The notes under the pieces are model-generated. The model was not told where the DNA came from and did not search any database. It saw nothing but the letters and a program-made list of their open reading frames with translations. The position numbers and the translations under genes are program-made. DNA of 64,000 nt from Pseudomonas sp. GGS8 (GTDB taxonomy: Bacteria; Pseudomonadota; Gammaproteobacteria; Pseudomonadales; Pseudomonadaceae), in assembly GCF_024168645.1 (NCBI RefSeq), contig NZ_JALJWF010000001.1, positions 4,963,501 through 5,027,500 on the forward strand. Direction: 5' to 3'. This document shows positions 1-64,000 of the stretch, piece by piece. Positions within the stretch are counted from its first letter, which is position 1. Each line of letters opens with the position of its first letter.

Positions 1-39
1 GCCGCTTCTGCCTCCGGTAGAAGCGGCGTTTTGCTTTTT
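1..39 (+). terminator. Rho-independent terminator of an upstream gene
   Basis: A 9-bp perfect stem (GCCGCTTCT at 1-9 with AGAAGCGGC at 19-27) is followed by a T-rich run to about 39. The T-run lies on the plus side, so it should end a plus-strand gene lying left of the window. Confidence 0.8.
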
Positions 40-68
40 GGGGGGGGCGGTGGGCTCAGGCGATTTCA

Positions 69-82
69 CTGGCCTGGATCAA
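69..82 (+). promoter_or_regulatory. Candidate Anr (FNR-type) box of the hcn promoter
   Basis: CTGGC-CTGG-ATCAA has a perfect right half-site of the Anr consensus TTGAT-N4-ATCAA and 2 of 5 matches in the left half. It lies 203 bases upstream of the hcnA start. In Pseudomonas the hcn promoter is known to need Anr under low oxygen. The exact -35/-10 was not resolved. Confidence 0.55.
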
Positions 83-264
83 TATTTCCTTCAGCGATAT
101 CTCCTAGCATCAAAGATCCAGCCCCATCCTGCGGTATCAACTACGGTGTCTGGACGCGCAGCTGATGCGCTGTCGAAGTACCTGTGCAGACCTTCTCGTT
201 GTTATTAGTCAGGTGGCCCGCAAGGTGTAGTGCAGCATGGCGCTGAAGAATCTCACCTGAACTT

Positions 265-276
265 TTCACGGATGAA
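265..276 (+). promoter_or_regulatory. RsmA/RsmE binding site over the hcnA ribosome binding site
   Basis: TTCACGGATGAA forms a short stem (TTCA/TGAA) presenting the GGA loop, the canonical CsrA-family target. It matches the well-studied hcnA Shine-Dalgarno hairpin of P. fluorescens bound by RsmE. The GGA is also the ribosome binding site, 12 bases before the ATG at 285. Translation should therefore be blocked by RsmA/RsmE and released by the GacS/GacA-controlled small RNAs. Confidence 0.85.
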
Positions 277-284
277 CAATCGCA

Positions 285-599
285 ATGCAACGCATAAACC
301 GAACCTTCGATATCCAGCCGCTGGTGCGGGCGGATATGACTGTGCGCATCAATGGCCAAACCGTCAGCGCCGCCATCGGCGAAACCGTCCTGACGGTCAT
401 TCAATCACTGGGTATTCGCCAGGTGGCCCGTAACGATCACGATCAAATCAGCGGTGCCTATTGCGGCATGGGCGTGTGCCAATGCTGCCTGGTGAAAATC
501 GATGGCCGACACAAACGTCGCGCCTGCCAGACTATCGTGCGTGAGGGCATGAGCGTCGAAACCCGGGTTAACCGTATCGCCGGGCAGGAGGTGCTATGA
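285..599 (+). CDS. hcnA: Hydrogen cyanide synthase subunit HcnA
   Basis: Small subunit of the membrane-associated cyanide synthase, which oxidises glycine to HCN and CO2. The 104-residue protein is a [2Fe-2S] domain with Cys60, Cys65, Cys68 and Cys81 in the CGMGVCQCC...C pattern; its length matches known HcnA. The start at 285 is supported by the GGA ribosome binding site inside the Rsm hairpin. The stop overlaps the start of hcnB by 4 bases (ATGA), so translation is probably coupled. A generic opine/hydroxyproline oxidase gamma subunit is the main alternative, but the leader and the gene trio with typical Hcn lengths favour HcnA. Confidence 0.9.
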   Translation: MQRINRTFDIQPLVRADMTVRINGQTVSAAIGETVLTVIQSLGIRQVARNDHDQISGAYCGMGVCQCCLVKIDGRHKRRACQTIVREGMSVETRVNRIAGQEVL

Positions 600-2005
600 G
601 CCTGCATCCGGTGATCGTCGGCGGCGGGCCGGCGGGTATGGCCGCGGCCATTGAATTGGCGCGGCAGGGTGTGGGTTGTACCTTGCTCGAAGAAGCTTCG
701 CGCCTTGGCGGGGTGGTCTATCGCGGCCCCTTGCGCGATAACGTTCAACTGGATTACCTGGGACCACGCTATTCGGAAGCGCTGGCCAAACTGCATGGAG
801 AGTTCCAGGAGCATTCGGGCCTGATCGATGTGCATTTGAACCACCGCGTGGTCGGTGCCGAAGGTACCCGGGCGTTAGTGGTGCTGGACATCAACGAGCA
901 TTTGCAAGAGGTCGAATACCCGCAGCTGCTGTTGGCTGCCGGTTGCCATGAGCGCAGCGTACCGTTCCCCGGCTGGACCTTGCCTGGGGTGATTCTGCTG
1001 GGTGGTTTGCAACTGCAAATCAAGAGCGGCGTCGTTCAACCACAGGGGCCGGTGGTGATTGCCGGCACCGGTCCGCTGTTGCCGCTGGTGGCTTGCCAGC
1101 TACACGCTTCGGGGGTGAGCGTCGCCGGGGTTTATGAGGCATGTGCTTTCGGCAAGATCGCCCGGGAAAGCCTCGCGCTATTGAACAAGCCGCAGTTGTT
1201 CCTCGACGGTTTGAGCATGCTTGCGTACCTGAAACTGCACGGCATTCCCATGCACTATGGCTGGGGCGTGGTCGAGGCTCAAGGCGAGGAAGCGTTGAAA
1301 ACGGTGACCGTCGCGCCGTACTCCAGCACCTGGGAGCCGGACCTGAGCCGCGCCGAACGGATTTCCGCGCGAACGCTGGCGGTCGGCTATGGCTTCATTC
1401 CACGCACCCAACTCAGCCAGCAAATGGGCCTGGACCACGGCTTCAGCCATGACGGCTATCTGCGGGCCAGTGCCAATGTCTGGCAACAAAGCAGCGAACC
1501 CCACGTGCATCTGGCCGGTGACATGGGCGGGATTCGCGGTGGCGAGGCGGCCATGCTCGCGGGAAGGATCGCGGCAGTGTCGATCCTGCTGCAACGGGGT
1601 GTGCTGGACGCGGAGCTGGCGCGAGTCAGGCGTGACCGTTACCTGTCCAAACTCAAGTCGATCGTGCGCTTTCGCGCCGCCGTCGACCGTTACACCGAAC
1701 GCGGTGCCGGGCAGACTGCATTGCCGGCTGCCGACACGGTGATTTGCCGCTGCGAGCATGCGACCCGCGCCGACATCGATCGGGCGCTGAAGCAGGGGGT
1801 GCAAGACCTGGCGAGCCTGAAAATGCGCACCCGCGTGAGCATGGGCGACTGTCAGGGGCGGATGTGTGTCGGCTATTGCACCGACCGTTTGCGCGAAGCC
1901 ACCGGACGGCAAGACGTGGGCTGGTTGCGCCCGCGCTTTCCCGTCGACCCGATTCCTTTTTCAGCGTTCCAGTCTGTCGGCACGGAGGCGGCAAGCCATG
2001 AGTAA
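596..2005 (+). CDS. hcnB: Hydrogen cyanide synthase subunit HcnB
   Basis: FAD/NAD(P)-binding oxidoreductase subunit of cyanide synthase, 469 residues. The N-terminus has the dinucleotide-binding VGGGPAGMAAAIELAR motif (residues about 8-23); a second Rossmann motif (VVIAGTGPLLPL) lies near residue 155. The C-terminus carries a BFD-type [2Fe-2S] domain with CRCEH near residue 384 and DCQGRMCVGYC about 40 residues later. The gene overlaps hcnA by 4 bases and hcnC by 8 bases, so the three form one operon. Confidence 0.9.
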   Translation: MSLHPVIVGGGPAGMAAAIELARQGVGCTLLEEASRLGGVVYRGPLRDNVQLDYLGPRYSEALAKLHGEFQEHSGLIDVHLNHRVVGAEGTRALVVLDINEHLQEVEYPQLLLAAGCHERSVPFPGWTLPGVILLGGLQLQIKSGVVQPQGPVVIAGTGPLLPLVACQLHASGVSVAGVYEACAFGKIARESLALLNKPQLFLDGLSMLAYLKLHGIPMHYGWGVVEAQGEEALKTVTVAPYSSTWEPDLSRAERISARTLAVGYGFIPRTQLSQQMGLDHGFSHDGYLRASANVWQQSSEPHVHLAGDMGGIRGGEAAMLAGRIAAVSILLQRGVLDAELARVRRDRYLSKLKSIVRFRAAVDRYTERGAGQTALPAADTVICRCEHATRADIDRALKQGVQDLASLKMRTRVSMGDCQGRMCVGYCTDRLREATGRQDVGWLRPRFPVDPIPFSAFQSVGTEAASHE

Positions 2006-3257
2006 GTTCTACGACGTGATCATCGCCGGCGGCGGTGTGATCGGGGCGTCCTGCGCCTATCAGTTGTCCAAGCGCAAACACCTGAAAGTCGCGCTGATCG
2101 ACGCCAAGCGTCCCGGCAACGCGACCCGTGCTTCGGCTGGTGGCCTGTGGGCGATCGGTGAGTCGGTAGGCCTGGGCTGCGGGGTGATTTTCTTCCGCAT
2201 GATGTCGGCCAATCGCAAGCGCGAAGCCCAGGGAGCAGCGGTGGCGGTCGATGCCAGCACGCCGCACATCCTGCCGCAGTCGTTCTTCGATTTCGCCTTG
2301 CAGTCCAATGCGATGTACCCGGATTTGCACCGGGAGTTGCAGGACAATCACGGGATGGATTTCAAGTTCGAGAAGACCGGCTTGAAATTCGTGATCTATG
2401 ACGACGAGGACCGGCTCTACGCCGAGCACATCGTGGGGTGTATCCCGCACCTGGCGGATCAGGTGCGCTGGCTCGATCAAGCGGCACTGCGCGAAGCCGA
2501 GCCAAGTGTCAGCCATGAGGCGAGGGGCGCGTTGGAGTTTCTCTGCGATCATCAGGTCAGCCCGTTCCGCCTGGCCGATGCCTACACCGAAGGCGCGCGG
2601 CAAAACGGTGTGGATCTGTATTTCAACACCAACGTCACCGGCGTGCTGCACCACGGCTCACGGGTCAGCGGCGTGCAGACCACCGAAGCCGGAGTGTTCC
2701 ACTGCGATACGCTGATCAACGCCACCGGTGCCTGGGCCGCCGACCTCAGCGAGCAGGCCACCGGCATTCGCATTCCGGTGAAACCGGTGAAGGGCCAGAT
2801 CCTGCTGACCGAGCGTATGCCGAAGATGTTGCGCGGTTGCCTGACCACCAGCGACTGTTACGTGGCGCAGAAAGACAATGGCGAAATCCTGATCGGCAGC
2901 ACCACCGAAGACAAAGGTTTCGACGTGACCACCACCTACCCGGAAATCAGCAGCCTGGTGCAAGGCGCAGTGCGCTGCATTCCGGCGCTCGCCGACATCA
3001 ACCTGAAGCGTTGCTGGGCCGGGTTACGTCCTGGTTCGCCGGATGAACTGCCGATTCTCGGGCCGATGAAAGGGGTGCAGGGTTACCTGAATGCCTGCGG
3101 ACATTTCCGCACCGGGATCCTGACCTCGGCGATTACCGGCGTGTTGCTGGATAAACTGGTGAATAACGAGCCGTTGCCGCTGGATATCACACCGTTTCTG
3201 GCAGATCGGTTTGAGGTGGCGCCGCAGGTCGAATCGAAAGAGGCGCACATGGCTTGA
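1998..3257 (+). CDS. hcnC: Hydrogen cyanide synthase subunit HcnC
   Basis: DAO/DadA-family FAD amine oxidase expected to attack the glycine C-N bond. From the ATG at 1998 the protein has 419 residues, the usual HcnC length; an upstream in-frame extension to 1866 would overlap hcnB deeply and lacks homology. The N-terminal FAD motif is VIIAGGGVIGASCAYQLS and the C-terminal half has the family CWAGLRPGSPDELPILGP motif. A 10-bp hairpin follows the stop. Confidence 0.9.
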   Translation: MSKFYDVIIAGGGVIGASCAYQLSKRKHLKVALIDAKRPGNATRASAGGLWAIGESVGLGCGVIFFRMMSANRKREAQGAAVAVDASTPHILPQSFFDFALQSNAMYPDLHRELQDNHGMDFKFEKTGLKFVIYDDEDRLYAEHIVGCIPHLADQVRWLDQAALREAEPSVSHEARGALEFLCDHQVSPFRLADAYTEGARQNGVDLYFNTNVTGVLHHGSRVSGVQTTEAGVFHCDTLINATGAWAADLSEQATGIRIPVKPVKGQILLTERMPKMLRGCLTTSDCYVAQKDNGEILIGSTTEDKGFDVTTTYPEISSLVQGAVRCIPALADINLKRCWAGLRPGSPDELPILGPMKGVQGYLNACGHFRTGILTSAITGVLLDKLVNNEPLPLDITPFLADRFEVAPQVESKEAHMA

Positions 3258-3263
3258 CCGTCA

Positions 3264-3296
3264 CCTCACCACAAACGCGCGAGCGCTGTGGTGAGG
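3264..3296. terminator. Hairpin between convergent hcnC and PEP-mutase-like gene
   Basis: CCTCACCACA (3264-3273) pairs perfectly with TGTGGTGAGG (3287-3296). There is no clear T-run, so it is a candidate bidirectional stop or mRNA 3-prime stabiliser rather than a textbook terminator. Confidence 0.4.
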
Positions 3297-3308
3297 GCGC
3301 TTGTGCCG

Positions 3309-4178
3309 TCACTCTTTAACGCTCATGAATGCCTTGGCCCAAAGAATGTAATCCTCTGGCTGCGTATAGGTATGCGTCAGTTCGGTCGCGTTCAGGTCGG
3401 AGGCCTGGGTGAAGATCTGGCGTTGTTCGCGCAGGCTGTCATAAGTGGCCTTGATTGCTGCGAAGTAGGCGCCATGACCGTCGATGGTGACCCGCACGCC
3501 CAATTCGGCCAGGCGTTTGTCGTCGCGCAACAGCGGGTTGCCGTAGGTGACCAGCATCAGCGGCACGCTCAAGTGCTCGGCGATTTGCTCCAGTTGATCG
3601 AAATCCTGCACGCCGACCATGCAAATCCCGTCGGCCCCGGCTTGTTGGTAATGCTGGGTGCGGCTGATGATTTCCTGGATCGGCAGGATCCCCGCGTTGG
3701 TGCGGGCGATGATCGCCATTTCCGAATCAACCCGGGCTTCCAGCGCCGCGCGGATCTTGCCGACACCTTCGGCGACCGTGATGAGGTCAGTGGACTTGCG
3801 ACCGAATTGCGCCGGCAGCAGGGTGTCTTCAATGGTCAGGGCGGCCACGCCGGCGCGTTCGAGTTCGACGATGGTGCGCATCACATTGAGCGCGTTGCCG
3901 TAGCCGTGGTCGGCGTCGGCAATGACCGGCAATTGTGCGACACGGCCGATGCGGGTGGCCTGTTCGGCGAACTCACTGAGGGTGATCAACGCAAAATCGG
4001 GGGCGCCCAATACCTGTAACGACGCAACCGACCCCCCCAGGATTCCCACCTCAAAACCCAGGTCGGCGGCGATGCGTGCCGACATCGGGTCGAAGACCGA
4101 GGCCGTGTGGTAGCAGATGCCGGAAGCGAGGAGTTGGCGGAAATTACGGCGCAAATCTTGATGAGAAAGCCTGGACAT
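3309..4178 (-). CDS. Oxaloacetate decarboxylase, isocitrate lyase/PEP mutase family
   Basis: 289-residue (beta/alpha)8 barrel of the PEP mutase/isocitrate lyase superfamily, close in length and sequence to P. aeruginosa PA4872, an oxaloacetate decarboxylase. Visible motifs are [16 protein letters not shown] (metal/substrate loop, residues about 88-103) and IEDTLLP. It lacks the KKCGH catalytic loop of isocitrate lyase. It is the last gene of the minus-strand run but is separated from the aruG-like gene by 324 bases holding a REPIN, so co-transcription is uncertain. The start at 4178 has an upstream AAGG-rich stretch. Confidence 0.8.
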
Positions 4179-4339
4179 ACGAGTTCCACCATATAAAGGA
4201 ATGGAAGGGCTTGAGCAAAAGTGTCAACGCCGAAGGAACAAAAGGCTATCACGCGGGCGGGTAAAGGATGATGACGATTTTTTTGGCCAAGGGCACATCA
4301 TCTGGATTGACCCCAGACGTGACCTTCAGACAATCCTCC

Positions 4340-4499
4340 GTAGCAGCTGCCGAAGGCTGCGTTCGGGTGCGAAGCGCTCGCCATCAGATCAGACGTCATG
4401 CAGAAATCAGTGTTCAGTCCGAAAAACTGAATGGGCCGGTGTTACAACTGCTAAGTCCGAACGCGGCCCGAGCCGAACGCAGGCTTCGCCAGCGGCTAC
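4340..4499. repeat. Inverted pair of REP elements (REPIN)
   Basis: A REP of the GTAGCAGCTGCCGAAGGCTGCG type runs 4340-4366 on plus and its counterpart runs 4473-4499 inverted. The two 27-base arms differ at three places, two of which swap the bases of the internal palindrome and so keep the fold. The unit fills most of the gap 4179-4502; no gene was seen in that gap. Confidence 0.8.
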
Positions 4500-4502
4500 A
4501 GC

Positions 4503-5537
4503 TCACGCCGCCACCGCCTGCTGCTGTTGGTTGCGCAGCAGTACCGCACGGACCGAGCTGCCGGGTTGCAATTGCAGGCGTTTGGCGGTGAGGCGGTCGA
4601 CCATCAGGCTATTGCCCGCCAGCCGCGCGCGGGCGGTGGTGATGCGGCAGTTTTCCAGGCGACGGTTGTGGATCAGCCATACCGGAGCCTGGTCGTCGGG
4701 CGTGCCGATGGCCAGCACCAAAGATTGGCTGTCGCGCACCGTGCGGATTCTCGACACCGGAGCTTCGATCACCGGGCCTGCGTCGAAGATGTCGATGTAA
4801 CCTTTATGGGCAAAGCCCTCAGCGGTGAGGATCTTCAGCGCAGGTTCGGTGTTGGGGTGGGGCTTGCCGATCACCGCTTGGGCCTGTTCGGTAAGCAAGC
4901 AGGTGTAGAGCGGCTGGCGCGGCATCAGTTCGGCGATGAACGCTTTGCTGCCCAGCCCCGACAAGTGATCGGCATGGCTGAAATCCATCTTGAAGAAGTG
5001 CCGGCCCAGGCTGTCCCAGAACGGTGAGCAGCCATGTTCGTCGGCACTGCCGCGCAGTTCGGCGATGAGCTTGTCGCCGAACAGCTGGGGAAATTCTGCA
5101 ACGAACAGCAGACGCCCCAGCGACAGCAATCGACCATTACTGCCGTAGCGTTGATCGTGTCGCAGAAACAGCGAGCAGATTTCCGATTGCCCGGTCATTT
5201 CGTTGTTGAGGAACAACGTGGGGATCTGGCGCTGAATGCCCAGGTCCGGCGATGAACTGACCGTGAGCCCGACCCGGTAGTTGTACCAGGGCTCCCGCAG
5301 ACCGACGGCCCCGATCAGGGCACTGACGCCGACCACTTGCTGATCATCGTCTTCGAGCACAAACAGGTAGTCGGCATCCGCGCGCTCGACCTGTCCGGCG
5401 AAGGTCCGCTGGGCCCAGCGCACCCGGTGGGTCAGGCGCTCTTCGTTGGCCGGCAGGGTAGTGAACCCGGGGCCGGCCCGTTGTACCAAATCCAGTAAAG
5501 CGGGCAGGTCGGTCATTTGAACCGGGCGCAAAATCAT
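4503..5537 (-). CDS. Arginine/ornithine N-succinyltransferase beta-subunit-like (AruG paralogue)
   Basis: 344-residue member of the AstA/AruG family, which transfers succinyl from succinyl-CoA to the alpha-amino group of arginine or ornithine. Family motifs visible: REPWYNYRVGLTVSSS, the GDKLIAELRG...GCSPFWDSLGRHFF stretch and the AFIAELMP and NTEPALKILTAEGF blocks. Unlike the normal ast/aru operon, no aruC, aruD, aruB or aruE lies nearby. It is 61 bases behind the alpha-like gene. The substrate may therefore differ from arginine. Confidence 0.8.
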   Translation of the reverse strand: MILRPVQMTDLPALLDLVQRAGPGFTTLPANEERLTHRVRWAQRTFAGQVERADADYLFVLEDDDQQVVGVSALIGAVGLREPWYNYRVGLTVSSSPDLGIQRQIPTLFLNNEMTGQSEICSLFLRHDQRYGSNGRLLSLGRLLFVAEFPQLFGDKLIAELRGSADEHGCSPFWDSLGRHFFKMDFSHADHLSGLGSKAFIAELMPRQPLYTCLLTEQAQAVIGKPHPNTEPALKILTAEGFAHKGYIDIFDAGPVIEAPVSRIRTVRDSQSLVLAIGTPDDQAPVWLIHNRRLENCRITTARARLAGNSLMVDRLTAKRLQLQPGSSVRAVLLRNQQQQAVAA

Positions 5538-5598
5538 GATGCAGCTCCTTCTTCGCGCCTGCTCGGGCGCTGTCGTTGGGCTCGGGGCCGGTTGCCGC

Positions 5599-6621
5599 TC
5601 ACAGGGCGATCAGCCGGATCGCACTGGCGTCGGTCACGTTCAAGGCCGCGCACATTTCGGCGCTCAAGGCCACGGGTTGGCCGGCGCGGTAGTCCAGCTC
5701 GGCGACGATGGCGCGGTAGCCCTTCAACGAATCGTTGCTCACCAGGTAACCGCCACGGGCGTCGATGGACGAGCCCGTTTGCACCGTGCCGGTCTGGCTC
5801 TGGGCGATGGAACGAATGCTTGAGGTGCGGGCGTACAGTGTCGGTCCACCGTCGAACAGGTCGATGTAGCTGTTGGTCTCGAAGCCTTCGCGCTCCAGAA
5901 TGTCGAAGGCCTCCCGGCCATCGGGGTGGATCCGGCCGATGCAATCCTGGGCAGCTTGCGACAGCATCGGCACGTAGATCGGGTATTGCGGCATCAGTTC
6001 GGCGAGGAACGTCCGGCTCTGCAGGCCGCAAAGCCGTTCGGCCTCGACGTAAGGCAAATCGAAGAAATGCTTGCCCAGCGCATCCCAGAACGGCGACTGC
6101 CCCTGTTCGTCGCTGTAACCGACGATCTCGGTGATCACCGCTTCGGCAAAACGCGCCGGGTGGGCGGCGATGAACAGCAACCGCGCCCGGGACAGCAACT
6201 CGGAAAATGGTGTGCGCTCCAGCGTCGCGTCGATATGAAAACCGCGCAGCAAAGAGTGACCGCAGAGGTCCTGGCACAACGACAACGCCGGCACCCCATG
6301 CTCGATGTTCAGCTCCCGTGAGGCGCTGGTGAAATGGCGGTTGCGCAAACTGTAGAACGGCTCGCTGAACCCAGCCGTGGCGAGCACTTCCGAGCAGCCG
6401 GCCAAACGTCGGGTTGTCAGGTTTTCCAGCACGAAGAAATAGTTCTCCGGGCCTTCGCCCTGAACGTCTTTTTCAAACGAAGCGCAGGAATCGAGAATTT
6501 TCTCCCTCAGGCGTTCGGTGTCGTCCGGCAAGGACGTGACCCCCACCAGGCTGTCGCGCGCCAGCTGCTGCAACTGGGGCAGGTCGGTTAACTCGACTGG
6601 ACGTAAGACCAGCATGGACAT
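5599..6621 (-). CDS. Arginine/ornithine N-succinyltransferase alpha-subunit-like (AruF paralogue)
   Basis: 340-residue paralogue of the downstream gene, matching AruF in order and length (LRPVELTDLPQLQQLARDS start, SDEQGQSPFWDALGKHFF centre, RTFLAELMPQYPIYVPML). AruF and AruG form a heteromeric acyltransferase in P. aeruginosa. Here it lies 113 bases downstream of an APC permease gene in a cluster headed by an RpiR regulator, suggesting that the imported amino compound or a product of it is succinylated. The start at 6621 was preferred over the methionine two codons later; both are possible. Confidence 0.8.
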   Translation of the reverse strand: MSMLVLRPVELTDLPQLQQLARDSLVGVTSLPDDTERLREKILDSCASFEKDVQGEGPENYFFVLENLTTRRLAGCSEVLATAGFSEPFYSLRNRHFTSASRELNIEHGVPALSLCQDLCGHSLLRGFHIDATLERTPFSELLSRARLLFIAAHPARFAEAVITEIVGYSDEQGQSPFWDALGKHFFDLPYVEAERLCGLQSRTFLAELMPQYPIYVPMLSQAAQDCIGRIHPDGREAFDILEREGFETNSYIDLFDGGPTLYARTSSIRSIAQSQTGTVQTGSSIDARGGYLVSNDSLKGYRAIVAELDYRAGQPVALSAEMCAALNVTDASAIRLIAL

Positions 6622-6734
6622 ACTCCTGTATCAAAGGGTTCGGCGACTTGCACCGAACCTGACTATCACTGTCGGTTTCCACGCGTTAAATCGGCGGACG
6701 CCTGAAATCGTGTCAGACGCTGCTCTTTTTCTTG

Positions 6735-8084
6735 TCAGCCATTGCTTGGGTCGGGCAGTGCCGTGCTGGCACCCAGCTTGTTGAGGAAGAACAGATAGAC
6801 CAGGCCCAGGGCAATCCAGATCAGGCCGAGTTTCTGCGCATCAACGCCCATGTTGTACATGATGGCTGCGACGATGCTGAAGCCGATGACCGGGCAGATC
6901 AGGTGACGGATGACCTGGCCGGATTGCTGCCGGCGCCAGTAGTAGTTGATCACGGTCAGGTGCAGCAGCATGAAACCGCTAAGGGCGCCGAAGTTCACCA
7001 GGGAGGTGAGGGTGTCCACCGAGTTGATGAACAGGTAGCAGATCACCAGCGACAACACCGCCACCAGATAAATGCTCACGTACGGCGTGTTGTGTTTCGG
7101 GTGCACCTTGGCCAGCACTTTTGGCAGTTTGCCGTCTCGGGCCATGCCGAACAGCAGTCGCGAAACCGCCGCTTGGGAGGTAATGGCGACCGCCACGCCC
7201 CAGGCCAGTGCGGTGGCCACGGCGGTCAGGGTGGCCAGCCAGCTGCCGGCGGCGATTTCGGCGATTTCATAGAACGCGGTGTCGGCGGACTTGAAGCCCA
7301 GGCCGGCGGCCAGGTCGGTGGCAATCCAGGTCTGCACGACGAAGATCACGCCCATGACCAGCAAGGTAATTAATGCTGCTTTGCCGACGCTGCGGCCCGG
7401 GTCGCCCTTGATCTCTTCGGCGAGGGTGGAAATGGCATCGAAACCGAGGAACGACAGCACCGCAATCGACACCGCTTGCATCAGCAGGGCGAAGTTGAAG
7501 GTTTCGGGGTTGTACAGCGGCGCCAGGGTCAGCTGGCCGTTACCGCCGCCACTGTGCAAGGCATTCCAGGCGTAGAACAGGAAAATCCCCAGCACCACCA
7601 GTTGCGCCAGCAGGAAGATGATGTTCATCCGCGCGGTGAAGGTGATGCCCCGCAGGTTGACGAAGGTGGCGCTGACCAGAAAGGCCAGGATGAAGCCGAC
7701 TTTCGGGATGTCCGGGTACAAATGATTCAGCGCCATCGCTGCGTACACGTAGAGCAGCGGTGGAATCAGCAGGTAATCGAGCAGCATCAGCCAGCCGGCA
7801 ATAAACCCGACGTGCGGGTTGAGGCCGCGTTGTGCGTAGGAATACACCGAGCCCGCCACCGGAAAGGCCCGGGCCATGCTGCCGTAACTGAGGGCGGTGA
7901 ACAGCATCGCCACCATGCCGATGATGTAGGCCAGCGGCACCATGCCGGGGGCTTCGGCGTTGACGTAACCATATACGCCGAACGGTGCGATGGGGATCAT
8001 GAAGATCATCCCGTACACCACCAGGTCGGTCAGTGACAGGCTACGTTTCAACTGCTGCTTGTAGCCGAATTCTTCAATGTCCAT
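6735..8084 (-). CDS. APC-family amino acid/amine permease
   Basis: 449-residue, very hydrophobic inner-membrane protein with about 12 predicted helices and the APC hallmark near the N-terminus (VVYGMIFMIPIAPFGVYG). The motif FLGFDAISTLAEEIKGDP around residue 235 is the conserved APC helix-6/loop signature. It should import the substrate of the surrounding amidase/ligase/acyltransferase genes. It starts 55 bases after the amidohydrolase stop. The substrate is not readable from sequence. Confidence 0.85.
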   Translation of the reverse strand: MDIEEFGYKQQLKRSLSLTDLVVYGMIFMIPIAPFGVYGYVNAEAPGMVPLAYIIGMVAMLFTALSYGSMARAFPVAGSVYSYAQRGLNPHVGFIAGWLMLLDYLLIPPLLYVYAAMALNHLYPDIPKVGFILAFLVSATFVNLRGITFTARMNIIFLLAQLVVLGIFLFYAWNALHSGGGNGQLTLAPLYNPETFNFALLMQAVSIAVLSFLGFDAISTLAEEIKGDPGRSVGKAALITLLVMGVIFVVQTWIATDLAAGLGFKSADTAFYEIAEIAAGSWLATLTAVATALAWGVAVAITSQAAVSRLLFGMARDGKLPKVLAKVHPKHNTPYVSIYLVAVLSLVICYLFINSVDTLTSLVNFGALSGFMLLHLTVINYYWRRQQSGQVIRHLICPVIGFSIVAAIMYNMGVDAQKLGLIWIALGLVYLFFLNKLGASTALPDPSNG

Positions 8085-8139
8085 GAAGCCGTTCTCCTTG
8101 ATGTGAAAGCAGCTGCACGCTGCGAGTTTGAAGCTGTTG

Positions 8140-8901
8140 CTATAGCAGCGGCGCCAGATAGTCGGTCCAGCGACTGACGTCCTCGGGCGTGCGCAGCAGA
8201 TCGTTGCGCACCTCGATCAGCACTGAGTCCAGCCCGCGTGCGTCGCCGTGAACCGGCACGGTCATGTCACTCAGCGGATCGACTTTGTACGGCTGATTAC
8301 CGGCGACTTTCAATGGATGCCGGCTCAGCCCGTCGATCACCTGCTGGGCGTATTTCCTGGCCTGCCCGTACAACACGCCGACTTCCAGCGATCGTGGCTG
8401 GCCGTAATATATCGGCGTGAAACTGTGAATCCCCACCACTCGAACCGGTTTATTTTGCTCCACACGGGCGTCAATCAAGGTTTGCAGGCGTGCATGAAAC
8501 GGTTTGAACAGGCAGTGCCGGCGGTATTCACGGGTGGCCTCATCCAGATCGCGATTGCCCGGCACCTGATAAATCTCGCTCTGCAGCGCAATGCTGTCCG
8601 ACGCATGGCGCGGGCGATTGAGGTCGATCAACAGCCGCGAATAATTGGCCGCCAGCAGGGTCGCGCCCAGTGCTTCGGCCAAACCCTCGGCCAGCGCCAG
8701 GGCGCCGATGTCCCAGGCGATGTGTTCGCGGGCGGCCGTCTCGCTCAGGCCCAGGTCATTCAACCCGGCCGGGATAAAACGACTGGCGTGTTCACACACC
8801 AGAATCAGCGGGTGCTCGGACGCTTCCCGGCTCAGGGTGTACGCAGGCTGGGTGTAGAGGCCCAGTTCGGCGGATTCAGTACAGGCGGGCATAGTGCTCA
8901 C
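8140..8901 (-). CDS. N-formylglutamate amidohydrolase family protein
   Basis: 253-residue HutG-type hydrolase (N-formylglutamate amidohydrolase fold), which cleaves N-formyl or similar amide bonds. Conserved elements: LVCEHASRFIP (metal-binding E-H), the HIAWDIGA block, RLLIDLNRPR, GIHSFTPIY and a late EVRNDLL. The gene overlaps the preceding ligase gene by 26 bases; a second ATG three codons in (8892) is an alternative start. No other hut gene is present, so the role here is probably removal of an acyl group from an intermediate other than in histidine breakdown. Confidence 0.8.
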   Translation of the reverse strand: MSTMPACTESAELGLYTQPAYTLSREASEHPLILVCEHASRFIPAGLNDLGLSETAAREHIAWDIGALALAEGLAEALGATLLAANYSRLLIDLNRPRHASDSIALQSEIYQVPGNRDLDEATREYRRHCLFKPFHARLQTLIDARVEQNKPVRVVGIHSFTPIYYGQPRSLEVGVLYGQARKYAQQVIDGLSRHPLKVAGNQPYKVDPLSDMTVPVHGDARGLDSVLIEVRNDLLRTPEDVSRWTDYLAPLL

Positions 8902-10207
8902 AGAGGTCGGCGGGCGAGAGCTGTTCCGTCAGCGTCAGTTCCTCGGTTTTCAGGGCGAAGTAGGTGTCCAGCAAGGCGCTCGGCAGGGCTTCGATCAACG
9001 CCTCGCTGTGGCGCAGGCAATCCAGTGCCCGGGACAGCGACGCGGGCAGGGCGACGATGCCACGGGCCTGGCGTTGCTCTTCGTTCAGGGAGTCAGGGAT
9101 TTCATCGGTGATCGCGTTCAACGCCAGGCGCTGCTCGATGCCCAGGCGCCCGGCGATCAGCAAGGCTGCCATGGCCAGGTGCGGGGACGCGGTGGCGTCC
9201 ATGGCGCGAAATTCCAGGTTGTACTGCTTGGCCACGGATTTGTCGCTCAGGCTGACGGTCGGGCAAATCCGCAGCGCCGCTTCGCGGTTGCGTTGGCCGA
9301 GGCAGGCGTAGGAAGCGCTCCAGTGATGGGGCTGCAAGCGTTCGTAGGAAATCGGTGTCGGCGCGGTGAACGCACAGAGTGCCGGCAAGTAATGCAGAAC
9401 GCCGGCGGCCCAATACTGGCCGAGGGTCGACAGGCCGTTGGTGGTGCCGGCGTCATACATCACCGGTTGGCCGGCCAGGTCCTGCAGGCTCACGTGCAAG
9501 TGCACGCCATTGCACACAGCGTGCTCGGCCGTCTTGGGGGCAAAACTCAGGTTGAGGCCCATTTGCCGGGCGATCTCACGGGTGATCTCGCGCACGTTCA
9601 CCGCGCGGTCGGCGGCAGCGACACCGAGGGCCGGGCGGCAGGTGATTTCGTATTGGTGTTTGCCGTATTCCGGCAGGAACATTTCCGGCTCCACACCGCC
9701 GGTTCGCAGTGCACTGAGCAGCCAGCCGCCGAATTCGGCACCCTGGCGCTGGGCTTCCAGAGAGAACGCCAGGTGTTCAGCCGCGCCGCTGTCGAGGTTG
9801 AATTCGTGTTCGAACGCGGCGTTGACCTGCAGCCCCAACTCGTCGCGATAGCGGTCCACCTCGTCGCGCAACAGCGTACGAGGGCAGGCGCCCCACGGAC
9901 GGCCATCGGTTTCGCGAATGTCGCCGTGAATGAAGTCCAGCGCCGGAGCGTTGGCATCCGGGCCGTTGTTGACGGTCACGCGGCTGCTCAAGTCGGGAAT
10001 CAACCGTAAATCCCCATAAGCGCCCCAAGGGTTGCTGGAGGCGATGATGTCTTGCGGGGTCAGGGCGCTATTGGCCGGCACCCAGCCGCAACCGGCCACT
10101 TGATAGGCATCGAGTTCGTCGGTGGGGAAGGAACGGCCGCGCGTCACGCCGATCAGGTCGGTGGTGACGATGGTGGTCATGGGCAGTGGCGACAGGCGTT
10201 CGCTCAT
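8876..10207 (-). CDS. Glutamine-synthetase-like gamma-glutamyl ligase
   Basis: 443-residue member of the glutamine synthetase superfamily (PuuA/GlnA-like). Visible catalytic-domain motifs: FEHEFNL (first Mg ligands), EYGKHQYEI, NGVHLHVSLQD (ATP/ammonium loop) and LEFRAMDATASPHLAMAALLIAG (late signature). Such enzymes in amine catabolic clusters ligate glutamate to an amine using ATP. The ATG at 10207 overlaps the hydrolase stop (ATGA), and the longer frame upstream is only the hydrolase read in another frame. The amine substrate is unknown. Confidence 0.82.
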   Translation of the reverse strand: MSERLSPLPMTTIVTTDLIGVTRGRSFPTDELDAYQVAGCGWVPANSALTPQDIIASSNPWGAYGDLRLIPDLSSRVTVNNGPDANAPALDFIHGDIRETDGRPWGACPRTLLRDEVDRYRDELGLQVNAAFEHEFNLDSGAAEHLAFSLEAQRQGAEFGGWLLSALRTGGVEPEMFLPEYGKHQYEITCRPALGVAAADRAVNVREITREIARQMGLNLSFAPKTAEHAVCNGVHLHVSLQDLAGQPVMYDAGTTNGLSTLGQYWAAGVLHYLPALCAFTAPTPISYERLQPHHWSASYACLGQRNREAALRICPTVSLSDKSVAKQYNLEFRAMDATASPHLAMAALLIAGRLGIEQRLALNAITDEIPDSLNEEQRQARGIVALPASLSRALDCLRHSEALIEALPSALLDTYFALKTEELTLTEQLSPADLCEHYARLY

Positions 10208-10848
10208 GACTGCATCTCCTGCAACCGGCCGAGCACGGTCTGGGTGTCGGTGATCCAGCAGTAACCCTTGATGGCGTTCAGGCAGGCGTGATGCCGTTGT
10301 TCGGTGTAAGTGGCGCAGGCATCTTCGACCAGCGTCACCAGGTAGCCACGGTCGGCGGCATCGCGCACGGCCATGTCGACGCATTGGTCGGTGACGATGC
10401 CGGCGATGATCAGGTGCCGTGTTTCAAGGTTGCGCAGCACGTAGTCGATGCTGGTGGAGTTGAACACCCCGGAAGAGGTCTTGGGCAACAGGATCTCGTT
10501 TTCGAGCGGCGTCAGCTCATCGATGATCCGTGCTTGCGGGCTGCCCTTGGGCAGGTGCATGTCCGAGAGTTTGTGATCCAGCGAACGGTCGCGGCCATCG
10601 GCGGTGAGGCTTTCGATGAGCGTGTGCAACACGTTTTGCCGGGCGCGGCGAAAGGCATTGAGCAGCCTGAGTTGATTGGGCACTACCTGCGTGCGGGCGC
10701 GGGTCAGGAAGTAGTCGGCATCCGGCTCGTTGAGGTGCGGGTCGAACTGCGGCTCAAGCCAGGCACGCTGCATGTCCACCAGCAACAGCGCGGTGTGATC
10801 GGCGGCAAACGGCAAGTCCCGGGGTGAATGGTGGGGGAGCGTGAACAT
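10204..10848 (-). CDS. Isochorismatase-family cysteine hydrolase
   Basis: 214-residue cysteine hydrolase of the isochorismatase/nicotinamidase superfamily. The catalytic triad is visible: Asp in LLLVDMQ (about residue 25), Lys in LPKTSSGVF (about 122) and Cys in TDQCVDMAVRDA (about 155), with the cis-peptide-type GIVTDQC context. Family members hydrolyse amides, carbamoyl compounds or enol ethers. It begins 2 bases after the RpiR gene ends and overlaps the ligase gene by 4 bases. Confidence 0.85.
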   Translation of the reverse strand: MFTLPHHSPRDLPFAADHTALLLVDMQRAWLEPQFDPHLNEPDADYFLTRARTQVVPNQLRLLNAFRRARQNVLHTLIESLTADGRDRSLDHKLSDMHLPKGSPQARIIDELTPLENEILLPKTSSGVFNSTSIDYVLRNLETRHLIIAGIVTDQCVDMAVRDAADRGYLVTLVEDACATYTEQRHHACLNAIKGYCWITDTQTVLGRLQEMQS

Positions 10849-10850
10849 CC

Positions 10851-11705
10851 TTATTTATCCTCCAGCAGGTGAGTGTCGAAGTCGGCTCGCAGGGCATCGA
10901 TGCCTTCCAGGCGATCGGCCAGATCGGGGCTGCGCAGGGTCAGGCAGGCAATCAGTGCTTCAACCTGGGCCAGCGCCGGCACCATCGAGTCGAAGGCCGA
11001 CGCCGACTCCACCGGTGCGCTGATGATCAGGTCCGCTATTTCCCGCAGCGGTGAGGCGTAGATGTCGGTGAACAGCACGACACGCGCATGTCGGCTCTTC
11101 GCGGCATTGGCAACACGCAGAGCCTGGGATTGATAGCGCCGGTAGTCGAACACCAGCACCACGTCCTGGCGTTGCAAGTCGAATAAACGGTCCGGCAATT
11201 GCGAGCTGTCTTCCAGGGCGAAACAGCCGGGCCGCAGCAGGCGCAGGTGGTTGAGCAAGCAATTGGCGAGGAAACTGCTGAAGCGGCCACCGAAGCAATG
11301 GATCTGATGGCGGGTGTCGAGCATCCATTCGACCAGAATCCGCACATCTTCGGGTTGGGTCAGCGCCTGGGTTTCTACCAATGCCCGTTGGCTGTCCGCC
11401 AGGTAGTGGCTCCAGGGATCATCTTTCTTGAGTTGGGCGCGGGGTTGCAGCAGGGTACTGGGGGAGCGCAGGCGGTGATCCATGTCACTGAGCAAGGCTT
11501 CCTGAAAGTCGGCGTAACCGCTGAACCCCAGCTTTTTTACCAGCCGCACGATGGTTGGATCGCTGACACCGGCATGTTCGGCCAAACGTGACATCGGGCC
11601 CAGTCCGTTACGCGGGTACTGGTCCAGCAAGGCACGGATGACTTTGCGTTCCGACGGCGTGAAGTCCAGGCCGGGCTCGGTGATCAGGTCTCTGAGAGGG
11701 GGCAT
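10851..11705 (-). CDS. MurR/RpiR-family transcriptional regulator
   Basis: 284-residue regulator with an N-terminal RpiR helix-turn-helix (TPSERKVIRALL...VSDPTIVRLVKKLGFSGYADFQ, residues about 16-67) and a C-terminal SIS sugar-isomerase-like sensing domain (IHCFGGRFSSFLANCL, VVLVFDYRRY, VVLFTD). It is the first gene of the minus-strand cluster and very probably controls it and itself through the palindrome at 11742-11767. Confidence 0.88.
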   Translation of the reverse strand: MPPLRDLITEPGLDFTPSERKVIRALLDQYPRNGLGPMSRLAEHAGVSDPTIVRLVKKLGFSGYADFQEALLSDMDHRLRSPSTLLQPRAQLKKDDPWSHYLADSQRALVETQALTQPEDVRILVEWMLDTRHQIHCFGGRFSSFLANCLLNHLRLLRPGCFALEDSSQLPDRLFDLQRQDVVLVFDYRRYQSQALRVANAAKSRHARVVLFTDIYASPLREIADLIISAPVESASAFDSMVPALAQVEALIACLTLRSPDLADRLEGIDALRADFDTHLLEDK

Positions 11706-11741
11706 CCGGGCTCCTGCTGGATGGGGGTGTCGGTTTCATTT

Positions 11742-11767
11742 CATAAATCGCTAAAATAGTATTTATG
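11742..11767 (-). promoter_or_regulatory. Candidate RpiR operator
   Basis: CATAAAT (11742-11748) and ATTTATG (11761-11767) form a perfect 7-bp inverted repeat with a 12-base spacer in the only AT-rich part of this intergenic region, 37 bases upstream of the RpiR start. The spacing and position fit an autoregulatory operator over the cluster promoter. The rest of the gap 11706-12073 holds the REP at 11945-11980 and no gene that I can recognise. Confidence 0.5.
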
Positions 11768-11944
11768 TAACGTGTGCTACATGTCTAGCGAATTTTTGCG
11801 CGGGTTTTCAAAGCACCAAAATGGGGCGAAGACCCCGTGCGTGCTGGGCTACGTGGATGTCGACTGACCTTGTAGGATATCGACCATAGAGGTGTGAGAT
11901 ATCGCCACTACTCGGGCATAAAATGGGCACTGCTAGCCCAAAGC

Positions 11945-11980
11945 CGTAGCAGCAGCCTCGCAGGCTCGACAGCTGCTACG
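11945..11980. repeat. REP palindrome
   Basis: CGTAGCAGC at 11945-11953 and GCTGCTACG at 11972-11980 form the outer stem of a 36-base REP-like palindrome with an inner GAG/CTC-type stem. It lies just before the histidine phosphatase gene and would fall inside any longer reading frame, which argues for the shorter start. Confidence 0.7.
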
Positions 11981-12073
11981 AGGAAGGCGCTCAGAGTGCG
12001 TTTCTTGCGGCACAATGAGCCGATTGTTTGCGGCATCGTGCCGTCCTTTATCCCATCGACAGAGAAATCCTTC

Positions 12074-12646
12074 GTGCAGGCAACCCGCTTGACCCTGATT
12101 TGCCACGCTCGAACCGTCGCACAGAAACTGGCGCGTTTTCCTACGAATGAACCAGTAGAAATGGATTGGCAATCGGCGAAGGGCTCGCGCGGTAGTCAGT
12201 TCAAACGAGCGCCACGCCTGCTCTGCGGCCCGGAACTGCGGACCCGGCAAACCGCTGAGCTGTTTGGCGACAACGTGGAGATTGTCACGGCATTGGGCGA
12301 TTGCGATTTCGGACGCTGGAAAGGCACGTCGATCGACGACCTGCAAACATCCGAACCCGAGATGCTCCAGGCCTGGCTCAGCGACCCGACGTCGGCGCCC
12401 CACGGGGGGGAATCGGTGGCGCAGCTCGGTGAGCGGGTAGCCGCGTGGTTGAAGACCCTTGAGGCGGCACCGGGGCATATTGTTGCGGTCACCCATCCGT
12501 TTGTCATTCGCGCTGCGCTGATGCAGGTATTGCAGGGCGCGGCGTTCAACCAGATCGACGTCGAACCATTGTCGGCCATCGAATTGCGGTTCAACGGTCG
12601 CTGGCGACTACGCTTGATGGGCATGGACCCTGAGGGAGCGCTTTGA
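12074..12646 (+). CDS. Histidine phosphatase family protein (CobC-like)
   Basis: 190-residue phosphoglycerate-mutase-like protein. The N-terminal catalytic RHG box is altered to CHAR in LTLICHARTVAQ (residues about 6-17), keeping the nucleophilic His and Arg. The later CGPELRTRQTAELFG and a VTHPFVIRAAL block supply the second Arg and His. The GTG at 12074 was chosen because the longer frame would have to be translated through a REP. It overlaps cobF (TGATG), so a role in cobalamin synthesis (alpha-ribazole phosphatase type) is inferred from context only. Confidence 0.75.
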   Translation: MQATRLTLICHARTVAQKLARFPTNEPVEMDWQSAKGSRGSQFKRAPRLLCGPELRTRQTAELFGDNVEIVTALGDCDFGRWKGTSIDDLQTSEPEMLQAWLSDPTSAPHGGESVAQLGERVAAWLKTLEAAPGHIVAVTHPFVIRAALMQVLQGAAFNQIDVEPLSAIELRFNGRWRLRLMGMDPEGAL

Positions 12647-13401
12647 TGAAAAAACTTCTGGTCATCGGTGTCGGCGCTGGCAACCCCGATTACATCACGA
12701 TGCAGGCGGTGAAGGCGCTGAACCGGGTCGACGTGTTTTTCCTTATGGACAAGGGCCAGAGCAAAGACAAACTGATCGACCTGCGTCGCGAGATCTGCGA
12801 GCGCTACATCACCGATCGCGACTACCGCTTCGTCGAAGCCCACAGCCCGGAGCGTGAGCGCGGCGATGTGGACTACAACGCCAGCGTCGAAGACCTGAAC
12901 CGTGCCAAGCAACAGACGTTCGAGCGACTGATCAACGAGGAAATGACCGACGATCAGTGCGCGGGTTTTCTGGTGTGGGGCGATCCGGCGTTGTACGACA
13001 GCACCGTTCGGATCCTGCAGGCGATTCTGGCGTCCGGTCGTTGTGTGTTCGAGTTCGAGGTGATCCCCGGCATTACCAGCGTGCAGGCGTTGGCGGCGCA
13101 ACATAAGGTGCCGCTGAATAGCATCGGCCGTTCGATTGAAATCACCACCGGCCGACGGCTGGCGGCAGGCCAGGTTAGCGATGCCGACAGTCTGGTAGTC
13201 ATGCTGGATGCGCAAGATGCCTACCATCACGTGGCCGATCAGGAGACAGAGATTTACTGGGGGGCCTATCTGGGGACGCCGGATGAAATCCTGATCAGCG
13301 GCAAGCTCAAAGACGTGGCCGATGAGATTGAGCGGGTGCGCAAGGCGGCGCGGCTGGCGAACGGCTGGATCATGGATACCTACCTGTTGCGCAAGCCTTG
13401 A
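12646..13401 (+). CDS. cobF: Precorrin-6A synthase (deacetylating) CobF
   Basis: 251-residue SAM-dependent tetrapyrrole methyltransferase of the aerobic cobalamin pathway; CobF methylates C1 of precorrin-5 and removes the acetyl group. Visible features: N-terminal VIGVGAGNPDYITMQAVKAL, a VWGDPALYDSTVRIL block and VIPGITSVQALAAQHKVPLN. The ATG at 12646 is coupled to the upstream phosphatase. CobF is usually about 250 residues. The other cob genes are not in the window. Confidence 0.9.
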   Translation: MKKLLVIGVGAGNPDYITMQAVKALNRVDVFFLMDKGQSKDKLIDLRREICERYITDRDYRFVEAHSPERERGDVDYNASVEDLNRAKQQTFERLINEEMTDDQCAGFLVWGDPALYDSTVRILQAILASGRCVFEFEVIPGITSVQALAAQHKVPLNSIGRSIEITTGRRLAAGQVSDADSLVVMLDAQDAYHHVADQETEIYWGAYLGTPDEILISGKLKDVADEIERVRKAARLANGWIMDTYLLRKP

Positions 13402-13419
13402 ACGCCGCCAGCCGATTGA

Positions 13420-14643
13420 TCAGTGTTCTTTGGCCTTTCTGATCCTGATCAAAATAAACAGCAGGATGCACAGCGCGAGTGGGGACATGGCCAGCATGGC
13501 GTCCCGCGCGGAAATGTCCGCGCCCAAGGTGTGCAGGCCCGAGTAGAACAGCTTGAACAGGCTCAACAAGTAATAGGTGATGGCGATAATCGACAAGCCT
13601 TCGACCGCACGCTGGATTTTGATTTGGGTATCGGCGCGAGCGTTCAGGCTCCTCAGGATTTCCGAATTCTGCTCTTCCATTTCGACCTGCACCCGCGCCT
13701 GCAGCAGATCCCCGAGGTTGGCCACGCTCTTGGCCAGTTGTTCCAGGCGCTGTTCGGTGACGTCACAGTACCTGACGGTGGGTTTGAAGCGTCTTTCGAT
13801 GAAGATACCCAGTCGCTGGCAATCGCCCACGTGAGTTTCCCTGAGTTCGCCCAAACGCTCGAAAACCAGCTGGGCATACGCTTGGGTGGCGCTGAAGCGG
13901 TGTCGGGTTTTCGCGGCGCTGCTGACCACTTGCGCCGACAGGCTGGCGATGTCGGTCAGCAACGCTTTCTCATTGCCGGTGTCGGGGCCGGCGTTACGTT
14001 CCGAAAGGTTGACCAATGTCTTGTCGAAGACGTTGAGCTGAGCGCTCAGGGTTTTCGCCGTGGTGAGAGAAAGCGAAGCCATCATGCGGTAGGTTTCGAT
14101 TTCCAGCAGACGGCGGATCATCCGGCCTTGGCGATAAGCATTCAGGCGCTTGTTGACGAACAGGAAACGGTTGGTGCCATCCTCGCTCAGGCGAAAATCG
14201 CTCCAGACCGTCGCATCGCCACCGCCGATGCATGAGCCGCAAGGGTCTTTGAATCCATAAACCGACAGGTCGCCGGAAAAAGACGCATCGTTGCGCACCA
14301 CAATCTGCACGGCGTTGATCAGGTGCTGCATGAAGGGTTCGACCCGTTCCATCAAAGTCTTGGGGGGCTGGCTCCAGTCCGGCTCGTGACTGGAAGAGGG
14401 CACCACCAGCGTCAGTGTCAGGAACTCCGCGTGCCGCTCCCACTTCAAGGCATGGCCCTCCAGTTCGGTGATGCCCTGGGCCGCATCCGGGTCGAAAGGG
14501 CCGGGGCAGCAGCGACTCAGCAGGGTGTCGCATTGCCCGTCATTAGCCAGAAACGCCAGATGAAATACGTGGGCGGGCTCGTCGAAATACAGCGAAGGGC
14601 GCGCGTGCAACTCATTGTGCAGGGTCAGTCTTTGCGGGTGCAT
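13420..14643 (-). CDS. DUF3422 family membrane protein
   Basis: 407-residue protein beginning RLTLHNELHARP, the DUF3422 signature, with a predicted C-terminal pair of membrane helices (SIIAITYYLLSLFKLFYSGL and MLAMSPLALCILLFILIRI). The central part is rich in helix and coiled-coil-like heptads (residues about 190-320). Function is not established for the family. The stop lies 18 bases from that of convergent cobF. Confidence 0.85.
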   Translation of the reverse strand: MHPQRLTLHNELHARPSLYFDEPAHVFHLAFLANDGQCDTLLSRCCPGPFDPDAAQGITELEGHALKWERHAEFLTLTLVVPSSSHEPDWSQPPKTLMERVEPFMQHLINAVQIVVRNDASFSGDLSVYGFKDPCGSCIGGGDATVWSDFRLSEDGTNRFLFVNKRLNAYRQGRMIRRLLEIETYRMMASLSLTTAKTLSAQLNVFDKTLVNLSERNAGPDTGNEKALLTDIASLSAQVVSSAAKTRHRFSATQAYAQLVFERLGELRETHVGDCQRLGIFIERRFKPTVRYCDVTEQRLEQLAKSVANLGDLLQARVQVEMEEQNSEILRSLNARADTQIKIQRAVEGLSIIAITYYLLSLFKLFYSGLHTLGADISARDAMLAMSPLALCILLFILIRIRKAKEH

Positions 14644-14802
14644 GCTATCGAGGCCATGTTGGAGTTGTTTGTTTTTGGGACTGGGTGACCCATTTTCGAG
14701 TCACAAACAAACCCCTAGCCACACGAGCCCGGCACGAGATGCATAACACCGTTGTGAACTATTCTTTCCCAAGTGGGCACCTTCAATGCCGCCCACAGGG
14801 AA

Positions 14803-14816
14803 CTGATATGAATCAA
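14803..14816 (+). promoter_or_regulatory. Anr (FNR-type) box upstream of the stress-protein operon
   Basis: CTGAT-ATGA-ATCAA matches the Anr consensus TTGAT-N4-ATCAA at 9 of 10 positions and is centred about 90 bases upstream of the universal stress gene. The distance allows a class II promoter start about 42 bases downstream, near 14851. Confidence 0.7.
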
Positions 14817-14899
14817 GGCCCAAGAGACTTAAGGGAGGAGTCTGGGCTAAGCCGGGTTTTTGACCTGGCGAAAACGCCATCGCTGTCCGGAGTCAGATC

Positions 14900-15787
14900 A
14901 TGAGCCAGTATCAACGGTTATTACTGATCATCAACCCGCTCCTGCGCCAGTCTCCCGCGCTCAACCATGCCGCAGCCGTGGCCAAGGCCAGTGGGGCGCG
15001 TTTGCATATTGCGGCGCTGATCCCCTCGCTGGACATTCTGTCGTTGCTCGAAGAAGGCGACCGGAAAGCGGCTCGGGCGAGCTACCTGCAGGAACACCGC
15101 GACTGGCTCAAGGAGCAGGCGCAAAAGATGCAGGGCAGGGGGATCGAGGTGACAACCGAGGTCGCGTGGGCCGACAACATGCGCCAGGACATCCTTGATC
15201 ACGTCACGGAAATGCAACCCGATCTGTTGATCAAGCAAGTCCAACATGAACCCGTGCTCAAGCGCGCGTTCTTTACGCCGCTGGACTGGCGTTTGTTGCG
15301 TCATTGTCCGGTGCCAGTCTATCTGGTGGGTGCCCAAAGCCATGCCTTGCCGCAGAAGGTGGTGGCGGCGGTTGATGTTGTCGATACCGAGCCTTCGAAC
15401 AGCGAGCTCAATGACCGGATCATCCTGCAGGCGTCCGCCCTTGCGCTGCAATGCAATGCCGAATTGCATCTGCTGTACGCGTGTGACATTCCGGTCGCTT
15501 TTCTGGCGGATCTGGGCGGTGGTCTGACGCTATCGGAGCTTACCCGGGAATTGCGCAAGGACCTGGAAACTTCATTCCTCAAGCTGGCCGCCCGGTTCGG
15601 CGTGCCCTCTGAATGCCGGCATTTTACTACCGGGCATCCTGTGTCGGCGCTGAGTGAGTTCGCCCACGAACACCAGATAGATGTGATCGTGATGGGTAGA
15701 ACGCAATACGGCAGCCTGGAGAAACTGCTCGGCAGCACGACCGAACATATTCTGTACCAAGTGCCTTGCAGCGTTTTGGCGGTGTAG
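14900..15787 (+). CDS. Tandem universal stress protein (UspA family)
   Basis: 295-residue protein with two Usp domains (about 1-143 and 150-295). The second domain keeps a recognisable nucleotide-binding end, MGRTQYGSLEKLLGSTTEHI; the first domain lacks it. Such double-Usp proteins in pseudomonads are often part of the low-oxygen Anr regulon, fitting the Anr box at 14803. The phosphoribosyltransferase gene starts 64 bases later and is probably co-transcribed. Confidence 0.85.
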   Translation: MSQYQRLLLIINPLLRQSPALNHAAAVAKASGARLHIAALIPSLDILSLLEEGDRKAARASYLQEHRDWLKEQAQKMQGRGIEVTTEVAWADNMRQDILDHVTEMQPDLLIKQVQHEPVLKRAFFTPLDWRLLRHCPVPVYLVGAQSHALPQKVVAAVDVVDTEPSNSELNDRIILQASALALQCNAELHLLYACDIPVAFLADLGGGLTLSELTRELRKDLETSFLKLAARFGVPSECRHFTTGHPVSALSEFAHEHQIDVIVMGRTQYGSLEKLLGSTTEHILYQVPCSVLAV

Positions 15788-15851
15788 TCGCGAGCAGACT
15801 TAGCGAAATTGACTTGCCCGTTTTGGGGCCCCGCCCCAGGGAGGTTTTCAG

Positions 15852-16532
15852 ATGAATCACAGTCCTTCATTGCAAACCATCTTGCATGACCGGGTTGATG
15901 CCGGCCGAAGCCTGGTGGAACCATTGCTTAAATACGCTAAAAGAGCCGATGTCATCGTCCTCGCCTTGCCCCGTGGCGGCGTGCCGGTCGCCTATGAAGT
16001 AGCCACGGCCCTGGAGGTTCGCCTGGACCTGATGCTGGTCCGCAAGCTGGGCGTGCCGTCCCACCAGGAGTTCGCCATGGGGGCTATCGCCAGCGGTGGC
16101 ATTCAAATCGTCAATGACGATGCGCTGCGGGCTAACAGTATCGATCAGCGTACGTTCGACGCTGTGGTGGCGAAGGAAACGCAGGAAATGTTGCGTCGCG
16201 AGCAGCTATTCCGGGCATCTCGTGGGCCTTTGGCGCTCAAGGATCAAGTGGTGATCCTGATTGATGACGGCCTGGCGACAGGGGCCACGATGATGGCCGC
16301 GATACAGGCCGTGCGTTTGCAAGCGCCATCGCGCATCGTCGTTGCCGTGCCGGTGGCCCCCATGGAAACCGCAGAGGCGCTGCGAGACGAAGTGGACGAG
16401 CTGATTTGTCCGCTCACCCCCGATTGGCTGGTATCGATCGGCTATTGGTACACGGATTTTACTCAGACGTCGGATGAAGAGGTCATCGATCTTTTGCATC
16501 GGGCCTGGCAGAGAGAATCAGCGATGAAATGA
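15852..16532 (+). CDS. Phosphoribosyltransferase family protein
   Basis: 226-residue type I phosphoribosyltransferase with the PRPP loop VILIDDGLATGATMMAA (residues about 134-150) and an early LALPRGGVPVAYEVA. The dinucleotide LVRKLGVP region is typical of the stress-associated PRTase family found beside usp genes. Substrate unknown. It probably belongs to the Anr-controlled operon started by the usp gene. RBS GGGAGG at about 15838-15843 supports the start. Confidence 0.82.
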   Translation: MNHSPSLQTILHDRVDAGRSLVEPLLKYAKRADVIVLALPRGGVPVAYEVATALEVRLDLMLVRKLGVPSHQEFAMGAIASGGIQIVNDDALRANSIDQRTFDAVVAKETQEMLRREQLFRASRGPLALKDQVVILIDDGLATGATMMAAIQAVRLQAPSRIVVAVPVAPMETAEALRDEVDELICPLTPDWLVSIGYWYTDFTQTSDEEVIDLLHRAWQRESAMK

Positions 16533-16607
16533 GGCAAACTGCTGGCCCCCCGATCTTCGGTTCGTTGTCAAACTTGCTTTCTTTTCAGCAGGTTAGGCAT
16601 TAGCGAT

Positions 16608-16937
16608 ATGCGGACTTTGATAGGGATGACTGCAACGTTTGTCCTGGTGGCTATCTCGCTTGGAGCCCAGGCAAAGGAGTTGAGCAAGAACTCGCGCTAT
16701 GTATGCAGCTGGGGCTCGGAAATAGCCGAGGGCGCGCAAGCCTCGAAACTTTCCGGGCTTACGCTTTACGGAGCACGCAAGAAGCTGCAGTCGCGCAAGT
16801 TTCCCCGGCCGTGGATGCGCATGACGGCCATGGGAATCACGGAGCAAACCTATAACAGCCCTTCGCGTCTCAAGCCTGCCGGCATCAAGCAAACGTATTA
16901 CGAGCAATGCATCCGGCATGAGTTGGCGCAACGGTAA
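16608..16937 (+). CDS. Small secreted protein of unknown function
   Basis: 109 residues with a clear signal peptide (MRTLIGMTATFVLVAISLGAQA, cleavage after AQA), giving a mature basic protein of about 87 residues with two cysteines (one in RYVCSWGSE, one in YEQCIRHE) that could form a disulfide. No domain recognised. It stands alone between the PRTase and the SBP-like gene. Confidence 0.65.
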   Translation: MRTLIGMTATFVLVAISLGAQAKELSKNSRYVCSWGSEIAEGAQASKLSGLTLYGARKKLQSRKFPRPWMRMTAMGITEQTYNSPSRLKPAGIKQTYYEQCIRHELAQR

Positions 16938-17125
16938 TCCTCCGGTCGTCGTGTTTCTGGATCGCTCGACGGCAGCAGTGTCGAGCGCCGTGATCAATTC
17001 GATTGGCAGCCTCGGGGTTTCGTCAGCCCGTCATTGATTGGTATGGTCAAGGCCACAGCCAGAGCGTCGCCAATGGGTTGCGCTTCGGCAAGGCCTGACC
17101 TCAATTTCTTGTTTCGGAGCAAATG

Positions 17126-17851
17126 ATGAGTGCTGTTTCCCCTGCGGTTCTTGATGACCTGGCGCCTGGTGGCGTGCTGCGTGCGGCGATCAACTTCGGT
17201 AATCCGGTGTTGGCGCAGCAGGGCCGGGATGGATCGCCCCAGGGTGTCTCCGTGGCGTTGGCGAAGGCTCTGGCGGATGAGTTGGGCGCGCGTCTGGAAA
17301 TGATCACGTTCGATGCCGCCGGCAAGGTATTTGCCGCGCTGGAGGAGGGGGTATGGAGCATCGCGTTCCTCGCCATCGAACCGGTGCGTGAACAACAGAT
17401 CGCGTTCAGCGAGCCCTACGTGATCATCGAAGGCACCTACCTGGTAGCGGCCGATTCGGCTTATACCTCGGTCGATGATCTGGATCGGCCAGGATTGCGC
17501 TTGGCGGTTGGCAAGGGCGCGGCCTACGACCTGTTCCTGACCCGCACCCTGAAACAGGCGCAACTGGCGCGGGCAGAAACGTCCGCCGCCGCCGTCGATC
17601 TGTTCTTTGACAAAGGCCTGGATGCCGCAGCGGGCGTGCGCCAACCGCTGGAAAAGGTTGCTGCTGCCGATCCACGCTATCGGGTTCTCGAAGGCGCCTT
17701 CACCGCCATCCGCCAGGCGATGGCTGTCCCTCGCCATCGTCAAGCGGGGGCGGCCTATGTGAGGGCGTTCGTCGAGCGCAAGAAGGCTGAGGGCTTTGTC
17801 CACGCGGCCTTGCTTGAGAGTGGTCAAGCCGATGTCACTGTGGCGCCGTAG
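17126..17851 (+). CDS. Cytoplasmic SBP_bac_3-type solute-binding-fold protein
   Basis: 241-residue protein with the family 3 periplasmic solute-binding fold (GGVLRAAINFGNPVLAQ, SPQGVSVALAKALADELG, IAFSEPYVIIEGTYLV). Unlike transport components it has no signal peptide; a stop at 17096 rules out a longer start. A GGAG at 17116-17119 sits 6 bases before the ATG at 17126 and 3 before that at 17123. No permease or ATPase gene is adjacent. It may be a cytoplasmic amino-acid-binding or cyclohexadienyl dehydratase-like protein. Confidence 0.75.
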   Translation: MSAVSPAVLDDLAPGGVLRAAINFGNPVLAQQGRDGSPQGVSVALAKALADELGARLEMITFDAAGKVFAALEEGVWSIAFLAIEPVREQQIAFSEPYVIIEGTYLVAADSAYTSVDDLDRPGLRLAVGKGAAYDLFLTRTLKQAQLARAETSAAAVDLFFDKGLDAAAGVRQPLEKVAAADPRYRVLEGAFTAIRQAMAVPRHRQAGAAYVRAFVERKKAEGFVHAALLESGQADVTVAP

Positions 17852-17917
17852 CTTCACAGCATTCAGATCAGCTGGCAGGGCGCGGTGCCCGTGGTTCAAG
17901 CCCTTAACTTACCCGCA

Positions 17918-18592
17918 TTAGTCCGACGCCTGACGGAACCGTTGCGCGATGTCATCCGCAAACGGATAGAACGAAAACCAAGGCCTGGCTTCGTCGATCA
18001 CCCGCAGGAATGACGGTCGCTGTATCAACCGGTCGAAATAGGCGCTCAAATGCTGGTACTCGTCGGGGAACGGCACCAGTGTGCAGGCATAGAACAGCGC
18101 CGGGGCGGCGGCGCAATCGGCCAGGCTGAAATCCGGGCTGGCCACCCAGATTCTGGACGCCATGCGGCGCTCGAGCATGCTGTAGGCCGTCGCAAGCGTG
18201 GCCCGTTCTCTGGTCAAATCACCGTTGGTCGCGTGTAGTCGATCACTGACAATCCGTTGGACCGGAGTTTGTAGATAATTGTCGAAAAAGCGGTCCCATA
18301 ACCGCACCTCCAGCGCGAGCTCCCAATCGTCCGGAACCAGGCGCTGTTTATCTGGATACAGTCGATCCAGGTATTCGATGATGACGCTGGATTCCGGCAG
18401 ATTACGTTGTCGAGCATGGTCGCGAAGTACCGGGAATTTTCCGATTGGCCACAATGCCTGAAGCTCTGCACGGTCGGCAGCGTCTGCGAGATCGATGATT
18501 CTTCTGTCGAACTCGATGCCGTTTTCGTAGAGCGCGATGAGTACTTTGTGGCAGTACGACGACAGAGGATGGTAGTAAAGCGTCAGCGACAT
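17918..18592 (-). CDS. Glutathione S-transferase
   Basis: 224 residues with an N-terminal thioredoxin-like GST domain (LTLYYHPLSSYCHKVLIALYENGI, with the candidate catalytic Ser/Cys around residues 10-14; the cis-Pro region GKFPVLRD and ESSVIIEYLDR that binds glutathione) and a helical C-terminal domain. It would conjugate or reduce electrophiles with glutathione in the cytoplasm. Stand-alone gene. Confidence 0.85.
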   Translation of the reverse strand: MSLTLYYHPLSSYCHKVLIALYENGIEFDRRIIDLADAADRAELQALWPIGKFPVLRDHARQRNLPESSVIIEYLDRLYPDKQRLVPDDWELALEVRLWDRFFDNYLQTPVQRIVSDRLHATNGDLTRERATLATAYSMLERRMASRIWVASPDFSLADCAAAPALFYACTLVPFPDEYQHLSAYFDRLIQRPSFLRVIDEARPWFSFYPFADDIAQRFRQASD

Positions 18593-18877
18593 TTTTCAGC
18601 TCCTTGTCAGGCAGATGAAAAGGGTGGGGCAATCAACAAGCATAGGCTGATACCGGCGGTGTGTCTGGGCAGCCACTTTCATGCTTGTGAGCTTGCACAC
18701 GGAGAAATTCCTGCTTAACTGGAAACCGCTGGTCGGGTTGTGACTCATTGGTCATGGCGTTCATCTCAGCGCCCTTGTACCGTTGTCGCTGGTTTGTGCT
18801 GTCAGGCTCGCCCGGAGGAAGCCGGGCAGTTGATCACGCTGTGTGTCTGGTCCAATTTGTTCAAGGAAGAGAATGAA

Positions 18878-19798
18878 ATGATGCCGAAAACTGCCATCGT
18901 CGAGATTGGTAAGAAGTACAAGGTTTATACCGAGCACTATCTCAACGCCGCCGCTGACAAGACGATCATTCTGGTCAATGGCTCGCTGGCAACGACCGCA
19001 TCTTTTGCGCAAACGGTGCGTTACCTGCGGCCACGCTTCAATGTGGTTCTCTACGATCAGCCCTACGCTGGTCAATCGAAACAACACAACCGGCATGACC
19101 AACCGATCCGCAAGGAAGACGAGGCCGAAATACTGCTGGAGTTGATCGAGCACTTTCGCGCCCAGCATCTGCTGTCCTTTTCCTGGGGCGGTGCGGCGAC
19201 CCTGGTAGCGTTGGCCCAGCGGCCCAGCCGGATCGAAAAAGCGGTAATCAGTTCATTCGCCGCGCGGATCAATACGCCGATGCGTGATTATCTGGAGAGC
19301 GGGCGGCATTTTCTCCAGGCCTGCGATCGACACAATGTCGGGCGTTTGATCAACAGCACGATCGGCAAGCACCTGCCGTCGCTGTTCAAGCGTTTCAACG
19401 AACGCCATGTCAGCAGCCTGGACGAGCACGAATACTGGCAGATGCATTTTCACGTCAATGAGGTGCTGACCCAGGACACTCACTGCTATGTGTCCTGTGC
19501 CGATGCCATCGAAATCCCGCTGCTGTTTATCAACGGTGAATGGGATGAGTACACCTCGGTGGAGGACGCCCGTCTATTTGCGGCGCATAGCCGCAAAGCT
19601 CAGTTTCAGACCATCGAGAACACCGGGCACTTCCTCGACATGGAACACCCCACCGCCTGGCATGACACGCAGCGGGCTTTGCTGAACTTTCTGCAGCCAC
19701 CGGCCGTGAGAACGCCGAGCCAGGCCCGCAACCTGGCTTTCAGCAGCAAATCGTCAGTGATTCCGCCCCTTCAATCAGCTAACTGGCTGCGGCTTTAA
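18878..19798 (+). CDS. phaG: 3-hydroxyacyl-ACP thioesterase/transacylase PhaG
   Basis: 306-residue alpha/beta hydrolase very similar to PhaG of P. putida (295 aa), which channels 3-hydroxyacyl chains from fatty acid synthesis into medium-chain-length polyhydroxyalkanoate. Diagnostic stretches: IILVNGSLATTASFAQTVR, the nucleophile elbow SFSWGGAATL, FINGEWDEYT and NTGHFLDMEHPT with the catalytic His. RhlA is a paralogue but matches less well. Two ATGs lie at 18878 and 18881 behind AAGGAAGA (18863-18870). The 3-prime end overlaps a convergent response regulator by 24 bases. Confidence 0.88.
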   Translation: MMPKTAIVEIGKKYKVYTEHYLNAAADKTIILVNGSLATTASFAQTVRYLRPRFNVVLYDQPYAGQSKQHNRHDQPIRKEDEAEILLELIEHFRAQHLLSFSWGGAATLVALAQRPSRIEKAVISSFAARINTPMRDYLESGRHFLQACDRHNVGRLINSTIGKHLPSLFKRFNERHVSSLDEHEYWQMHFHVNEVLTQDTHCYVSCADAIEIPLLFINGEWDEYTSVEDARLFAAHSRKAQFQTIENTGHFLDMEHPTAWHDTQRALLNFLQPPAVRTPSQARNLAFSSKSSVIPPLQSANWLRL

Positions 19799-20239
19799 CT
19801 GACGCAACAGCTCGATCTGATCCGCCGGGACCCGCTTGCGCAGGGCTTTATACAGTGCGCGGGTCTCTAGCAGGTTCCACACCCGCAGCATGGTTTCCAG
19901 GGCGTCCAATGGCTTGCTGATGAAGTCTTTGGCGCCCAGGGCCAGCGCGCGCAACCGGGTATCGCGGGTGGCGTCGGCGGTGAGCACGAGGATCGGCAGG
20001 TATTCGCCGGTCGGGATGCGCCGATTGAGCTGTTCGAGTACGGCAAAGCCGTCGAACTCCGGCATGTGCAGGTCGAGAATCACCAGGTCTGGCTCGAAGC
20101 TGTTGAACAAGTCCAGGGTTCGCAGCGGCTGGGTGCTGCTCAGCACATTGGTCAGCCCTTCGCGGACCAGCAACTGCTCCATCAAATCGAGGTTGGGGCG
20201 TTGGTCATCAATGATCAGAATGCGCAGGTCGGTGTTCAC
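19775..20239 (-). CDS. Single-domain-type response regulator
   Basis: 154-residue protein with one receiver domain (RILIIDDQRPN, phospho-acceptor Asp in LVILDLHMPEFDG, VLTADA and the FISKPLD lysine) and a short helical tail but no DNA-binding output. Overlaps the hybrid kinase gene by 4 bases (ATGA), so it is the likely phosphate acceptor of that kinase. Last gene of the four-gene signalling operon; its stop lies inside the end of phaG on the other strand. Confidence 0.88.
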   Translation of the reverse strand: MNTDLRILIIDDQRPNLDLMEQLLVREGLTNVLSSTQPLRTLDLFNSFEPDLVILDLHMPEFDGFAVLEQLNRRIPTGEYLPILVLTADATRDTRLRALALGAKDFISKPLDALETMLRVWNLLETRALYKALRKRVPADQIELLRQLKPQPVS

Positions 20240-22560
20240 ACGGGCTCCGGTAGGTGCTGGTCAAGATGGGCGAGGAATGAAGGAATATGAATCGGCTTGG
20301 TCAGCACCGCGGTCGCTCCTGCTTCCAGCAAGGCCTGGTGAGTGAGGTCGCTGGCATCGGCGGTGATCATCAGCACGGGTGTGGCGCGGGTGCTGGAGGA
20401 CAGACGCAAGCGTTGCAGAACGTTGAAACCATCAAGGTCCGGAAGCGCTACATCGAGCAAAATCAGCTGTGGTGCATGTTGCCGGGCCAGGTCCAGGCCC
20501 ATTTGCCCCTGCATGCTGGAGAGCAACTGGATGTGCGGCCGTCGTTGCAGCAGGGTTTCGATCAGGGCCAGGCTCGACAGATTGTCTTCGATGCACAGCA
20601 CTTTGCCCTGGTAATCGGGGGCGGCGAGGGTGGATGTTGCCGTTGGTGGGCTGATCAGCGCAGCAGTGGGTTCGGTGGCTGACTGCAGACGCACGAAGGG
20701 CAGCTCCAGGGTGAAACTGGAGCCGTTGCCGGGCTGGCTTTTGACGGTCAGGCTGCCGTTCATCATTTCCAGCAGACTCTTGCTCAACGCCAGGCCCAAA
20801 CCCGTGCCTTCCACGTTCGGATCGGTCTCCAGGCGCTCGAACGGCTTGAACAGTTGATCCAGTCGATCGGCTGCAATGCCCTTGCCGGTATCGCAGACCG
20901 ACACGGCAATTCGCTGCTGCAGAACCCTGACCTCAATGTGCACCTGACCCTGGGGCCGGTTGTATTTGATCGCGTTGGACAACAGGTTCAGCAGCACCTG
21001 AACCAAGCGTTGTCGATCGGCAACGATCCCGCTGTCGGCGGCCAGCATTGGCAGCTCGACCAGTTGAATGCCGGCGTCGCAGGCCATGGGCGAAACCAGA
21101 GTCAGGGCTTCTTGCAGCACCACCGCCAAGGGCACGGCTTCAACGTTGAGTGGCAGGCGCCCGGCTTCGATTTTGGCGATGTCCAGCACTTCGTTGATCA
21201 GGGTCAGCAGGTGTTGCCCGGCCCGCAGGATGTGACCGATCTGCGCTCGCTGCCCTTTGGGCGAATCCATGTCCAGCAGTTGCGCGAAGCCGAGAATCGA
21301 GTTGAGCGGGGTACGCAGTTCGTGGCTCATGCGCGACAGAAACTCGCTTTTGGCGCGGCTGGCACGCTCCGCTTCTTCGCGCGCGGTACTCAGTGCGATC
21401 TCGGCGGCACGGCGATCGGTGATGTCGCGGGTGATTTTGGAGAACCCGCGCAGGGCGCCGCTGCTGTCGTATTGCGCGGTAATCACCACGCTGGCCCAGA
21501 AGCGGCTGCCATCCTTGCGGCAGCGCCAGGCTTCTTCCATGTAATGACCGCGAGTGGCTTCGCGCAGCGCCATGTCGGGATGCTGCGGACATTCTTGTGG
21601 CAGATAAAACACCGAGAAATGCTGGCCGACGATCTCCTGTTCGGTGTAACCCTTGATCCGTTCGGCGCCCGCATTCCAACTGGTGACGAAGCCCCGTGTG
21701 TCGAGGGCGAAAATACCGTAGTCCTTCACCCCGTCGATGATCAGCCGCAAGCGTTCTTCGTTGTCGCGCAAGGCCCGTTCACGTTCGGCCAGTAACAGCC
21801 CGGCCTCGACCAGGCGCGTGCCCAATTGACCGATCTCATCGTTCTCCGGCGGTTGCGGCAGCAACGGCTGACCGAGTGCCAACCGTTGGGCGTTGCCTTG
21901 AACCTGCTGCACCCGGGCGACGATGCCTTTGGACAGAAACAGCACCGCGACAATGGCACCGAACAACCCGCAAACGGCCGCCAGCAAGGTGGAAAACAAC
22001 AGGCGCTGTCGAGTGGAGGCCGCCGCTGCGGTGCGCTCGGCCAGCAGGGTGTCTTCAAGGGTGCGCATGGCGCTGATGCGTTCGCGTAATTCGTCGAGGA
22101 CATGTTTGTTGTTGATCAGGATCGTGGTGATCGACTCGGGGGTTGCGTTGCGATCATCGAGCAGTTCAACCAGGCCTTCGACCTTGGTGTCGATCAGCGG
22201 CGTGATCGCCTCCAGATGTTTACGCACCCGCTGATCGCGAACGTTGCGGTCGAGCCGTTGCAGGGCCGATTCGATCAAGGGCTTGGCCTGTCGGTAACCC
22301 GGCAGGAAATCCTCCCGATGGGTCAGCAGATAGCCGCGCACACTGGCGGCGGCCTCGGCGAGCAGGGTGTGCACGGCCTGGATATCGCCCTGCACCAGCA
22401 GCACGCGGCGCACGTCTTCTTCCGCACGCGCGGTCTGCCGTTCGGTGGTGTAGATCAGCACCAGTGAGAGCAACAGAATCACCAACGGCAGGGAAATCAC
22501 CACCAGGGCTTTGCCGCGTAACGGCAGATCGGCCCAGCGGCGGGCGTTTGATACCTTCAT
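20236..22560 (-). CDS. Hybrid sensor histidine kinase (CHASE3-HAMP-PAS-HisKA-REC)
   Basis: 774-residue membrane kinase: TM1 about 18-38, periplasmic CHASE3-like helical domain about 40-180, TM2 about 188-213, HAMP about 214-265, PAS about 280-395 (FALDTRGFVTSWNAGAERIK), HisKA with FLSRMSHELRTPLNSILGF, HATPase (DTGKGIAADRLDQLFKPFER and GTGLGLALS), and a C-terminal receiver with LLDVALPDLDG. Overlaps the LuxR-type regulator gene upstream by 4 bases and the receiver gene downstream by 4 bases. The signal is unknown. Confidence 0.9.
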   Translation of the reverse strand: MKVSNARRWADLPLRGKALVVISLPLVILLLSLVLIYTTERQTARAEEDVRRVLLVQGDIQAVHTLLAEAAASVRGYLLTHREDFLPGYRQAKPLIESALQRLDRNVRDQRVRKHLEAITPLIDTKVEGLVELLDDRNATPESITTILINNKHVLDELRERISAMRTLEDTLLAERTAAAASTRQRLLFSTLLAAVCGLFGAIVAVLFLSKGIVARVQQVQGNAQRLALGQPLLPQPPENDEIGQLGTRLVEAGLLLAERERALRDNEERLRLIIDGVKDYGIFALDTRGFVTSWNAGAERIKGYTEQEIVGQHFSVFYLPQECPQHPDMALREATRGHYMEEAWRCRKDGSRFWASVVITAQYDSSGALRGFSKITRDITDRRAAEIALSTAREEAERASRAKSEFLSRMSHELRTPLNSILGFAQLLDMDSPKGQRAQIGHILRAGQHLLTLINEVLDIAKIEAGRLPLNVEAVPLAVVLQEALTLVSPMACDAGIQLVELPMLAADSGIVADRQRLVQVLLNLLSNAIKYNRPQGQVHIEVRVLQQRIAVSVCDTGKGIAADRLDQLFKPFERLETDPNVEGTGLGLALSKSLLEMMNGSLTVKSQPGNGSSFTLELPFVRLQSATEPTAALISPPTATSTLAAPDYQGKVLCIEDNLSSLALIETLLQRRPHIQLLSSMQGQMGLDLARQHAPQLILLDVALPDLDGFNVLQRLRLSSSTRATPVLMITADASDLTHQALLEAGATAVLTKPIHIPSFLAHLDQHLPEPV

Positions 22561-23207
22561 GATTGAATCACCAGGCCCAGCGCAATGCCACGGACAGCGG
22601 CTTGGGTGCGGTCGGCGGCGCCGAGTTTGCCAATGACCCGCTCCACGTGGGCTTTGGCCGTGCCGGTGGTGATGCCAAGTTTTTCGCCGATTTCACGGTT
22701 GCTCATGCCGCTGGCCACCAGCCCCAGCACCTGGCGTTCCCGAGGGGTCAAGGTGACGGGGGCGGCGCCGCTGGCGTTGCGCTCGGTCAGACGGCGCAGC
22801 AACTGCGCGCTGACTGAACTGTTGAGGGCTTGCTCGCCGGCGGCGACACGTTGCAAGGCGTCGATTACTTCGTGGCGGCTGGCATCCTTGAGCAGATAGC
22901 CTACGGCGCCGGCGTTCATGGCGGCTTCAAGGTGATCGGGGCTGTCGTCCATGGTGAACATCATCACTTTCAGGCTCGGCAGGCGCTCTTGAAGCAGGCG
23001 TGCCGCGCCCAACCCGTTGAGCACCGGCATGCGGATGTCGAGGATGACGATGTCGGGCAAAAGGCGTTTACATACATCCAGTGCTTCCTGGCCATTGCAC
23101 GCCTGGCCGACCACTTCGAATTGCGTCAGGCCAGCGAGCAACGAGACGAAGCCGGTGCGCGTGACTTCATGATCGTCCGCGACCACCAGTCGTATAGCGT
23201 CAGTCAT
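22557..23207 (-). CDS. NarL/LuxR-type response regulator
   Basis: 216 residues: receiver domain (VVADDHEVTRTGF, DIVILDIRMPVLNG with the phospho-Asp, YLLKDAS) and a LuxR-type helix-turn-helix (TPRERQVLGLVASGMSNREI, KAHVERVIGKL). The ATG at 23207 overlaps the stop of the upstream GAF kinase (ATGA), which fixes this start over the longer frame. Cognate of that kinase by gene order. Confidence 0.9.
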   Translation of the reverse strand: MTDAIRLVVADDHEVTRTGFVSLLAGLTQFEVVGQACNGQEALDVCKRLLPDIVILDIRMPVLNGLGAARLLQERLPSLKVMMFTMDDSPDHLEAAMNAGAVGYLLKDASRHEVIDALQRVAAGEQALNSSVSAQLLRRLTERNASGAAPVTLTPRERQVLGLVASGMSNREIGEKLGITTGTAKAHVERVIGKLGAADRTQAAVRGIALGLVIQS

Positions 23208-24433
23208 TGAGGGGCTCCATTCAGGCCAGAGGGGACGGTGGCGCGCAGATGCGTTCCGTTGTGCGCATGGCTGATGCAAGTGAAATCGCCGCCCAACAGG
23301 CTCGCGCGTTCCTGCATCGCGGCAAGCCCCAGGTGTCGGGCGCCGCAGGTGTCGAGGGGGTGTTCCATGGCAAACCCCTGGCCGTTGTCGTCCACCCGCA
23401 GCGAGGCTTGTCCTTCATGCACTTCCAGCGCCAGCACGACGTGGCTGGCCTGCGCATGTTTGAGAATATTGTTGATGCCTTCCTGGGCAATCCTGAACAG
23501 GGCGATTTCCACCTGGCTGGGCAAACGTGCTTCACAACGCGCGTTCCAGTTCACTTTGATCCCTGCTTCGCGCAGGCGATCGGCCTCTTTGTCCACCGCC
23601 TTCAGCAAGCCAAAGTCGTCGAGCACCGTCGGGCGCAGGCCACGGATCAATTGCCGGCCTTCACCGACGCAATGCTGGGCCAGTTCAAGAATCGTCTGTA
23701 AGTCCGCATCGAGTTCGTTGGGCAATGGCGGGCAGCGACCGGCAAAACCTTGCAGGCGCTGATGCAGCCCGGCGAGGGTTTGTGCCAAGCCGTCGTGCAG
23801 GTCGTAGGCCATGCGTTTGCGTTCGTCTTCCTGTGCCCGGAACAACCTGTGAACCAGGTCGGACATGGTGCGCTCGCGGGTCACCAATGCGTCGAGCAAC
23901 CGCTGGTTTTCCAGGTGAGCGGCCAGCAGGGTGGCGAGCAATTGCAGGGATTCGAGGTCTTCGGTGTCCGGTGCGCTGATGCTGACGCTGTTGGCCAGTA
24001 CCAACGCACCGAACGCCGCACCATCGCCACCGCGTAACGGTACCCGCAACACATTGGGCAGGTCCGCGCTCGGCTGCTCCTGCCATTGCGGTGCGCACAT
24101 CGCGGTGTCAGCGAGGTGTTCGAGGCTGTGCAAACGATCACGGCTGCCTTGACTGGCGGTAGTCCGGACCTGTGCATTCTCATCCCATTCCAGCAGTAGC
24201 GCATGGTCCATCGCCAGGAAGGCGCAGGCCCGTTGCAACACCCGTTGGCGCATGGCTTCGGGGGCCAGTTGGGTCAGTTCCTGGCCAGTATCCACCAGCA
24301 GCCGCAGCCGCGCGGCGCGACTTTGCGACTGCCGATACTGGGTTCGAATGGCCAGGGCGCTACCGGGGTCATGATCAGGATTTTGCATGGGCAGGTTCCG
24401 GCGCGGGCACGCCCGTTCGGGCAGGGGCGTCAT
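23204..24433 (-). CDS. GAF-domain NarX-type sensor histidine kinase
   Basis: 409-residue soluble kinase without membrane helices: N-terminal GAF domain (about 55-190), HisKA_3 dimerisation helix with RKRMAYDLHDGLAQTL carrying the phospho-His, and an HATPase domain (ALFRIAQEGINNILKHA, VDDNGQGFAM). First gene of the signalling operon. An ATG at 24388 (394 aa, GGAA upstream) is a good alternative start to 24433. Confidence 0.88.
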   Translation of the reverse strand: MTPLPERACPRRNLPMQNPDHDPGSALAIRTQYRQSQSRAARLRLLVDTGQELTQLAPEAMRQRVLQRACAFLAMDHALLLEWDENAQVRTTASQGSRDRLHSLEHLADTAMCAPQWQEQPSADLPNVLRVPLRGGDGAAFGALVLANSVSISAPDTEDLESLQLLATLLAAHLENQRLLDALVTRERTMSDLVHRLFRAQEDERKRMAYDLHDGLAQTLAGLHQRLQGFAGRCPPLPNELDADLQTILELAQHCVGEGRQLIRGLRPTVLDDFGLLKAVDKEADRLREAGIKVNWNARCEARLPSQVEIALFRIAQEGINNILKHAQASHVVLALEVHEGQASLRVDDNGQGFAMEHPLDTCGARHLGLAAMQERASLLGGDFTCISHAHNGTHLRATVPSGLNGAPQ

Positions 24434-24558
24434 TAAACCTTGTTAGCGGGGCAGGGCGCTATCTGCCGAATGGCATAGGCAAATGGCTCCGGTTGGCCGA
24501 TGGCGGGCCGCGTTTCGGGCGGCACAGTGTGCCCATCGACCCTCATTGGATTAGCGCA

Positions 24559-25077
24559 ATGAAATTCAAGACCTCAACCATCGCTCTGTTGTTCGCCCTG
24601 ACTGCCCCACTGGCTCAGGCATTAGAGGCAGTCCCTTACGTTTACAGCAGCGTGGCGCAGCAGCCCACCAACGTGAAGGATCGTGAAATCGCCGCCCTGT
24701 TTGACCATTGGAACAGCGCATTGAAGAGCGGCAATGTTCAGAGCGTGGTCGACCTGTATGCGCCGAACGCGGTGCTGCAACCGACGGTTTCCAATCAGGT
24801 GCGCACCACGCCGGCACAGATCAAGGACTACTTCGATCACTTCATGGCGTTCAAGCCAGTGGGCCAGATCAACTTCCGTGAGATCCGCCCATTGGGCGCC
24901 AACGTGGCCATGGACAGTGGCGTCTACACCTTTACTTTGACCGAAGCCGATGGCAAGACCCGTCAGGTGCAGGCGCGTTACACCTTCGTTTATGAGCAGG
25001 TGGGTGGTCAGTGGAAGATTCTCAACCACCACTCTTCGGCGATGCCGCAAACACAGGTGCTGCACGCCGGGACATAA
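24559..25077 (+). CDS. Secreted SnoaL-like/DUF4440 (SgcJ/EcaC-type) protein
   Basis: 172 residues with a signal peptide (MKFKTSTIALLFALTAPLAQA) followed by an NTF2-like fold of the calcium/calmodulin kinase II association type (EIAALFDHWNSALKSGNVQSV, DLYAPNAVLQPTVSNQ, GQWKILNHHSSAMP). Such domains form small dimers; enzymatic role unknown. The ATG at 24559 is followed directly by the signal peptide; the longer frame to 24172 runs antisense to the kinase gene and is not credible. Divergent from the kinase operon. Confidence 0.8.
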   Translation: MKFKTSTIALLFALTAPLAQALEAVPYVYSSVAQQPTNVKDREIAALFDHWNSALKSGNVQSVVDLYAPNAVLQPTVSNQVRTTPAQIKDYFDHFMAFKPVGQINFREIRPLGANVAMDSGVYTFTLTEADGKTRQVQARYTFVYEQVGGQWKILNHHSSAMPQTQVLHAGT

Positions 25078-25119
25078 CGGACCTGATCGACACGGTCCAA
25101 ATGCTTACAATCCATGTAT

Positions 25120-25236
25120 GAGCGGGCTTCTGTGGCGAGGGGGCTTGCCCCCGTTCGGCTGCGAAGCAGGCGCAAAGCTTTTGGGGCCGCTTCGCGACCC
25201 CACGGGGGCAAGCCCCCTCGCCACAGAAGCCCGCTC
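25120..25236. repeat. Long inverted repeat of the TGTGGCGAGGGGGCTTG family, copy 1
   Basis: Arms 25120-25154 and 25202-25236 are almost perfect 35-base inverted copies, each holding TGTGGCGAGGGGGCTTG; the loop carries a smaller palindrome. It sits between the convergent ends of the SnoaL-like gene and folD. A related element lies at 32811-32957. Confidence 0.85.
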
Positions 25237-25256
25237 CCACAGGTTTCGCATTACCG

Positions 25257-25284
25257 ACACGGCCCACGTTCAAGTGGGCCGTGT
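25257..25284 (-). terminator. Hairpin after folD
   Basis: ACACGGCCCAC (25257-25267) pairs perfectly with GTGGGCCGTGT (25274-25284) around a 6-base loop, 9 bases beyond the folD stop. No strong T-run is seen, so termination efficiency is uncertain. Confidence 0.5.
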
Positions 25285-25293
25285 GCGTTGTGC

Positions 25294-26229
25294 TCAGTTC
25301 AACGCCAGGTCGTCTTCAGGCTGCTGCCCGCGTGCCTGCGCCGCGCGTTGCAACCGACTGGCGATCAGGGTGTTTTTCAGCAGATAGGCAATGGTCATCG
25401 GCCCGACGCCACCGGGCACCGGCGTGATCGCGCGGGCGACGGTACGGGCGCTGGCGTAATCGACATCGCCCACCAGACGGTTGCCGGACTCGTCTGTGAT
25501 GCGGTTGATGCCGACATCGATCACCACCGCGCCGGGCTTGAGCCAACTGGCGTCGATCAACGCTGGGCGGCCCACCGCCGCGACCACGATATCCGCTAAC
25601 CGGCACAACGCCGGGGCATCGACGCTGCGCGAGTGCACCACGCTGACCGAACAGTTGGCCTGCAACAGCAACGTCGCCATCGGTTTGCCGACGATGTTCG
25701 AACGGCCGATGACCACCGCGTGCAAACCGCTCAAGTCAGCACCGCAAGTTTCGTACAGCAGGCGCATACAGCCGCTGGGCGTGCACGGGGTCAGAACCTC
25801 GATGCCTTGCACCAGCCCGCCGACGTTTTCCCGATGAAAACCGTCCACGTCCTTGATCGGGTCGATGGCATGAATTACAGCCTGCTCATTGATAGAGGCG
25901 GGCAAGGGCAGTTGCACCAGGATGCCGTTCACTGTGGGATCGGCATTGAGTTGTGCAATCAGTTCCAGGACCTGGGCCTGGCCGGCGGTTTCCGGCAGGC
26001 GGTATTCCAGGGAGCGGATACCGACTTCCTTGGCGCGCAGCAGTTTATTGCGCACATACACATGGCTGGCCGGATCGTCGCCGACCAATACGACCGCCAG
26101 AGCGGGGTAGATCTGTTGGCCAGCCAGGGCCAGAACCTCTTCCCGGACCTCGTCAAGGACCTTGGCAGAAATGGCTTTGCCGTCGATATCCAGGGCAAAT
26201 GCAGGGGTGCTGCTGATCAAGAGAGTCAC
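25294..26229 (-). CDS. folD: Methylenetetrahydrofolate dehydrogenase/cyclohydrolase FolD
   Basis: 311-residue bifunctional enzyme converting 5,10-methylene-THF to 10-formyl-THF with NADP. Motifs: [18 protein letters not shown] (catalytic Tyr and Lys; family norm is YxxxK), [48 protein letters not shown] and [13 protein letters not shown]. At 311 residues it is longer than the usual 285 by an N-terminal lead and a C-terminal tail, so it may be a second folD copy in the genome. Divergent from nirB. Confidence 0.88.
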
Positions 26230-26407
26230 CGTTGTCTTGATTGAATGGGGGTGAGGTGATCATCGCGGCGTCTTTGCGCGCCGATGATCCATCAGAGACA
26301 TGCAGGCAAGGGTGCTCAGGCTATCAGGTGAGGGCAGGCCAATACCACCGCAACACTGGAAGATCAGACACGCAAACGCACTTTTATGAAGCCCGTCGCA
26401 TGCGGTC

Positions 26408-26424
26408 TGCACTATGCCAAGGCA
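26408..26424 (+). promoter_or_regulatory. Possible NtrC enhancer site
   Basis: TGCACTATGCCAAGGCA has a good left half of the NtrC consensus TGCACY-N5-GGTGCA and a weak right half, about 110 bases upstream of the sigma-54 promoter. Low confidence; no second copy was found. The surrounding gap 26230-26747 otherwise contains only the nirB control region. Confidence 0.3.
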
Positions 26425-26525
26425 AAAACCGAATCATCCCGATCCGCGATCAGCCTGAAGGGAAACCACGTCAAACCCCGATAAACCCTCACTGAAACCG
26501 CGTTTCGAAAACATCGATCGGCAAC

Positions 26526-26541
26526 TGGCACAATCGCTGCA
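26526..26541 (+). promoter_or_regulatory. Sigma-54 (RpoN) promoter of nirBD
   Basis: TGGCACAATCGCTGCA has the GG (-24) and GC (-12) doublets with exactly 10 bases between them. Transcription would begin near 26552, immediately before the first leader hairpin, so promoter and attenuator agree in position. Confidence 0.75.
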
Positions 26542-26551
26542 TTACATCGAT

Positions 26552-26710
26552 CAAAGGTCCACGCAGTGGGCCGCCCCGTCGATCAACGAAGATCGACCGG
26601 CCGAACAGGTCGTGGGCAACATCGGTGGATCAGGCGAAGGCGCCAGGTCGAACACCGCGAGAACAGGCAAAGACGCCTGAAACCGAGAGGTTTCAGGCGT
26701 TTTTTTTTGC
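26552..26710 (+). promoter_or_regulatory. ANTAR/NasT-type antitermination leader of nirB
   Basis: Just after the predicted start are two hairpins: GGTCCAC/GTGGGCC at 26556-26572 and a 7-bp stem GTCGATC/GATCGAC at 26578-26597 with the hexaloop AACGAA, which has A at position 1 and G at position 4 as ANTAR proteins require. They are followed by the terminator at 26673-26708, still before the gene. Known NasT-type antiterminators allow read-through of nitrate/nitrite assimilation genes when nitrate is present. nasT itself is not in the window. Confidence 0.7.
26673..26708 (+). terminator. Intrinsic terminator inside the nirB leader
   Basis: ACGCCTGAAACC (26673-26684) pairs perfectly with GGTTTCAGGCGT (26689-26700) around GAGA, followed by a run of T to 26708. 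No plus-strand gene precedes it after the divergent folD, so it must act as an attenuator of nirB, which starts 39 bases further. Confidence 0.9.
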
Positions 26711-26747
26711 TTTTTTAACCGTGATTGGCTTTGGCTGGGTGCTTACT

Positions 26748-29309
26748 ATGAATTCCAATGTTGCCGCATTGAACAAACTGCAAACGCTGATCGTGATCGG
26801 CAATGGCATGGTCGGACATCATTGTGTCGAGCAGCTCATCGAGCGCGGCGCCCTCGACCACTACCGGCTGCATGTCTTCAGCGAAGAGCCGATGCGCGCC
26901 TACGACCGTGTGCATCTGTCCGAGTATTTCGGCGGTCGCGATGCCGAGTCGCTGGCCCTGGGCGAAGCTTCCCTGTACCAGACGCCGGGCGTCACCCTGC
27001 ATCTGGGCGTGCCGGTACTGGAAATCGACCGCGCCCGGCGCCAAGTGATCACCGCACAAGGTTGCGTCGCTTACGACAAATTGGTTCTGGCCACTGGCTC
27101 CTATCCCTTCGTGCCGCCTATTGAAGGTGCCGAAGGTGACTCACGCCTGGTGTATCGCACCCTTGAAGACCTCGATGCGATTCGTGCCGCGGCGGCCAAT
27201 GCCCGGCGTGGCGTGGTGGTCGGCGGTGGCCTGCTCGGTCTGGAAGCCGCCAACGCCCTGAAAAGCCTGGGCCTGGAAGCCCATGTGGTGGAATTCGCCC
27301 CGCGCCTGATGCCGGTGCAACTGGACGAGCAGGGTGGCCTGGCGCTGAAAGCGCAAATCGAGCGGCTCGGCGTGGGTGTGCACCTGTCCCGTGGCACACA
27401 GTCGATCAGTGCTGGTGAGCAGTACCGCTACCGGATGAATTTTGCCAACGACGAATTTCTTGAAGCCGACCTGATCGTGTTCTCCGCCGGCATCCGCGCG
27501 CAAGATGCGCTGGGCCGCCAATGCGCGCTGGACATCGGTCCTCGTGGCGGTGTGGTGATTGACGATCAGTGCCTGACCAGCGATCCGAACATTTACGCCA
27601 TCGGCGAGTGTGCCGCCTGGAATGGCAGCCTCTTCGGTCTGGTCGCCCCCGGTTACCAGATGGCCCGTGGCGTCGCGTCGCTGCTGTGCCATCAAGCCGC
27701 GGAGCCGTTCCAGGGCGCCGACATGTCGACCAAGCTCAAACTGCTCGGCGTCGACGTCGGCTCCATCGGCGATGCTCATGCGCAGACGCCGGGCGCGCGC
27801 AGTTATCAGTTCATCGATGAAGCGACGGCCAGCTACCGGCGCCTGGTGGTGGATGCCGACAGCAAGCGTGTGCTCGGTGCGGTATTGGTCGGCGACAACA
27901 GCTATTACGACACCTTGCTGCAATACATGCAGAACGGCATTGCCTTGCCGTCGGAACCGGCCAGCCTGATTCTGCCGTCGTCCGCCGGTGCGCCAACCCT
28001 GGGCCCGGGCGCGTTGCCCGAGTCGGCAACGGTGTGCTCGTGCCATAACGTCACCAAAGGCTCGATCTGCTCGGCCATCGATGGCGGCTGCACCGACCTG
28101 GGCCTGCTCAAGTCGCAGACCAAGGCCTGCACCGGTTGCGGCGGTTGCGCGGGGCTGCTCAAGCAAGTGTTCGAGCATGAACTGATTGCCCGTGGCGTCA
28201 GTGTCGACAAGAGTCTGTGCGAACACTTCGCCTACACCCGTCAGGAGCTTTACGCATTGGTGCGGGTAGAAGGGGTGATCACCTTCGAAGAACTGCTGGC
28301 CAAGCACGGTCGCGGCCACACCGGTTGCGACGTGTGCAAACCGGCGGTGGGCTCGATCCTCGCCTCGTGCTGGAACCAGCCGATCATGGACGCCTCGCTG
28401 GTGCCGTTGCAGGACACCAACGACACCTTCATGGCCAACATGCAGAAAAACGGCACCTATTCGGTGGTGCCGCGCATCGCTGGCGGTGAGATCACCGCCG
28501 ACAAGCTGATCGCGATCGGCGTGGTGGCGAAGAAATACGACCTCTACACCAAGATCACTGGCGGGCAGCGGATCGACCTGTTCGGCGCGCAGTTGCATCA
28601 GTTGCCGGACATCTGGTCCGAGTTGATCGAAGCGGGTTTCGAAACCGGGCACGCCTACGGCAAATCGACCCGCACGGTGAAGTCTTGCGTCGGCAGCACC
28701 TGGTGCCGTTACGGCGTGCAGGACAGCGTGAAAATGGCCCTGACCCTCGAAGATCGCTACAAAGGCCTGCGCTCGCCACACAAGCTCAAGTTCGCCGTCT
28801 CCGGTTGCACCCGTGAATGTGCCGAGGCGCAGAGCAAAGACGTGGGCGTGATTGCCACCGAGAACGGCTGGAACCTCTATGTGGCCGGCAACGGCGGCAT
28901 GCGCCCGCGCCATGCCGAGTTGTTCGCCACCGACCTGGACGATGCAACCCTGATCCGCTACATCGACCGCTTCCTGATGTTCTACATCCGCACCGCCGAC
29001 AAATTGCAGCGCACCTCGGTCTGGCGCGAAAGCCTGGAGGGCGGCCTGGATTACCTCAAGGACGTGATCATCAACGACAGCCTGGGGCTTGGTGAAGAGC
29101 TCGAATCGCAGATGCAATTGGTGGTCAACCGCTACGAATGCGAATGGGCCAATGCCCTCAAAGACCCGGAAAAACTCAAGCGCTTCCGCACCTTCGTCAA
29201 CGATCAGCGCCCCGACCCGGACATCCATTTTGTCCAGGAACGCGGTCAACGCCGGCCGATCATGGCCGCCGAACTCAACCTTATCCCTGTCACCGAGGAG
29301 AATGCCTGA
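26748..29309 (+). CDS. nirB: Assimilatory nitrite reductase (NADH) large subunit NirB
   Basis: 853-residue cytoplasmic enzyme reducing nitrite to ammonia. N-terminal FAD/NADH domains (LIVIGNGMVGHHCVEQL, VVVGGGLLGLEAANAL), BFD-type [2Fe-2S] module (CSCHNVTKG...CTGCGGC), then the ferredoxin-like and siroheme/[4Fe-4S] domains (KSCVGSTWCRYG and SGCTRECAEAQSKDVGVI with the cluster cysteines). The ATG at 26748 fits the family N-terminus; an extension to 26625 would read through the terminator hairpin. Overlaps nirD (TGATG). Confidence 0.93.
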   Translation: MNSNVAALNKLQTLIVIGNGMVGHHCVEQLIERGALDHYRLHVFSEEPMRAYDRVHLSEYFGGRDAESLALGEASLYQTPGVTLHLGVPVLEIDRARRQVITAQGCVAYDKLVLATGSYPFVPPIEGAEGDSRLVYRTLEDLDAIRAAAANARRGVVVGGGLLGLEAANALKSLGLEAHVVEFAPRLMPVQLDEQGGLALKAQIERLGVGVHLSRGTQSISAGEQYRYRMNFANDEFLEADLIVFSAGIRAQDALGRQCALDIGPRGGVVIDDQCLTSDPNIYAIGECAAWNGSLFGLVAPGYQMARGVASLLCHQAAEPFQGADMSTKLKLLGVDVGSIGDAHAQTPGARSYQFIDEATASYRRLVVDADSKRVLGAVLVGDNSYYDTLLQYMQNGIALPSEPASLILPSSAGAPTLGPGALPESATVCSCHNVTKGSICSAIDGGCTDLGLLKSQTKACTGCGGCAGLLKQVFEHELIARGVSVDKSLCEHFAYTRQELYALVRVEGVITFEELLAKHGRGHTGCDVCKPAVGSILASCWNQPIMDASLVPLQDTNDTFMANMQKNGTYSVVPRIAGGEITADKLIAIGVVAKKYDLYTKITGGQRIDLFGAQLHQLPDIWSELIEAGFETGHAYGKSTRTVKSCVGSTWCRYGVQDSVKMALTLEDRYKGLRSPHKLKFAVSGCTRECAEAQSKDVGVIATENGWNLYVAGNGGMRPRHAELFATDLDDATLIRYIDRFLMFYIRTADKLQRTSVWRESLEGGLDYLKDVIINDSLGLGEELESQMQLVVNRYECEWANALKDPEKLKRFRTFVNDQRPDPDIHFVQERGQRRPIMAAELNLIPVTEENA

Positions 29310-29695
29310 TGAGTCAGTCCAATACCCAGCGTGTCAACGCCCTTGCCACCGCGGGCAATGCCCAAACCTGGCAGGCGGTGTGCAGCCAGCAGGATCTGGT
29401 CAGCAACTCCGGCGTCGTCGTCTGGCTCGACGGTGCCCAGGTGGCGCTGTTCTACCTGCCGCAGGCCGAGGGTCGCACCCTCTACGCCATCGACAACCAT
29501 GACCCGCAGTCCGGAGCGAACGTCATCGGCCGCGGATTGATCGGCAGTCTCAAGGGTGATCTGGTGGTGGCGTCGCCGATCTACAAGCAGCATTTCCGTC
29601 TTGAAGACGGCAGCTGCCTGGAGTACCCGGAGCAGCGCCTGCGGGTGTGGCCGGTGCGCCTGAACGCCGGCGTCGTGGAAGTCGCGGCGGCTTGA
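29309..29695 (+). CDS. nirD: Nitrite reductase small subunit NirD
   Basis: 128-residue Rieske-fold partner of NirB. It keeps the fold (WQAVCSQQDLVSNSGVVVWL, ALFYLPQ, LYAIDNHDPQSGANVIGRGL, LVVASPIYKQHFRLEDGSC) but lacks the Cys-His pairs of true Rieske proteins, as is normal for NirD, so it binds no cluster. Translationally coupled to nirB. The expected nitrate reductase gene (nasA/nasC) does not follow. Confidence 0.92.
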   Translation: MSQSNTQRVNALATAGNAQTWQAVCSQQDLVSNSGVVVWLDGAQVALFYLPQAEGRTLYAIDNHDPQSGANVIGRGLIGSLKGDLVVASPIYKQHFRLEDGSCLEYPEQRLRVWPVRLNAGVVEVAAA

Positions 29696-29726
29696 CCGTC
29701 GCGCTGAACCGTATCGGAGAACGTTG

Positions 29727-30167
29727 ATGAAAACAGCCGCACAGTTGCTGAAACTGAAGGTCGTGCAAAACCAGCAGGTGCACAGCATCGCACCGGATCA
29801 GATGGTTCTCGACGCCCTGAAAATGATGGCCGAGAAGAACGTCGGCGCGCTGCCTGTGATCGAAGCAGGGCAGGTGGTCGGCGTCATCAGCGAGCGCGAC
29901 TATGCGCGCAAGGTGGTCCTACAGGGGCGTTCTTCGGTCGGTACACCGGTGCGCGAGATCATGAGCGCGCCGGTGGTGACCGCCGACAGTTTGCAGAGTA
30001 TCGAGCGCTGCATGGAGGTCATGACCGACAGCCATTTGCGTCATCTGCCGGTGCTGGAGGGGGGCGAATTGATCGGGCTGCTGTCGATCGGTGATCTGGT
30101 CAAGGAAGCCATCGTCGAGCAGACCGATTTGATTCGGCAACTTGAGCACTACATTCGCGGGCATTGA
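29727..30167 (+). CDS. CBS-domain protein
   Basis: 146 residues made of two CBS repeats (about 14-65 and 78-132), e.g. NVGALPVIEAGQVVGVISERDYARKVVL and HLRHLPVLEGGELIGLLSIGDLVKEAI. Such stand-alone pairs bind adenine nucleotides and act as energy sensors. It starts 31 bases after nirD and may be read through from it. A GGAG precedes the ATG at 29727. The stop lies in a CGCGGGC/GCCCGCG hairpin (30156-30174). Confidence 0.85.
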   Translation: MKTAAQLLKLKVVQNQQVHSIAPDQMVLDALKMMAEKNVGALPVIEAGQVVGVISERDYARKVVLQGRSSVGTPVREIMSAPVVTADSLQSIERCMEVMTDSHLRHLPVLEGGELIGLLSIGDLVKEAIVEQTDLIRQLEHYIRGH

Positions 30168-30174
30168 GCCCGCG
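30156..30174 (+). terminator. Hairpin at the end of the nirBD-CBS unit
   Basis: CGCGGGC (30156-30162) pairs with GCCCGCG (30168-30174) across a 5-base loop that includes the CBS-gene stop codon. No T-run follows, so this is a weak candidate. Confidence 0.3.
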
Positions 30175-30216
30175 CATACCGTAGGTCGTAAAAAACGGCT
30201 GGAGTGGAAATAAGCC

Positions 30217-30243
30217 TAAGTAACCGGTTGGAACAGTCGATAA
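30217..30243 (+). promoter_or_regulatory. FliA (sigma-28) promoter of the chemoreceptor gene
   Basis: GTCGATAA at 30236-30243 matches the FliA -10 GCCGATAA at 7 of 8 bases, and TAAGTAAC at 30217-30224 lies 11 bases upstream, the FliA spacing; the -35 match is partial. It lies 54 bases before the MCP start, as expected for a motility-regulon gene. Confidence 0.55.
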
Positions 30244-30297
30244 CCCCAACAGTAGGCAACCAGCCGACCACGCACCTGCCGACAGGGGAACCATCGA

Positions 30298-31911
30298 GTG
30301 TCCATAAAATTACGTTTGATCTTGTTGATCGGCACTGGCTTGCTCACCGCCCTGATCGTGAGTCTGGTCAGCTATGTGGGTAACACTCGGATGGCTGAAG
30401 CGGTGAGTGACAACGAGGTCAGCATGACCGCGCTGCGCAACCACCTCGAAGCCGACATGATGCACGATGCGTTGCGCGCCGATGTGCTGTCGGCGATGCT
30501 GGTAGGGTTGGGCAAGAGTCCCAGCAGCAAGGCCGAGGTGCGTAGTTCACTGAATGAGCATGCCGCGCATTTTCGCGAGATGCTGGGTGACAACCTCAAG
30601 CTGCCGGTCAACGACACCCTCAAGGCCGCGCTGGTCAAGATCAAACCAAGCCTCGATACGTACATCAGCGCCGCCGAGCGCATTGTCGGGCTGGCGCTGG
30701 ATGATCCGGATTCCGCGCAACAGCAACTGGGCACGTTCAATAACGCGTTCAGCCAACTGGAAAACCAGATGGCCGCCCTCAGTGAGCTGATCGAAACCAA
30801 CACCCAACAGACCAGCACGGGCACTCGGCAAACCATCAGCAGTGCCAACTTCACCCTCGGCACCGTACTCATTGCCAGCTTGTTGCTGCTGCTCGCCCTG
30901 GGACGCTCGGTTATCCTGAGCATCATGGGGCCGTTGCAAACCGCCAGCCGGATTGCCGACAGCATCGCCCATGGCAACCTGAGCGAGGCTATCGTCGAGC
31001 CCGCCCGCAAGGACGAAGCCAGCACCTTGATTCGCAGCCTGGCGACCATGCAGCGTGACCTGCGCGGCATGATCGAAGTGGTTCGCAGCAACGCCCACGG
31101 CGTGAGTGGCATGAGCCAGCAGTTGAGCAGCGGTTGCCATCAGGTCGCGGGCAGCAGCCAGCAGCAAAGCGTTGCCGCCAGCACCATGGCCGCGGCGGCC
31201 AGCGAAATGACCGCGAGCATCGAAGAGATCACCCGGCATGCCGAGCGTGCACTGAACATGGCCAACCAGGCCGAGGAACTGGCCAAGGACGGCGGTCGGG
31301 TAATTCATCAAGTGGTCAGCGACATGGACGGGATTGCCCGTTCGGCGCAGCAGTCGGCCCAAGTGATCCGCACCCTGGACAAGGAGTCCGAGGGAATTTT
31401 CAGCATCATTCAGGTGATCAAGGGCATCGCCGATCAAACCAACCTGCTGGCGCTTAACGCCGCCATCGAGGCCGCCCGTGCCGGCGAGCAGGGCCGTGGT
31501 TTCGCCGTTGTTGCCGATGAAGTACGCAGCCTGGCGGGCCGCACCAGCGCCTCCACGCAGGAAATCGCTGCCATGGTCGCGCGCATCCAGCAAAGCACCC
31601 GTGAAGCCGTCAGCAGCATGGAGGCGGGCGTCGCACAGGTCGACAAGGGCATGGCGGTGACCGCCGACGTCGAGCGCGCCATCCGCGAAATCCTCCAGGC
31701 CACGCTCAGTACCACAGAGCTGGTCAATGACATCAGCCGCACGATCGGCGAGCAGAGCCTGGCCAGTAACGAAATCGCGCACCAGGTGGAAATGATTGCC
31801 GGGATGTCCGAAGGCAACAGCAAGGTCATCAACCAGACGGCCTCGACCACCGATGAGCTGTCCAACCTGGCCGGACAGCTCTCGCAGTCGGTGGATCGGT
31901 TTCGCCTTTGA
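30298..31911 (+). CDS. Methyl-accepting chemotaxis protein
   Basis: 537-residue transmembrane chemoreceptor starting with GTG: TM1 about 5-25, periplasmic four-helix-type ligand domain about 26-185, TM2 about 187-208, HAMP about 209-265, then the methyl-accepting signalling domain with the hairpin tip GIADQTNLLALNAAIEAARA. No CheR-tethering pentapeptide at the C-terminus. It would signal to CheA at the cell pole. The ligand is not deducible. Confidence 0.9.
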   Translation: MSIKLRLILLIGTGLLTALIVSLVSYVGNTRMAEAVSDNEVSMTALRNHLEADMMHDALRADVLSAMLVGLGKSPSSKAEVRSSLNEHAAHFREMLGDNLKLPVNDTLKAALVKIKPSLDTYISAAERIVGLALDDPDSAQQQLGTFNNAFSQLENQMAALSELIETNTQQTSTGTRQTISSANFTLGTVLIASLLLLLALGRSVILSIMGPLQTASRIADSIAHGNLSEAIVEPARKDEASTLIRSLATMQRDLRGMIEVVRSNAHGVSGMSQQLSSGCHQVAGSSQQQSVAASTMAAAASEMTASIEEITRHAERALNMANQAEELAKDGGRVIHQVVSDMDGIARSAQQSAQVIRTLDKESEGIFSIIQVIKGIADQTNLLALNAAIEAARAGEQGRGFAVVADEVRSLAGRTSASTQEIAAMVARIQQSTREAVSSMEAGVAQVDKGMAVTADVERAIREILQATLSTTELVNDISRTIGEQSLASNEIAHQVEMIAGMSEGNSKVINQTASTTDELSNLAGQLSQSVDRFRL

Positions 31912-31941
31912 AGCATTGGCTGGCCCTGTAATCGGGGCCAG

Positions 31942-32715
31942 TCAGCTCATCCAGTTACCGCCATCGACGTTATAGGTCTGCGCCACGATGTAATCGCTTT
32001 CGGCGGACGCGAGGAAGATCGCCATGCCGACAAGGTCCTCTGCAGTGCCCATGCGTCCGTACGGCACTTCCTGTCCCGCCAGTTTTTTCTTTTCCCCGAG
32101 CGGCCGGTTTTCATAGCGGGCGAACAGCGCGTCTACGCCGTCCCAATGCTCGCCGTCCACCACCCCCGGCGCAATGGCGTTCACGTTGATGTGATGGGGA
32201 ATGAGATTGAGGCCGGCCGATTGCGTGAGGCTGATCACCGCTGCTTTGGTCGCGCAATACACCGCGACCAGCGCTTCACCGCGCCGCCCGGCCTGACTGG
32301 CCATATTGATGATCTTGCCGCCGTGACCCTGGCGGATCATCTGTTTGGCCGCGGCCTGCAGGGTGAACAGGGTGCCGGAAACGTTGATCGAGAACAGCCG
32401 TTCGTAGCTGTCGCGAGAAATTTCCGTGATCGGTGCGAGATCAAACAGCGCCGCGTTGTTGATCAGGATATCGAGCTTGCCTGCGGTGACGATCACCGTG
32501 GCGAGGGCGGCGTCGATGGATTGCTGGTCGGTCACGTCCATCTCGACCGCATAGGCATTGGGGCCCAACGCTGCCGCGGTGGCTTGCGCGCGTTCCAGGT
32601 TGATGTCGGCGATTGCGACCGTAGCGCCTTCGCGGAGATAGGCTTGCGCAAACGTTCTGCCTATTCCTCTGGCGGAACCGGTAATCAGGGCGCTTTTTCC
32701 TTCTAGACGTTTCAT
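31942..32715 (-). CDS. Sorbitol/polyol dehydrogenase, SDR family (SmoS-like)
   Basis: 257-residue short-chain dehydrogenase very like SmoS D-sorbitol dehydrogenase (about 256 aa). NAD motif ALITGSARGIGRTFA, NNAALFD, catalytic Ser in INMASQAG and YCATKAA with the Tyr/Lys pair; C-terminus YIVAQTYNVDGGNWMS is the SmoS-type ending. The ATG at 32715 has GGGAA 3 bases upstream. It lies 279 bases from the MtlE-like gene across a long inverted repeat, so co-expression with it is unsure. Confidence 0.85.
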   Translation of the reverse strand: MKRLEGKSALITGSARGIGRTFAQAYLREGATVAIADINLERAQATAAALGPNAYAVEMDVTDQQSIDAALATVIVTAGKLDILINNAALFDLAPITEISRDSYERLFSINVSGTLFTLQAAAKQMIRQGHGGKIINMASQAGRRGEALVAVYCATKAAVISLTQSAGLNLIPHHINVNAIAPGVVDGEHWDGVDALFARYENRPLGEKKKLAGQEVPYGRMGTAEDLVGMAIFLASAESDYIVAQTYNVDGGNWMS

Positions 32716-32810
32716 TATTCCCATCCAAACGTAAGAGCTAAAGAGTTGCCCGATCGAGGGCATTAAAAGCAGTCGTTAGTCGGTGAAGAACCCCTGTAGA
32801 CGCGGGTTTA

Positions 32811-32957
32811 TGTGGCGAGGGGGCTTGCCCCCGTTGGGTCGCAAAGCGTTCCTAAAACCAGTCGCCGCAATCTTTAGTCAGCAACGCGGTGTCCGGTTTA
32901 CGACTGCTGCGCAGCCGAACGGGGCGGTGCGGCGTTCCGACAAGCCCCCTCGCCACA
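32811..32957. repeat. Long inverted repeat of the TGTGGCGAGGGGGCTTG family, copy 2
   Basis: TGTGGCGAGGGGGCTTG (32811-32827) is matched exactly by its inverse at 32941-32957, with 113 bases between. The left arm and flank resemble the element at 25120-25236. It sits between the SDR and MtlE-like genes, where the transporter genes of a normal mtl operon would be expected. Confidence 0.8.
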
Positions 32958-32993
32958 CAGGCCCGCTCCCACATTGATTGCGTCACGCCGTTG

Positions 32994-34304
32994 CTACTTG
33001 GGATAACCAGCGCGCTTCATCTCGCGCTCGGTGCTTTGCTGCGCGGAGGCCAGGGCCTGTTCCACCGGCATCTGCCCGGTCAGCGCCGCGGATACCAGCT
33101 TGCCGACTGACGTGCCAATCGCCTGGAATTCGGGGATGGTCACGTACTGGATGCCGACGTAGGGCACCGGTTGGGCTGAAGGATGCGCGGGGTCGGCGTT
33201 CTGCATCATTTTCAGCGTGACACCGGCGAAGGGCGCCGCCTGCAAGTACGCGTCGCTGTAGGTCGACATGCGGGTGCCCGGCGGTACGTTGCTGATGCCA
33301 TCCGTCTCGGCGACCAGTTGGATGTATTCCCTGGAGGTGGCCCAGGTCACAAAGGCTTTGGCGGCTTGCTTGTGTTTGGACGTCGCCGGGATGGCCAGTG
33401 ACCAGGCATAGAGCCAGGACGAACCCTTGTCGGTGACTTGTGTGGGCGCCGCGACGAAACCAACATCGTCGGCCACCTTGCTTTGCGTTTTGTCGGTGAT
33501 AAAGGAACCGGCGACGCTGGCATCGACCCAGATTGCGCATTTGCCGCTGTTGAACAAGGCCAGCGTCTCGTTGAAACCATTGCTCGATACACCCGGTGGG
33601 CCGTATTGCTTGAGGGTATTGACGTAGAAGTTGGTGGCGGCGGTCCATTGCGGCCCGGTGAGTTGCGGTTGCCACTGCTCGTCGAACCAGCGCGCGCCAA
33701 AGGCGTTGGACAGGGTCGTCAGCAGCGCCATGTTCTCACCCCAGCCGGCCTTGCCGCGCAGGCACATTCCGTACTGTTCTTTATCCGGCTGATGCAGTTT
33801 GCCGGCGAACTCACCGAGCTGCGTCCAGGTCGGGTGCTCGGGCATGCTCAGGCCGGCGTTCTTGAACAGGTCGGTTCGGTAATAGGTGAGGGTGCTTTCG
33901 CCATAAAACGGCAGGGCGTAGAGCGTGTCGTTGACCGATAACCCCTGGCGAACCGCAGGGAAAATATCCTCGAGGTCATAGCTGGCGGGCAGGTCCTTTA
34001 TCGGCTCCAGCCAATGCTTGGCGCCCCACAAGGGGGTTTCGTAAGTGCCGATGGTGAGCACGTCAAACTGGCCGCCCTGAGTGGCAATGTCGGTGGTCAG
34101 GCGCTGACGCAATACGTTCTCTTCAAGCACCACCCAGTTGAGCTTTACATCGGGGTACAGTTGTTCGAATGTTTTGGACAGTCGCTGCATGCGGATCATG
34201 TCGCTGTTGTTCACGGTGGCGATGGTCACCGTTTCGCCAGCCTGGCAGAGCAGGGCAGAGCACAGGCCGGCGGACAGAAAAAGCGCGCTTGGAATGATCT
34301 TCAT
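32994..34304 (-). CDS. Mannitol/sorbitol ABC transporter substrate-binding protein (MtlE-like)
   Basis: 436-residue periplasmic protein with a signal peptide (MKIIPSALFLSAGLCSALLCQA). Long stretches match MtlE of P. fluorescens: TIATVNNSDMIRMQRL, LRGKAGWGENMALLTTLSNA, FGARWFDEQWQPQ, GPPGVSSNGFNETLALF and the REMKRAGYPK end. MtlE feeds polyols to the MtlFGK permease, but no permease or ATPase gene is adjacent here, so it must work with a transporter encoded elsewhere or be a relic. Divergent from the MtlR-like regulator. Confidence 0.88.
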   Translation of the reverse strand: MKIIPSALFLSAGLCSALLCQAGETVTIATVNNSDMIRMQRLSKTFEQLYPDVKLNWVVLEENVLRQRLTTDIATQGGQFDVLTIGTYETPLWGAKHWLEPIKDLPASYDLEDIFPAVRQGLSVNDTLYALPFYGESTLTYYRTDLFKNAGLSMPEHPTWTQLGEFAGKLHQPDKEQYGMCLRGKAGWGENMALLTTLSNAFGARWFDEQWQPQLTGPQWTAATNFYVNTLKQYGPPGVSSNGFNETLALFNSGKCAIWVDASVAGSFITDKTQSKVADDVGFVAAPTQVTDKGSSWLYAWSLAIPATSKHKQAAKAFVTWATSREYIQLVAETDGISNVPPGTRMSTYSDAYLQAAPFAGVTLKMMQNADPAHPSAQPVPYVGIQYVTIPEFQAIGTSVGKLVSAALTGQMPVEQALASAQQSTEREMKRAGYPK

Positions 34305-34440
34305 CGTGATCTCCGCTCTGCGCCTTGGGCGGCAGAAGCTTTATTGTTGTTGTAATCCACGATGCGAGTCATAGCCGCAACGGGATGACCACAGAATTAC
34401 AGCTACCCAAGGGGGGAACAAATGAACGGCATACGCACCG

Positions 34441-34475
34441 CTGATACTTTTTTGACCGTGGAAAAAAAGTATCAG
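34441..34475. promoter_or_regulatory. Inverted repeat in the mtlE-mtlR intergenic region
   Basis: CTGATACTTTTTT (34441-34453) and AAAAAAAGTATCAG (34462-34475) form a near-perfect 13-base inverted repeat about 137 bases upstream of the MtlE-like gene and 130 upstream of the regulator. It is a good candidate operator for the AraC-type regulator in the shared region 34305-34605, which has no other visible gene. Confidence 0.5.
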
Positions 34476-34605
34476 TGGGCGCCATGTAGCGCGCTAGGCA
34501 CCGGGCATCGTTAGTGCGAGTCTCATGTCAGCGTCCCGAGGCTTCGACGGGCCCCAGGCTTCGCGGTACCTTGATAAAACCAACAAAAACGGAATCGCCA
34601 GGGTG

Positions 34606-35511
34606 ATGAACCATCACGCAACCGCAGACAAGCCACCAGCGCTTGAAGTCATTCTGAACGAGCCCCAGCATAGCTTTCGTTGGTACGAGCACGACTATCC
34701 CTTCGACCTGGCGCGCTGGAACCATCATCCGGAATTCGAGATCCACCTGATCCGCGAAGGCAGCGGTCGGCTGTTGGCCGGTGACTACATCGGTGTGTTC
34801 GAGGCCGGTCATGTCGCCCTGATCGGGCCTGGGCTGCCTCACGACTGGATCAGTGATCTGGGCAAAGGCGAGGTGATCACCGGCCGTGACGTGGTGTTGC
34901 AATTCGATGGCCAGATGCTGATGCACCTGCGCGACAAGGTCCCGGAGCTCAGCGAGTTGCAAAGCCTGTTTCGCCAGGCGGCGCAGGGCATCGAATTTCA
35001 TGGCAACACCCGCCAGAAAGCAGCCCGACTGCTGGAAGAGATCGGCCAGTGCCACGGCTTGCAGCGGTTGTGCCTGTTCCTGTCGTTGCTGCAACTGCTG
35101 GCATCGGCCCCCGACAGCGAGAGGCAAACGCTTGCCAGCCTGCAATACGCGCCTATGCTCGACGCGTTGACGGCCCAGCGCATGAGCATTGTTTTCGACT
35201 ACATCCTGAACGACCTCGCTGACGAGTTGCGGATGTCGGTCATCGCCCAACGCCTGGACATGAACGAGCCGGCCTTCTCCAAATTCTTCAAGCGCGCCAC
35301 CGGCCATACCTTCGTCGACCTGACGCGCAAACTGCGAGTCCAGCGTGCCTGCCGTTTGCTGGCGCAAAGCAGTTTCAGCGTTGCCAATATCTGTTTTGAA
35401 GTGGGGTACGCTAACTTGTCGAATTTCAATCGGCACTTTCGCCATGAAATGCATGAGACGCCCAGCGAGTATCGGCAGCGGTTGCAGCGGGTAGTGGCGG
35501 CCGGTCATTGA
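34606..35511 (+). CDS. AraC-family regulator, MtlR-like
   Basis: 301 residues from the ATG at 34606, the length of P. fluorescens MtlR, the activator of the mannitol operon. N-terminal cupin sensor (WNHHPEFEIHLIREGSGRLLAGDYIG) and two C-terminal helix-turn-helix motifs (RMSVIAQRLDMNEPAFSKFF, SVANICFEVGYANLSNFNRHFR). The frame is open upstream to 34525 but the family N-terminus begins near 34606. Presumably responds to a polyol and controls the divergent MtlE-like gene. Confidence 0.85.
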   Translation: MNHHATADKPPALEVILNEPQHSFRWYEHDYPFDLARWNHHPEFEIHLIREGSGRLLAGDYIGVFEAGHVALIGPGLPHDWISDLGKGEVITGRDVVLQFDGQMLMHLRDKVPELSELQSLFRQAAQGIEFHGNTRQKAARLLEEIGQCHGLQRLCLFLSLLQLLASAPDSERQTLASLQYAPMLDALTAQRMSIVFDYILNDLADELRMSVIAQRLDMNEPAFSKFFKRATGHTFVDLTRKLRVQRACRLLAQSSFSVANICFEVGYANLSNFNRHFRHEMHETPSEYRQRLQRVVAAGH

Positions 35512-35527
35512 AGGAACGGTGAGTACC

Positions 35528-35556
35528 TGTAGGTGTTGCCGAAGGCTGCGATCTTT
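35528..35556 (+). repeat. Single REP element
   Basis: GTAGGTGTTGCCGAAGGCTG with the usual GATCTTTTGA tail is a degenerate REP of the same type as at 4340, just after the AraC-type gene. Confidence 0.6.
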
Positions 35557-35662
35557 TGAGGCCATCTTGCGACGGGGAGCGTTTTTTGTGGCGCTGAAGT
35601 GTTAGGCTCGAAAACGACCGGGTATTGGCGATAACGCATCTGGAATTATTTTTCTCCAGTTC

Positions 35663-35691
35663 TTGACATGCCTTTCGAACCAGTCCAGAAT
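35663..35691 (+). promoter_or_regulatory. Candidate sigma-70 promoter for the tRNA transcript
   Basis: TTGACA (35663-35668), 17-base spacer, CAGAAT (35686-35691). It would start a transcript near 35698 running through tRNA-Cys and tRNA-Leu. The 309-base gap 35512-35820 otherwise shows the REP and no gene. Confidence 0.5.
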
Positions 35692-35820
35692 TGCGTCCAT
35701 TCCTGATTCAGGAACACGAAAACCCCTTAGATTTCAAAGGGTTGGAAGCTAGATTAGAATCTTGTTTCCAGATGCGAGTTTACACGTTTGATGTTGCGCT
35801 ACTGAACGTCAGATGTTTGA

Positions 35821-35894
35821 GGCCGAATAGCAAAATGGTTATGCAGTGGATTGCAAATCCACCTACGCCGGTTCGATTCCGACTTCGGCCTCCA
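35821..35894 (+). tRNA. tRNA-Cys (GCA)
   Basis: 74 bases with encoded CCA; acceptor GGCCGAA/TTCGGCC pairs perfectly, anticodon arm GTGGATTGCAAATCCAC gives anticodon GCA, T-arm GCCGGTTCGATTCCGAC. A terminator follows at 35904. Confidence 0.97.
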
Positions 35895-35903
35895 CTTTAA
35901 ACG

Positions 35904-35940
35904 AGCTCCGTAGATCCATGATCTACGGAGCTTTTTTATT
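35904..35940 (+). terminator. Rho-independent terminator after tRNA-Cys
   Basis: AGCTCCGTAGATC (35904-35916) pairs perfectly with GATCTACGGAGCT (35920-35932) around CAT, followed by a T-rich run to 35940. Confidence 0.93.
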
Positions 35941-36089
35941 TTCGCAGTCCTGCAAGATTTAGTCTTGAAAAGGGGATTTGCGAACTTGCTTCACCGGGGC
36001 GGGATGTATATATTTCCCCCTCTGTTGCACAAGCGTCAGAACTGCCAGGTCGTAACTGGTCAGTCTCCAGACAGCTTTACCGCGCTACC

Positions 36090-36176
36090 GCCCGAATGGC
36101 GAAACTGGTAGACGCATGGGACTTAAAATCCCCCGCTCGTAAGGGCGTGCCGGTTCGATTCCGGCTTCGGGCACCA
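36090..36176 (+). tRNA. tRNA-Leu (TAA)
   Basis: 87-base class II tRNA with encoded CCA; acceptor GCCCGAA/TTCGGGC pairs perfectly, anticodon TAA within GGGACTTAAAATCCC, long variable arm CGCTCGTAAGGGCG, T-arm GCCGGTTCGATTCCGGC. Confidence 0.97.
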
Positions 36177-36184
36177 TGAATATC

Positions 36185-36226
36185 AAGGGCTTGCGTGAGG
36201 TTTCTCATGCAAGCCCTTATTTTTTG
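36185..36226 (+). terminator. Rho-independent terminator after tRNA-Leu
   Basis: AAGGGCTTGCGTGAG (36185-36199) pairs with CTCATGCAAGCCCTT (36204-36218) with one G-T wobble, then a T-run. Confidence 0.93.
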
Positions 36227-36238
36227 CTTCGAAAAAAA

Positions 36239-36415
36239 CTATCTCTGCTCCATTGCGGTCTTTGCCCGTAGGTCGCCTGAAATTCTGCTTTTTGGAATGC
36301 CAACCAGCTCGTGCGCGTCATCAAACCTTTTCTTGAGCACGCTTGCGATCATCGGTTGGCCGGTTCCAGGACCACTAAGCGCGTCGATCTGATCTTGTGA
36401 CCAGCCTTTCAGGCC
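36239..36415 (-). pseudogene. Fragment of a tyrosine recombinase (phage/island integrase)
   Basis: The minus-strand reading from about 36409 down to the TAG at 36239 gives a peptide containing MIASVLKKRFDDAHELVGIP and DLRAKTA. This matches the conserved LxKRFDDARExAGIPK...DLRAK segment of prophage/ICE-type integrases, which ends in the catalytic Arg; the expected HYVR end with the nucleophilic Tyr is missing. It lies 63 bases from the end of tRNA-Leu, the normal place of an integrase beside its attachment site. The rest of the gap 36177-36747 is AT-rich with no gene I recognise. Confidence 0.6.
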
Positions 36416-36747
36416 ATGATTCGATCAATCAACACCTGAGTTCACCGATAATCTCAATACCGAGTTGAGGTCGGGTTCGTCGACGAAGATATCGAATATA
36501 CGCACTCTGGAGCCACACGCCGGATTAAACTTGGCTCACTGATAATTAAACATTACGAGTGAGGACGAGAACCGTTGAAAATCCACATCCACAGCCATCC
36601 ATACTTTATGGAATGACGGATACGACCACTTTCTGTTTCAGCGTGTTCGCGTAAATCTGTTTATTAAAGAAATATATTTCAAATTATTGCCGTAATCCCT
36701 TTTTATTTGTTAGATTGCGCGCCTCAAAAATTAACCAGGGACGTGTG

Positions 36748-37050
36748 ATGTTTTTTATTGTCTGGCAAGGATGGGGCCTTCTTTCGATTCTTATCCCGGT
36801 ACTTTGCATGGTGCCTTTCGCAGGGCTCCTCAATGGACTCGGGTTGGGTGTCGGTCTATTGGTTGGCGCGGCCGTCAATGCCTATATTGGTCACCGGCTG
36901 AATAACCAGCCGGGCAAAACCTACATTGATAAAGACAGCGGTGGCGAAGTCGTCTTTCGCAAGAAACACACGTTGTTCTATGTGCCCATGCAATATGTAT
37001 CTGTGCTGTGGGCAGTGGTGGGTGTATTTGCGTTGTTTAGTGCGCACTAA
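36748..37050 (+). CDS. Small membrane protein of unknown function
   Basis: 100 residues with about three membrane segments (LLSILIPVLCMVPFAGLL, GLGVGLLVGAAVNAYIGH, and VPMQYVSVLWAVVGVFALF near the end) and a short charged loop (DKDSGGEVVFRKKH). Start ATG at 36748 behind a purine-rich AGGGA. No family assigned. It follows the AT-rich region after the tRNA genes. Confidence 0.7.
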   Translation: MFFIVWQGWGLLSILIPVLCMVPFAGLLNGLGLGVGLLVGAAVNAYIGHRLNNQPGKTYIDKDSGGEVVFRKKHTLFYVPMQYVSVLWAVVGVFALFSAH

Positions 37051-37212
37051 GCGCACTGGCTTTCGTCACTGTCAGTAAGGGCTGCTTGCGGTCCAAAACT
37101 GCTCCGTCAGCGGACTAGGCTTAAACCGGATACTCGAATGCTCCCGCGCTGACAACGGGGCTGGAAAAGCTATACCTTTCTCTGCTTGTGGAGAGAGTCC
37201 ATATCAGCCTAT

Positions 37213-37899
37213 TCAATCCATATAGCCCTCGAAAGAAAAGTTCGAGGGTTCGAATCGATCGGTCGTGTCCATCCGAATACTTCGCAGGCTCACCGTTTCC
37301 AAGTGTGATGCGTATAAAGTCTCCGCAAAATAGCTGATCAGGATGGAGCGTCGGCGTGCGCCGATTGAGTTCAGACTGCCCGCATGCACTAAATCCACAT
37401 CAAACACCAAGATGTCGCCAGCGGCGCCGGAAAGCTGTACAGACCGGGACTCGTCATTGAAGTTGAATGGCGGCGCTCCCTGGTCTGGGCGATGGCTGCC
37501 GGGGACGATACGTGTTGCGCCGTTCTCGGGGCCATAATCGTCAAAAAAAGCGATGGCGTTCACAATGTCGCCTGGCCGTTGGGCCGACAAGTCGCGGTGC
37601 AGCCGCTGATGACCGCCACCTGCAAGGGGCTCACGACCCTCTACCTGCGAGAGGAAGAACCGTTCTCCAATCAACTCGCCAACCACCGCCAGCACCTCCG
37701 GCAGACGACACACGGCCTGAACTTTCGAATCAGCGTCCAGCAGCGAGTGGCGCCAATCCATGCCACGCGGCACTGGCCACTGGTCTGCCGGTTTCACGCC
37801 CGCATCGAACACGGCACGAAGGTCACCCAGCCACTCGGCCGGGATCGCTCGACGAAGTAGCGCAAAGCCATTTCGATGGAGTTGCTCGCGGTCAGTCAT
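37213..37899 (-). CDS. Phytanoyl-CoA dioxygenase (PhyH) family protein
   Basis: 228-residue Fe(II)/2-oxoglutarate-dependent oxygenase candidate. Iron ligands: His and Asp in HRDLSAQRPGD and a distal His in VFDVDLVHAGSLN, followed by RRRSILISYF with the 2-oxoglutarate-binding Arg. GARIVPGSH-type motif (GATRIVPGSHRP) is present. GAGGAAG lies 2 bases before the ATG at 37899. It follows the methyltransferase gene by 149 bases on the same strand, suggesting joint tailoring of a small molecule. Substrate unknown. Confidence 0.82.
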   Translation of the reverse strand: MTDREQLHRNGFALLRRAIPAEWLGDLRAVFDAGVKPADQWPVPRGMDWRHSLLDADSKVQAVCRLPEVLAVVGELIGERFFLSQVEGREPLAGGGHQRLHRDLSAQRPGDIVNAIAFFDDYGPENGATRIVPGSHRPDQGAPPFNFNDESRSVQLSGAAGDILVFDVDLVHAGSLNSIGARRRSILISYFAETLYASHLETVSLRSIRMDTTDRFEPSNFSFEGYMD

Positions 37900-38048
37900 A
37901 GCTTCCTCAATTATTGAGCAGAGGATTTCGGGCTCAGATTTCGCGTAGCAGCGCGCAAAAAAGGCGTTTCGGCGGTCAGTATGCGGGCAGTCTGGAAGAA
38001 CCGACGTTTTCAACAGAATCGGCCACAAACAGCCATTCTCGGCCCTGT

Positions 38049-38765
38049 TCAGGGCGCTTTGCATGTCAGCCAGGCCCCCCAGAAAAGGCTGCTGAAGAAA
38101 CGGGTAGTGTCCCCGAATCCGGCGTCATGCAAAAGTTTTTGAACCGCCGCCTCGGAATGTGGAGGATCAGCGCCCTGAAGAATTTTCCCAAGCTTGGCCT
38201 TCACTTCATCCGGGCTGGCTCCATGCTGCCGCCATCGCTGCCCCCAGGCAGCCAGCAGTAACGGCTGGCTGGCGTAAGCATATTGATTCCCCGCGACAAT
38301 CAGCGGTGCCCCCGGCTTTAGATGAGCCCGAATGGATCGTAGAATTTGTCGCTTGGTACCATCCCCTTCGAGATGATGGAGTACGCCGATCAGGGTGGCT
38401 GCGTCGTATGACTGGTCTGCCGCCAGGTCTTCAACATTCCCGAGATGCATGGCCGTTCTTTCAAGCAAGTTGTTTGCCTCTAACTGCTGCTTCGCTGCCT
38501 CCAGCATCGGCTCGGATGGATCAACGGCAGTGAAGCGCCAACCTGGCTCAAGCTTGGCCATGGCAATAATTTCCTGTGCCGTACCACCAGCACCAACCAC
38601 CAGTATTTTTGCCGAGTTTGCATTGCCAAGGCTTGCCGCCAGCATGCACGCAGCCAAGTCTTGGCAGGCGTCATATCCTGCCAGTGCAATACGGCTCTGT
38701 CGGCCGTACTCATTGGCTCGGGAGGTATCAAATTTTTCAGCGGCGTTGAGAGGGGATGATTTCAA
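38049..38765 (-). CDS. SAM-dependent methyltransferase (class I)
   Basis: 238 residues from a TTG start at 38765, chosen because GGAG lies 7 bases upstream and the coding pattern begins there; a longer open frame to 39008 reads through unrelated AT-rich DNA. Motif I ILVVGAGGTAQEII (binding SAM), acidic loop FTAVDPSEPMLEAA, motif IV DAATLIGVLHHLE. The substrate is unknown, but the downstream PhyH-type oxygenase is probably its partner. Confidence 0.78.
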   Translation of the reverse strand: MKSSPLNAAEKFDTSRANEYGRQSRIALAGYDACQDLAACMLAASLGNANSAKILVVGAGGTAQEIIAMAKLEPGWRFTAVDPSEPMLEAAKQQLEANNLLERTAMHLGNVEDLAADQSYDAATLIGVLHHLEGDGTKRQILRSIRAHLKPGAPLIVAGNQYAYASQPLLLAAWGQRWRQHGASPDEVKAKLGKILQGADPPHSEAAVQKLLHDAGFGDTTRFFSSLFWGAWLTCKAP

Positions 38766-38979
38766 GTCGGTTCTCCATGTCCTGAAATCCAAGCTACGCC
38801 ACACATAGAAATAATAAAAATTCATTAATTTTATGTGCTGCATTCCAGTAAGGAATGTATGGCTCAAACAATCGCGATCTTTGCTTAAGCTGACTCGGCC
38901 TTTGTCGACAATCCCACCCACACCGGGCGCTTCAATGGCACGACGGTAACCTAGATGCTCAACTAAAGTCATGGGTGTA
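38766..38979. other. AT-rich non-coding stretch upstream of the methyltransferase
   Basis: About 38790-38860 is clearly more AT-rich than its surroundings and probably holds the promoter of the methyltransferase/PhyH unit. No gene recognised. Confidence 0.4.
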
Positions 38980-39130
38980 ATGGAGCTCGGCGATGCCGCC
39001 ATCGCCACGTCCGGCAGCTATCGACACTGGGTCGATGTGAGGGAAGTCTTATGCCTACACTATGCCCATTGTCGGTGGCCAGTTGCAGGCGCAGCTTAAG
39101 AAGCGTCCACGCCAATTGCCAGCCACCTGA
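38980..39130 (+). pseudogene. Fragment resembling ApbE (FAD:protein FMN transferase)
   Basis: The plus frame from 38980 reads MELGDAAIATSGSYRHWVDV, and a +1 frame continues GKSYAYTM. ApbE proteins have a conserved ALATSGDYRN...GKRYSHTIDP segment here. Both ends and the frame are lost, so this is a short relic rather than a gene. It is not linked to any flavoprotein partner in the window. Confidence 0.5.
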
Positions 39131-39169
39131 ACCTCTTAGCCACCGACGACAGTGAGCCCCCTTTAAACA

Positions 39170-39871
39170 ATGAAATTCATGTATAGGCACACCGAGTACC
39201 ACCGAAGCGATCGGATCGGCTGGCTCCGCGCCTCCGTTTTAGGGGCCAACGACGGCATTGTCTCCACCGCCAGTCTGCTGATTGGCGTCGCTGCGGCCAA
39301 TGCGAGCCACGCCACCTTGCTGGTTACAGGAATGGCAGGGCTGATGGCCGGTGCCATGTCCATGGCTGCAGGCGAGTACATTTCCGTTCACTCCCAGGCT
39401 GACACCGAGCGGGCCGACCTGTCCCGGGAACGAGCAGAATTGGCGAGCGATCCGAAAGCAGAACGACTTGAGCTCGCCAACATCTACATGCATCGCGGCG
39501 TCTCGCCGGAACTGGCCCATCAGGTGGCTGACCAATTGATGTCCCACGACGCGCTGGGCTCCCATGCCAGAGACGAACTGGGTATCAGCGAAACCCTCAC
39601 CGCCAAACCCTTGCAGGCCGCTCTGGCCTCGGCCGCCAGCTTTGTGGTGGGCGCCGCATTGCCTCTAGCCGTGACGTTTTTCGCACCGGAGCAGAGCTCG
39701 GTGCGCTGGATATCGGGTATGTCATTGGTGTTTCTCGGGACATTGGGCGCCATTGCTGCCAGAGCCGGCGGTGCCAGCATTATCGCCGGCGCCTGGCGAG
39801 TAACCTTCTGGGGCGCGTTGGCCATGGGGGTCACCGCACTGGTGGGGCATTTGCTTGGGGCCGTGGTCTAG
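39170..39871 (+). CDS. VIT1/CCC1-family metal transporter
   Basis: 233-residue inner-membrane protein of the VIT family (iron/manganese transport). N-terminal WLRASVLGANDGIVSTASLL is the family signature; helices at about 22-45, 50-72, 145-165, 172-195 and 205-230 surround a charged central helix pair (HSQADTERADLSRERAEL) typical of the metal-binding domain. An ATG at 39179 is an alternative start. Stands alone. Confidence 0.88.
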   Translation: MKFMYRHTEYHRSDRIGWLRASVLGANDGIVSTASLLIGVAAANASHATLLVTGMAGLMAGAMSMAAGEYISVHSQADTERADLSRERAELASDPKAERLELANIYMHRGVSPELAHQVADQLMSHDALGSHARDELGISETLTAKPLQAALASAASFVVGAALPLAVTFFAPEQSSVRWISGMSLVFLGTLGAIAARAGGASIIAGAWRVTFWGALAMGVTALVGHLLGAVV

Positions 39872-39905
39872 ATCCCCTCAATACCCGAGACCCATGTGCT
39901 GCCTT

Positions 39906-40781
39906 CTATCCTGTTAGTACCAGAGACATGTTCGGATATTCCGCGCATATGAAATCGACGAATGCTCGAACTTTTGGAGTAGCCAAGCGCCTAGAGGTAT
40001 GCAAGACCCAAAGCTCCGGTTCTACACCCGATACCGTGCCCCACTGGACCAACTCACCACGGGCGAGCTGGCTCCATGCGATGGACTGTGGAATAAGGGC
40101 AACACCACCACCGGCGATAGCCGCATCGCGGACCATCAGTAACGAGGAGAATCGCAGCTTTGGGATCGGCTCCAGGACCAACTGTCCGCCATCGAGACTC
40201 CAGTGGGTGGGCTGGAAGCTCGATGTTACGATGCCAGGAACGGGCCTGATTGCGCCCGGCGTTGGCTTAATTACTTCAGGCGCCGCCACGACTACCAGCC
40301 GGTCTTTGGCGAAGCACCGGCCGACCAAACTGCTGTCCGGGCTCGGGTTGATCCGGATGGCGACGTCGAATTGTTCCTCCACAAGGTCAACCAGGCGATC
40401 CTCCGCCACGACTTCGATTTCGACCTCCGGGTAGGCGGCACAGAATTCTGCTCCGATGCGGCCCATTGCAAGCTGGGAGAACAGGACTGGGGAGGCGACA
40501 CGCAAGCGTCCGCGAGGCGTCGATACGCCCTCACGGGCTGCTGTCATGGCTTCGGCCACCTCGCCCAACGGTCCTTCTGTTCGAGCCATCAGCATTTCGC
40601 CAGCTTCGGTTAGCTTCAGGCCGCGAGCGCTACGCTCGATCAGCCTCACCCCCAGTTGCTCCTCAAGGTCGGAGATTCGACGCGATAGGGTGGCTTTGGA
40701 TATGCCGCTCGCACGGCTCGCCTTTCCAAGCCCCTCATTCGTTGCGACGAGTGTGAAGTCGATCAGAGCATTCAGATTCAT
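39906..40781 (-). CDS. LysR-family regulator
   Basis: 291 residues with an N-terminal winged HTH (LNALIDFTLVATNEGLGKAS, SKATLSRRISDLEEQLGVRL) and a LysR substrate-binding domain (GRLRVASPVLFSQLAM, DVAIRINP). The ATG at 40781 begins the normal family N-terminus; the frame is open far upstream but only antisense to the oxidoreductase. Divergent from the quinone oxidoreductase gene with 102 bases between, so it very probably controls that gene and itself. Confidence 0.9.
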   Translation of the reverse strand: MNLNALIDFTLVATNEGLGKASRASGISKATLSRRISDLEEQLGVRLIERSARGLKLTEAGEMLMARTEGPLGEVAEAMTAAREGVSTPRGRLRVASPVLFSQLAMGRIGAEFCAAYPEVEIEVVAEDRLVDLVEEQFDVAIRINPSPDSSLVGRCFAKDRLVVVAAPEVIKPTPGAIRPVPGIVTSSFQPTHWSLDGGQLVLEPIPKLRFSSLLMVRDAAIAGGGVALIPQSIAWSQLARGELVQWGTVSGVEPELWVLHTSRRLATPKVRAFVDFICAEYPNMSLVLTG

Positions 40782-40883
40782 AGTGTTCCAATTTTGAAAC
40801 GAAGTGTCTGTATTTTGGTGTCTGCGCTTTATCTGCGCAACAGCATATCTTCTCGTCATCGGAACTCGATACGAGGAATTGCA

Positions 40884-41819
40884 ATGAGCACCCTGCAACG
40901 AGCTGTAATGATCCGGGCATACGGCGGTGCTGACGCCGTGGAAGTGGCCAAAATCGAAAAGCCAGAACCTGGGCAAGACCAGGTTCTCGTTCGGGTTCGT
41001 GCCGCCGGCGTAAACGGTATTGATTGGAAGGTCCGCGAAGGTCATGTACGAAACGCGTTCCCGCTTCCATTGCCAATAGTGCTGGGCGCCGAAATGGCGG
41101 GTGTTGTCGAGGCTGTCGGCCCCGGTGTCTCTCGCTTCCGTATTGGCGATCGCGTCATGGGCGCGGTGGGAGGCCTGGGCGCTTACGCTGAATGTGTGAG
41201 CGTCAGTGAGTCGAGCCTCTCCCTTACGCCTGTGAATCTTGATGATGTCCATGCTGCTGCTGTTCCTGTCGCTGCCGTGGCAGCCTGGAAGAGCCTCAAT
41301 CATGCGGGGCCGATTCATCCCGGCCAGCGAATCCTTATTCACGGTGCTGCCGGTGGGCTGGGCGCCTATGCCGTGCAGTACGCCAAGCGGGCAGCTGCGC
41401 AGGTCTTCGCAACTGCGGGCACGGCTGACCTGGACTATGTACGCAGCCTCGGTGCCGATCATGTCATCGACTATCAAACCCAACGTTTCGAAGACATCGT
41501 CCGGGACATTGACCTGGTACTCGACTATGTCGGGGGTGAGGTGCTGGATCGCTCTTGGCAGGTGCTGGCTGAGAACGGCGTCATTGTCGGCACGTCGTCG
41601 CCCGACATTCTGGCGCGTACCCCGGCCAATCGCCGAGGCCTGTGGTTCATGAACACACCTGATCCCGAACTTCTGGCTTCGCTGGCAAAAGAAATCGCCA
41701 ACGGCACGCTGCGGAGCAGGATCGGGGAGGTCGTTGGCTTCGCAGACATCCCCCAGGCGATTGAACGCAATCGCACCGTTTCCGGGACTGGAAAAGTCGT
41801 GGCGGACTTCTCTCGCTGA
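40884..41819 (+). CDS. NADPH:quinone oxidoreductase-type zinc-free alcohol dehydrogenase
   Basis: 311-residue MDR-superfamily enzyme. N-terminal GroES-like fold (GVNGIDWKVREGHV, LGAEMAGVVEAVG) without structural-zinc cysteines, then the Rossmann fold (ILIHGAAGGLGAYAVQYAK, GADHVIDYQTQRF). Likely one- or two-electron reduction of quinones or enones with NADPH. First gene after the divergent LysR regulator; the NmrA-like gene starts 32 bases later. Confidence 0.87.
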   Translation: MSTLQRAVMIRAYGGADAVEVAKIEKPEPGQDQVLVRVRAAGVNGIDWKVREGHVRNAFPLPLPIVLGAEMAGVVEAVGPGVSRFRIGDRVMGAVGGLGAYAECVSVSESSLSLTPVNLDDVHAAAVPVAAVAAWKSLNHAGPIHPGQRILIHGAAGGLGAYAVQYAKRAAAQVFATAGTADLDYVRSLGADHVIDYQTQRFEDIVRDIDLVLDYVGGEVLDRSWQVLAENGVIVGTSSPDILARTPANRRGLWFMNTPDPELLASLAKEIANGTLRSRIGEVVGFADIPQAIERNRTVSGTGKVVADFSR

Positions 41820-41851
41820 TCTACTCCATCTCTCACTGCAGGAGATTCAAA

Positions 41852-42721
41852 ATGAGCATTCTCGTTACTGGTGCCACGGGCACCATTGGTTCACTCATCA
41901 CTCAGGGCCTGGCTGAGGCGGGCGCCGAGGTCAAAGCGCTCGTGCGCCAAACTGGTAAACGCGACTTCCCGGCTGGTGTCACTGAAGTTGTAGCAGACCT
42001 CACCGATGTACCTTCGATGCGCGCTGCGCTGTCTTCGGTACGGACACTGTTTCTGCTCAACGCCGTTACGCCTGACGAGGTCACGCAAGCCCTCATTACG
42101 CTGAACCTCGCTCAAGAGGCTGGCATTGAGCGCATCGTCTACCTCTCGGTGATTCATGCCGACAAGTTCACCAATGTTCCGCACTTCACGGGCAAGCATA
42201 CCGTTGAGCGGATGATCGAAAGCCTCGACATTCCCGCGACTATTCTGCGTCCCGCTTACTTTATGCAAAACGACCTCATGGTCCAACAGACGATCCAGAA
42301 CTACTCGGTGTACCCGATGCCAATTGGCTCGGCCGGCGTCTCAATGATTGATGCGCGCGATATTGCCGATGTCGCCGTGGCAGAACTGCTGCGACGCGAC
42401 AAGGCGTCTTCTGCTCTTGATCGTGTAACGCTGGAGTTGGTTGGGCCACAAGCACTGGTTGGTGCATCCGTGGCAAAGACCTGGAGTTCCGCCCTGGGTC
42501 GCGAGATCGCTTACGGTGGTGACGATGTAGCGGCCTTCGAAGGGCAACTGGCTTCGTACGGTCCCGGCTGGTTGGCATACGACATGCGCCTGATGATGGC
42601 GGGTATCCAGAAGTTCGGCATGCAAGCAGCTGAAGGAGCCGTGGACCGGCTGGAAGCCATCATTGGGCACCCGCTGCGTTCTTATGAAGACTTCGTCCGC
42701 GAAGCTACTGCCGGCGTTTAA
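41852..42721 (+). CDS. NmrA/QorB-like NAD(P)-binding protein
   Basis: 289-residue atypical SDR: MSILVTGATGTIGSLITQGL dinucleotide motif, an NmrA/QOR2-like middle (VRTLFLLNAVTPDEV, RIVYLSVIHAD, ILRPAYFMQNDL) and no YxxxK catalytic pair. Such proteins reduce quinones or sense NADP redox state. Directly downstream of the quinone oxidoreductase; AGGAG precedes the start. Same LysR-controlled unit. Confidence 0.85.
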   Translation: MSILVTGATGTIGSLITQGLAEAGAEVKALVRQTGKRDFPAGVTEVVADLTDVPSMRAALSSVRTLFLLNAVTPDEVTQALITLNLAQEAGIERIVYLSVIHADKFTNVPHFTGKHTVERMIESLDIPATILRPAYFMQNDLMVQQTIQNYSVYPMPIGSAGVSMIDARDIADVAVAELLRRDKASSALDRVTLELVGPQALVGASVAKTWSSALGREIAYGGDDVAAFEGQLASYGPGWLAYDMRLMMAGIQKFGMQAAEGAVDRLEAIIGHPLRSYEDFVREATAGV

Positions 42722-42813
42722 AAAAAGGGCAGGGGGCATTCTTTTTCGCCTATGCATTGTCCCCTGTTAACCCATCTTCGTTAGGCTTTGCGCCGTCTAA
42801 AGTGGACACTCAC

Positions 42814-43026
42814 ATGAGTAATAAAGCTTTCAATCAATTCAACAGCACGAGCAGCGCTTTCAAGTACACATCCCTCGGATTACGTCTTATAGCCGCCTTG
42901 GCGTTTCTGGCAGCTGGCGGTGCCAAGCTCGCTGGCGTGCCAATGATGGTCGAAATCTTTGAACATATTGGCTTGGGGCCCTTGAGGAGGGGGAGCGTCG
43001 TATTGGCGAACTGGGGCAGAAGTTGA
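42814..43026 (+). pseudogene. Truncated DoxX-family gene
   Basis: 70 codons from the ATG at 42814. The first 50 residues match the DoxX N-terminus (LGLRLIAALAFLAAGGAKLAG, MVEIFEHIG), but the usual GQWFRYVTG continuation and three more helices are replaced by unrelated sequence (PLRRGSVVLANWGRS) and a stop. DoxX proteins normally have about 120-140 residues. The third gene of the LysR/QOR unit, broken by deletion. Confidence 0.7.
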
Positions 43027-43243
43027 AGGCTGCCGGGGATCGTCGCACGTCGTCAGGGACGATTCCGGTCTTCCGTTAACGGATTGGAATCCATCAGCGG
43101 TTACCGGCTTTATGTCCTCCGAATACTGCCGGCATCCCCCGAGGGATTTAGCAGAGGTGATCGTTCCCTCATCTGAGATGCGAGGCAAGCGGTCACTCCG
43201 CGCTCGCTGACCCACCGCATTCGCCGCTAAGCAGGCTCTCCTA

Positions 43244-43930
43244 TTACGGCATGGAAATCCTGTACTCGGCGAGCTTGGCCTTTTGCTCCTCCAGCACGTA
43301 CTTCTTGTTGGCGATCTGCGAGAACTTCATGAAGTCGGCCTTGGCGTCGTCCCTGCTTCCCAAATGGTCGTACGCGATCCCGCGCGCATAATAGGCCCAG
43401 GCATAGTCCGGCTGGCGCTGAAGGCCGGTGCTGAATGCTTCAGCGGCCTCTCGGTACTGACCCAGGTCTGTCAGCGCGAGGCCCAGATGATAGTAGGTCG
43501 GCATGTGGAAGCCGGAACCCTTTCCGGCTTCTTCCATCCCGTTGTCAAGGTTGTACTGCACGAGTTCAAGGGCTTTTTTCGGGTTGCCAGCGTCGCGATA
43601 CATGGCGCTCAAGTCCAGGTTGGCGCGCGGATCAGGCTTGACCGCCAGTTGCATGGATTTTTCCTTGGCGGCCACGGCTTCGGGAAAGTGCTTGAGGTTG
43701 CTGTAGGCGTCGGCCTGCACTGCGTAAATCAAACTTTGCAGCGAGGTGGGCAGCGTATTTTTCTGTAGGCATAGATCACCTTCCTGCAGCACCAGGGAGT
43801 AGTTTTCGGCTTTGGACGCTTTAAACTGATTAGCGCAGTGGACAAGGTTGGCTTTTTGCGGGTTCTGCATCCCTGCACAACCTGTGAGGATGACGGAGCA
43901 GGCGATCAGCGCGGGCCAGCGAGTATTCAT
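43244..43930 (-). CDS. TPR-repeat lipoprotein
   Basis: 228-residue lipoprotein: signal MNTRWPALIACSVILTGC with lipobox LTGC, then tetratricopeptide repeats (about residues 95-200; ANLDLSAMYRDAGNPKKALE, YHLGLALTDLGQYREAAEAF, AYYARGIAYDHLGSRDDA). AAGGATG lies upstream of the ATG at 43930; the more distal ATG at 43939 overlaps that site. Follows the secreted-protein gene by 14 bases, so the two form an operon and may act together in the envelope. Confidence 0.82.
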   Translation of the reverse strand: MNTRWPALIACSVILTGCAGMQNPQKANLVHCANQFKASKAENYSLVLQEGDLCLQKNTLPTSLQSLIYAVQADAYSNLKHFPEAVAAKEKSMQLAVKPDPRANLDLSAMYRDAGNPKKALELVQYNLDNGMEEAGKGSGFHMPTYYHLGLALTDLGQYREAAEAFSTGLQRQPDYAWAYYARGIAYDHLGSRDDAKADFMKFSQIANKKYVLEEQKAKLAEYRISMP

Positions 43931-43944
43931 GATAAGCATCCTTG

Positions 43945-44616
43945 TCAGTCGAGCAGATGAGCGTTGAGGTCAGGGCGATAGACCTGCAAGAGCGGCGCGG
44001 TCACGGTGCCTTGTAGCGAGCAGAACACAGTTGTGTGTCCCGCGAGCGGCGGTGTCGTGTCGCCCGTGTCGACGATCAACACGCGGTCTACGAAACCAAA
44101 TGGCGTGGCAACGCCGGGGCCGGTCAGTCCTTCGGTGCGCCATTGACCGATCGGGTCTCCGACGCGGCGAATTTCGGCGCGGGTAATGGCTTTGCCCTGA
44201 CTGACAAAGCGTGCGTTGTCAACGATCAGCGGCTTGAGTTTTGCGGCCACCTCTTGCGGCAAGCCATCGGCTACGAAACCCCAGAACAGAAAATTGCCGA
44301 CGTTCTTGATGGTTTCGGCCTGGTTGTAATAGCCGACCATACGCACGCCGTTAACGATCAGGGGTGTTTCGAAGTGTTGGTAAGTGCCACCTTCCTGCAG
44401 CGGACTCATGATGGTCGGTGCCTTGACCGAGCCGTAGTTACTCAGGCGCAAGGTACCTGCTGGCAGGCGGGCATCGCGCAGGCTCTCGAAGAAACGCGCA
44501 TCGCAACGAGAGAATTCAGTCAGCAGTTGTTCGGGCGTGGTGACAGTCTGGGCTTGGGCAGTGCAGGCGGCGCCGACGGCGAGCAAAGCAACGCCGAAAA
44601 AAAGAGAGCGGAACAT
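43945..44616 (-). CDS. Secreted protein of unknown function
   Basis: 223 residues from the ATG at 44616 (GGATGA upstream), with a signal peptide MFRSLFFGVALLAVGAACTAQA. The mature part contains FSRCDARFFESLRD, QHFETPLIVNGVRMVGYYNQ and a Cys near the end (FCSLQGTV). Family not recognised. First gene of the two-gene envelope operon. A longer frame exists but would lose the signal peptide. Confidence 0.75.
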   Translation of the reverse strand: MFRSLFFGVALLAVGAACTAQAQTVTTPEQLLTEFSRCDARFFESLRDARLPAGTLRLSNYGSVKAPTIMSPLQEGGTYQHFETPLIVNGVRMVGYYNQAETIKNVGNFLFWGFVADGLPQEVAAKLKPLIVDNARFVSQGKAITRAEIRRVGDPIGQWRTEGLTGPGVATPFGFVDRVLIVDTGDTTPPLAGHTTVFCSLQGTVTAPLLQVYRPDLNAHLLD

Positions 44617-45004
44617 TAAAATCATCCGTGAAGTGGGAGCGAAGGCTGTCGGCTGGTGAGTCGGGAACTTTAGCAATACGGGCTTGCGGGAGATGGCCAG
44701 CTTCTCTTTTTGGCTGAAAGCAGGCATGGATCGAACGTCTGTATATGGACTCCTCCTCGTTGCAAGCCTCCTTTGCTTTGGCGCCCGTGCCGACTGCACA
44801 CGTATATTCGGACTCTGACTTCGGCATCGATTCGATGCAGGGCCATGATGGGCTATTCGCGCGCCGGTTCCCAATCGCTTCTACGTGCTTTGCGCACCTG
44901 GACATTTGAGGGTTTTACCGTCGCCGGTTCGACCGGTTCGACCGGTTTGCCATTGCTCGGGTAGCTCCGCAATCGTGGTGTGGGGTGCTTCTCCCGGGAT
45001 GAAT
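44617..45004. other. Non-coding stretch between the envelope operon and the transposase relic
   Basis: No gene recognised. Contains a short direct repeat of GGTTCGACC at about 44931-44948. The promoter of the envelope operon should lie at its left end. Confidence 0.3.
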
Positions 45005-45190
45005 AGGTAAGGCCGCTGCTCGATCCGGTTGGTAATCAGTGTCGTTGTGCACCATCGCCCAAGCCGTGCGTGCAGTTTTGTTAGCTAAGTGCGATAGCGG
45101 CCACGTTGGGATGTGAGCGGTCGGCTAAACGGACAGCCCACTGGCGTTTAAGTGGATTCGGATTCTGTACCGGGTCTGGCAGACCAGGAC
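45005..45190 (-). pseudogene. C-terminal relic of an IS110/IS1111-type transposase
   Basis: Read on the minus strand, one frame gives RQWAVRLADRSHPNVAAIAL and, after a one-base shift, ANKTARTAWAMVHNDTDYQP. Together these match the conserved C-terminal end of IS110-type transposases (V..ALANK.AR..WA). The frameshift and absence of the N-terminal DEDD domain show that it is dead. The remaining gap to 45405 shows no gene. Confidence 0.65.
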
Positions 45191-45405
45191 GCTCTACGAT
45201 GAAACCCACCTATTTGAATGCCTTGAGGAAGCGTGGTTCATCGCTTCTCAAGAACCTCGATTTTGGTTGACTGACTTCCTCAGGGCGTGAAGCTGCCCGT
45301 TGAATCAGACTGCAATCGGCCGTAGTCACCGGCAAGCAGCAGTACGTAACTGTTATCCGATGCAAAGTTCGGCCATTGAATTTATGAAGGCGGCAAAGCA
45401 CCGTA

Positions 45406-46347
45406 TCAGGACGCCGTAAAGGTATTTTCCATCGGCCAGCGCATTTCCAGATGTTCAGTCAAATAATTCATAAAAGCTTTGACCTTGGGTGTGATGGCGG
45501 CGCGCTCCTGGACGCATACATAAATATCGAGCGGTTCAGCGTAGGCATAAGTTGAAGCGTGGCGATGTTCAAACAGAGGAACGAGTTGGCCACTTTCGAT
45601 ATAGGGCGCCGCCACGAACTCCGCCAAACGGGTTATTCCCGCGCCGCGGATGGCCATTTGGGCTAGAGCGTCAACATCGTCGCTGATTGCGGTCGCATTG
45701 AGAGTAGCTTCGTAACGTTGGCCATCCCGGATAAAAACCCAACGTAGAAAGCGTCCGTCCAGCGGGTAGCGAAACGCTAGACAGGCATGGTGTTGGAGTT
45801 CTTCAGGGTCGAGTGGCCAGCCGACTCGTTCCAAATAGATGGGTGACGCGCAGATGATAAAAGGGACTGAAACGATCTTGCGAGCGACGATTCCCTCTTC
45901 TAGTTGTGGTTTTATCCGCAGGCTCAGATCAATGCCGTCTTGAATATGATTAATTTTGCGATCTGTGGTTGAGAGTTCAAGTGTCAGGCGTGGGTAACGT
46001 GCAGCGAAGCCGGCGATTAGTGATGCCAGCACATGCCGCCCGAAAGCGGCGGTAGAAGCGATGCACAGTCGCCCTTGGAGTTGAGTCTGCGCGCTGGTGA
46101 TCGCGCTTTGCGCCGATTCGAGATCACGCGCTATGCGTTTCACTTTTTCGTAGTACACCACGCCGCTTTCGGTTAACGCCATGCTACGCGTGGTGCGCTG
46201 GAGAAGGCGCGTACCTAGGTGGGTTTCCAAGCGATTTATGGTCTGGCTAATGGCTGCCGCACTGACGCCCAGGGTTTTGGCCGCGCCCACGATAGAGCCC
46301 GCTTCAACCACCTTGATAAAGCTAGCAATCGCCCCTAACAGGTTCAT
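45406..46347 (-). CDS. LysR-family regulator
   Basis: 313 residues from the ATG at 46347: HTH LLGAIASFIKVVEAGSIVGA, VSAAAISQTINRLETHLGTR, effector domain with QGRLCIASTAAFGRHVLASL and GIDLSLRIKP. Belongs to the CrgA-like LysR group. Divergent from the DUF2798 gene, 131 bases away, which is its most likely target. Confidence 0.88.
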   Translation of the reverse strand: MNLLGAIASFIKVVEAGSIVGAAKTLGVSAAAISQTINRLETHLGTRLLQRTTRSMALTESGVVYYEKVKRIARDLESAQSAITSAQTQLQGRLCIASTAAFGRHVLASLIAGFAARYPRLTLELSTTDRKINHIQDGIDLSLRIKPQLEEGIVARKIVSVPFIICASPIYLERVGWPLDPEELQHHACLAFRYPLDGRFLRWVFIRDGQRYEATLNATAISDDVDALAQMAIRGAGITRLAEFVAAPYIESGQLVPLFEHRHASTYAYAEPLDIYVCVQERAAITPKVKAFMNYLTEHLEMRWPMENTFTAS

Positions 46348-46478
46348 CTTTGTCCCAGCGAGAAGAGTCATTCATAAGATTTTGTTTATAAAGCAACCAC
46401 TGCTAGCCGTCTAGTTGCTAATTTTTGATCTTGCTATGGTGTTCATCACCTATCAATCGAAGATCAAAAAGGTCTGAT

Positions 46479-46751
46479 ATGAATCCAAAAACATCCTCTA
46501 GAGCTCTATTTTTCAAACGTAAGCTCTCGGTTCGCGCTACGCCTTATGTTTTCGCACTGTATATGGCCACAATCATGGCGCTCTTGATGTCATTCGTGAT
46601 CACTGCGGCAAATTCCGGCATTGAGATTGATTACCTAAGTAATGCGCTGCACGCCTATAAATTGGCCATGCCAGTGGCATTCCTGTGCATACTCGTCGTT
46701 CGCCCCATTGTGCTCAAACTGGTGTCTTTGACTGTACACCCACATCGTTAA
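46479..46751 (+). CDS. DUF2798 small membrane protein
   Basis: 90 residues with two membrane helices (YVFALYMATIMALLMSFVITAANSG, approx 25-49, and LAMPVAFLCILVVRPIVLKLV, approx 65-85), the DUF2798 pattern. The ATG at 46479 is preceded by AAAAAGG. Function unknown. Single gene opposite a LysR regulator. Confidence 0.78.
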   Translation: MNPKTSSRALFFKRKLSVRATPYVFALYMATIMALLMSFVITAANSGIEIDYLSNALHAYKLAMPVAFLCILVVRPIVLKLVSLTVHPHR

Positions 46752-46902
46752 GGGCGGCCGCTTGCGGCCCAATTGATGGGGCGTTGTGGACAACCCTATT
46801 GGGTCGACTGTTGCCGGCCGTCACAGGTCGGAGTCGACCTAAAGCTGACATTATCCTCAGTCAGCTCCAAGTCTTCTCTCGATCCAGTGGTTTGTGGGCT
46901 AT

Positions 46903-47565
46903 TCAGCGGCGCCACGACCCCTCGGGCAATTCTATCTGCCGATGCGCCGCAGCCAAGGCAGCCTTCAGCCCCTCTTTATCCAGTGGTATGCAGTAGGCGG
47001 GTTTCGCCCGTTCGAATCGCCAGCTTTCATCAATACTGCCCGCATCTACCGCGTCGAATCCAATCTCGTCCAGCAACGTGATCACCAGCGCTTTCGCCGC
47101 CGGATCATCCGCAGCGATCGGCAGTGCGCGTCGGTCGGGCGCTGCTTTCGGGCGCGAGTCTTGCGTCAGGTCCTGGGCGAGGATGGCATTGAACACCTTG
47201 ACCACGCTGGAGTGGGGCAGATGCTCGGCGAGCAGGCGGCTGGTGGTGGTTTCGAATCGGTCGAGAGCGGCAATGTGACCGTCGCGTTCCGGGTAGTAAT
47301 TATTGGCATCCAGCACGGTTTTAGCCTCTAGCCACTTGGCCGGCACGCTTCGGTAATGCGCAAGAGGAATGGCCACAAGCACCACTTCGCCAAATTGTGC
47401 TGCCTCCTCGACAGTGCCGACCTGACTGCCAGGAATGCCGCTAAGCACGCTGCTCATGGTCTGAGGCCCACGTGAGTTGCTGAGCATCGCCTCGTGTCCC
47501 GCCGTGATGACCAATTGCGCCACTGCACGTGCGATGAAACCTGCCCCAATAATGCCGATACGCAT
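46903..47565 (-). CDS. NADPH-dependent F420-reductase-like Rossmann protein
   Basis: 220 residues; N-terminal NAD(P) motif MRIGIIGAGFIARAVAQLVI, then SNSRGPQTM (phosphate-binding loop), VVLVAIPL and VVKVFNAIL, the F420_oxidored family layout. Pseudomonads do not make F420, so it probably uses another flavin or substrate. Located opposite a LysR regulator starting 100 bases away. It is one of four related genes in 10 kb. Confidence 0.8.
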   Translation of the reverse strand: MRIGIIGAGFIARAVAQLVITAGHEAMLSNSRGPQTMSSVLSGIPGSQVGTVEEAAQFGEVVLVAIPLAHYRSVPAKWLEAKTVLDANNYYPERDGHIAALDRFETTTSRLLAEHLPHSSVVKVFNAILAQDLTQDSRPKAAPDRRALPIAADDPAAKALVITLLDEIGFDAVDAGSIDESWRFERAKPAYCIPLDKEGLKAALAAAHRQIELPEGSWRR

Positions 47566-47665
47566 GTCCTTGCTCCGCTGGTTAGTAAGAAGAAACCATG
47601 ATGATTGCCAACCAATGACAGATAAATAATCATCGGCTACTTAGTCTCGTTACCAGGAGTGTTGA

Positions 47666-48562
47666 ATGATGGATCGTCTGACGAGCATGGGGGCGTTTGT
47701 GATGGCAGCGGAATCCGGTTCCTATGCCAGTGCTGCCGAGCGATTGGGCCTGTCGCCGCAGATGGTGGCCAAGCATGTTGCCGCGCTTGAGCAGCGGCTA
47801 GGTGCGCGGTTGCTGAACCGTACCACTCGACGCCAGAGCCTGACTGAGTTGGGCAGCGCTTACTACGAACGCTGTAAGCACATTTTGAGCGAGGCTCAGG
47901 CTGCCGACTCCCTTGCGCAGATCATGAACGACACCCCGCGCGGCAAACTGAAAATCAGCGCTCCCGTAACGTTCGGCTCCTATAGCCTCATGCCCTTTGT
48001 GACGGAGTTTTTGCGTCAACACCCGGAAGTCGAAATCGATCTGCATTTGACCGATCGCTTTGTCGATCTGGTGGAGGAGGGTTATGAAGTGACTTTCAGA
48101 ATTGGCCCGTTGACCGCGTCCAGTTTGACCGCCAGGCCGTTGGCGCCTTATCGGTTGGTAGCCTGTGCGGCACCGAGCTATCTGACCGACCGCGGAGTGC
48201 CGCAAATACCGGATGATCTGAAGAACCATGAGTGTCTGGGGTATGCCTATTGGTCCCGGCCGGCCGACCGCGAATGGGTGTTCTGCAAAGGCTGCGCAGT
48301 TGAACGGGTACAAGTCGTTAGTCGATTGCAGGTCAACGAGAGCAAAGCACTGCTGTCGGCAGCGCTGGACGGGTTCGGGATTGTCCTTGGTCCCGAAGAC
48401 TTTCTGGAGCCCGCGTTGCGCAGCGGCGAGTTAGTCCGACTGTTAACTGATTACGAAGCACCGAGCCGACAAATGCATTTGCTCTACACGGCCAATCGTC
48501 AGAGAACAGCCAAACTCCGACGATTTATCGATGCTGCGCTCGCCCGCTTTGGTGCTCCTTGA
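47666..48562 (+). CDS. LysR-family regulator
   Basis: 298 residues: HTH (LTSMGAFVMAAESGSYASAA, LSPQMVAKHVAALEQRLGAR), effector domain (GKLKISAPVTFGSYSLMPFV). Two adjacent ATGs (47666, 47669) follow a GGAG. Divergent from the F420-reductase-like gene at 46903, its probable target. CrgA-type. Confidence 0.88.
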   Translation: MMDRLTSMGAFVMAAESGSYASAAERLGLSPQMVAKHVAALEQRLGARLLNRTTRRQSLTELGSAYYERCKHILSEAQAADSLAQIMNDTPRGKLKISAPVTFGSYSLMPFVTEFLRQHPEVEIDLHLTDRFVDLVEEGYEVTFRIGPLTASSLTARPLAPYRLVACAAPSYLTDRGVPQIPDDLKNHECLGYAYWSRPADREWVFCKGCAVERVQVVSRLQVNESKALLSAALDGFGIVLGPEDFLEPALRSGELVRLLTDYEAPSRQMHLLYTANRQRTAKLRRFIDAALARFGAP

Positions 48563-48762
48563 GCAGGCTTTTGAGTTGTCTCAGCCGCATTGACCTGTGA
48601 TTGATCTCGGTCGCAGGCTACTGCTTCATTGACTGGCTGCTTCTGGCAGCTTCTGGCTCAGGCTATGTGAAAACGTTTTAGAGCAGGTTTGACACTCAGG
48701 ACTGGAACGAAAATCGTGCTCTTAAGCAAATTCCCGGCCTGCTGATGGCTCCAAAGCGCCTT

Positions 48763-50316
48763 TCAGGTACCCGATGAGAGACGGACGACATCGGGCGCGG
48801 ATTCAGCGCCGACTTCGCTTTGGCGTCCCAGGAATAGAAAGACCACGGCGGCAGTGAACAGCGTGAACATCGCCAGTAGTTGCAACAAGGTGTTGAATCC
48901 TGCGGTATAGGCCGAGCGCAGCATCGTCAACGGGATTTGGCTGGCGTCGGTGCTCGCGTGCTGGATATCACCCATCACCAGGCGTTGCGCGATAGTTGAA
49001 TAGTCAACAGCGGACAGTTTGACCGAGTCACTGATGCTCAGATGGTGTGCGACCAGGGCCGTCAGCACCGCCACAGTGATTGCCAGGGCGACACCTTCGC
49101 TGGCCACCCGCGTCGTGTTGAAAATACCAGCGGCCATCCCCGCCCGTTCCTTGGGGATCACGCTGATCGACAAACCATCCATCAAGCCCCAGGGCAGGCC
49201 TGTACCAATACCGGTCAGCAGCATGGCCGCGATGATCTGCGCGTGCGTGCCGACCGGGATCGTACTCAGCCAGTAGAGCCCGGCCGCTGCGATCACGAAG
49301 CCGATGGCGCAGAGTCCGCCCGCCGACAACCAGCGAGTTAGCGACGCGGCAATGATCGGGACAATCAGCATCGGGGCAGAGAGTGCCAACATCATCAGCC
49401 CCGCTTCAAAGGCACTGGCCCCTTCCACGCCGATAAACCGAAACGGCAGCAATACGATCAAGACGATGTAGCAATAGCAGGTGCCGATCGGCAGGATCTG
49501 TACACCGACAAAGCGCGGAAACAGCAATAGCCCCAGTTCCAGCATCGGATGTTTTGCCCGATTTTCAACCATGATAAACAGCAGCAAAAAGACCGCCGAC
49601 GCGCCAAGCAGCGCATGGATGACCGGCGAGCTCCAGCCTTGCTCAGGTGCCAGGATCACCGCCGTGGTAAACGTGATCAACAGGCCGGAAAACGTCAGCA
49701 CGCCGGGCGTATCCAGACGTTGTGCTTGCGGGTCGCGGCTTTCGCGCATTTTCGGCAGGGCAAATATCAAAGAAAGGATGGCGATCAGGGCGGTGCAAAG
49801 AAAAATTGCGCGCCAGCCCATGTACTCGATCAGCAACCCCGATAACAACGGACCGAAGGCCAGGCCAACCCCGAAAGTGGTGCCCAGAAGGCTGAATGCA
49901 CGCGTCCTGGCATGTCCATCAAACTCCTGTGCCAATGCCGCCGATCCGCTGGCCAGGGCTGCCGCCGCGGCAATGCCCTGCACGCCACGCAACAAGTCCA
50001 GCCAGAAAATATCGGGAACCACCGCCAACAGGGTCGACACCAGTGCAAACAACACCATGCCGCACATGAACAGGCGCTTGCGTCCGTAGAGGTCCGCGAG
50101 GGTACCGGTCGCCATTAGCAGGCTGCCGAAGCTGAGCATGAAGGCATTGGTGATCCAGGCCAATTCCGTGGGCAGGGCATCAAAAGTTTGACCAATGAAC
50201 GGCGTGGCCACTGTCCCGCCGGTAAAACTCATGGGCAATACCAAGGCTGCCAGGCAAATTGCAGCCAAGATGGAGTGCCGGCCCTGGGCCGGCAGCGGTT
50301 CGGTGGCTGAGTTCAT
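48763..50316 (-). CDS. MFS drug exporter, DHA2 (EmrB/QacA-like)
   Basis: 517-residue transporter with about 14 membrane helices. Motif A GTLADLYGRKRLF after TM2 and the antiporter-type motif C region GPLLSGLLIEYMGW. Proton-driven efflux of lipophilic toxicants is expected. The ATG at 50316 begins the conserved part. Divergent from a LysR regulator starting 143 bases away. Confidence 0.88.
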   Translation of the reverse strand: MNSATEPLPAQGRHSILAAICLAALVLPMSFTGGTVATPFIGQTFDALPTELAWITNAFMLSFGSLLMATGTLADLYGRKRLFMCGMVLFALVSTLLAVVPDIFWLDLLRGVQGIAAAAALASGSAALAQEFDGHARTRAFSLLGTTFGVGLAFGPLLSGLLIEYMGWRAIFLCTALIAILSLIFALPKMRESRDPQAQRLDTPGVLTFSGLLITFTTAVILAPEQGWSSPVIHALLGASAVFLLLFIMVENRAKHPMLELGLLLFPRFVGVQILPIGTCYCYIVLIVLLPFRFIGVEGASAFEAGLMMLALSAPMLIVPIIAASLTRWLSAGGLCAIGFVIAAAGLYWLSTIPVGTHAQIIAAMLLTGIGTGLPWGLMDGLSISVIPKERAGMAAGIFNTTRVASEGVALAITVAVLTALVAHHLSISDSVKLSAVDYSTIAQRLVMGDIQHASTDASQIPLTMLRSAYTAGFNTLLQLLAMFTLFTAAVVFLFLGRQSEVGAESAPDVVRLSSGT

Positions 50317-50459
50317 TAAGTCATTCCCTGCATGTCTATGAAGTATCCGTGCTGTCCAGGCCGAGGCGCGCGATCGTTCGCACACTCTAGTTAGGATACA
50401 ATCGAAGATAAACGGGCTTTTATTCCACTTATAGTGAACCAAAAGGATGTAATCGATTT

Positions 50460-51383
50460 GTGGACAGTCTTAGTGGAGTGATCTCATTCGTAAAAACCGC
50501 CGAGGCGCTCAGTTTCATCAGCGCCGCCAGGGCGTTGGGGATTTCTGCCTCGGCCGTGGGCAAAAACGTCGCCAAACTTGAGGCTTCGCTGAATGTGCGG
50601 TTATTGCACCGCAGCACCCGCAAAGTCAGCCTGACTGCGGAGGGACAGTTGTTCTATGAACGCTGCCGCAAGATCCTCGACGATCTTCAAGATGCCCGGG
50701 CGATGCTTTCCCATGCCACACAGGAACCCCGTGGAAAGTTACGCGTCAGTTTGCCCACCATCGGTTATCGCTTTCTCTTGCCCCATATGGCGCGGTTTCG
50801 CAAAGCCTACCCGGAGATTGAGCTGGAGCTGGACTTCAACGACCAATTGGTGGATGTGATCGATGAAGGCTTTGACGTGGTGATTCGCAGCGGTGGGCTG
50901 GCCGACTCCAAGCTGATGGCACGCAAGCTGGGGCCTTTTAAGTTTGTCCTGTGCGCATCGCCTGACTATTTGCAGCGTAAAGGACGGCCCGTCACTATCA
51001 GTGACCTGGAGCATCACGAGTGCTTGCGTTACCGATTTGTCACGACGGGTAAAATAATGGACTGGAGTATGTCTTCGGCCCCCCAGTTCACGCAGTTGCG
51101 CCTGCCAACCGCTCTGACATTGAACAACATGGAAGCCATGCTGATGGCTGTGGTGGATGGGCACGGTATCGCATTTGTCCCGGACTTCCTGGCGCGCGAA
51201 GCTATCGCCCAGGGGCGCCTGGAAACGGTGCTCGACGGCCACAGCGAAGATCAAGGTCAGTTCTGGGCGTTGTGGCCGTCCAGTCGCCATCTTTCACCGA
51301 AGATCCGTGTATTCGTGGACTTTGCCGCCGAGCATCTGTTTGCTGTCCCTTCCGTCGACAGACCAACTGTAACTCGCTCATGA
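50460..51383 (+). CDS. LysR-family regulator
   Basis: 307 residues with a GTG start at 50460; AAAAGGATG lies 10 bases or more upstream, a loose ribosome binding site. HTH LSGVISFVKTAEALSFISAA, ISASAVGKNVAKLEASLNVR; effector domain GKLRVSLPTIGYRFLLPHMA. Likely regulator of the divergent MFS exporter. Confidence 0.87.
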   Translation: MDSLSGVISFVKTAEALSFISAARALGISASAVGKNVAKLEASLNVRLLHRSTRKVSLTAEGQLFYERCRKILDDLQDARAMLSHATQEPRGKLRVSLPTIGYRFLLPHMARFRKAYPEIELELDFNDQLVDVIDEGFDVVIRSGGLADSKLMARKLGPFKFVLCASPDYLQRKGRPVTISDLEHHECLRYRFVTTGKIMDWSMSSAPQFTQLRLPTALTLNNMEAMLMAVVDGHGIAFVPDFLAREAIAQGRLETVLDGHSEDQGQFWALWPSSRHLSPKIRVFVDFAAEHLFAVPSVDRPTVTRS

Positions 51384-51628
51384 AGCCGGTAATCGCTGAC
51401 CGTTCGTTGTGGGTCGATTCTGTTGAAAAAGTCGGATTCAGCTGGCCTGAGCTCAGGCACGGCTACCAGCAGAGAACCTGCTCACCACATTGAGTGGTTT
51501 TTCGGCCCTTCGTTGACCTTTACTGCTCGGTTATTGGTGAGTTTGAGGTTTTTTGCTTGGTGCAGGCGCACCTGCCGCCCTCCCTCGAATGCGGAGGGCG
51601 TCCGACTCAACGGTTCTTCAGCATCCTG

Positions 51629-51775
51629 CTAGGGAAAAGTGTTGCGCTTGGCGAAGATGCTTGCCATTTCCGCCGCGTTCTCGGTTCCCCAGTTGCATAG
51701 CGGGACGATCGCGTCAGCCAGGCTGCGGCCGAGCAGGGTCAGCGTGTAGTCCCCCAATGCCCGTGCGGTGAAGGG
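51629..51775 (-). pseudogene. C-terminal half of an HxlR-family regulator
   Basis: Minus-strand frame reading [20 protein letters not shown] then AIVPLCNWGTENAAEM and ending at 51629. This matches the end of HxlR/DUF24 regulators (YxLTxLGxSLxP...LCxWG). The HTH-coding N-terminal half is absent: the frame runs directly into an SDR fragment on the other strand at about 51775. Confidence 0.7.
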
Positions 51776-52014
51776 CTCGGTCTCCGACCTGGCCGAGCGC
51801 GGAACCCTCGACATCGTCTTCGCCAATGCCGGGGCGGGAAGCCAGCTTGCGCTCGGCAAAATCACCGCCGAGCACATTGACGAAACCTTCGACACCAACG
51901 TGAAGGGGACGATCTTCACAGTCCAGAAGGCGCTGCCGCTGATGGGGCAGGGCGGTTCGATCATCCTGACCGGTTCGAGCGCTCGCCGTCGACGGCGGCC
52001 TGGCGCAAATCTGA
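51770..52014 (+). pseudogene. Short-chain dehydrogenase with N-terminus and centre deleted
   Basis: The plus frame reads [20 protein letters not shown], then [20 protein letters not shown] and ILTGSSA, the middle of a classical SDR. After about 51985 the frame shifts by one and ends VDGGLAQI at the TGA 52012-52014, the usual SDR C-terminus. The Rossmann glycine motif and the YxxxK catalytic segment are both missing. Confidence 0.75.
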
Positions 52015-52085
52015 CTCGCCACGCCCGGCCGGTAACTCCATCGATATTTGGAACCCGCAGGGCGTGGTAAATCCAAGGAGAATAT

Positions 52086-52654
52086 ATGAGCTACGCAATT
52101 ATCGGCTTCGGCAATATCGGCCAGGCCCTGGCCAAGGCCTTTGCCCGCAAAGGCATCGAAGTATCCGTTGCAACCACGCGCGACCCGGGAAGCTTTGCAT
52201 CCGCCACGGCCGCGATTGGACCCCAGATCATTCCCAAAACACTGGCGGAAGCCGTCAAGGCGGACATCGTCTTTTTGGCGGTTCGTTTCGAGTCGCACCC
52301 GGATGTCGCGAAGGCGTAGCCGACCTGGAAGGGCAAGACCATCATCGATGTGACCAACGCCTATGGCGTGTCTCCTGAGGAACTGGGAGGTCAGCCTTCT
52401 TCCAAGGTCATCGCGCAGGCCTTCACGGGTGGAAGACTGGTTAAGGGCTTCAACCATTTGGTTGCTGGCGTCCTTGAGCAAGACTCCTGGCGAGTGACGA
52501 TGATGGCGCCGCAGCGGAAGTCGGTGTGCTTGCAGAGAGTCTCGGTTTCTCGCCGATCAAACTGGGCGGCCTTTCGGAAGGTGGACTGCTTGTGCAGGCG
52601 CGCGGAAATAGCTGGGGTCAACTAATCTTCAAGGATTTGGTCAAGTTCGACTGA
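52086..52654 (+). pseudogene. F420-reductase-like gene with amber stop and frameshift
   Basis: Starts MSYAIIGFGNIGQALAKAFA behind AAGGAGA, giving 77 codons to a TAG at 52317-52319 where the frame continues PTWKGKTIIDVTNAYGVSPE (a CAG codon is expected). Near 52490 a second lesion shifts the frame; the rest reads LAESLGFSPIKLGGLSEGGL and ends GQLIFKDLVKFD at the TGA 52652-52654. Apart from these the gene is full-length, so inactivation looks recent. Confidence 0.8.
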
Positions 52655-52809
52655 TGAAACGTGATCGCAAATTTTGATGCGATCCTGCCTCGTGGACAAA
52701 GGGCCGCCACTGTTTGACTGAAGCGAGGGCGACGCCGGCTTCAGGTCCTCGCTGATAGGTCCACAATTTATACGATTGGATAAGTGCCCAATAATGAAGA
52801 AGAGGATCG

Positions 52810-53238
52810 ATGATGCTTAATAATGAAAGAATAATCAGAGAACTCTGCGCCGCCGCGGAAGGCCAAGGAACGGATATCGAGAAGTTTGTCTCCATGTTCT
52901 CTGAGGAAGGATACATGTGGGATATGGCATCCGGCATGAAATTTCGCGGGAAGGCCATTGGTGAGTCTATCGCGGCTCTGGTGAGTGCATTCCCCGATGT
53001 CCACCGTGAGATATTTAACATCCACGTCGCGGGAGACGTCGTCGCTGTCGAACTCGCGATTCGGGGAACGCACAAAGGTGATCTGGCTCTTGCTTCGGGG
53101 ACTCTAGCTCCCACGGGTAAGACGATAGATGTTCCGTCCTGCGATGTTTTCCACCTCGAGGGAGGGAAGGTCACATCTTTCCACTGCTATAACGAGGCTT
53201 CCACAATGCAACAACAACTTGGCCTCGTCCCCGGCTGA
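52810..53238 (+). CDS. SnoaL/NTF2-like protein (ester cyclase type)
   Basis: 142-residue NTF2-like protein (FVSMFSEEGYMWDMASGMKF, AIGESIAALVSAFPDVHREI, FHLEGGKVTSFHCYNE). Members include polyketide cyclases and limonene-epoxide-hydrolase-like enzymes; the HVAGD...ELAIRGTH pattern fits the SnoaL group. ATG at 52810 or 52813 after GAGG. It precedes a second SnoaL-like gene by 47 bases. Confidence 0.78.
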   Translation: MMLNNERIIRELCAAAEGQGTDIEKFVSMFSEEGYMWDMASGMKFRGKAIGESIAALVSAFPDVHREIFNIHVAGDVVAVELAIRGTHKGDLALASGTLAPTGKTIDVPSCDVFHLEGGKVTSFHCYNEASTMQQQLGLVPG

Positions 53239-53285
53239 ATGACCGACACTACGCGATCCGATGTAAGAGCAGTGGAGAGGTCTTT

Positions 53286-53702
53286 ATGAGCATTCAAGAG
53301 AATATTCAGATTGTGAAAGACTTTTTTGCAGCAATGGGCGGTGGCGATAGGCACAGTCTGCTGGCGTTGTCTGCCGAAGATATCGAGTGGATCATTCCGG
53401 GAGAGGACTGGCCGCTGGCTGGCACGTATCGCGGGCACGCGGGATTGGCAGACGTGCTTCAGAAGGCTTCGGCAGAGATGGAAATTTCATCCCCGGAACC
53501 CCCCGAGTTCGTAGCGCAGGGAGACCGGGTTCTGGTAGTCGGCTTTGCCACGGGGAAAGTCAAAGCCACGAACAGGACGTTTGAGGACTATTTTGTCTTC
53601 GCCATCACTGTTCGCAATGGCAAGCTGACGAACATCCGGGAGTACGTCGACACGCAAGCACTGGCGCGGGCCTCAAAGATGGTCGCGAGCTCCAGGCCCT
53701 AA
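53286..53702 (+). CDS. SnoaL-like protein, copy 1
   Basis: 138 residues, NTF2 fold. The segment DIEWIIPGEDWPLAGTYRGH is identical in the paralogue at 56955, and the two have the same length. AGGTC/GAGAGG precedes the ATG. Possible hydratase/isomerase or binding role; no catalytic residues can be assigned with confidence. It is the last plus-strand gene before the HxlR gene. Confidence 0.8.
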   Translation: MSIQENIQIVKDFFAAMGGGDRHSLLALSAEDIEWIIPGEDWPLAGTYRGHAGLADVLQKASAEMEISSPEPPEFVAQGDRVLVVGFATGKVKATNRTFEDYFVFAITVRNGKLTNIREYVDTQALARASKMVASSRP

Positions 53703-53869
53703 GTGCCGAGACAGCCCACAAAGGGTAGATGCATTGATCTTGGGCCTGGCGCCACTCGACGTTGCCTTGGCTGCGTTGGTGCAGAGTCTTGTCCTCCCTC
53801 AAGCGTCCCGCAGCCAGCGGTATGTGCATCTGGTTTGTGCGCCGTGACAGGGCGCGTTCGCCGCCTTGT

Positions 53870-54322
53870 TCATCCCCCGCTCTCAGGAAAGAGGCACCCG
53901 CCATTGCGGACCAGCGCCTTCACTTCCTCGCTCACCTGCATGGGGTTTTGACTTAATCGAGCAACTAAATCCTCGTGGCGCCGCACGTACGACTTCGAAT
54001 CATGCTTCGCGCTCCAGAGCACAATGTTGATCACGATGGGAATGAGGTCCAGGCCCTTCTCGGTCAACGTGTAAAAGTCCTTGCGTCTGTCGTCGGGGCT
54101 GGGCGCCTTCGAGAGAACGCCTTGCTCCTCAAGAAAGGCAAGTCGGGAAGCAAGAACATTGGTCGCGATTCCTTCTTCCGATTTCAGAAACTGGCCATAC
54201 GTCTTCTTTCCAACAAAAACGATGTCGCGAATGATCAAGAGCGACCACCGGTCGCCGAAAATCTCCACGCCGTAGTTCACCGCGCAATGGGATCGAAAGT
54301 CTTCTTTAAGAGTTGTCTTCAT
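53870..54322 (-). CDS. HxlR-family transcriptional regulator
   Basis: 150-residue winged-helix regulator: CAVNYGVEIFGDRWSLLIIR and TYGQFLKSEEGIATNVLASR form the HxlR DNA-binding core. The single Cys near residue 13 is at the position used for electrophile or redox sensing in YodB/QorR-type members. Divergent from the F420-reductase-like gene at 54482, with two operator-like repeats between them. Confidence 0.88.
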   Translation of the reverse strand: MKTTLKEDFRSHCAVNYGVEIFGDRWSLLIIRDIVFVGKKTYGQFLKSEEGIATNVLASRLAFLEEQGVLSKAPSPDDRRKDFYTLTEKGLDLIPIVINIVLWSAKHDSKSYVRRHEDLVARLSQNPMQVSEEVKALVRNGGCLFPESGG

Positions 54323-54340
54323 GGCTGGATCTTAGCATTG

Positions 54341-54393
54341 CTTGCATCTCACAAGTAAAACTCTATAGATCACTTGCGTTTTGCAAGTAAAAC
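54341..54393. promoter_or_regulatory. Tandem HxlR operator-like repeats
   Basis: CTTGCATCTCACAAGTAAAA (54341-54360) and CTTGCGTTTTGCAAGTAAAA (54373-54392) are direct repeats, each containing an inverted CTTG...CAAG pair, spaced 32 bases start to start (three helical turns). They fill the gap between the HxlR gene and its divergent neighbour. Confidence 0.65.
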
Positions 54394-54481
54394 GGCCAGC
54401 ATGGATCGCACGTTGAATGAGTTCTCCGGATGGTGTCGGTAGTCCTTGAATGATCAACCCATATCTGTAAGGAAACTGCGC

Positions 54482-55117
54482 ATGAGCACTATCAGCATCA
54501 TCGGCTCAGGTGGCATGGCCGCAGCGATCGGCGGCCTTGCCGCCAAAGCCGGACACACCGTCGAGGTGATGAGTCGTGACGCCGCCAAGGCGCGGGCGCT
54601 GGCCGAGCAGATCGGAACCGGAGCGACGACAGGAATGTTCGGCGCCGCGCCGGCCGGGGATATTGTCATCCTGGCGGTTCCCTATTCAGCCGTTCTCGAC
54701 GTGGTGAAGCAGTACGGCGAAGAATTGGCAGGCAAGCTTCTTGTCGACATCACCAACCCCGTCGCCCCCGACTTCACAAGCTTTGTGACCCCTGAGAATA
54801 GTTTCGGCGCGCAGGAAATCGCCAAAGCAGCCCCAGCCGACGCCGAAGTCATCAAGGCGTTCAACACCCACTTCTCCCACGTCCTGGCTGCCGGTCCTGT
54901 CGAGGGCCACCCGTTGGACGTATTCGTCGCTGGAGACGACGCGCAGGCGAAGGCACGCGTCTCGGCATTCATCGAGAGCCTCGGATTACGCCCGATGGAC
55001 ATCGGGCCGCTGCTCATGGCGCGAACGCTGGAGCACGCCTGTCTGCTTTCGCTGGGCCTCATCGCCCACTCCGTCAAGCACACCCACTTCTCAATCGGCG
55101 TCAGCCTTCTCGGCTGA
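54482..55117 (+). CDS. F420-reductase-like Rossmann protein, copy A
   Basis: 211 residues: STISIIGSGGMAAAIGGLAA dinucleotide motif, GDIVILAVPYSAVLDVV, VDITNPV and VIKAFNTHFSHVL. Paralogue of 56246. AAGGAAA lies upstream of the ATG at 54482. First gene of a run probably under HxlR control. NADPH-dependent reduction of a small substrate is inferred from the fold. Confidence 0.82.
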   Translation: MSTISIIGSGGMAAAIGGLAAKAGHTVEVMSRDAAKARALAEQIGTGATTGMFGAAPAGDIVILAVPYSAVLDVVKQYGEELAGKLLVDITNPVAPDFTSFVTPENSFGAQEIAKAAPADAEVIKAFNTHFSHVLAAGPVEGHPLDVFVAGDDAQAKARVSAFIESLGLRPMDIGPLLMARTLEHACLLSLGLIAHSVKHTHFSIGVSLLG

Positions 55118-55165
55118 GTGCACCCGTAGCACCATTTTTTCATCTCACTTACAAGGAACACCAAC

Positions 55166-56131
55166 ATGCGCGTTTTCGTTACTGGCGGGACCGGCCATTC
55201 CGGTCCCTACATCATCTCCGACCTCATCGCCGCCGGCCACGAGGTCACCGCTTTGGCCCGGTCGGACAGTGCGGCGCAGGCGATCACCGCGCTCGGCGCA
55301 AAGGTGCGTCGCGGTGATCTCGATGATCTCGAGGGGCTCAAGGAGGCGGCTGCAGCCGCCGACGGCGTGATCCACGTCGCGCACAGACAAGACCTGCTTC
55401 CGGTCGGCGGGATCGACGCTGTTGCCGCAGCGGAGGTCCAGATCATGCTCGCATACGGTGATGCACTGGCTGGAACGGGAAAGCCGCTGGTCGTGTCGGG
55501 AAGCATCGGTTCGCCGACTAACGAGGGTTGGCCGGTTCCTGGGCCGCTCCAGAGCCGACCGGCGACCGAGGAGGATCCGGCTCTTTCTCCGGCTGGCGAT
55601 CAATATAAGGGCTCGCTGCGGGTTCGGAACATCGTGGAGATGACTGTAGTCGGTCTCGCAGAGCGGGGCGTGCGGTCTTCGGTCGTGCGTATTTCTGAAA
55701 TCATGCACAGCTCAACCGACAAGGCCGGTTTCCTTCAGGTCCTCATCGGGCAAGCAAAGGAAAAGGGCGTCGTTGGCTTCCCCGGCGACGGCTCCAACCG
55801 GTGGGCGGCAGTGCATGCCCGCGACCTCGCTACCTTGTTCCGCCTGGCGCTGGAGAAGAGTCCCGCTGGCAGATCCTGGCATGCGGTTGCTGAAGGGGCT
55901 ATCCCGTACCGCGAGATCGCGGAGGCCATTGGCAGCCGTCTGAACCTTCCCGTCGTGCCCATTCCTGTGGACGTAATGATGGGGCCGGGTTTCTTCGGCT
56001 TCCTCGCGAACCTGGTGACGCTGGATACCCCGGCGTCGAACGATATCACGCGCCAGATGCTCGGCTGGACACCAACGCAGCCCGGCCTGTTTGCCGATAT
56101 GGACAATGGCCATTACTTCCCTGCCGCCTGA
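55166..56131 (+). CDS. NAD-dependent epimerase/dehydratase-like extended SDR
   Basis: 321 residues: MRVFVTGGTGHSGPYIISDL cofactor motif, GDLDDLEGLKEAAAAADGVI, VVSGSIGSP, RWAAVHARDLATLFRLALE and the ITRQMLGWTPTQPGLFADM end, as in the SDR_a4/NAD-dependent epimerase group found with xenobiotic genes. 48 bases after copy A, 114 before copy B; probably one transcript. Confidence 0.83.
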   Translation: MRVFVTGGTGHSGPYIISDLIAAGHEVTALARSDSAAQAITALGAKVRRGDLDDLEGLKEAAAAADGVIHVAHRQDLLPVGGIDAVAAAEVQIMLAYGDALAGTGKPLVVSGSIGSPTNEGWPVPGPLQSRPATEEDPALSPAGDQYKGSLRVRNIVEMTVVGLAERGVRSSVVRISEIMHSSTDKAGFLQVLIGQAKEKGVVGFPGDGSNRWAAVHARDLATLFRLALEKSPAGRSWHAVAEGAIPYREIAEAIGSRLNLPVVPIPVDVMMGPGFFGFLANLVTLDTPASNDITRQMLGWTPTQPGLFADMDNGHYFPAA

Positions 56132-56245
56132 GTGAGCTGAGGCTGTTCGCCGGGTCGCAACGAGCCCGGCACAACACGGGATACCAACCGGGGGAAGCCC
56201 GTTCAGAGATTGCGGGCAATACCCCAACTCATTTGGAGATTACAC

Positions 56246-56866
56246 ATGAACACTATCAGCATCATCGGTTCAGGAGGCATGGCCGCGGCCATCGCCGGTC
56301 GTACCGTCAAAGCTGGATACACCGTTGAGGTGGCCAGCCGCGACCCCGCCAAGGCGCAGGCGCTGGCCGACAAGCTCGCAGCCGGAGCGACCACAGGGAC
56401 GTACGGGGCCACTCCGGCCGGCGACATCGTCATCCTCGCCGTGCCGTACACCGGTGCGGCGTCGGTGGTGGCCGAGTACGGGGACGCGCTTGACGACAAG
56501 GTGATCATCGACATCACCAACACGGCCTCTCCGGACCTCTCGGGCCTCGTCTCTCCCGCCGGCAGTTCTGGTGCACAGGAGATCGCCAAGATCGCCCCCG
56601 CCAGCGCGCATGTCGTGAAGGCATTCAACACCCTTTTCGGCCACGTCCTTGCCAAGGGAGGCCCCCTCGACGCGTTCATCGCCGCCGACGATCCGGAGGC
56701 CAAGGCGCGCGTCTCGACGTTCATCGAAAGTCTCGGGCTGCGTCCGTTGGATGTCGGTGGCCTGCACATGGCCCAGACGCTCGAGGCGCTCGGCCTGATG
56801 ATGATCGGCCTGGCCAAAAACGGCGCCGGCACTTGGGACATCGCCATGAACGTCGATATCGGCTGA
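56246..56866 (+). CDS. F420-reductase-like Rossmann protein, copy B
   Basis: 206 residues, closely related to 54482: NTISIIGSGGMAAAIAGRTV, PAGDIVILAVPYTGAASVV, QEIAKIAPASAHVVKAFNTL, ESLGLRPLDVGGLHMAQTLE. The two copies flank the epimerase-like gene, suggesting duplication of the Rossmann gene within the cluster. Confidence 0.82.
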   Translation: MNTISIIGSGGMAAAIAGRTVKAGYTVEVASRDPAKAQALADKLAAGATTGTYGATPAGDIVILAVPYTGAASVVAEYGDALDDKVIIDITNTASPDLSGLVSPAGSSGAQEIAKIAPASAHVVKAFNTLFGHVLAKGGPLDAFIAADDPEAKARVSTFIESLGLRPLDVGGLHMAQTLEALGLMMIGLAKNGAGTWDIAMNVDIG

Positions 56867-56954
56867 ATTACCGACACCATGCCCCTCACCGGCAGGTCCA
56901 CAAGGTATCTGATTAGAGCGGGCGCGATCAGATGTGAGAGACGGAGAGATTTCG

Positions 56955-57371
56955 ATGAACACACAAAAGAATGTCCAGGCTGTTAAGAACTTCTTTACAG
57001 CAATGGGCCGCAGCGATAGGCAAGATCTACTGGCGCTGACTTCCGAAGATATTGAATGGATCATTCCGGGCGAGGACTGGCCGCTGGCCGGCACGTATCG
57101 CGGGCACGCGGGATTGGCAGATCTGCTTCAGAAGGCTTCCGAAAAGATGGAGACATCAGTCATGGAGTTCCACGAATACGTGGCGCAGGGTGACCTGGTT
57201 CTGGTCGTCGGCTTCGCCAGGGGGAGAATCAAAGCCACGAATAGGACGTGGGAGGACGACTGGGTCTTCGCCATTACTGTGCGAAATGGAAAACTGACGA
57301 GCATCCGGGAGTATATCGATACGCAAGCCCTGGCGCGGGCCTGCGAGATGGACGCGGGCTCCAGGCCCTGA
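56955..57371 (+). CDS. SnoaL-like protein, copy 2
   Basis: 138 residues from the ATG at 56955 (GGAGAG upstream). Shares DIEWIIPGEDWPLAGTYRGH with the copy at 53286, and the identity extends in DNA through about 56 bases with few changes and into the upstream flank (GCGATCCGATGT versus GCGATCAGATGT). Last gene of the plus-strand run. Confidence 0.82.
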   Translation: MNTQKNVQAVKNFFTAMGRSDRQDLLALTSEDIEWIIPGEDWPLAGTYRGHAGLADLLQKASEKMETSVMEFHEYVAQGDLVLVVGFARGRIKATNRTWEDDWVFAITVRNGKLTSIREYIDTQALARACEMDAGSRP

Positions 57372-57558
57372 CCCATCGAGATCGGAGCGTGGCGCAGGAA
57401 CACCACGCACTGGCTTGAGAATAGAGGAACGATGGCGGCGGTGGCGGTCTCGGTCGATATTGTCAGGCAAGAGTCAGCTCAGGCCCTACATCTAACGTGA
57501 CTCAACCGAACGTGCCTCAGTTTTTCGCGCGCCATGCCGGCGCCAGTGACAAAACTGA

Positions 57559-60039
57559 CTAGCGCCAATGGCGTAAAGCCGATGTATCCAATGCTTGCCA
57601 CGCTTGGGAATGACAAAGTTGATCCTTCGTCAGCCAGAGTCCTGCGTGCGGGCACAGGGACTCGGTGGGGAGTGCCAGCAGGTCGCTCACCTTCATCACG
57701 CTGATTGAGCCCCGGTCTTTTTCATCCTCGGCTTCCCAGTCGCGCAGAAATAGACGCACCTTCAAGGCATCGGCACTGAAACCTTCGAACTGTGGTCGAT
57801 TGTGGAGCCACTGAGGTGAATGCCTCAAGGTTCGCTCCTGGATATCCAACAGCAAGATCTGCCATGCCAGGCGACCTCCGTGGTCATCGTCGATGTGGGT
57901 ATGAAGTCGAGTCAGCGCGAGATAACGTGCATCCTCGGACCAGATCATCGAGGGCGCGAGATCGCTGATGGCGCAACCAGACGCCGTCAGCAAATACCCG
58001 CCCAGGCGTGGGCTCTGGACGCGTAGCCAACTGTCGGCGTATTCGGTTTCACACCCGAACAGCCAAGCGGCATCTTTATCCATCGGTGCTGGCTGGACAA
58101 AGTTTCCATCGGCGATTGCAGACTGTGGCTGTGTAACCAGGCGCCAATCGGGGAGGACGCTCAGGCCTTGTTGGCTGACATCCAGCTCACACCACTCGTA
58201 GTAAAGCCGCGAGTCCTGTCGATGCTGACAAAATTCAGCGGCATCGTCCGCCTCGGGTGGCGATTGATCAAAGCGCTGCAATGGACTGCTTTGCCGATCC
58301 TGATCCAGGCGACCTCGAATCACTGCCAGGCTCAGTCTCGGCCCACGAAAGTCCAACAATCGTGCGACCAACAGAGGAGGGCTGTTCATCAATTGTCGTT
58401 CCTGTGCGTCGACCACCACCACATGACCTGCTGTGGCGGGCGGCAGGGTGAATGGGATCAATGCGATGTAACGTCCAGTGTCTGAAACTCGATGATCGAG
58501 TAGCCAAACGCCCGGTAACTCCCAACCCCCAATCCTGCAGGTATACCCCCCGAGCCCCTGGCTGTTGTCTTGCTGCCAGCTAAATTGAGCCCGCGTATCA
58601 CCCGTCAATGGTGCCGACTCGACCATCGTCGCGCCTCGCTGTCCATCACCCACCAGCGGCACGGCCAACCGCACGCGAGTCAGGTGCCGCTGCGCAACCT
58701 GCACCCGGCCGTTCGGATCATGGCCCACCTGAGACTCACAGTCGCTGTGTACGCTGTACAAGCCATAACCATAGCGACCGCGATCAGGCTGTGGGTAGTC
58801 GAGGTAGGAGGATAGCCGCAGGGAGTGGTCATCCAGCTCTCGGGGTTCGCTCCAACCCACAGAGGGTTCACTGTCGGCGGATCGCCACGGGCAAGGCAAT
58901 GCTTGCCAGCCGCGGTCTACGTGCCAGAGCCAGTATTCGAGGGCTTGCGGTTGCTCATCATCCATCCGTGCATGGCAAGCGAACGAGCGACTATCGTGAT
59001 TCCAGATGATTGAGGTATCGGCCCTGATCAGCAACGAAGTGGACTCACCGTTTATGCTCACGCGGTATTCCGGGCTCATCAGCGGGGCGCAAGGCTGTGG
59101 CAATTCGCGCAGGCTGGCCGGCAGCGCCAGACAGGCGTCCAAACGTTGCTGACCATCCGGGGACGTTTGCCGGAAGGTTTCGAGCGCAAGGTTTTTTTGC
59201 CAGGCACCAGGCTCAACCCAAAGGTCAACAACGGGCACCAGGCTGATCTTTTCAGCCGTCGTCAGCAGTTGCTCCAGGCTGATCTCCCGTGCGCCGTTGT
59301 CGACCAGAGGGCTGTAACGCCCACTCAGGGTGCCGTCGTTAAAGGCATCCAGTTCCCAAAATTCATCACACGAGCACTGGTAAAGCTGACGCAACTGTCG
59401 ATCCAGAATCACCAACCCCCAGGCTTGGCGCGAGGGTAAAGGCGCGGCGAAATAACGCCCGTCATTCGAGAAGCGAGCCGACGACCCAAGGCCCTGCAAC
59501 AGCACCCCATCGGGAAACAGGTAATCGCACAGAACGGGCCCGCCCATGGCGATTTCGCTGTAGTTGAATACCCTGATGGGCTCGCCCTCGGGTGTTTGTC
59601 GCGGTTCGTCCCCACCCCAGGCACTGGCGCCGCCTGAAGACTGCCCCGGCGATAGCGGTGACGACTTGGCCTGCGTTTTATCGACCAGGCCAAAACGTCT
59701 TTCCAGGTGACTGACGCAAGCCAGTCCGCAGAACATCACGGTCGCTGCCCCTGCAATGTCCCAGTACGCCGGCAAAGCCCTGCCCAGATTAAAACCCAGG
59801 CCTATTGCCGCAGAGGTCATGACCCGGGCAGCCCCTCGACCGGTTCGTTGCCAACCGGCCCGTGCTGTCAGCCACATCAAGGCAGCACAACCCAGTACCA
59901 CACCGAGCGCCCACAGCAGCGGTAATACCGCCACGAGAAAAATCGGGATCAACAGTACGGCGATTTGCCAAAGTAGATCGAGCAACAATCGAGGCAGGCT
60001 TTTTTCGTCAGCATGTTGATCAGAAGAGTGGGTCACCAT
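57559..60039 (-). CDS. Large membrane-anchored protein of unknown function
   Basis: 826 residues. Three hydrophobic segments near the N-terminus (LLLDLLWQIAVLLIPIFLVA, VLPLLWALGVVLGCAALMWL and an Ala/Gly-rich helix around 75-105) anchor a soluble region of about 700 residues. That region repeats the pattern hydrophobic-S/N-DGRYFA or RYLALT followed by a QAWGLVILDRQ or AWQILLLDIQERTL strand, suggesting a WD40/TolB-like beta-propeller. No catalytic motif seen. Flanked by intergenic DNA on both sides, so it is a single-gene unit. Confidence 0.7.
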   Translation of the reverse strand: MVTHSSDQHADEKSLPRLLLDLLWQIAVLLIPIFLVAVLPLLWALGVVLGCAALMWLTARAGWQRTGRGAARVMTSAAIGLGFNLGRALPAYWDIAGAATVMFCGLACVSHLERRFGLVDKTQAKSSPLSPGQSSGGASAWGGDEPRQTPEGEPIRVFNYSEIAMGGPVLCDYLFPDGVLLQGLGSSARFSNDGRYFAAPLPSRQAWGLVILDRQLRQLYQCSCDEFWELDAFNDGTLSGRYSPLVDNGAREISLEQLLTTAEKISLVPVVDLWVEPGAWQKNLALETFRQTSPDGQQRLDACLALPASLRELPQPCAPLMSPEYRVSINGESTSLLIRADTSIIWNHDSRSFACHARMDDEQPQALEYWLWHVDRGWQALPCPWRSADSEPSVGWSEPRELDDHSLRLSSYLDYPQPDRGRYGYGLYSVHSDCESQVGHDPNGRVQVAQRHLTRVRLAVPLVGDGQRGATMVESAPLTGDTRAQFSWQQDNSQGLGGYTCRIGGWELPGVWLLDHRVSDTGRYIALIPFTLPPATAGHVVVVDAQERQLMNSPPLLVARLLDFRGPRLSLAVIRGRLDQDRQSSPLQRFDQSPPEADDAAEFCQHRQDSRLYYEWCELDVSQQGLSVLPDWRLVTQPQSAIADGNFVQPAPMDKDAAWLFGCETEYADSWLRVQSPRLGGYLLTASGCAISDLAPSMIWSEDARYLALTRLHTHIDDDHGGRLAWQILLLDIQERTLRHSPQWLHNRPQFEGFSADALKVRLFLRDWEAEDEKDRGSISVMKVSDLLALPTESLCPHAGLWLTKDQLCHSQAWQALDTSALRHWR

Positions 60040-60170
60040 TACCTCGATAATAGATGGGCGATTTCAAATAGGCGGGTTTGTGCAAAAGAGTCATGCTAAG
60101 TCACTAACGATCAGCCTGATCGACGCAAAGCCCAATACATTGGCACTTATTGAATCTGGCGGCTCGAATT

Positions 60171-60785
60171 CTAAACCAACGACTCTTGAATTTGATGATC
60201 AAATGTAGCGAGGAAATCGCGCATGCTGATTTCTCCCAGATCTACCGCTTTAGCGCCGCCGGCCGCAATAAAGGTCACCTCAGTAATACCCAGGATGTTC
60301 AGGATCAGTTTCAAATATTGGGTCGCAATGTCACGGTCTCTAATCGGGGAGTCGTTGCTGTATACACCTCCCGAGGCGAGCAGCACCGTCGCCTTTTTAC
60401 CGGTCACCAGCCCTTTACCATCAAAGCCCAAGGTCAGGCCTTTACGTACTACGTGATCCACCCACGCCTTGAGCGCCGCAGGGACGTTATAGTTGTAGAC
60501 CGGCGTTGAAATAACCAGGTGATCGGTTTCCAGCAACTCGGCCGTAAGCTCATCGGATAGCTGCAACACGGCTTTCATTTCAGGCGAATGTTGGGTTTCA
60601 GGGGTGAAGTAAGCCTGTAACCAAGGGGCCGTCACGTACGTAAGCGCAGTGTCCGTTAGATCCCGTATTTTGATGGCGCCCCCAGGGTGTGCAGTTTCCC
60701 ATGCGGCCACAAATCGGCGAGTGAGCTGCCGGGAGATTGAAGCCTCGCCACGTGGGCTGGTTTCAATGGTGAGAAGCCTGGACAT
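60171..60785 (-). CDS. azoR: FMN-dependent NADH-azoreductase
   Basis: 204-residue flavodoxin-like Azo[21 protein letters not shown] (FMN phosphate loop), [20 protein letters not shown] (flavin-binding MYNF-type motif, here VYNYN) and LLASGGVYS. Reduces quinones and azo compounds with NADH in two-electron steps. The ATG at 60785 starts the family N-terminus. Divergent from a LysR gene 139 bases away. Confidence 0.88.
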
Positions 60786-60924
60786 AAAAGTAACTCCTGC
60801 GCGGTGAGGCGGCGGTATGGTTTGCGTTGTCGCTTTAGGCGATGTGCGACACACTCTACCCAATGCGATCTCTACGCAGGAGTGATGTAAATATGATTGA
60901 GTCCATCTGTTTAAGTGATGGGTC

Positions 60925-61824
60925 ATGATCGGAAATCTCAGCCTGGATCAGTTGCGGATTCTTGTAACCATTGCTGATACAGGCAGTTTCTCGGCAACGG
61001 GACGTCACCTGCGGCGTGCTCAATCCGCCATTAGCCAGTCGATTGCCACACTTGAGTCAGTTCAAGGTGTGAGGCTGTTTGATCGCAGCGGCCATCGTCC
61101 AACGCTCACTGAGGTAGGTAGAGTGCTGGTGGTTCAAGCGCGCGCGGTGCTGGCAAGCGCTGCCCAGTTTGAAGCTATGGCCGCAAGTACCGCATCAGGG
61201 GTTGAGCCAGAGTTGGCTATCGCCATAGACCCTTTAGTCCCTAGCGCACCGCTCATCGAAAGCCTGCGCGCTCTCCGTGAGGCTTTTCCGCATCTGGCAG
61301 TGAGTTTTTCTACAGAAGGCTTGGGTGGCGCAGAGCGCCGATTGCGCAACGACGACGCCGCGCTGGCGCTTTGCACATTGATTCCGACAGTGCCCGACGA
61401 TGTCATCGCACTGCCGCTGCTCAGCGTCGACTTGAGGCCAGTAGTCGCCAGCGGGCATCCCCTGGCTATGTTAGGCCGTCGAGCAACAAGTGCAGACCTC
61501 AAGCCTTTTGTGCAGCTGGTACTTTCCGATCCGGTTTCTCCCGACGGCCCTGGCTATGGGGTGACGAGCAGTCACCCATGGCGGTTTGTAGATTTGGCAC
61601 GGCGGCTGGATTTTTTGCTCGCCGGGTTCGGTTGGTGTCGAATGCCAGAGCATCTGATTGCGGATCATCTGGCTTCAGGACGCCTCCTGCCGCTTGAGTT
61701 AACCGCCGAACTTCAGCGCACACCAGACACACTGACGATCTACGCAGCGCACATGCAAAATCGCTCTTTAGGCAAAGCAGGCCGATGGCTTCTGAATGAT
61801 CTGACCCGTCGTCTGTGCAGGTGA
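60925..61824 (+). CDS. LysR-family regulator
   Basis: 299 residues: [43 protein letters not shown]; effector domain [20 protein letters not shown]. Divergent from azoR and convergent with the Old Yellow Enzyme gene; azoR is the likely target. Confidence 0.88.
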
Positions 61825-61856
61825 TGATACGAAGACGACGAACGTCAGCGGCAACG

Positions 61857-62969
61857 TCAGGAGTGCACCGGGTAATCCACGTATCCACGCTGATCGCCAC
61901 CAAAGAAGGTGCTCGGGTCCGGCGTATTGAGCGACAACCCGTCGCGAATTCGCCGTGGCAGGTCAGGGTTGGCCAGAAACGGTCTGCCGAACGCGATGAT
62001 GTCCGCACGGCCGTCGATCAACGCCTGTTCCGCCGTCTCGGGGTCGTAGCCTCCGGCGATCATCAGCACGCCGTCCCACGCGGCACGCAGTTGGCCGATG
62101 ATTGCATCCCAGCGCGGATCGAAGTTCTCGTCCTTGACGGTGCCGACGACGGCAGGCTCGACGAGGTGCAGGTAGGCCAGATTCCAGTGGTTCAACGAAC
62201 GTACGATATGGCCGAACGTCGCTTGCGGCGTCTCATCGCCCATGCCCATGAAGCGTCCCATTGGAGTGAGGCGTACGCCCACGCGCTCTGCGCCAACTTC
62301 GTCGACGACCGCAGCAACCACTTCCAATAACAGGCGCGCGCGGTTTTCCAGGCTGCCGCCGTAGCTATCCTCGCGCTGGTTACTGTTGCTGTTGATGAAT
62401 TGATCCAACAGATAGCCGTTGCCGGCGTGAATTTCCACGCCATCCATCCCGGCATTCAGCGCATTGCGTGCGGCCCGGCGGTAGTCGCTGATGATGTCAG
62501 CGATCTCCGAGGTTTCCAGTGCACGCGGAACCGGCACATCGCCCCACACACCGTTGCCATCCGCGTCGACGATGAACGTCTTGCCCGGTACGGGTAATGC
62601 GCTCGGGGCCACCGGAAGGGCGTTGCCGGGCTGAAAGCTTGGGTGCGACACGCGGCCCACGTGCCAGAGTTGCATGAAGATCAAACCGCCGGCCTCGTGC
62701 ACTTGGCTGCTGACTTCACGCCAGGCCTGTACCTGCTCATCACTGTAGATTCCTGGGGTCCAGGCATAGCCCTGGCCCTGTCGGGAGATCTGGGTCGCCT
62801 CGGTGATGATCAACGCGGCGCTTGCACGCTGGCGGTAATACTCGGCGTTCATGGCCGTCGGGATATCGCCCGGTTGCCCGGCACGCGAGCGTGTCAACGG
62901 CGCCATCGCCACCCGGTGCGGGAGTGTGTACGGCCCCAATGCGATGGGTTGGAACAGTGGCTGTGTCAT
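61857..62969 (-). CDS. nemA: Old Yellow Enzyme-family alkene reductase
   Basis: 370-residue FMN TIM barrel: QPIALGPYTLPHRVAMAPLT, ITEATQISRQGQGY, FMQLWHVGRVSHP, MDGVEIHAGNGYLLDQFINS (His/Asn substrate pair in HAGN) and IIAFGRPFLANPDLP. Reduces activated C=C bonds (N-ethylmaleimide, enones) with NADPH. The ATG at 62969 has GGAG upstream. The name nemA is by family and the true substrate is unproven. Confidence 0.85.
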   Translation of the reverse strand: MTQPLFQPIALGPYTLPHRVAMAPLTRSRAGQPGDIPTAMNAEYYRQRASAALIITEATQISRQGQGYAWTPGIYSDEQVQAWREVSSQVHEAGGLIFMQLWHVGRVSHPSFQPGNALPVAPSALPVPGKTFIVDADGNGVWGDVPVPRALETSEIADIISDYRRAARNALNAGMDGVEIHAGNGYLLDQFINSNSNQREDSYGGSLENRARLLLEVVAAVVDEVGAERVGVRLTPMGRFMGMGDETPQATFGHIVRSLNHWNLAYLHLVEPAVVGTVKDENFDPRWDAIIGQLRAAWDGVLMIAGGYDPETAEQALIDGRADIIAFGRPFLANPDLPRRIRDGLSLNTPDPSTFFGGDQRGYVDYPVHS

Positions 62970-63119
62970 AGAATTTCTCCAGGTTTCGAAAAGAGGAAGC
63001 AGGGCGGCGATGGACGTTTGGCCAAGCACCGTATGGCCGTAAGTTAATCTGCTGCATGCCGCTTGATAATCCGCAAAAGCCTCTACGCAGCATTGCGTGA
63101 AACGCAACGCTGCGCAGGG

Positions 63120-64000
63120 TCAGGACGGCTGCTCCGAGCGGGTCAGAGGAAGGTTCAGCCAGCGCCGGCCGGTAGCGTTCGCCACGGCGTTGCCGAGGGC
63201 GGCGGCCATCGGCCCCTGGACGATTTCGGCGGCGCCGAGAAACGGTTGACCCGGCTGGTCGAGCAGGTGAACGTCGACCTTTTTCGGCACCTGAGAAAAG
63301 CGCAGGATCGGGTAACCACTCCAGTCGTAGCTGCGTATGCCTCCGGCGTCATAGGCGACTTTTTCATACAGCGTCCAACTGGTGGACTGCACGATTCCGC
63401 CTTCCACCTGGTTGCGCAGGCCATCGGGATTGACGATTTGCCCGACGTCTACCGCCGTGACGACGTGATCGACCTGCACCTCGCCGGTCTGCGGATGCAC
63501 GCGCAAGCGCACCGCGATCGCGCAATAGCCCATGATGTTTTTGTAGCGGGCAAACGCGAAGCCGATGCCCGCGCCAGGCTCGCTGCTTTTTTGCGACCAG
63601 CCGATGGCGTCGCGCACGCGCTCCACCACGGCCCGTGCCCGGGGATCTGCCAGATGGGCAAGGCGCAAGGCAACCGGATCGCTCCCGGCCTTGGCGGCAA
63701 GCTCATCGATGCAAGCCTCGATCGCGAAGATGTTGATGTGCGCGCCCAGCGAGCGCATGGCTGAGGTGCGAAACGGCATCTCAGTGACGAAGTTCATGTT
63801 GATGCGCGTCGATGCCAGCGTGTACAGCGGCACGGCATTGCGATCGCCATCGCCTTCAGGTTGAGCGATGGGCACCGAGGGCGCGGAGGTGAACGGCCGA
63901 GCCAGTAGTCGCGCCGGCAACAACCGACCTGCATTGACGATGCGTTCGTTGTGCGGCGTGGTCCACAGTTCATAGTTCCAGTCCTGCAATCGACCTTGCG
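63120..64000 (-). CDS. Molybdopterin-binding dehydrogenase subunit, 5-prime end outside the window
   Basis: C-terminal 290 or so residues of a xanthine-dehydrogenase-family catalytic subunit, of the isoquinoline 1-oxidoreductase/aldehyde dehydrogenase beta type: MPFRTSAMRSLGAHINIFAI, GSDPVALRLAHLADPRARAV, VQVDHVVTAVDVGQIVNPDG, GAAEIVQGPMAAALGNAVAN. The frame is open to base 64000 so the start lies beyond it. A partner [2Fe-2S] subunit is expected outside the window. Confidence 0.85.
   Translation of the reverse strand, partial: QGRLQDWNYELWTTPHNERIVNAGRLLPARLLARPFTSAPSVPIAQPEGDGDRNAVPLYTLASTRINMNFVTEMPFRTSAMRSLGAHINIFAIEACIDELAAKAGSDPVALRLAHLADPRARAVVERVRDAIGWSQKSSEPGAGIGFAFARYKNIMGYCAIAVRLRVHPQTGEVQVDHVVTAVDVGQIVNPDGLRNQVEGGIVQSTSWTLYEKVAYDAGGIRSYDWSGYPILRFSQVPKKVDVHLLDQPGQPFLGAAEIVQGPMAAALGNAVANATGRRWLNLPLTRSEQPS

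Follow-up and report, generated by a model that had tools for sequence, protein, structure and literature searches.

A conserved pseudomonad gene cluster joining a gamma-glutamyl ligase-like protein, two amide hydrolase-like proteins and an AruF/AruG-like pair, with a possible role in alpha-amino amide or amino-lactam catabolism

The core of the cluster described here encodes an RpiR-family regulator (RpiR), a cysteine hydrolase (CH), a glutamine synthetase-like ligase (GS), an N-formylglutamate amidohydrolase-family protein (NFG) and an APC permease, which we take to be the same five kinds of protein as those of PA5506-PA5510 in P. aeruginosa PAO1. We know of no AruF/AruG or ornithine cyclodeaminase (OCD) gene beside PA5506-PA5510, and, to our knowledge, the ligase PA5508 (PauA7) has no settled physiological substrate. 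Other ligases of this type belong to gamma-glutamylation routes, and in the Puu and ethanolamine routes they are accompanied by oxidising enzymes. As for the amide and lactam racemases that will concern us below, we know of them as biocatalysts without a natural pathway.

PA5508 is reported, from work of others, to be the only one of seven pauA genes that is not induced by polyamines, and to prefer bulky amines and catecholamines in vitro (PMC6478659). PA5506-PA5509 were jointly over-expressed in plasmid-bearing PAO1 strains (PMC6246594), and a Crc study gives transcript changes of -4.03 and -2.56 and protein changes of 0.8 and 0.44 for PA5508 and PA5510, respectively (PMC6235884). PA5510 is also named once in a table of mutants tested, with no phenotype given in the main text of that paper (PMC2542419). 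A further point of comparison is ctlX, a putative citrullinase gene whose adjoining ocd or aruG was taken by Price et al. 2022 as suggesting an ornithine intermediate (PMC9007349).

Layout and conservation of the cluster

The seven genes that the first-pass annotation had named (RpiR, cysteine hydrolase, GS-like, N-formylglutamate amidohydrolase-like, APC permease and an AruF/AruG pair) were all confirmed on the minus strand at 4503-11705 of the window, the whole 64,000-nucleotide stretch of Pseudomonas sp. GGS8 DNA that was analysed (Table 1). Profile scores revealed no further ast/aru gene among the seven, in agreement with that annotation. The spacing or overlap of 2-26 bases that it described for most of the cluster applies to the first four genes, with an RpiR-CH gap of 2 nt, a CH-GS overlap of 4 nt and a GS-NFG overlap of 26 nt (the GS start, read from the sequence, being the ATG at 10207), but not to the later ones, which are separated by gaps of 55 nt (NFG-APC), 113 nt (APC-F) and 61 nt (F-G).

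Table 1. Features of the cluster and its flanks, in window positions
Feature	Position	Strand	Basis and remarks
Promoter-like site TAGACA-18-AATACT, upstream of RpiR gene	11758..11787	-	Consensus match
RpiR-family regulator (HTH_6 + SIS)	10851..11705	-	Pfam; immediately precedes CH in 80/80 loci (best 80 of 99)
CH, isochorismatase-family cysteine hydrolase	10204..10848	-	Pfam; D25-K123-C156 and nearly invariant SLTxDGRDRSLDxK
GS-like gamma-glutamyl ligase (predicted)	8876..10207	-	Gln-synt_N_2 + Gln-synt_C; close relative of PDB 4hpp (PA5508/PauA7)
NFG, PF05013 (N-formylglutamate amidohydrolase family) hydrolase	8140..8901	-	Nearest solved relative 2odf (hypothetical protein Atu2144)
APC-family permease	6735..8084	-	Pfam/NCBIfam
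AruF-like succinyltransferase subunit	5599..6621	-	PF04958; clade separate from canonical AruF
AruG-like succinyltransferase subunit	4503..5537	-	PF04958; clade separate from canonical AruG
PEPM, PEP-mutase/methylisocitrate-lyase-like	3309..4178	-	Syntenic neighbour; control for mere synteny

Matches to the promoter-like consensus numbered four in 3200-12100, against 2.2 expected by chance, and the site in Table 1 falls in a segment that is conserved when 122 upstream regions are aligned. The RpiR upstream region also has an inverted repeat, which was considered as an operator and rejected, as the pattern AAAT-N9-16-ATTT was present in only 36 of these 122 regions. The Crc-type motif AAYAAYAA was sought because of the presence of PA5508 and PA5510 in the Crc study (PMC6235884); its six matches in the window all fall outside the cluster.

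Neighbourhood comparison bore out the gene order: of the best 80 out of 99 related Pseudomonas loci, a set skewed toward close relatives, 76 carry all seven genes on one strand in an identical order, so the arrangement is not a product of chance. Among the other four, OCD replaces F-G in three and one stops at a contig edge. P. fluorescens FW300-N2E3 (L068) is among the strains that carry the cluster. Matches by tblastn that covered less than half of the query were excluded before counting (less than 40% in one later comparison), and nine of the further genome stretches duplicate loci already in this set of 80. PEPM follows F-G in 55 of these 80 loci and remains with F-G where the core is absent, so plain synteny accounts for part of the linkage between F-G and the core. 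The five upstream genes, from RpiR to APC, are a separable module that extends well beyond Pseudomonas. Searches for GS detected it in 20 of 397 genomes of the phylum, and at E <= 1e-90 in the genome under study only among 323 gammaproteobacterial genomes. Divergent core loci of Pseudomonas had neither F-G nor OCD adjoining in four cases out of 20.

The AruF/AruG-like pair and its exchange with ornithine cyclodeaminase

Both subunits match PF04958 over the whole protein (378 and 412.6 bits) and pass the TIGR03243 subfamily (380 and 426.9 bits, cut-off 284.35). At the next level the AruG-like subunit scored 447.2 bits for TIGR03244 (cut-off 391) and 385.5 for NF007770 (cut-off 521), and the AruF-like subunit 417 bits for TIGR03245 (cut-off 458.8) and 317.5 for TIGR03244 (cut-off 391). 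The positions conserved in the canonical copies are retained at 148 of 264 sites in F and 169 of 260 in G, their succinyl-CoA-dependent activity on arginine or ornithine being putative. A complete aruCFGDBE operon is located elsewhere on the same chromosome (C, D and E read by eye); its subunits are 58% (F) and 66% (G) identical to those of the cluster, which fall in clades separate from canonical AruF and AruG. As that operon is complete and none of the seven genes is C, D, B or E, the cluster is not the known arginine operon, in line with the first-pass annotation.

At least four AstA ORFs, of any type, were present in 32 of the 35 GS-bearing genomes versus 10 of the 84 without GS (Fisher p about 7e-17, ignoring relatedness). 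Two of those ten exceptions (G006 and G078) are left unaccounted for. A cluster-type F-G pair occupies the same place in six genomes that yielded no GS hit, GS being the core gene covered by the genome-wide search there. The F-G pair must therefore have some use without the core, and is tied to the module loosely rather than obligatorily.

OCD lies directly after the permease in three records only, L100 and L107 duplicating the DNA of L086 and L078; the L086 protein scored 455 bits against the ornithine cyclodeaminase 1u7h. A second genus contributed 13 core loci: in 10 of them OCD was detected downstream of the permease, at a distance of about 1 kb, and in the other three neither F-G nor OCD adjoins the core. 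The only second-genus locus read in detail encodes an OCD well above the NF005762 cut-off (567.6 bits, cut-off 350) and, between permease and OCD, a regulator resembling Lrp (98 of 233 bits), so that OCD may stand apart as its own unit there. The alternation recurs beside ctlX, which is paired with OCD at three loci (L198, L199 and L201) and with aruG elsewhere on the chromosome under study; ctlX is not beside the cluster's own putative ornithine enzyme, so the cluster is not itself a CtlX unit.

Because OCD takes the place of F-G in some relatives, and the same choice between OCD and AruG is seen beside ctlX, ornithine is by analogy the likely product of the cluster. Being exchangeable with OCD, the F/G pair most likely disposes of ornithine. 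The catabolism of an amine or N-acylated amino acid proposed by the first-pass annotation thus survives in part: the cluster looks like one for amine or amide catabolism, but F/G is better read as an ornithine outlet than as acting on an unspecified amine.

Core enzymes and a racemase partner in relatives

The GS-like protein scored 636 bits against 4hpp over its entire length, and 10 of the 12 metal, glutamate and ADP residues of PauA7 are kept: E133 and E135 (PauA7 E131 and E133), E180, E187, H236, G234, R290, R334, H238 and R313, each conserved in 98% or more of 148 sequences. N233 is absent from the conserved list, and PauA7 E322 is unmatched by numbering. A Trp at position 296 is shared with PauA7. 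Cut-offs for glutamine synthetase, the ammonia ligase, were not reached (169.5 of 429.15 bits for TIGR00653; 140 of 469.6 for TIGR03105).

In CH, the residues D25, K123 and C156, presumably its Asp-Lys-Cys catalytic triad, are invariant across 18 aligned sequences. The best solved relatives of CH include the ureide-acting biuret hydrolase and RutB and no lactamase, with scores of 86.4 of 370 bits for NF050097 (biuret hydrolase) and 75.5 of 377.95 for TIGR03614 (RutB). A search for further relatives listed 120 of 7570 proteins, whose names were uninformative on function. NFG scored 35 bits against HutG TIGR02017 (cut-off 278.75), and the histidine route was therefore rejected, again in line with the first-pass annotation. 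An N-formylglutamate amidohydrolase of P. protegens, PFL_2244, is reported to affect fitness when that bacterium competes with F. oxysporum (PMC8743541). It was considered as a counterpart of NFG and set aside, as no tie to the cluster locus could be made.

Among the loci read, several from alphaproteobacteria and one on a Klebsiella plasmid have a racemase gene of the aminocaprolactam or amino-acid-amide type next to the core. At L089 the racemase gene overlaps NFG, and its product scored 816 bits against 5m49 and 813 against 2zuk, the alpha-amino-epsilon-caprolactam racemase. That of L121 scored 792 bits against the amino acid amide racemase 6gio, those of L139 and L192 scored 466 and 546 bits against 5m49, and that of the Klebsiella plasmid (L203) scored 392 bits against 2zuk. 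Among the pseudomonad loci read, L139 was the only one in which a racemase gene was found next to the core. In the reverse direction, with at most seven candidates scored per genome, the racemase was found in 8 of 241 alphaproteobacterial genomes (E <= 1e-110), and GS or NFG lay within 5 kb in six of the eight. The remaining two loci have no core genes, and one of them stops 2 kb beyond the racemase gene. The identity of this class III PLP enzyme as an ornithine aminotransferase was rejected, as its solved-structure matches place it in the amide/lactam-racemase clade; the NCBIfam names listed for it were all below cut-off. The 5m49 entry itself is named merely "Aminotransferase class-III".

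Since this racemase adjoins the core in relatives, an alpha-amino amide or lactam would be the expected class of substrate; combining this clue with the one for ornithine presumes a substrate class unchanged between lineages.

Proposed pathway, alternatives and relation to known systems

Tentatively, and as an account that falls somewhat short of being probable, we propose that the seven genes form an operon by which pseudomonads break down a small alpha-amino amide or amino-lactam to L-ornithine. As substrate, ornithine delta-lactam (3-aminopiperidin-2-one) is our first guess and ornithinamide our second. Under RpiR control, the APC permease would import the compound, and the GS-like ligase would transfer a gamma-glutamyl group onto its amine at the expense of ATP. 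CH would then cleave the amide or lactam, and NFG, as a metallo-hydrolase, would take off the glutamyl group to leave glutamate and ornithine, the order of these three middle steps being one that we infer. Ornithine would be succinylated by AruF/AruG and its breakdown completed by AruC, D and E, encoded elsewhere; in relatives, OCD would convert it to proline. More doubtful is the general form of this proposal, an alpha-amino lactam/amide route of glutamate tagging, ring or amide opening and untagging, with ornithine channelled by a dedicated succinyltransferase or cyclodeaminase, and with the same route taking both mirror forms through a racemase in alphaproteobacteria and Klebsiella plasmids. 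We know of no such route from print, and a literature search on combinations of the cluster's gene names found no paper in the collection covered. If true, the route would give alpha-amino-epsilon-caprolactam racemases a natural role and would provide matched sets of glutamyl ligases, amide hydrolases and racemases. Linking PA5508 and the amide/lactam racemases to one conserved module, with ornithine the predicted product in pseudomonads, offers a short list of directly testable compounds.

The in vitro preference of PA5508 for bulky amines (PMC6478659) suggests another reading, in which the core gamma-glutamylates a bulky or aromatic, catecholamine-like amine and F-G is a second ornithine/arginine succinyltransferase adjoining by chance. 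The 113-nt gap between permease and F, the persistence of F-G in six genomes where the GS gene was not found and the cores without F-G and OCD are all consistent with this. However, none of the seven genes encodes an oxidase, dioxygenase or dehydrogenase, F-G or OCD is recurrent beside the core in two genera, and the amide-racemase partner would be left unaccounted for, so we consider this reading unlikely, although by no means negligible. The ureide-acting relatives of CH, together with an F-G/OCD pairing that mirrors the ctlX arrangement, would fit a CH acting as a ureide hydrolase, with ornithine released from a carbamoylated or ureido (citrulline-like) compound and an intermediate recycled or protected by GS and NFG. 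This appears improbable, as CH is far under the biuret hydrolase and RutB cut-offs, citrulline needs neither a ligase nor a second amide hydrolase, and a ctlX-aruG pair is already present in the genome.

A polyamine route of the Puu or Pau type is less probable still, and the Puu version was rejected. GS is indeed related to gamma-glutamylputrescine synthetase, and oxidoreductase, aminotransferase and aldehyde dehydrogenase genes are found near one alphaproteobacterial locus. Nevertheless, its NF045547 score of 263 bits is far under the cut-off of 650, no oxidase, aldehyde dehydrogenase or GATase-type hydrolase (PuuB, PuuC or PuuD type) is encoded among the seven genes, and PA5508 is reported as uninduced by polyamines (PMC6478659).

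Among known systems, the Puu, aniline, 1-naphthylamine (NpaA1) and ethanolamine (GlnA4) routes likewise employ a GS-like ligase that adds glutamate to an amine (PMC11335346, PMC6529630), and a dioxygenase accompanies the ligase in the aniline route as described. Unlike these routes, the cluster encodes no oxidising enzyme, and the remover of the glutamyl group would be of the PF05013 or isochorismatase type. With canonical aruCFGDBE it shares the two succinyltransferase subunits (58% and 66% identity), which form separate clades and stand without adjoining C, D, B and E. The citrulline units ctlX-ocd and ctlX-aruG (PMC9007349) have in common with it a hydrolase gene paired with OCD or AruG, but their hydrolase is of an unrelated family, and the cluster has a ligase, two hydrolases and RpiR and APC partners. 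Relatives of the racemases 2zuk, 6gio and 5m46-5m4d adjoin the core in alphaproteobacteria and in the Klebsiella plasmid, in contrast to the seven genes of the cluster, none of which encodes a racemase of the 2zuk/6gio type. Finally, the GS-like ligase is closely related to PA5508, within the PA5506-PA5510 group of PAO1.

Layout and conservation of the cluster

The cluster consists of seven genes encoding, in order, an RpiR regulator, an isochorismatase-family cysteine hydrolase (CH), a GS-like ligase (GS), a PF05013 hydrolase (NFG), an APC permease, and AruF-like and AruG-like succinyltransferase subunits (F and G); the five genes upstream of F-G are called here the core. A 2-nt gap and then overlaps of 4 nt and 26 nt separate the first four genes, and 55, 113 and 61 nt precede the permease, F and G, respectively. 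A promoter-like site (TAGACA-18-AATACT) falls in a stretch showing good conservation when 122 upstream regions are aligned. Between 3200 and 12100 there are four matches to the consensus, this one included, against 2.2 expected by chance.

Coordinates of the features discussed
Sequence	Position	Strand	Feature
Window	11787-11758	minus	Promoter-like site, upstream of regulator gene
Window	11705-4503	minus	Seven-gene cluster
Window	3309-4178		PEP-mutase/methylisocitrate-lyase-like neighbour (PEPM)
Window	285-3257	plus	Consecutive genes for a short 2Fe-2S-type protein, FAD/NAD oxidoreductase and DAO-family oxidase
L007 (GGS8)	4513-10353		Genes for an amino-acid ABC transporter, with ctlX and one aruG; a citrulline unit like those published
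L181	5293-11909		ctlX, aminotransferase, F, G; AstD/AstE-like genes (by eye)
L183	7904-12220		ctlX, aminotransferase, F, G
L203 (Klebsiella pneumoniae plasmid)	3588-10290		Adjoining CH, NFG, RpiR, GS, APC permease and racemase-type genes; about 7 kb from lacY-lacZ
L092 (Terrarubrum)	8038-10299		Single annotated protein combining an RpiR-like region with a GS-like ligase
L125	9938-12982	reverse complement	1014-residue protein between GS and NFG, resembling a kinase-aminotransferase fusion

A scan of GTDB genomes for relatives of GS returned 99 loci, of which the best 80 were kept, every one titled Pseudomonas. The complete gene order, on a single strand, was found in 76 of these 80; one locus (L073) reaches a contig edge after F, and in three (L078, L079 and L086) a different gene follows the permease instead of F-G. 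At E <= 1e-100, the GS gene was present in 73 of 298 genomes of the genus. Neighbours were examined at 20 of the more divergent loci in these 73 genomes, revealing F-G in 14, an ornithine cyclodeaminase (OCD) gene in two (L100, L107) and neither nearby in four (L098, L099, L101, L106). Seven of the 20, including both OCD cases, duplicate DNA already represented among the 80; the 13 new ones comprise nine with F-G and four with neither. All three genes at 285-3257, a trio that we take to be reminiscent of opine or hydroxyproline oxidase sets, adjoin the cluster only in L009 and L014 among the 80 loci.

CH keeps D25, K123 and C156, plus a nearly invariant stretch, SLTxDGRDRSLDxK. Among the enzymes, it is the best conserved from the window to the plasmid loci L089-L091 (CH 64-66%, GS 48-50%, NFG 44-46%). 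GS scores below the NCBIfam cut-offs for ammonia ligase. It retains 10 of the 12 residues given for PauA7 (PA5508, PDB 4hpp) in an excerpt of PMC6529630; N233 lies outside the GS positions conserved at 98% or more, and E322 of PauA7 is unmatched by number.

Exchange and loose linkage of the succinyltransferase pair

The gene that follows the permease in L078, L079 and L086 encodes an OCD, the L086 protein aligning almost end to end with 1u7h/1x7d at 455 bits. Within the family, a second genus has OCD about 1 kb beyond the permease in 10 of 13 loci and lacks it there in three (L138, L140, L149); an Lrp-like regulator lies between permease and OCD in L143, the sole locus of that genus examined in detail. 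Of the genomes with the four Pseudomonas cores that lack an adjoining F-G or OCD, three have OCD elsewhere (G048, G059, G244), next to the putative citrullinase gene ctlX in G048 and G059, and no OCD was found in the genome of the fourth (G073) at E <= 1e-60. As the substrates known for both AruFG and OCD reduce to ornithine, this compound is the simplest common denominator of the exchange. The same reasoning is published for ctlX, which adjoins ocd or aruG according to an excerpt of PMC9007349. Pairs of ctlX and OCD are present in L198, L199 and L201, and GGS8 itself has a ctlX-aruG pair in L007, another stretch of its chromosome (CtlX 417 bits, cut-off 334).

Among 119 genomes, at least four AstA ORFs occur in 32 of the 35 that carry the GS gene and in 10 of the 84 that lack it. 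Six of these 10 (L182, L187-L191) retain cluster-type F together with G and PEPM in the corresponding position, F being 73-87% identical to that of the window; the GS gene was not found in these genomes, nor any core gene in the stretches read. A cobF-like gene lies on the other side of F-G in five of the six, and L190 starts at a contig edge. Two others (L181, L183) carry sets of ctlX, aminotransferase, F and G that amount to a second succinyltransferase operon, possibly for citrulline. F-G is thus associated with the core yet able to stand without it. PEPM follows F-G in 55 of the 80 loci and remains with it where the core is absent, a caution that synteny by itself is enough to link neighbouring genes here. 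A 252-protein tree places cluster-type F (97) and G (91) in one clade each, apart from the canonical proteins (support 1.0 and 0.95), with 23 (F) and 18 (G) positions fixed differently; F and G of this type are distinct paralogues rather than recent copies.

The core and a racemase outside Pseudomonas

Core genes also occur on plasmids and chromosomes of alphaproteobacteria, with ABC-type uptake genes in most annotated loci; F, G and OCD were not found in the loci scanned. A class III PLP enzyme gene overlaps NFG by 4 nt in L089 and L090; the L089 product matches 5m49 (816 bits) and the alpha-amino-epsilon-caprolactam racemase 2zuk (813 bits). Its equivalent in L121 scores 792 bits to the amino acid amide racemase 6gio, and 5m49 is matched with 546 bits by a racemase-type protein in L192 and with 466 bits by a relative in the pseudomonad family (L139), whose gene follows a run of ABC-transporter genes. 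Other racemases and aminotransferases scored far lower for these four proteins. ArgE/DapE-type deacylases occur as partners in L091 and L132.

In the reverse search, such a racemase was detected in 8 of 241 alphaproteobacterial genomes (E <= 1e-110), with GS or NFG less than 5 kb away in six (L121, L125, L192, L193, L194, L196); neither lay within 5 kb in L195, where the stretch ends 2 kb past the racemase gene, or in L197. Racemase matches fell on 81 plasmids, 43 of them Klebsiella records. In the one Klebsiella record examined in detail (L203), identity to the window counterparts reaches only 30-45% for the core proteins and 25% for the permease, and the racemase-type protein matches 2zuk at 392 bits.

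Proposed pathway and relation to PA5506-PA5510

In the proposed pathway, the permease would import the substrate, GS would gamma-glutamylate it, CH would open an amide or lactam, NFG would take off the glutamate, and either F-G, feeding into the complete aru operon of L006 (elsewhere on the GGS8 chromosome), or OCD would dispose of the ornithine. Ornithine is proposed as the product because of the F-G/OCD exchange, and an amide or lactam as the substrate because of the racemase partner in relatives; combined, these point to ornithine lactam as a candidate substrate in Pseudomonas. Papers naming 3-amino-2-piperidone, many of them on metabolomics to judge by their titles, do not imply its use by Pseudomonas.

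PA5508, the PAO1 relative of GS, prefers bulky amines in vitro and is not induced by polyamines, according to an excerpt of PMC6478659 that cites others; this is at least as compatible with a cyclic amine as with a catecholamine. Strong post-transcriptional change of PA5508 and PA5510 is listed in a Crc study (PMC6235884), and would suit catabolic genes; PA5506-PA5509 are described in a passage of PMC6246594 as over-expressed in several plasmid-bearing PAO1 strains. In the literature collection searched, no paper joining these genes was found. The core is already partly known, through PA5508, and the cluster is classed here with amine catabolism by gamma-glutamylation, the amide or lactam reading being the bolder interpretation.
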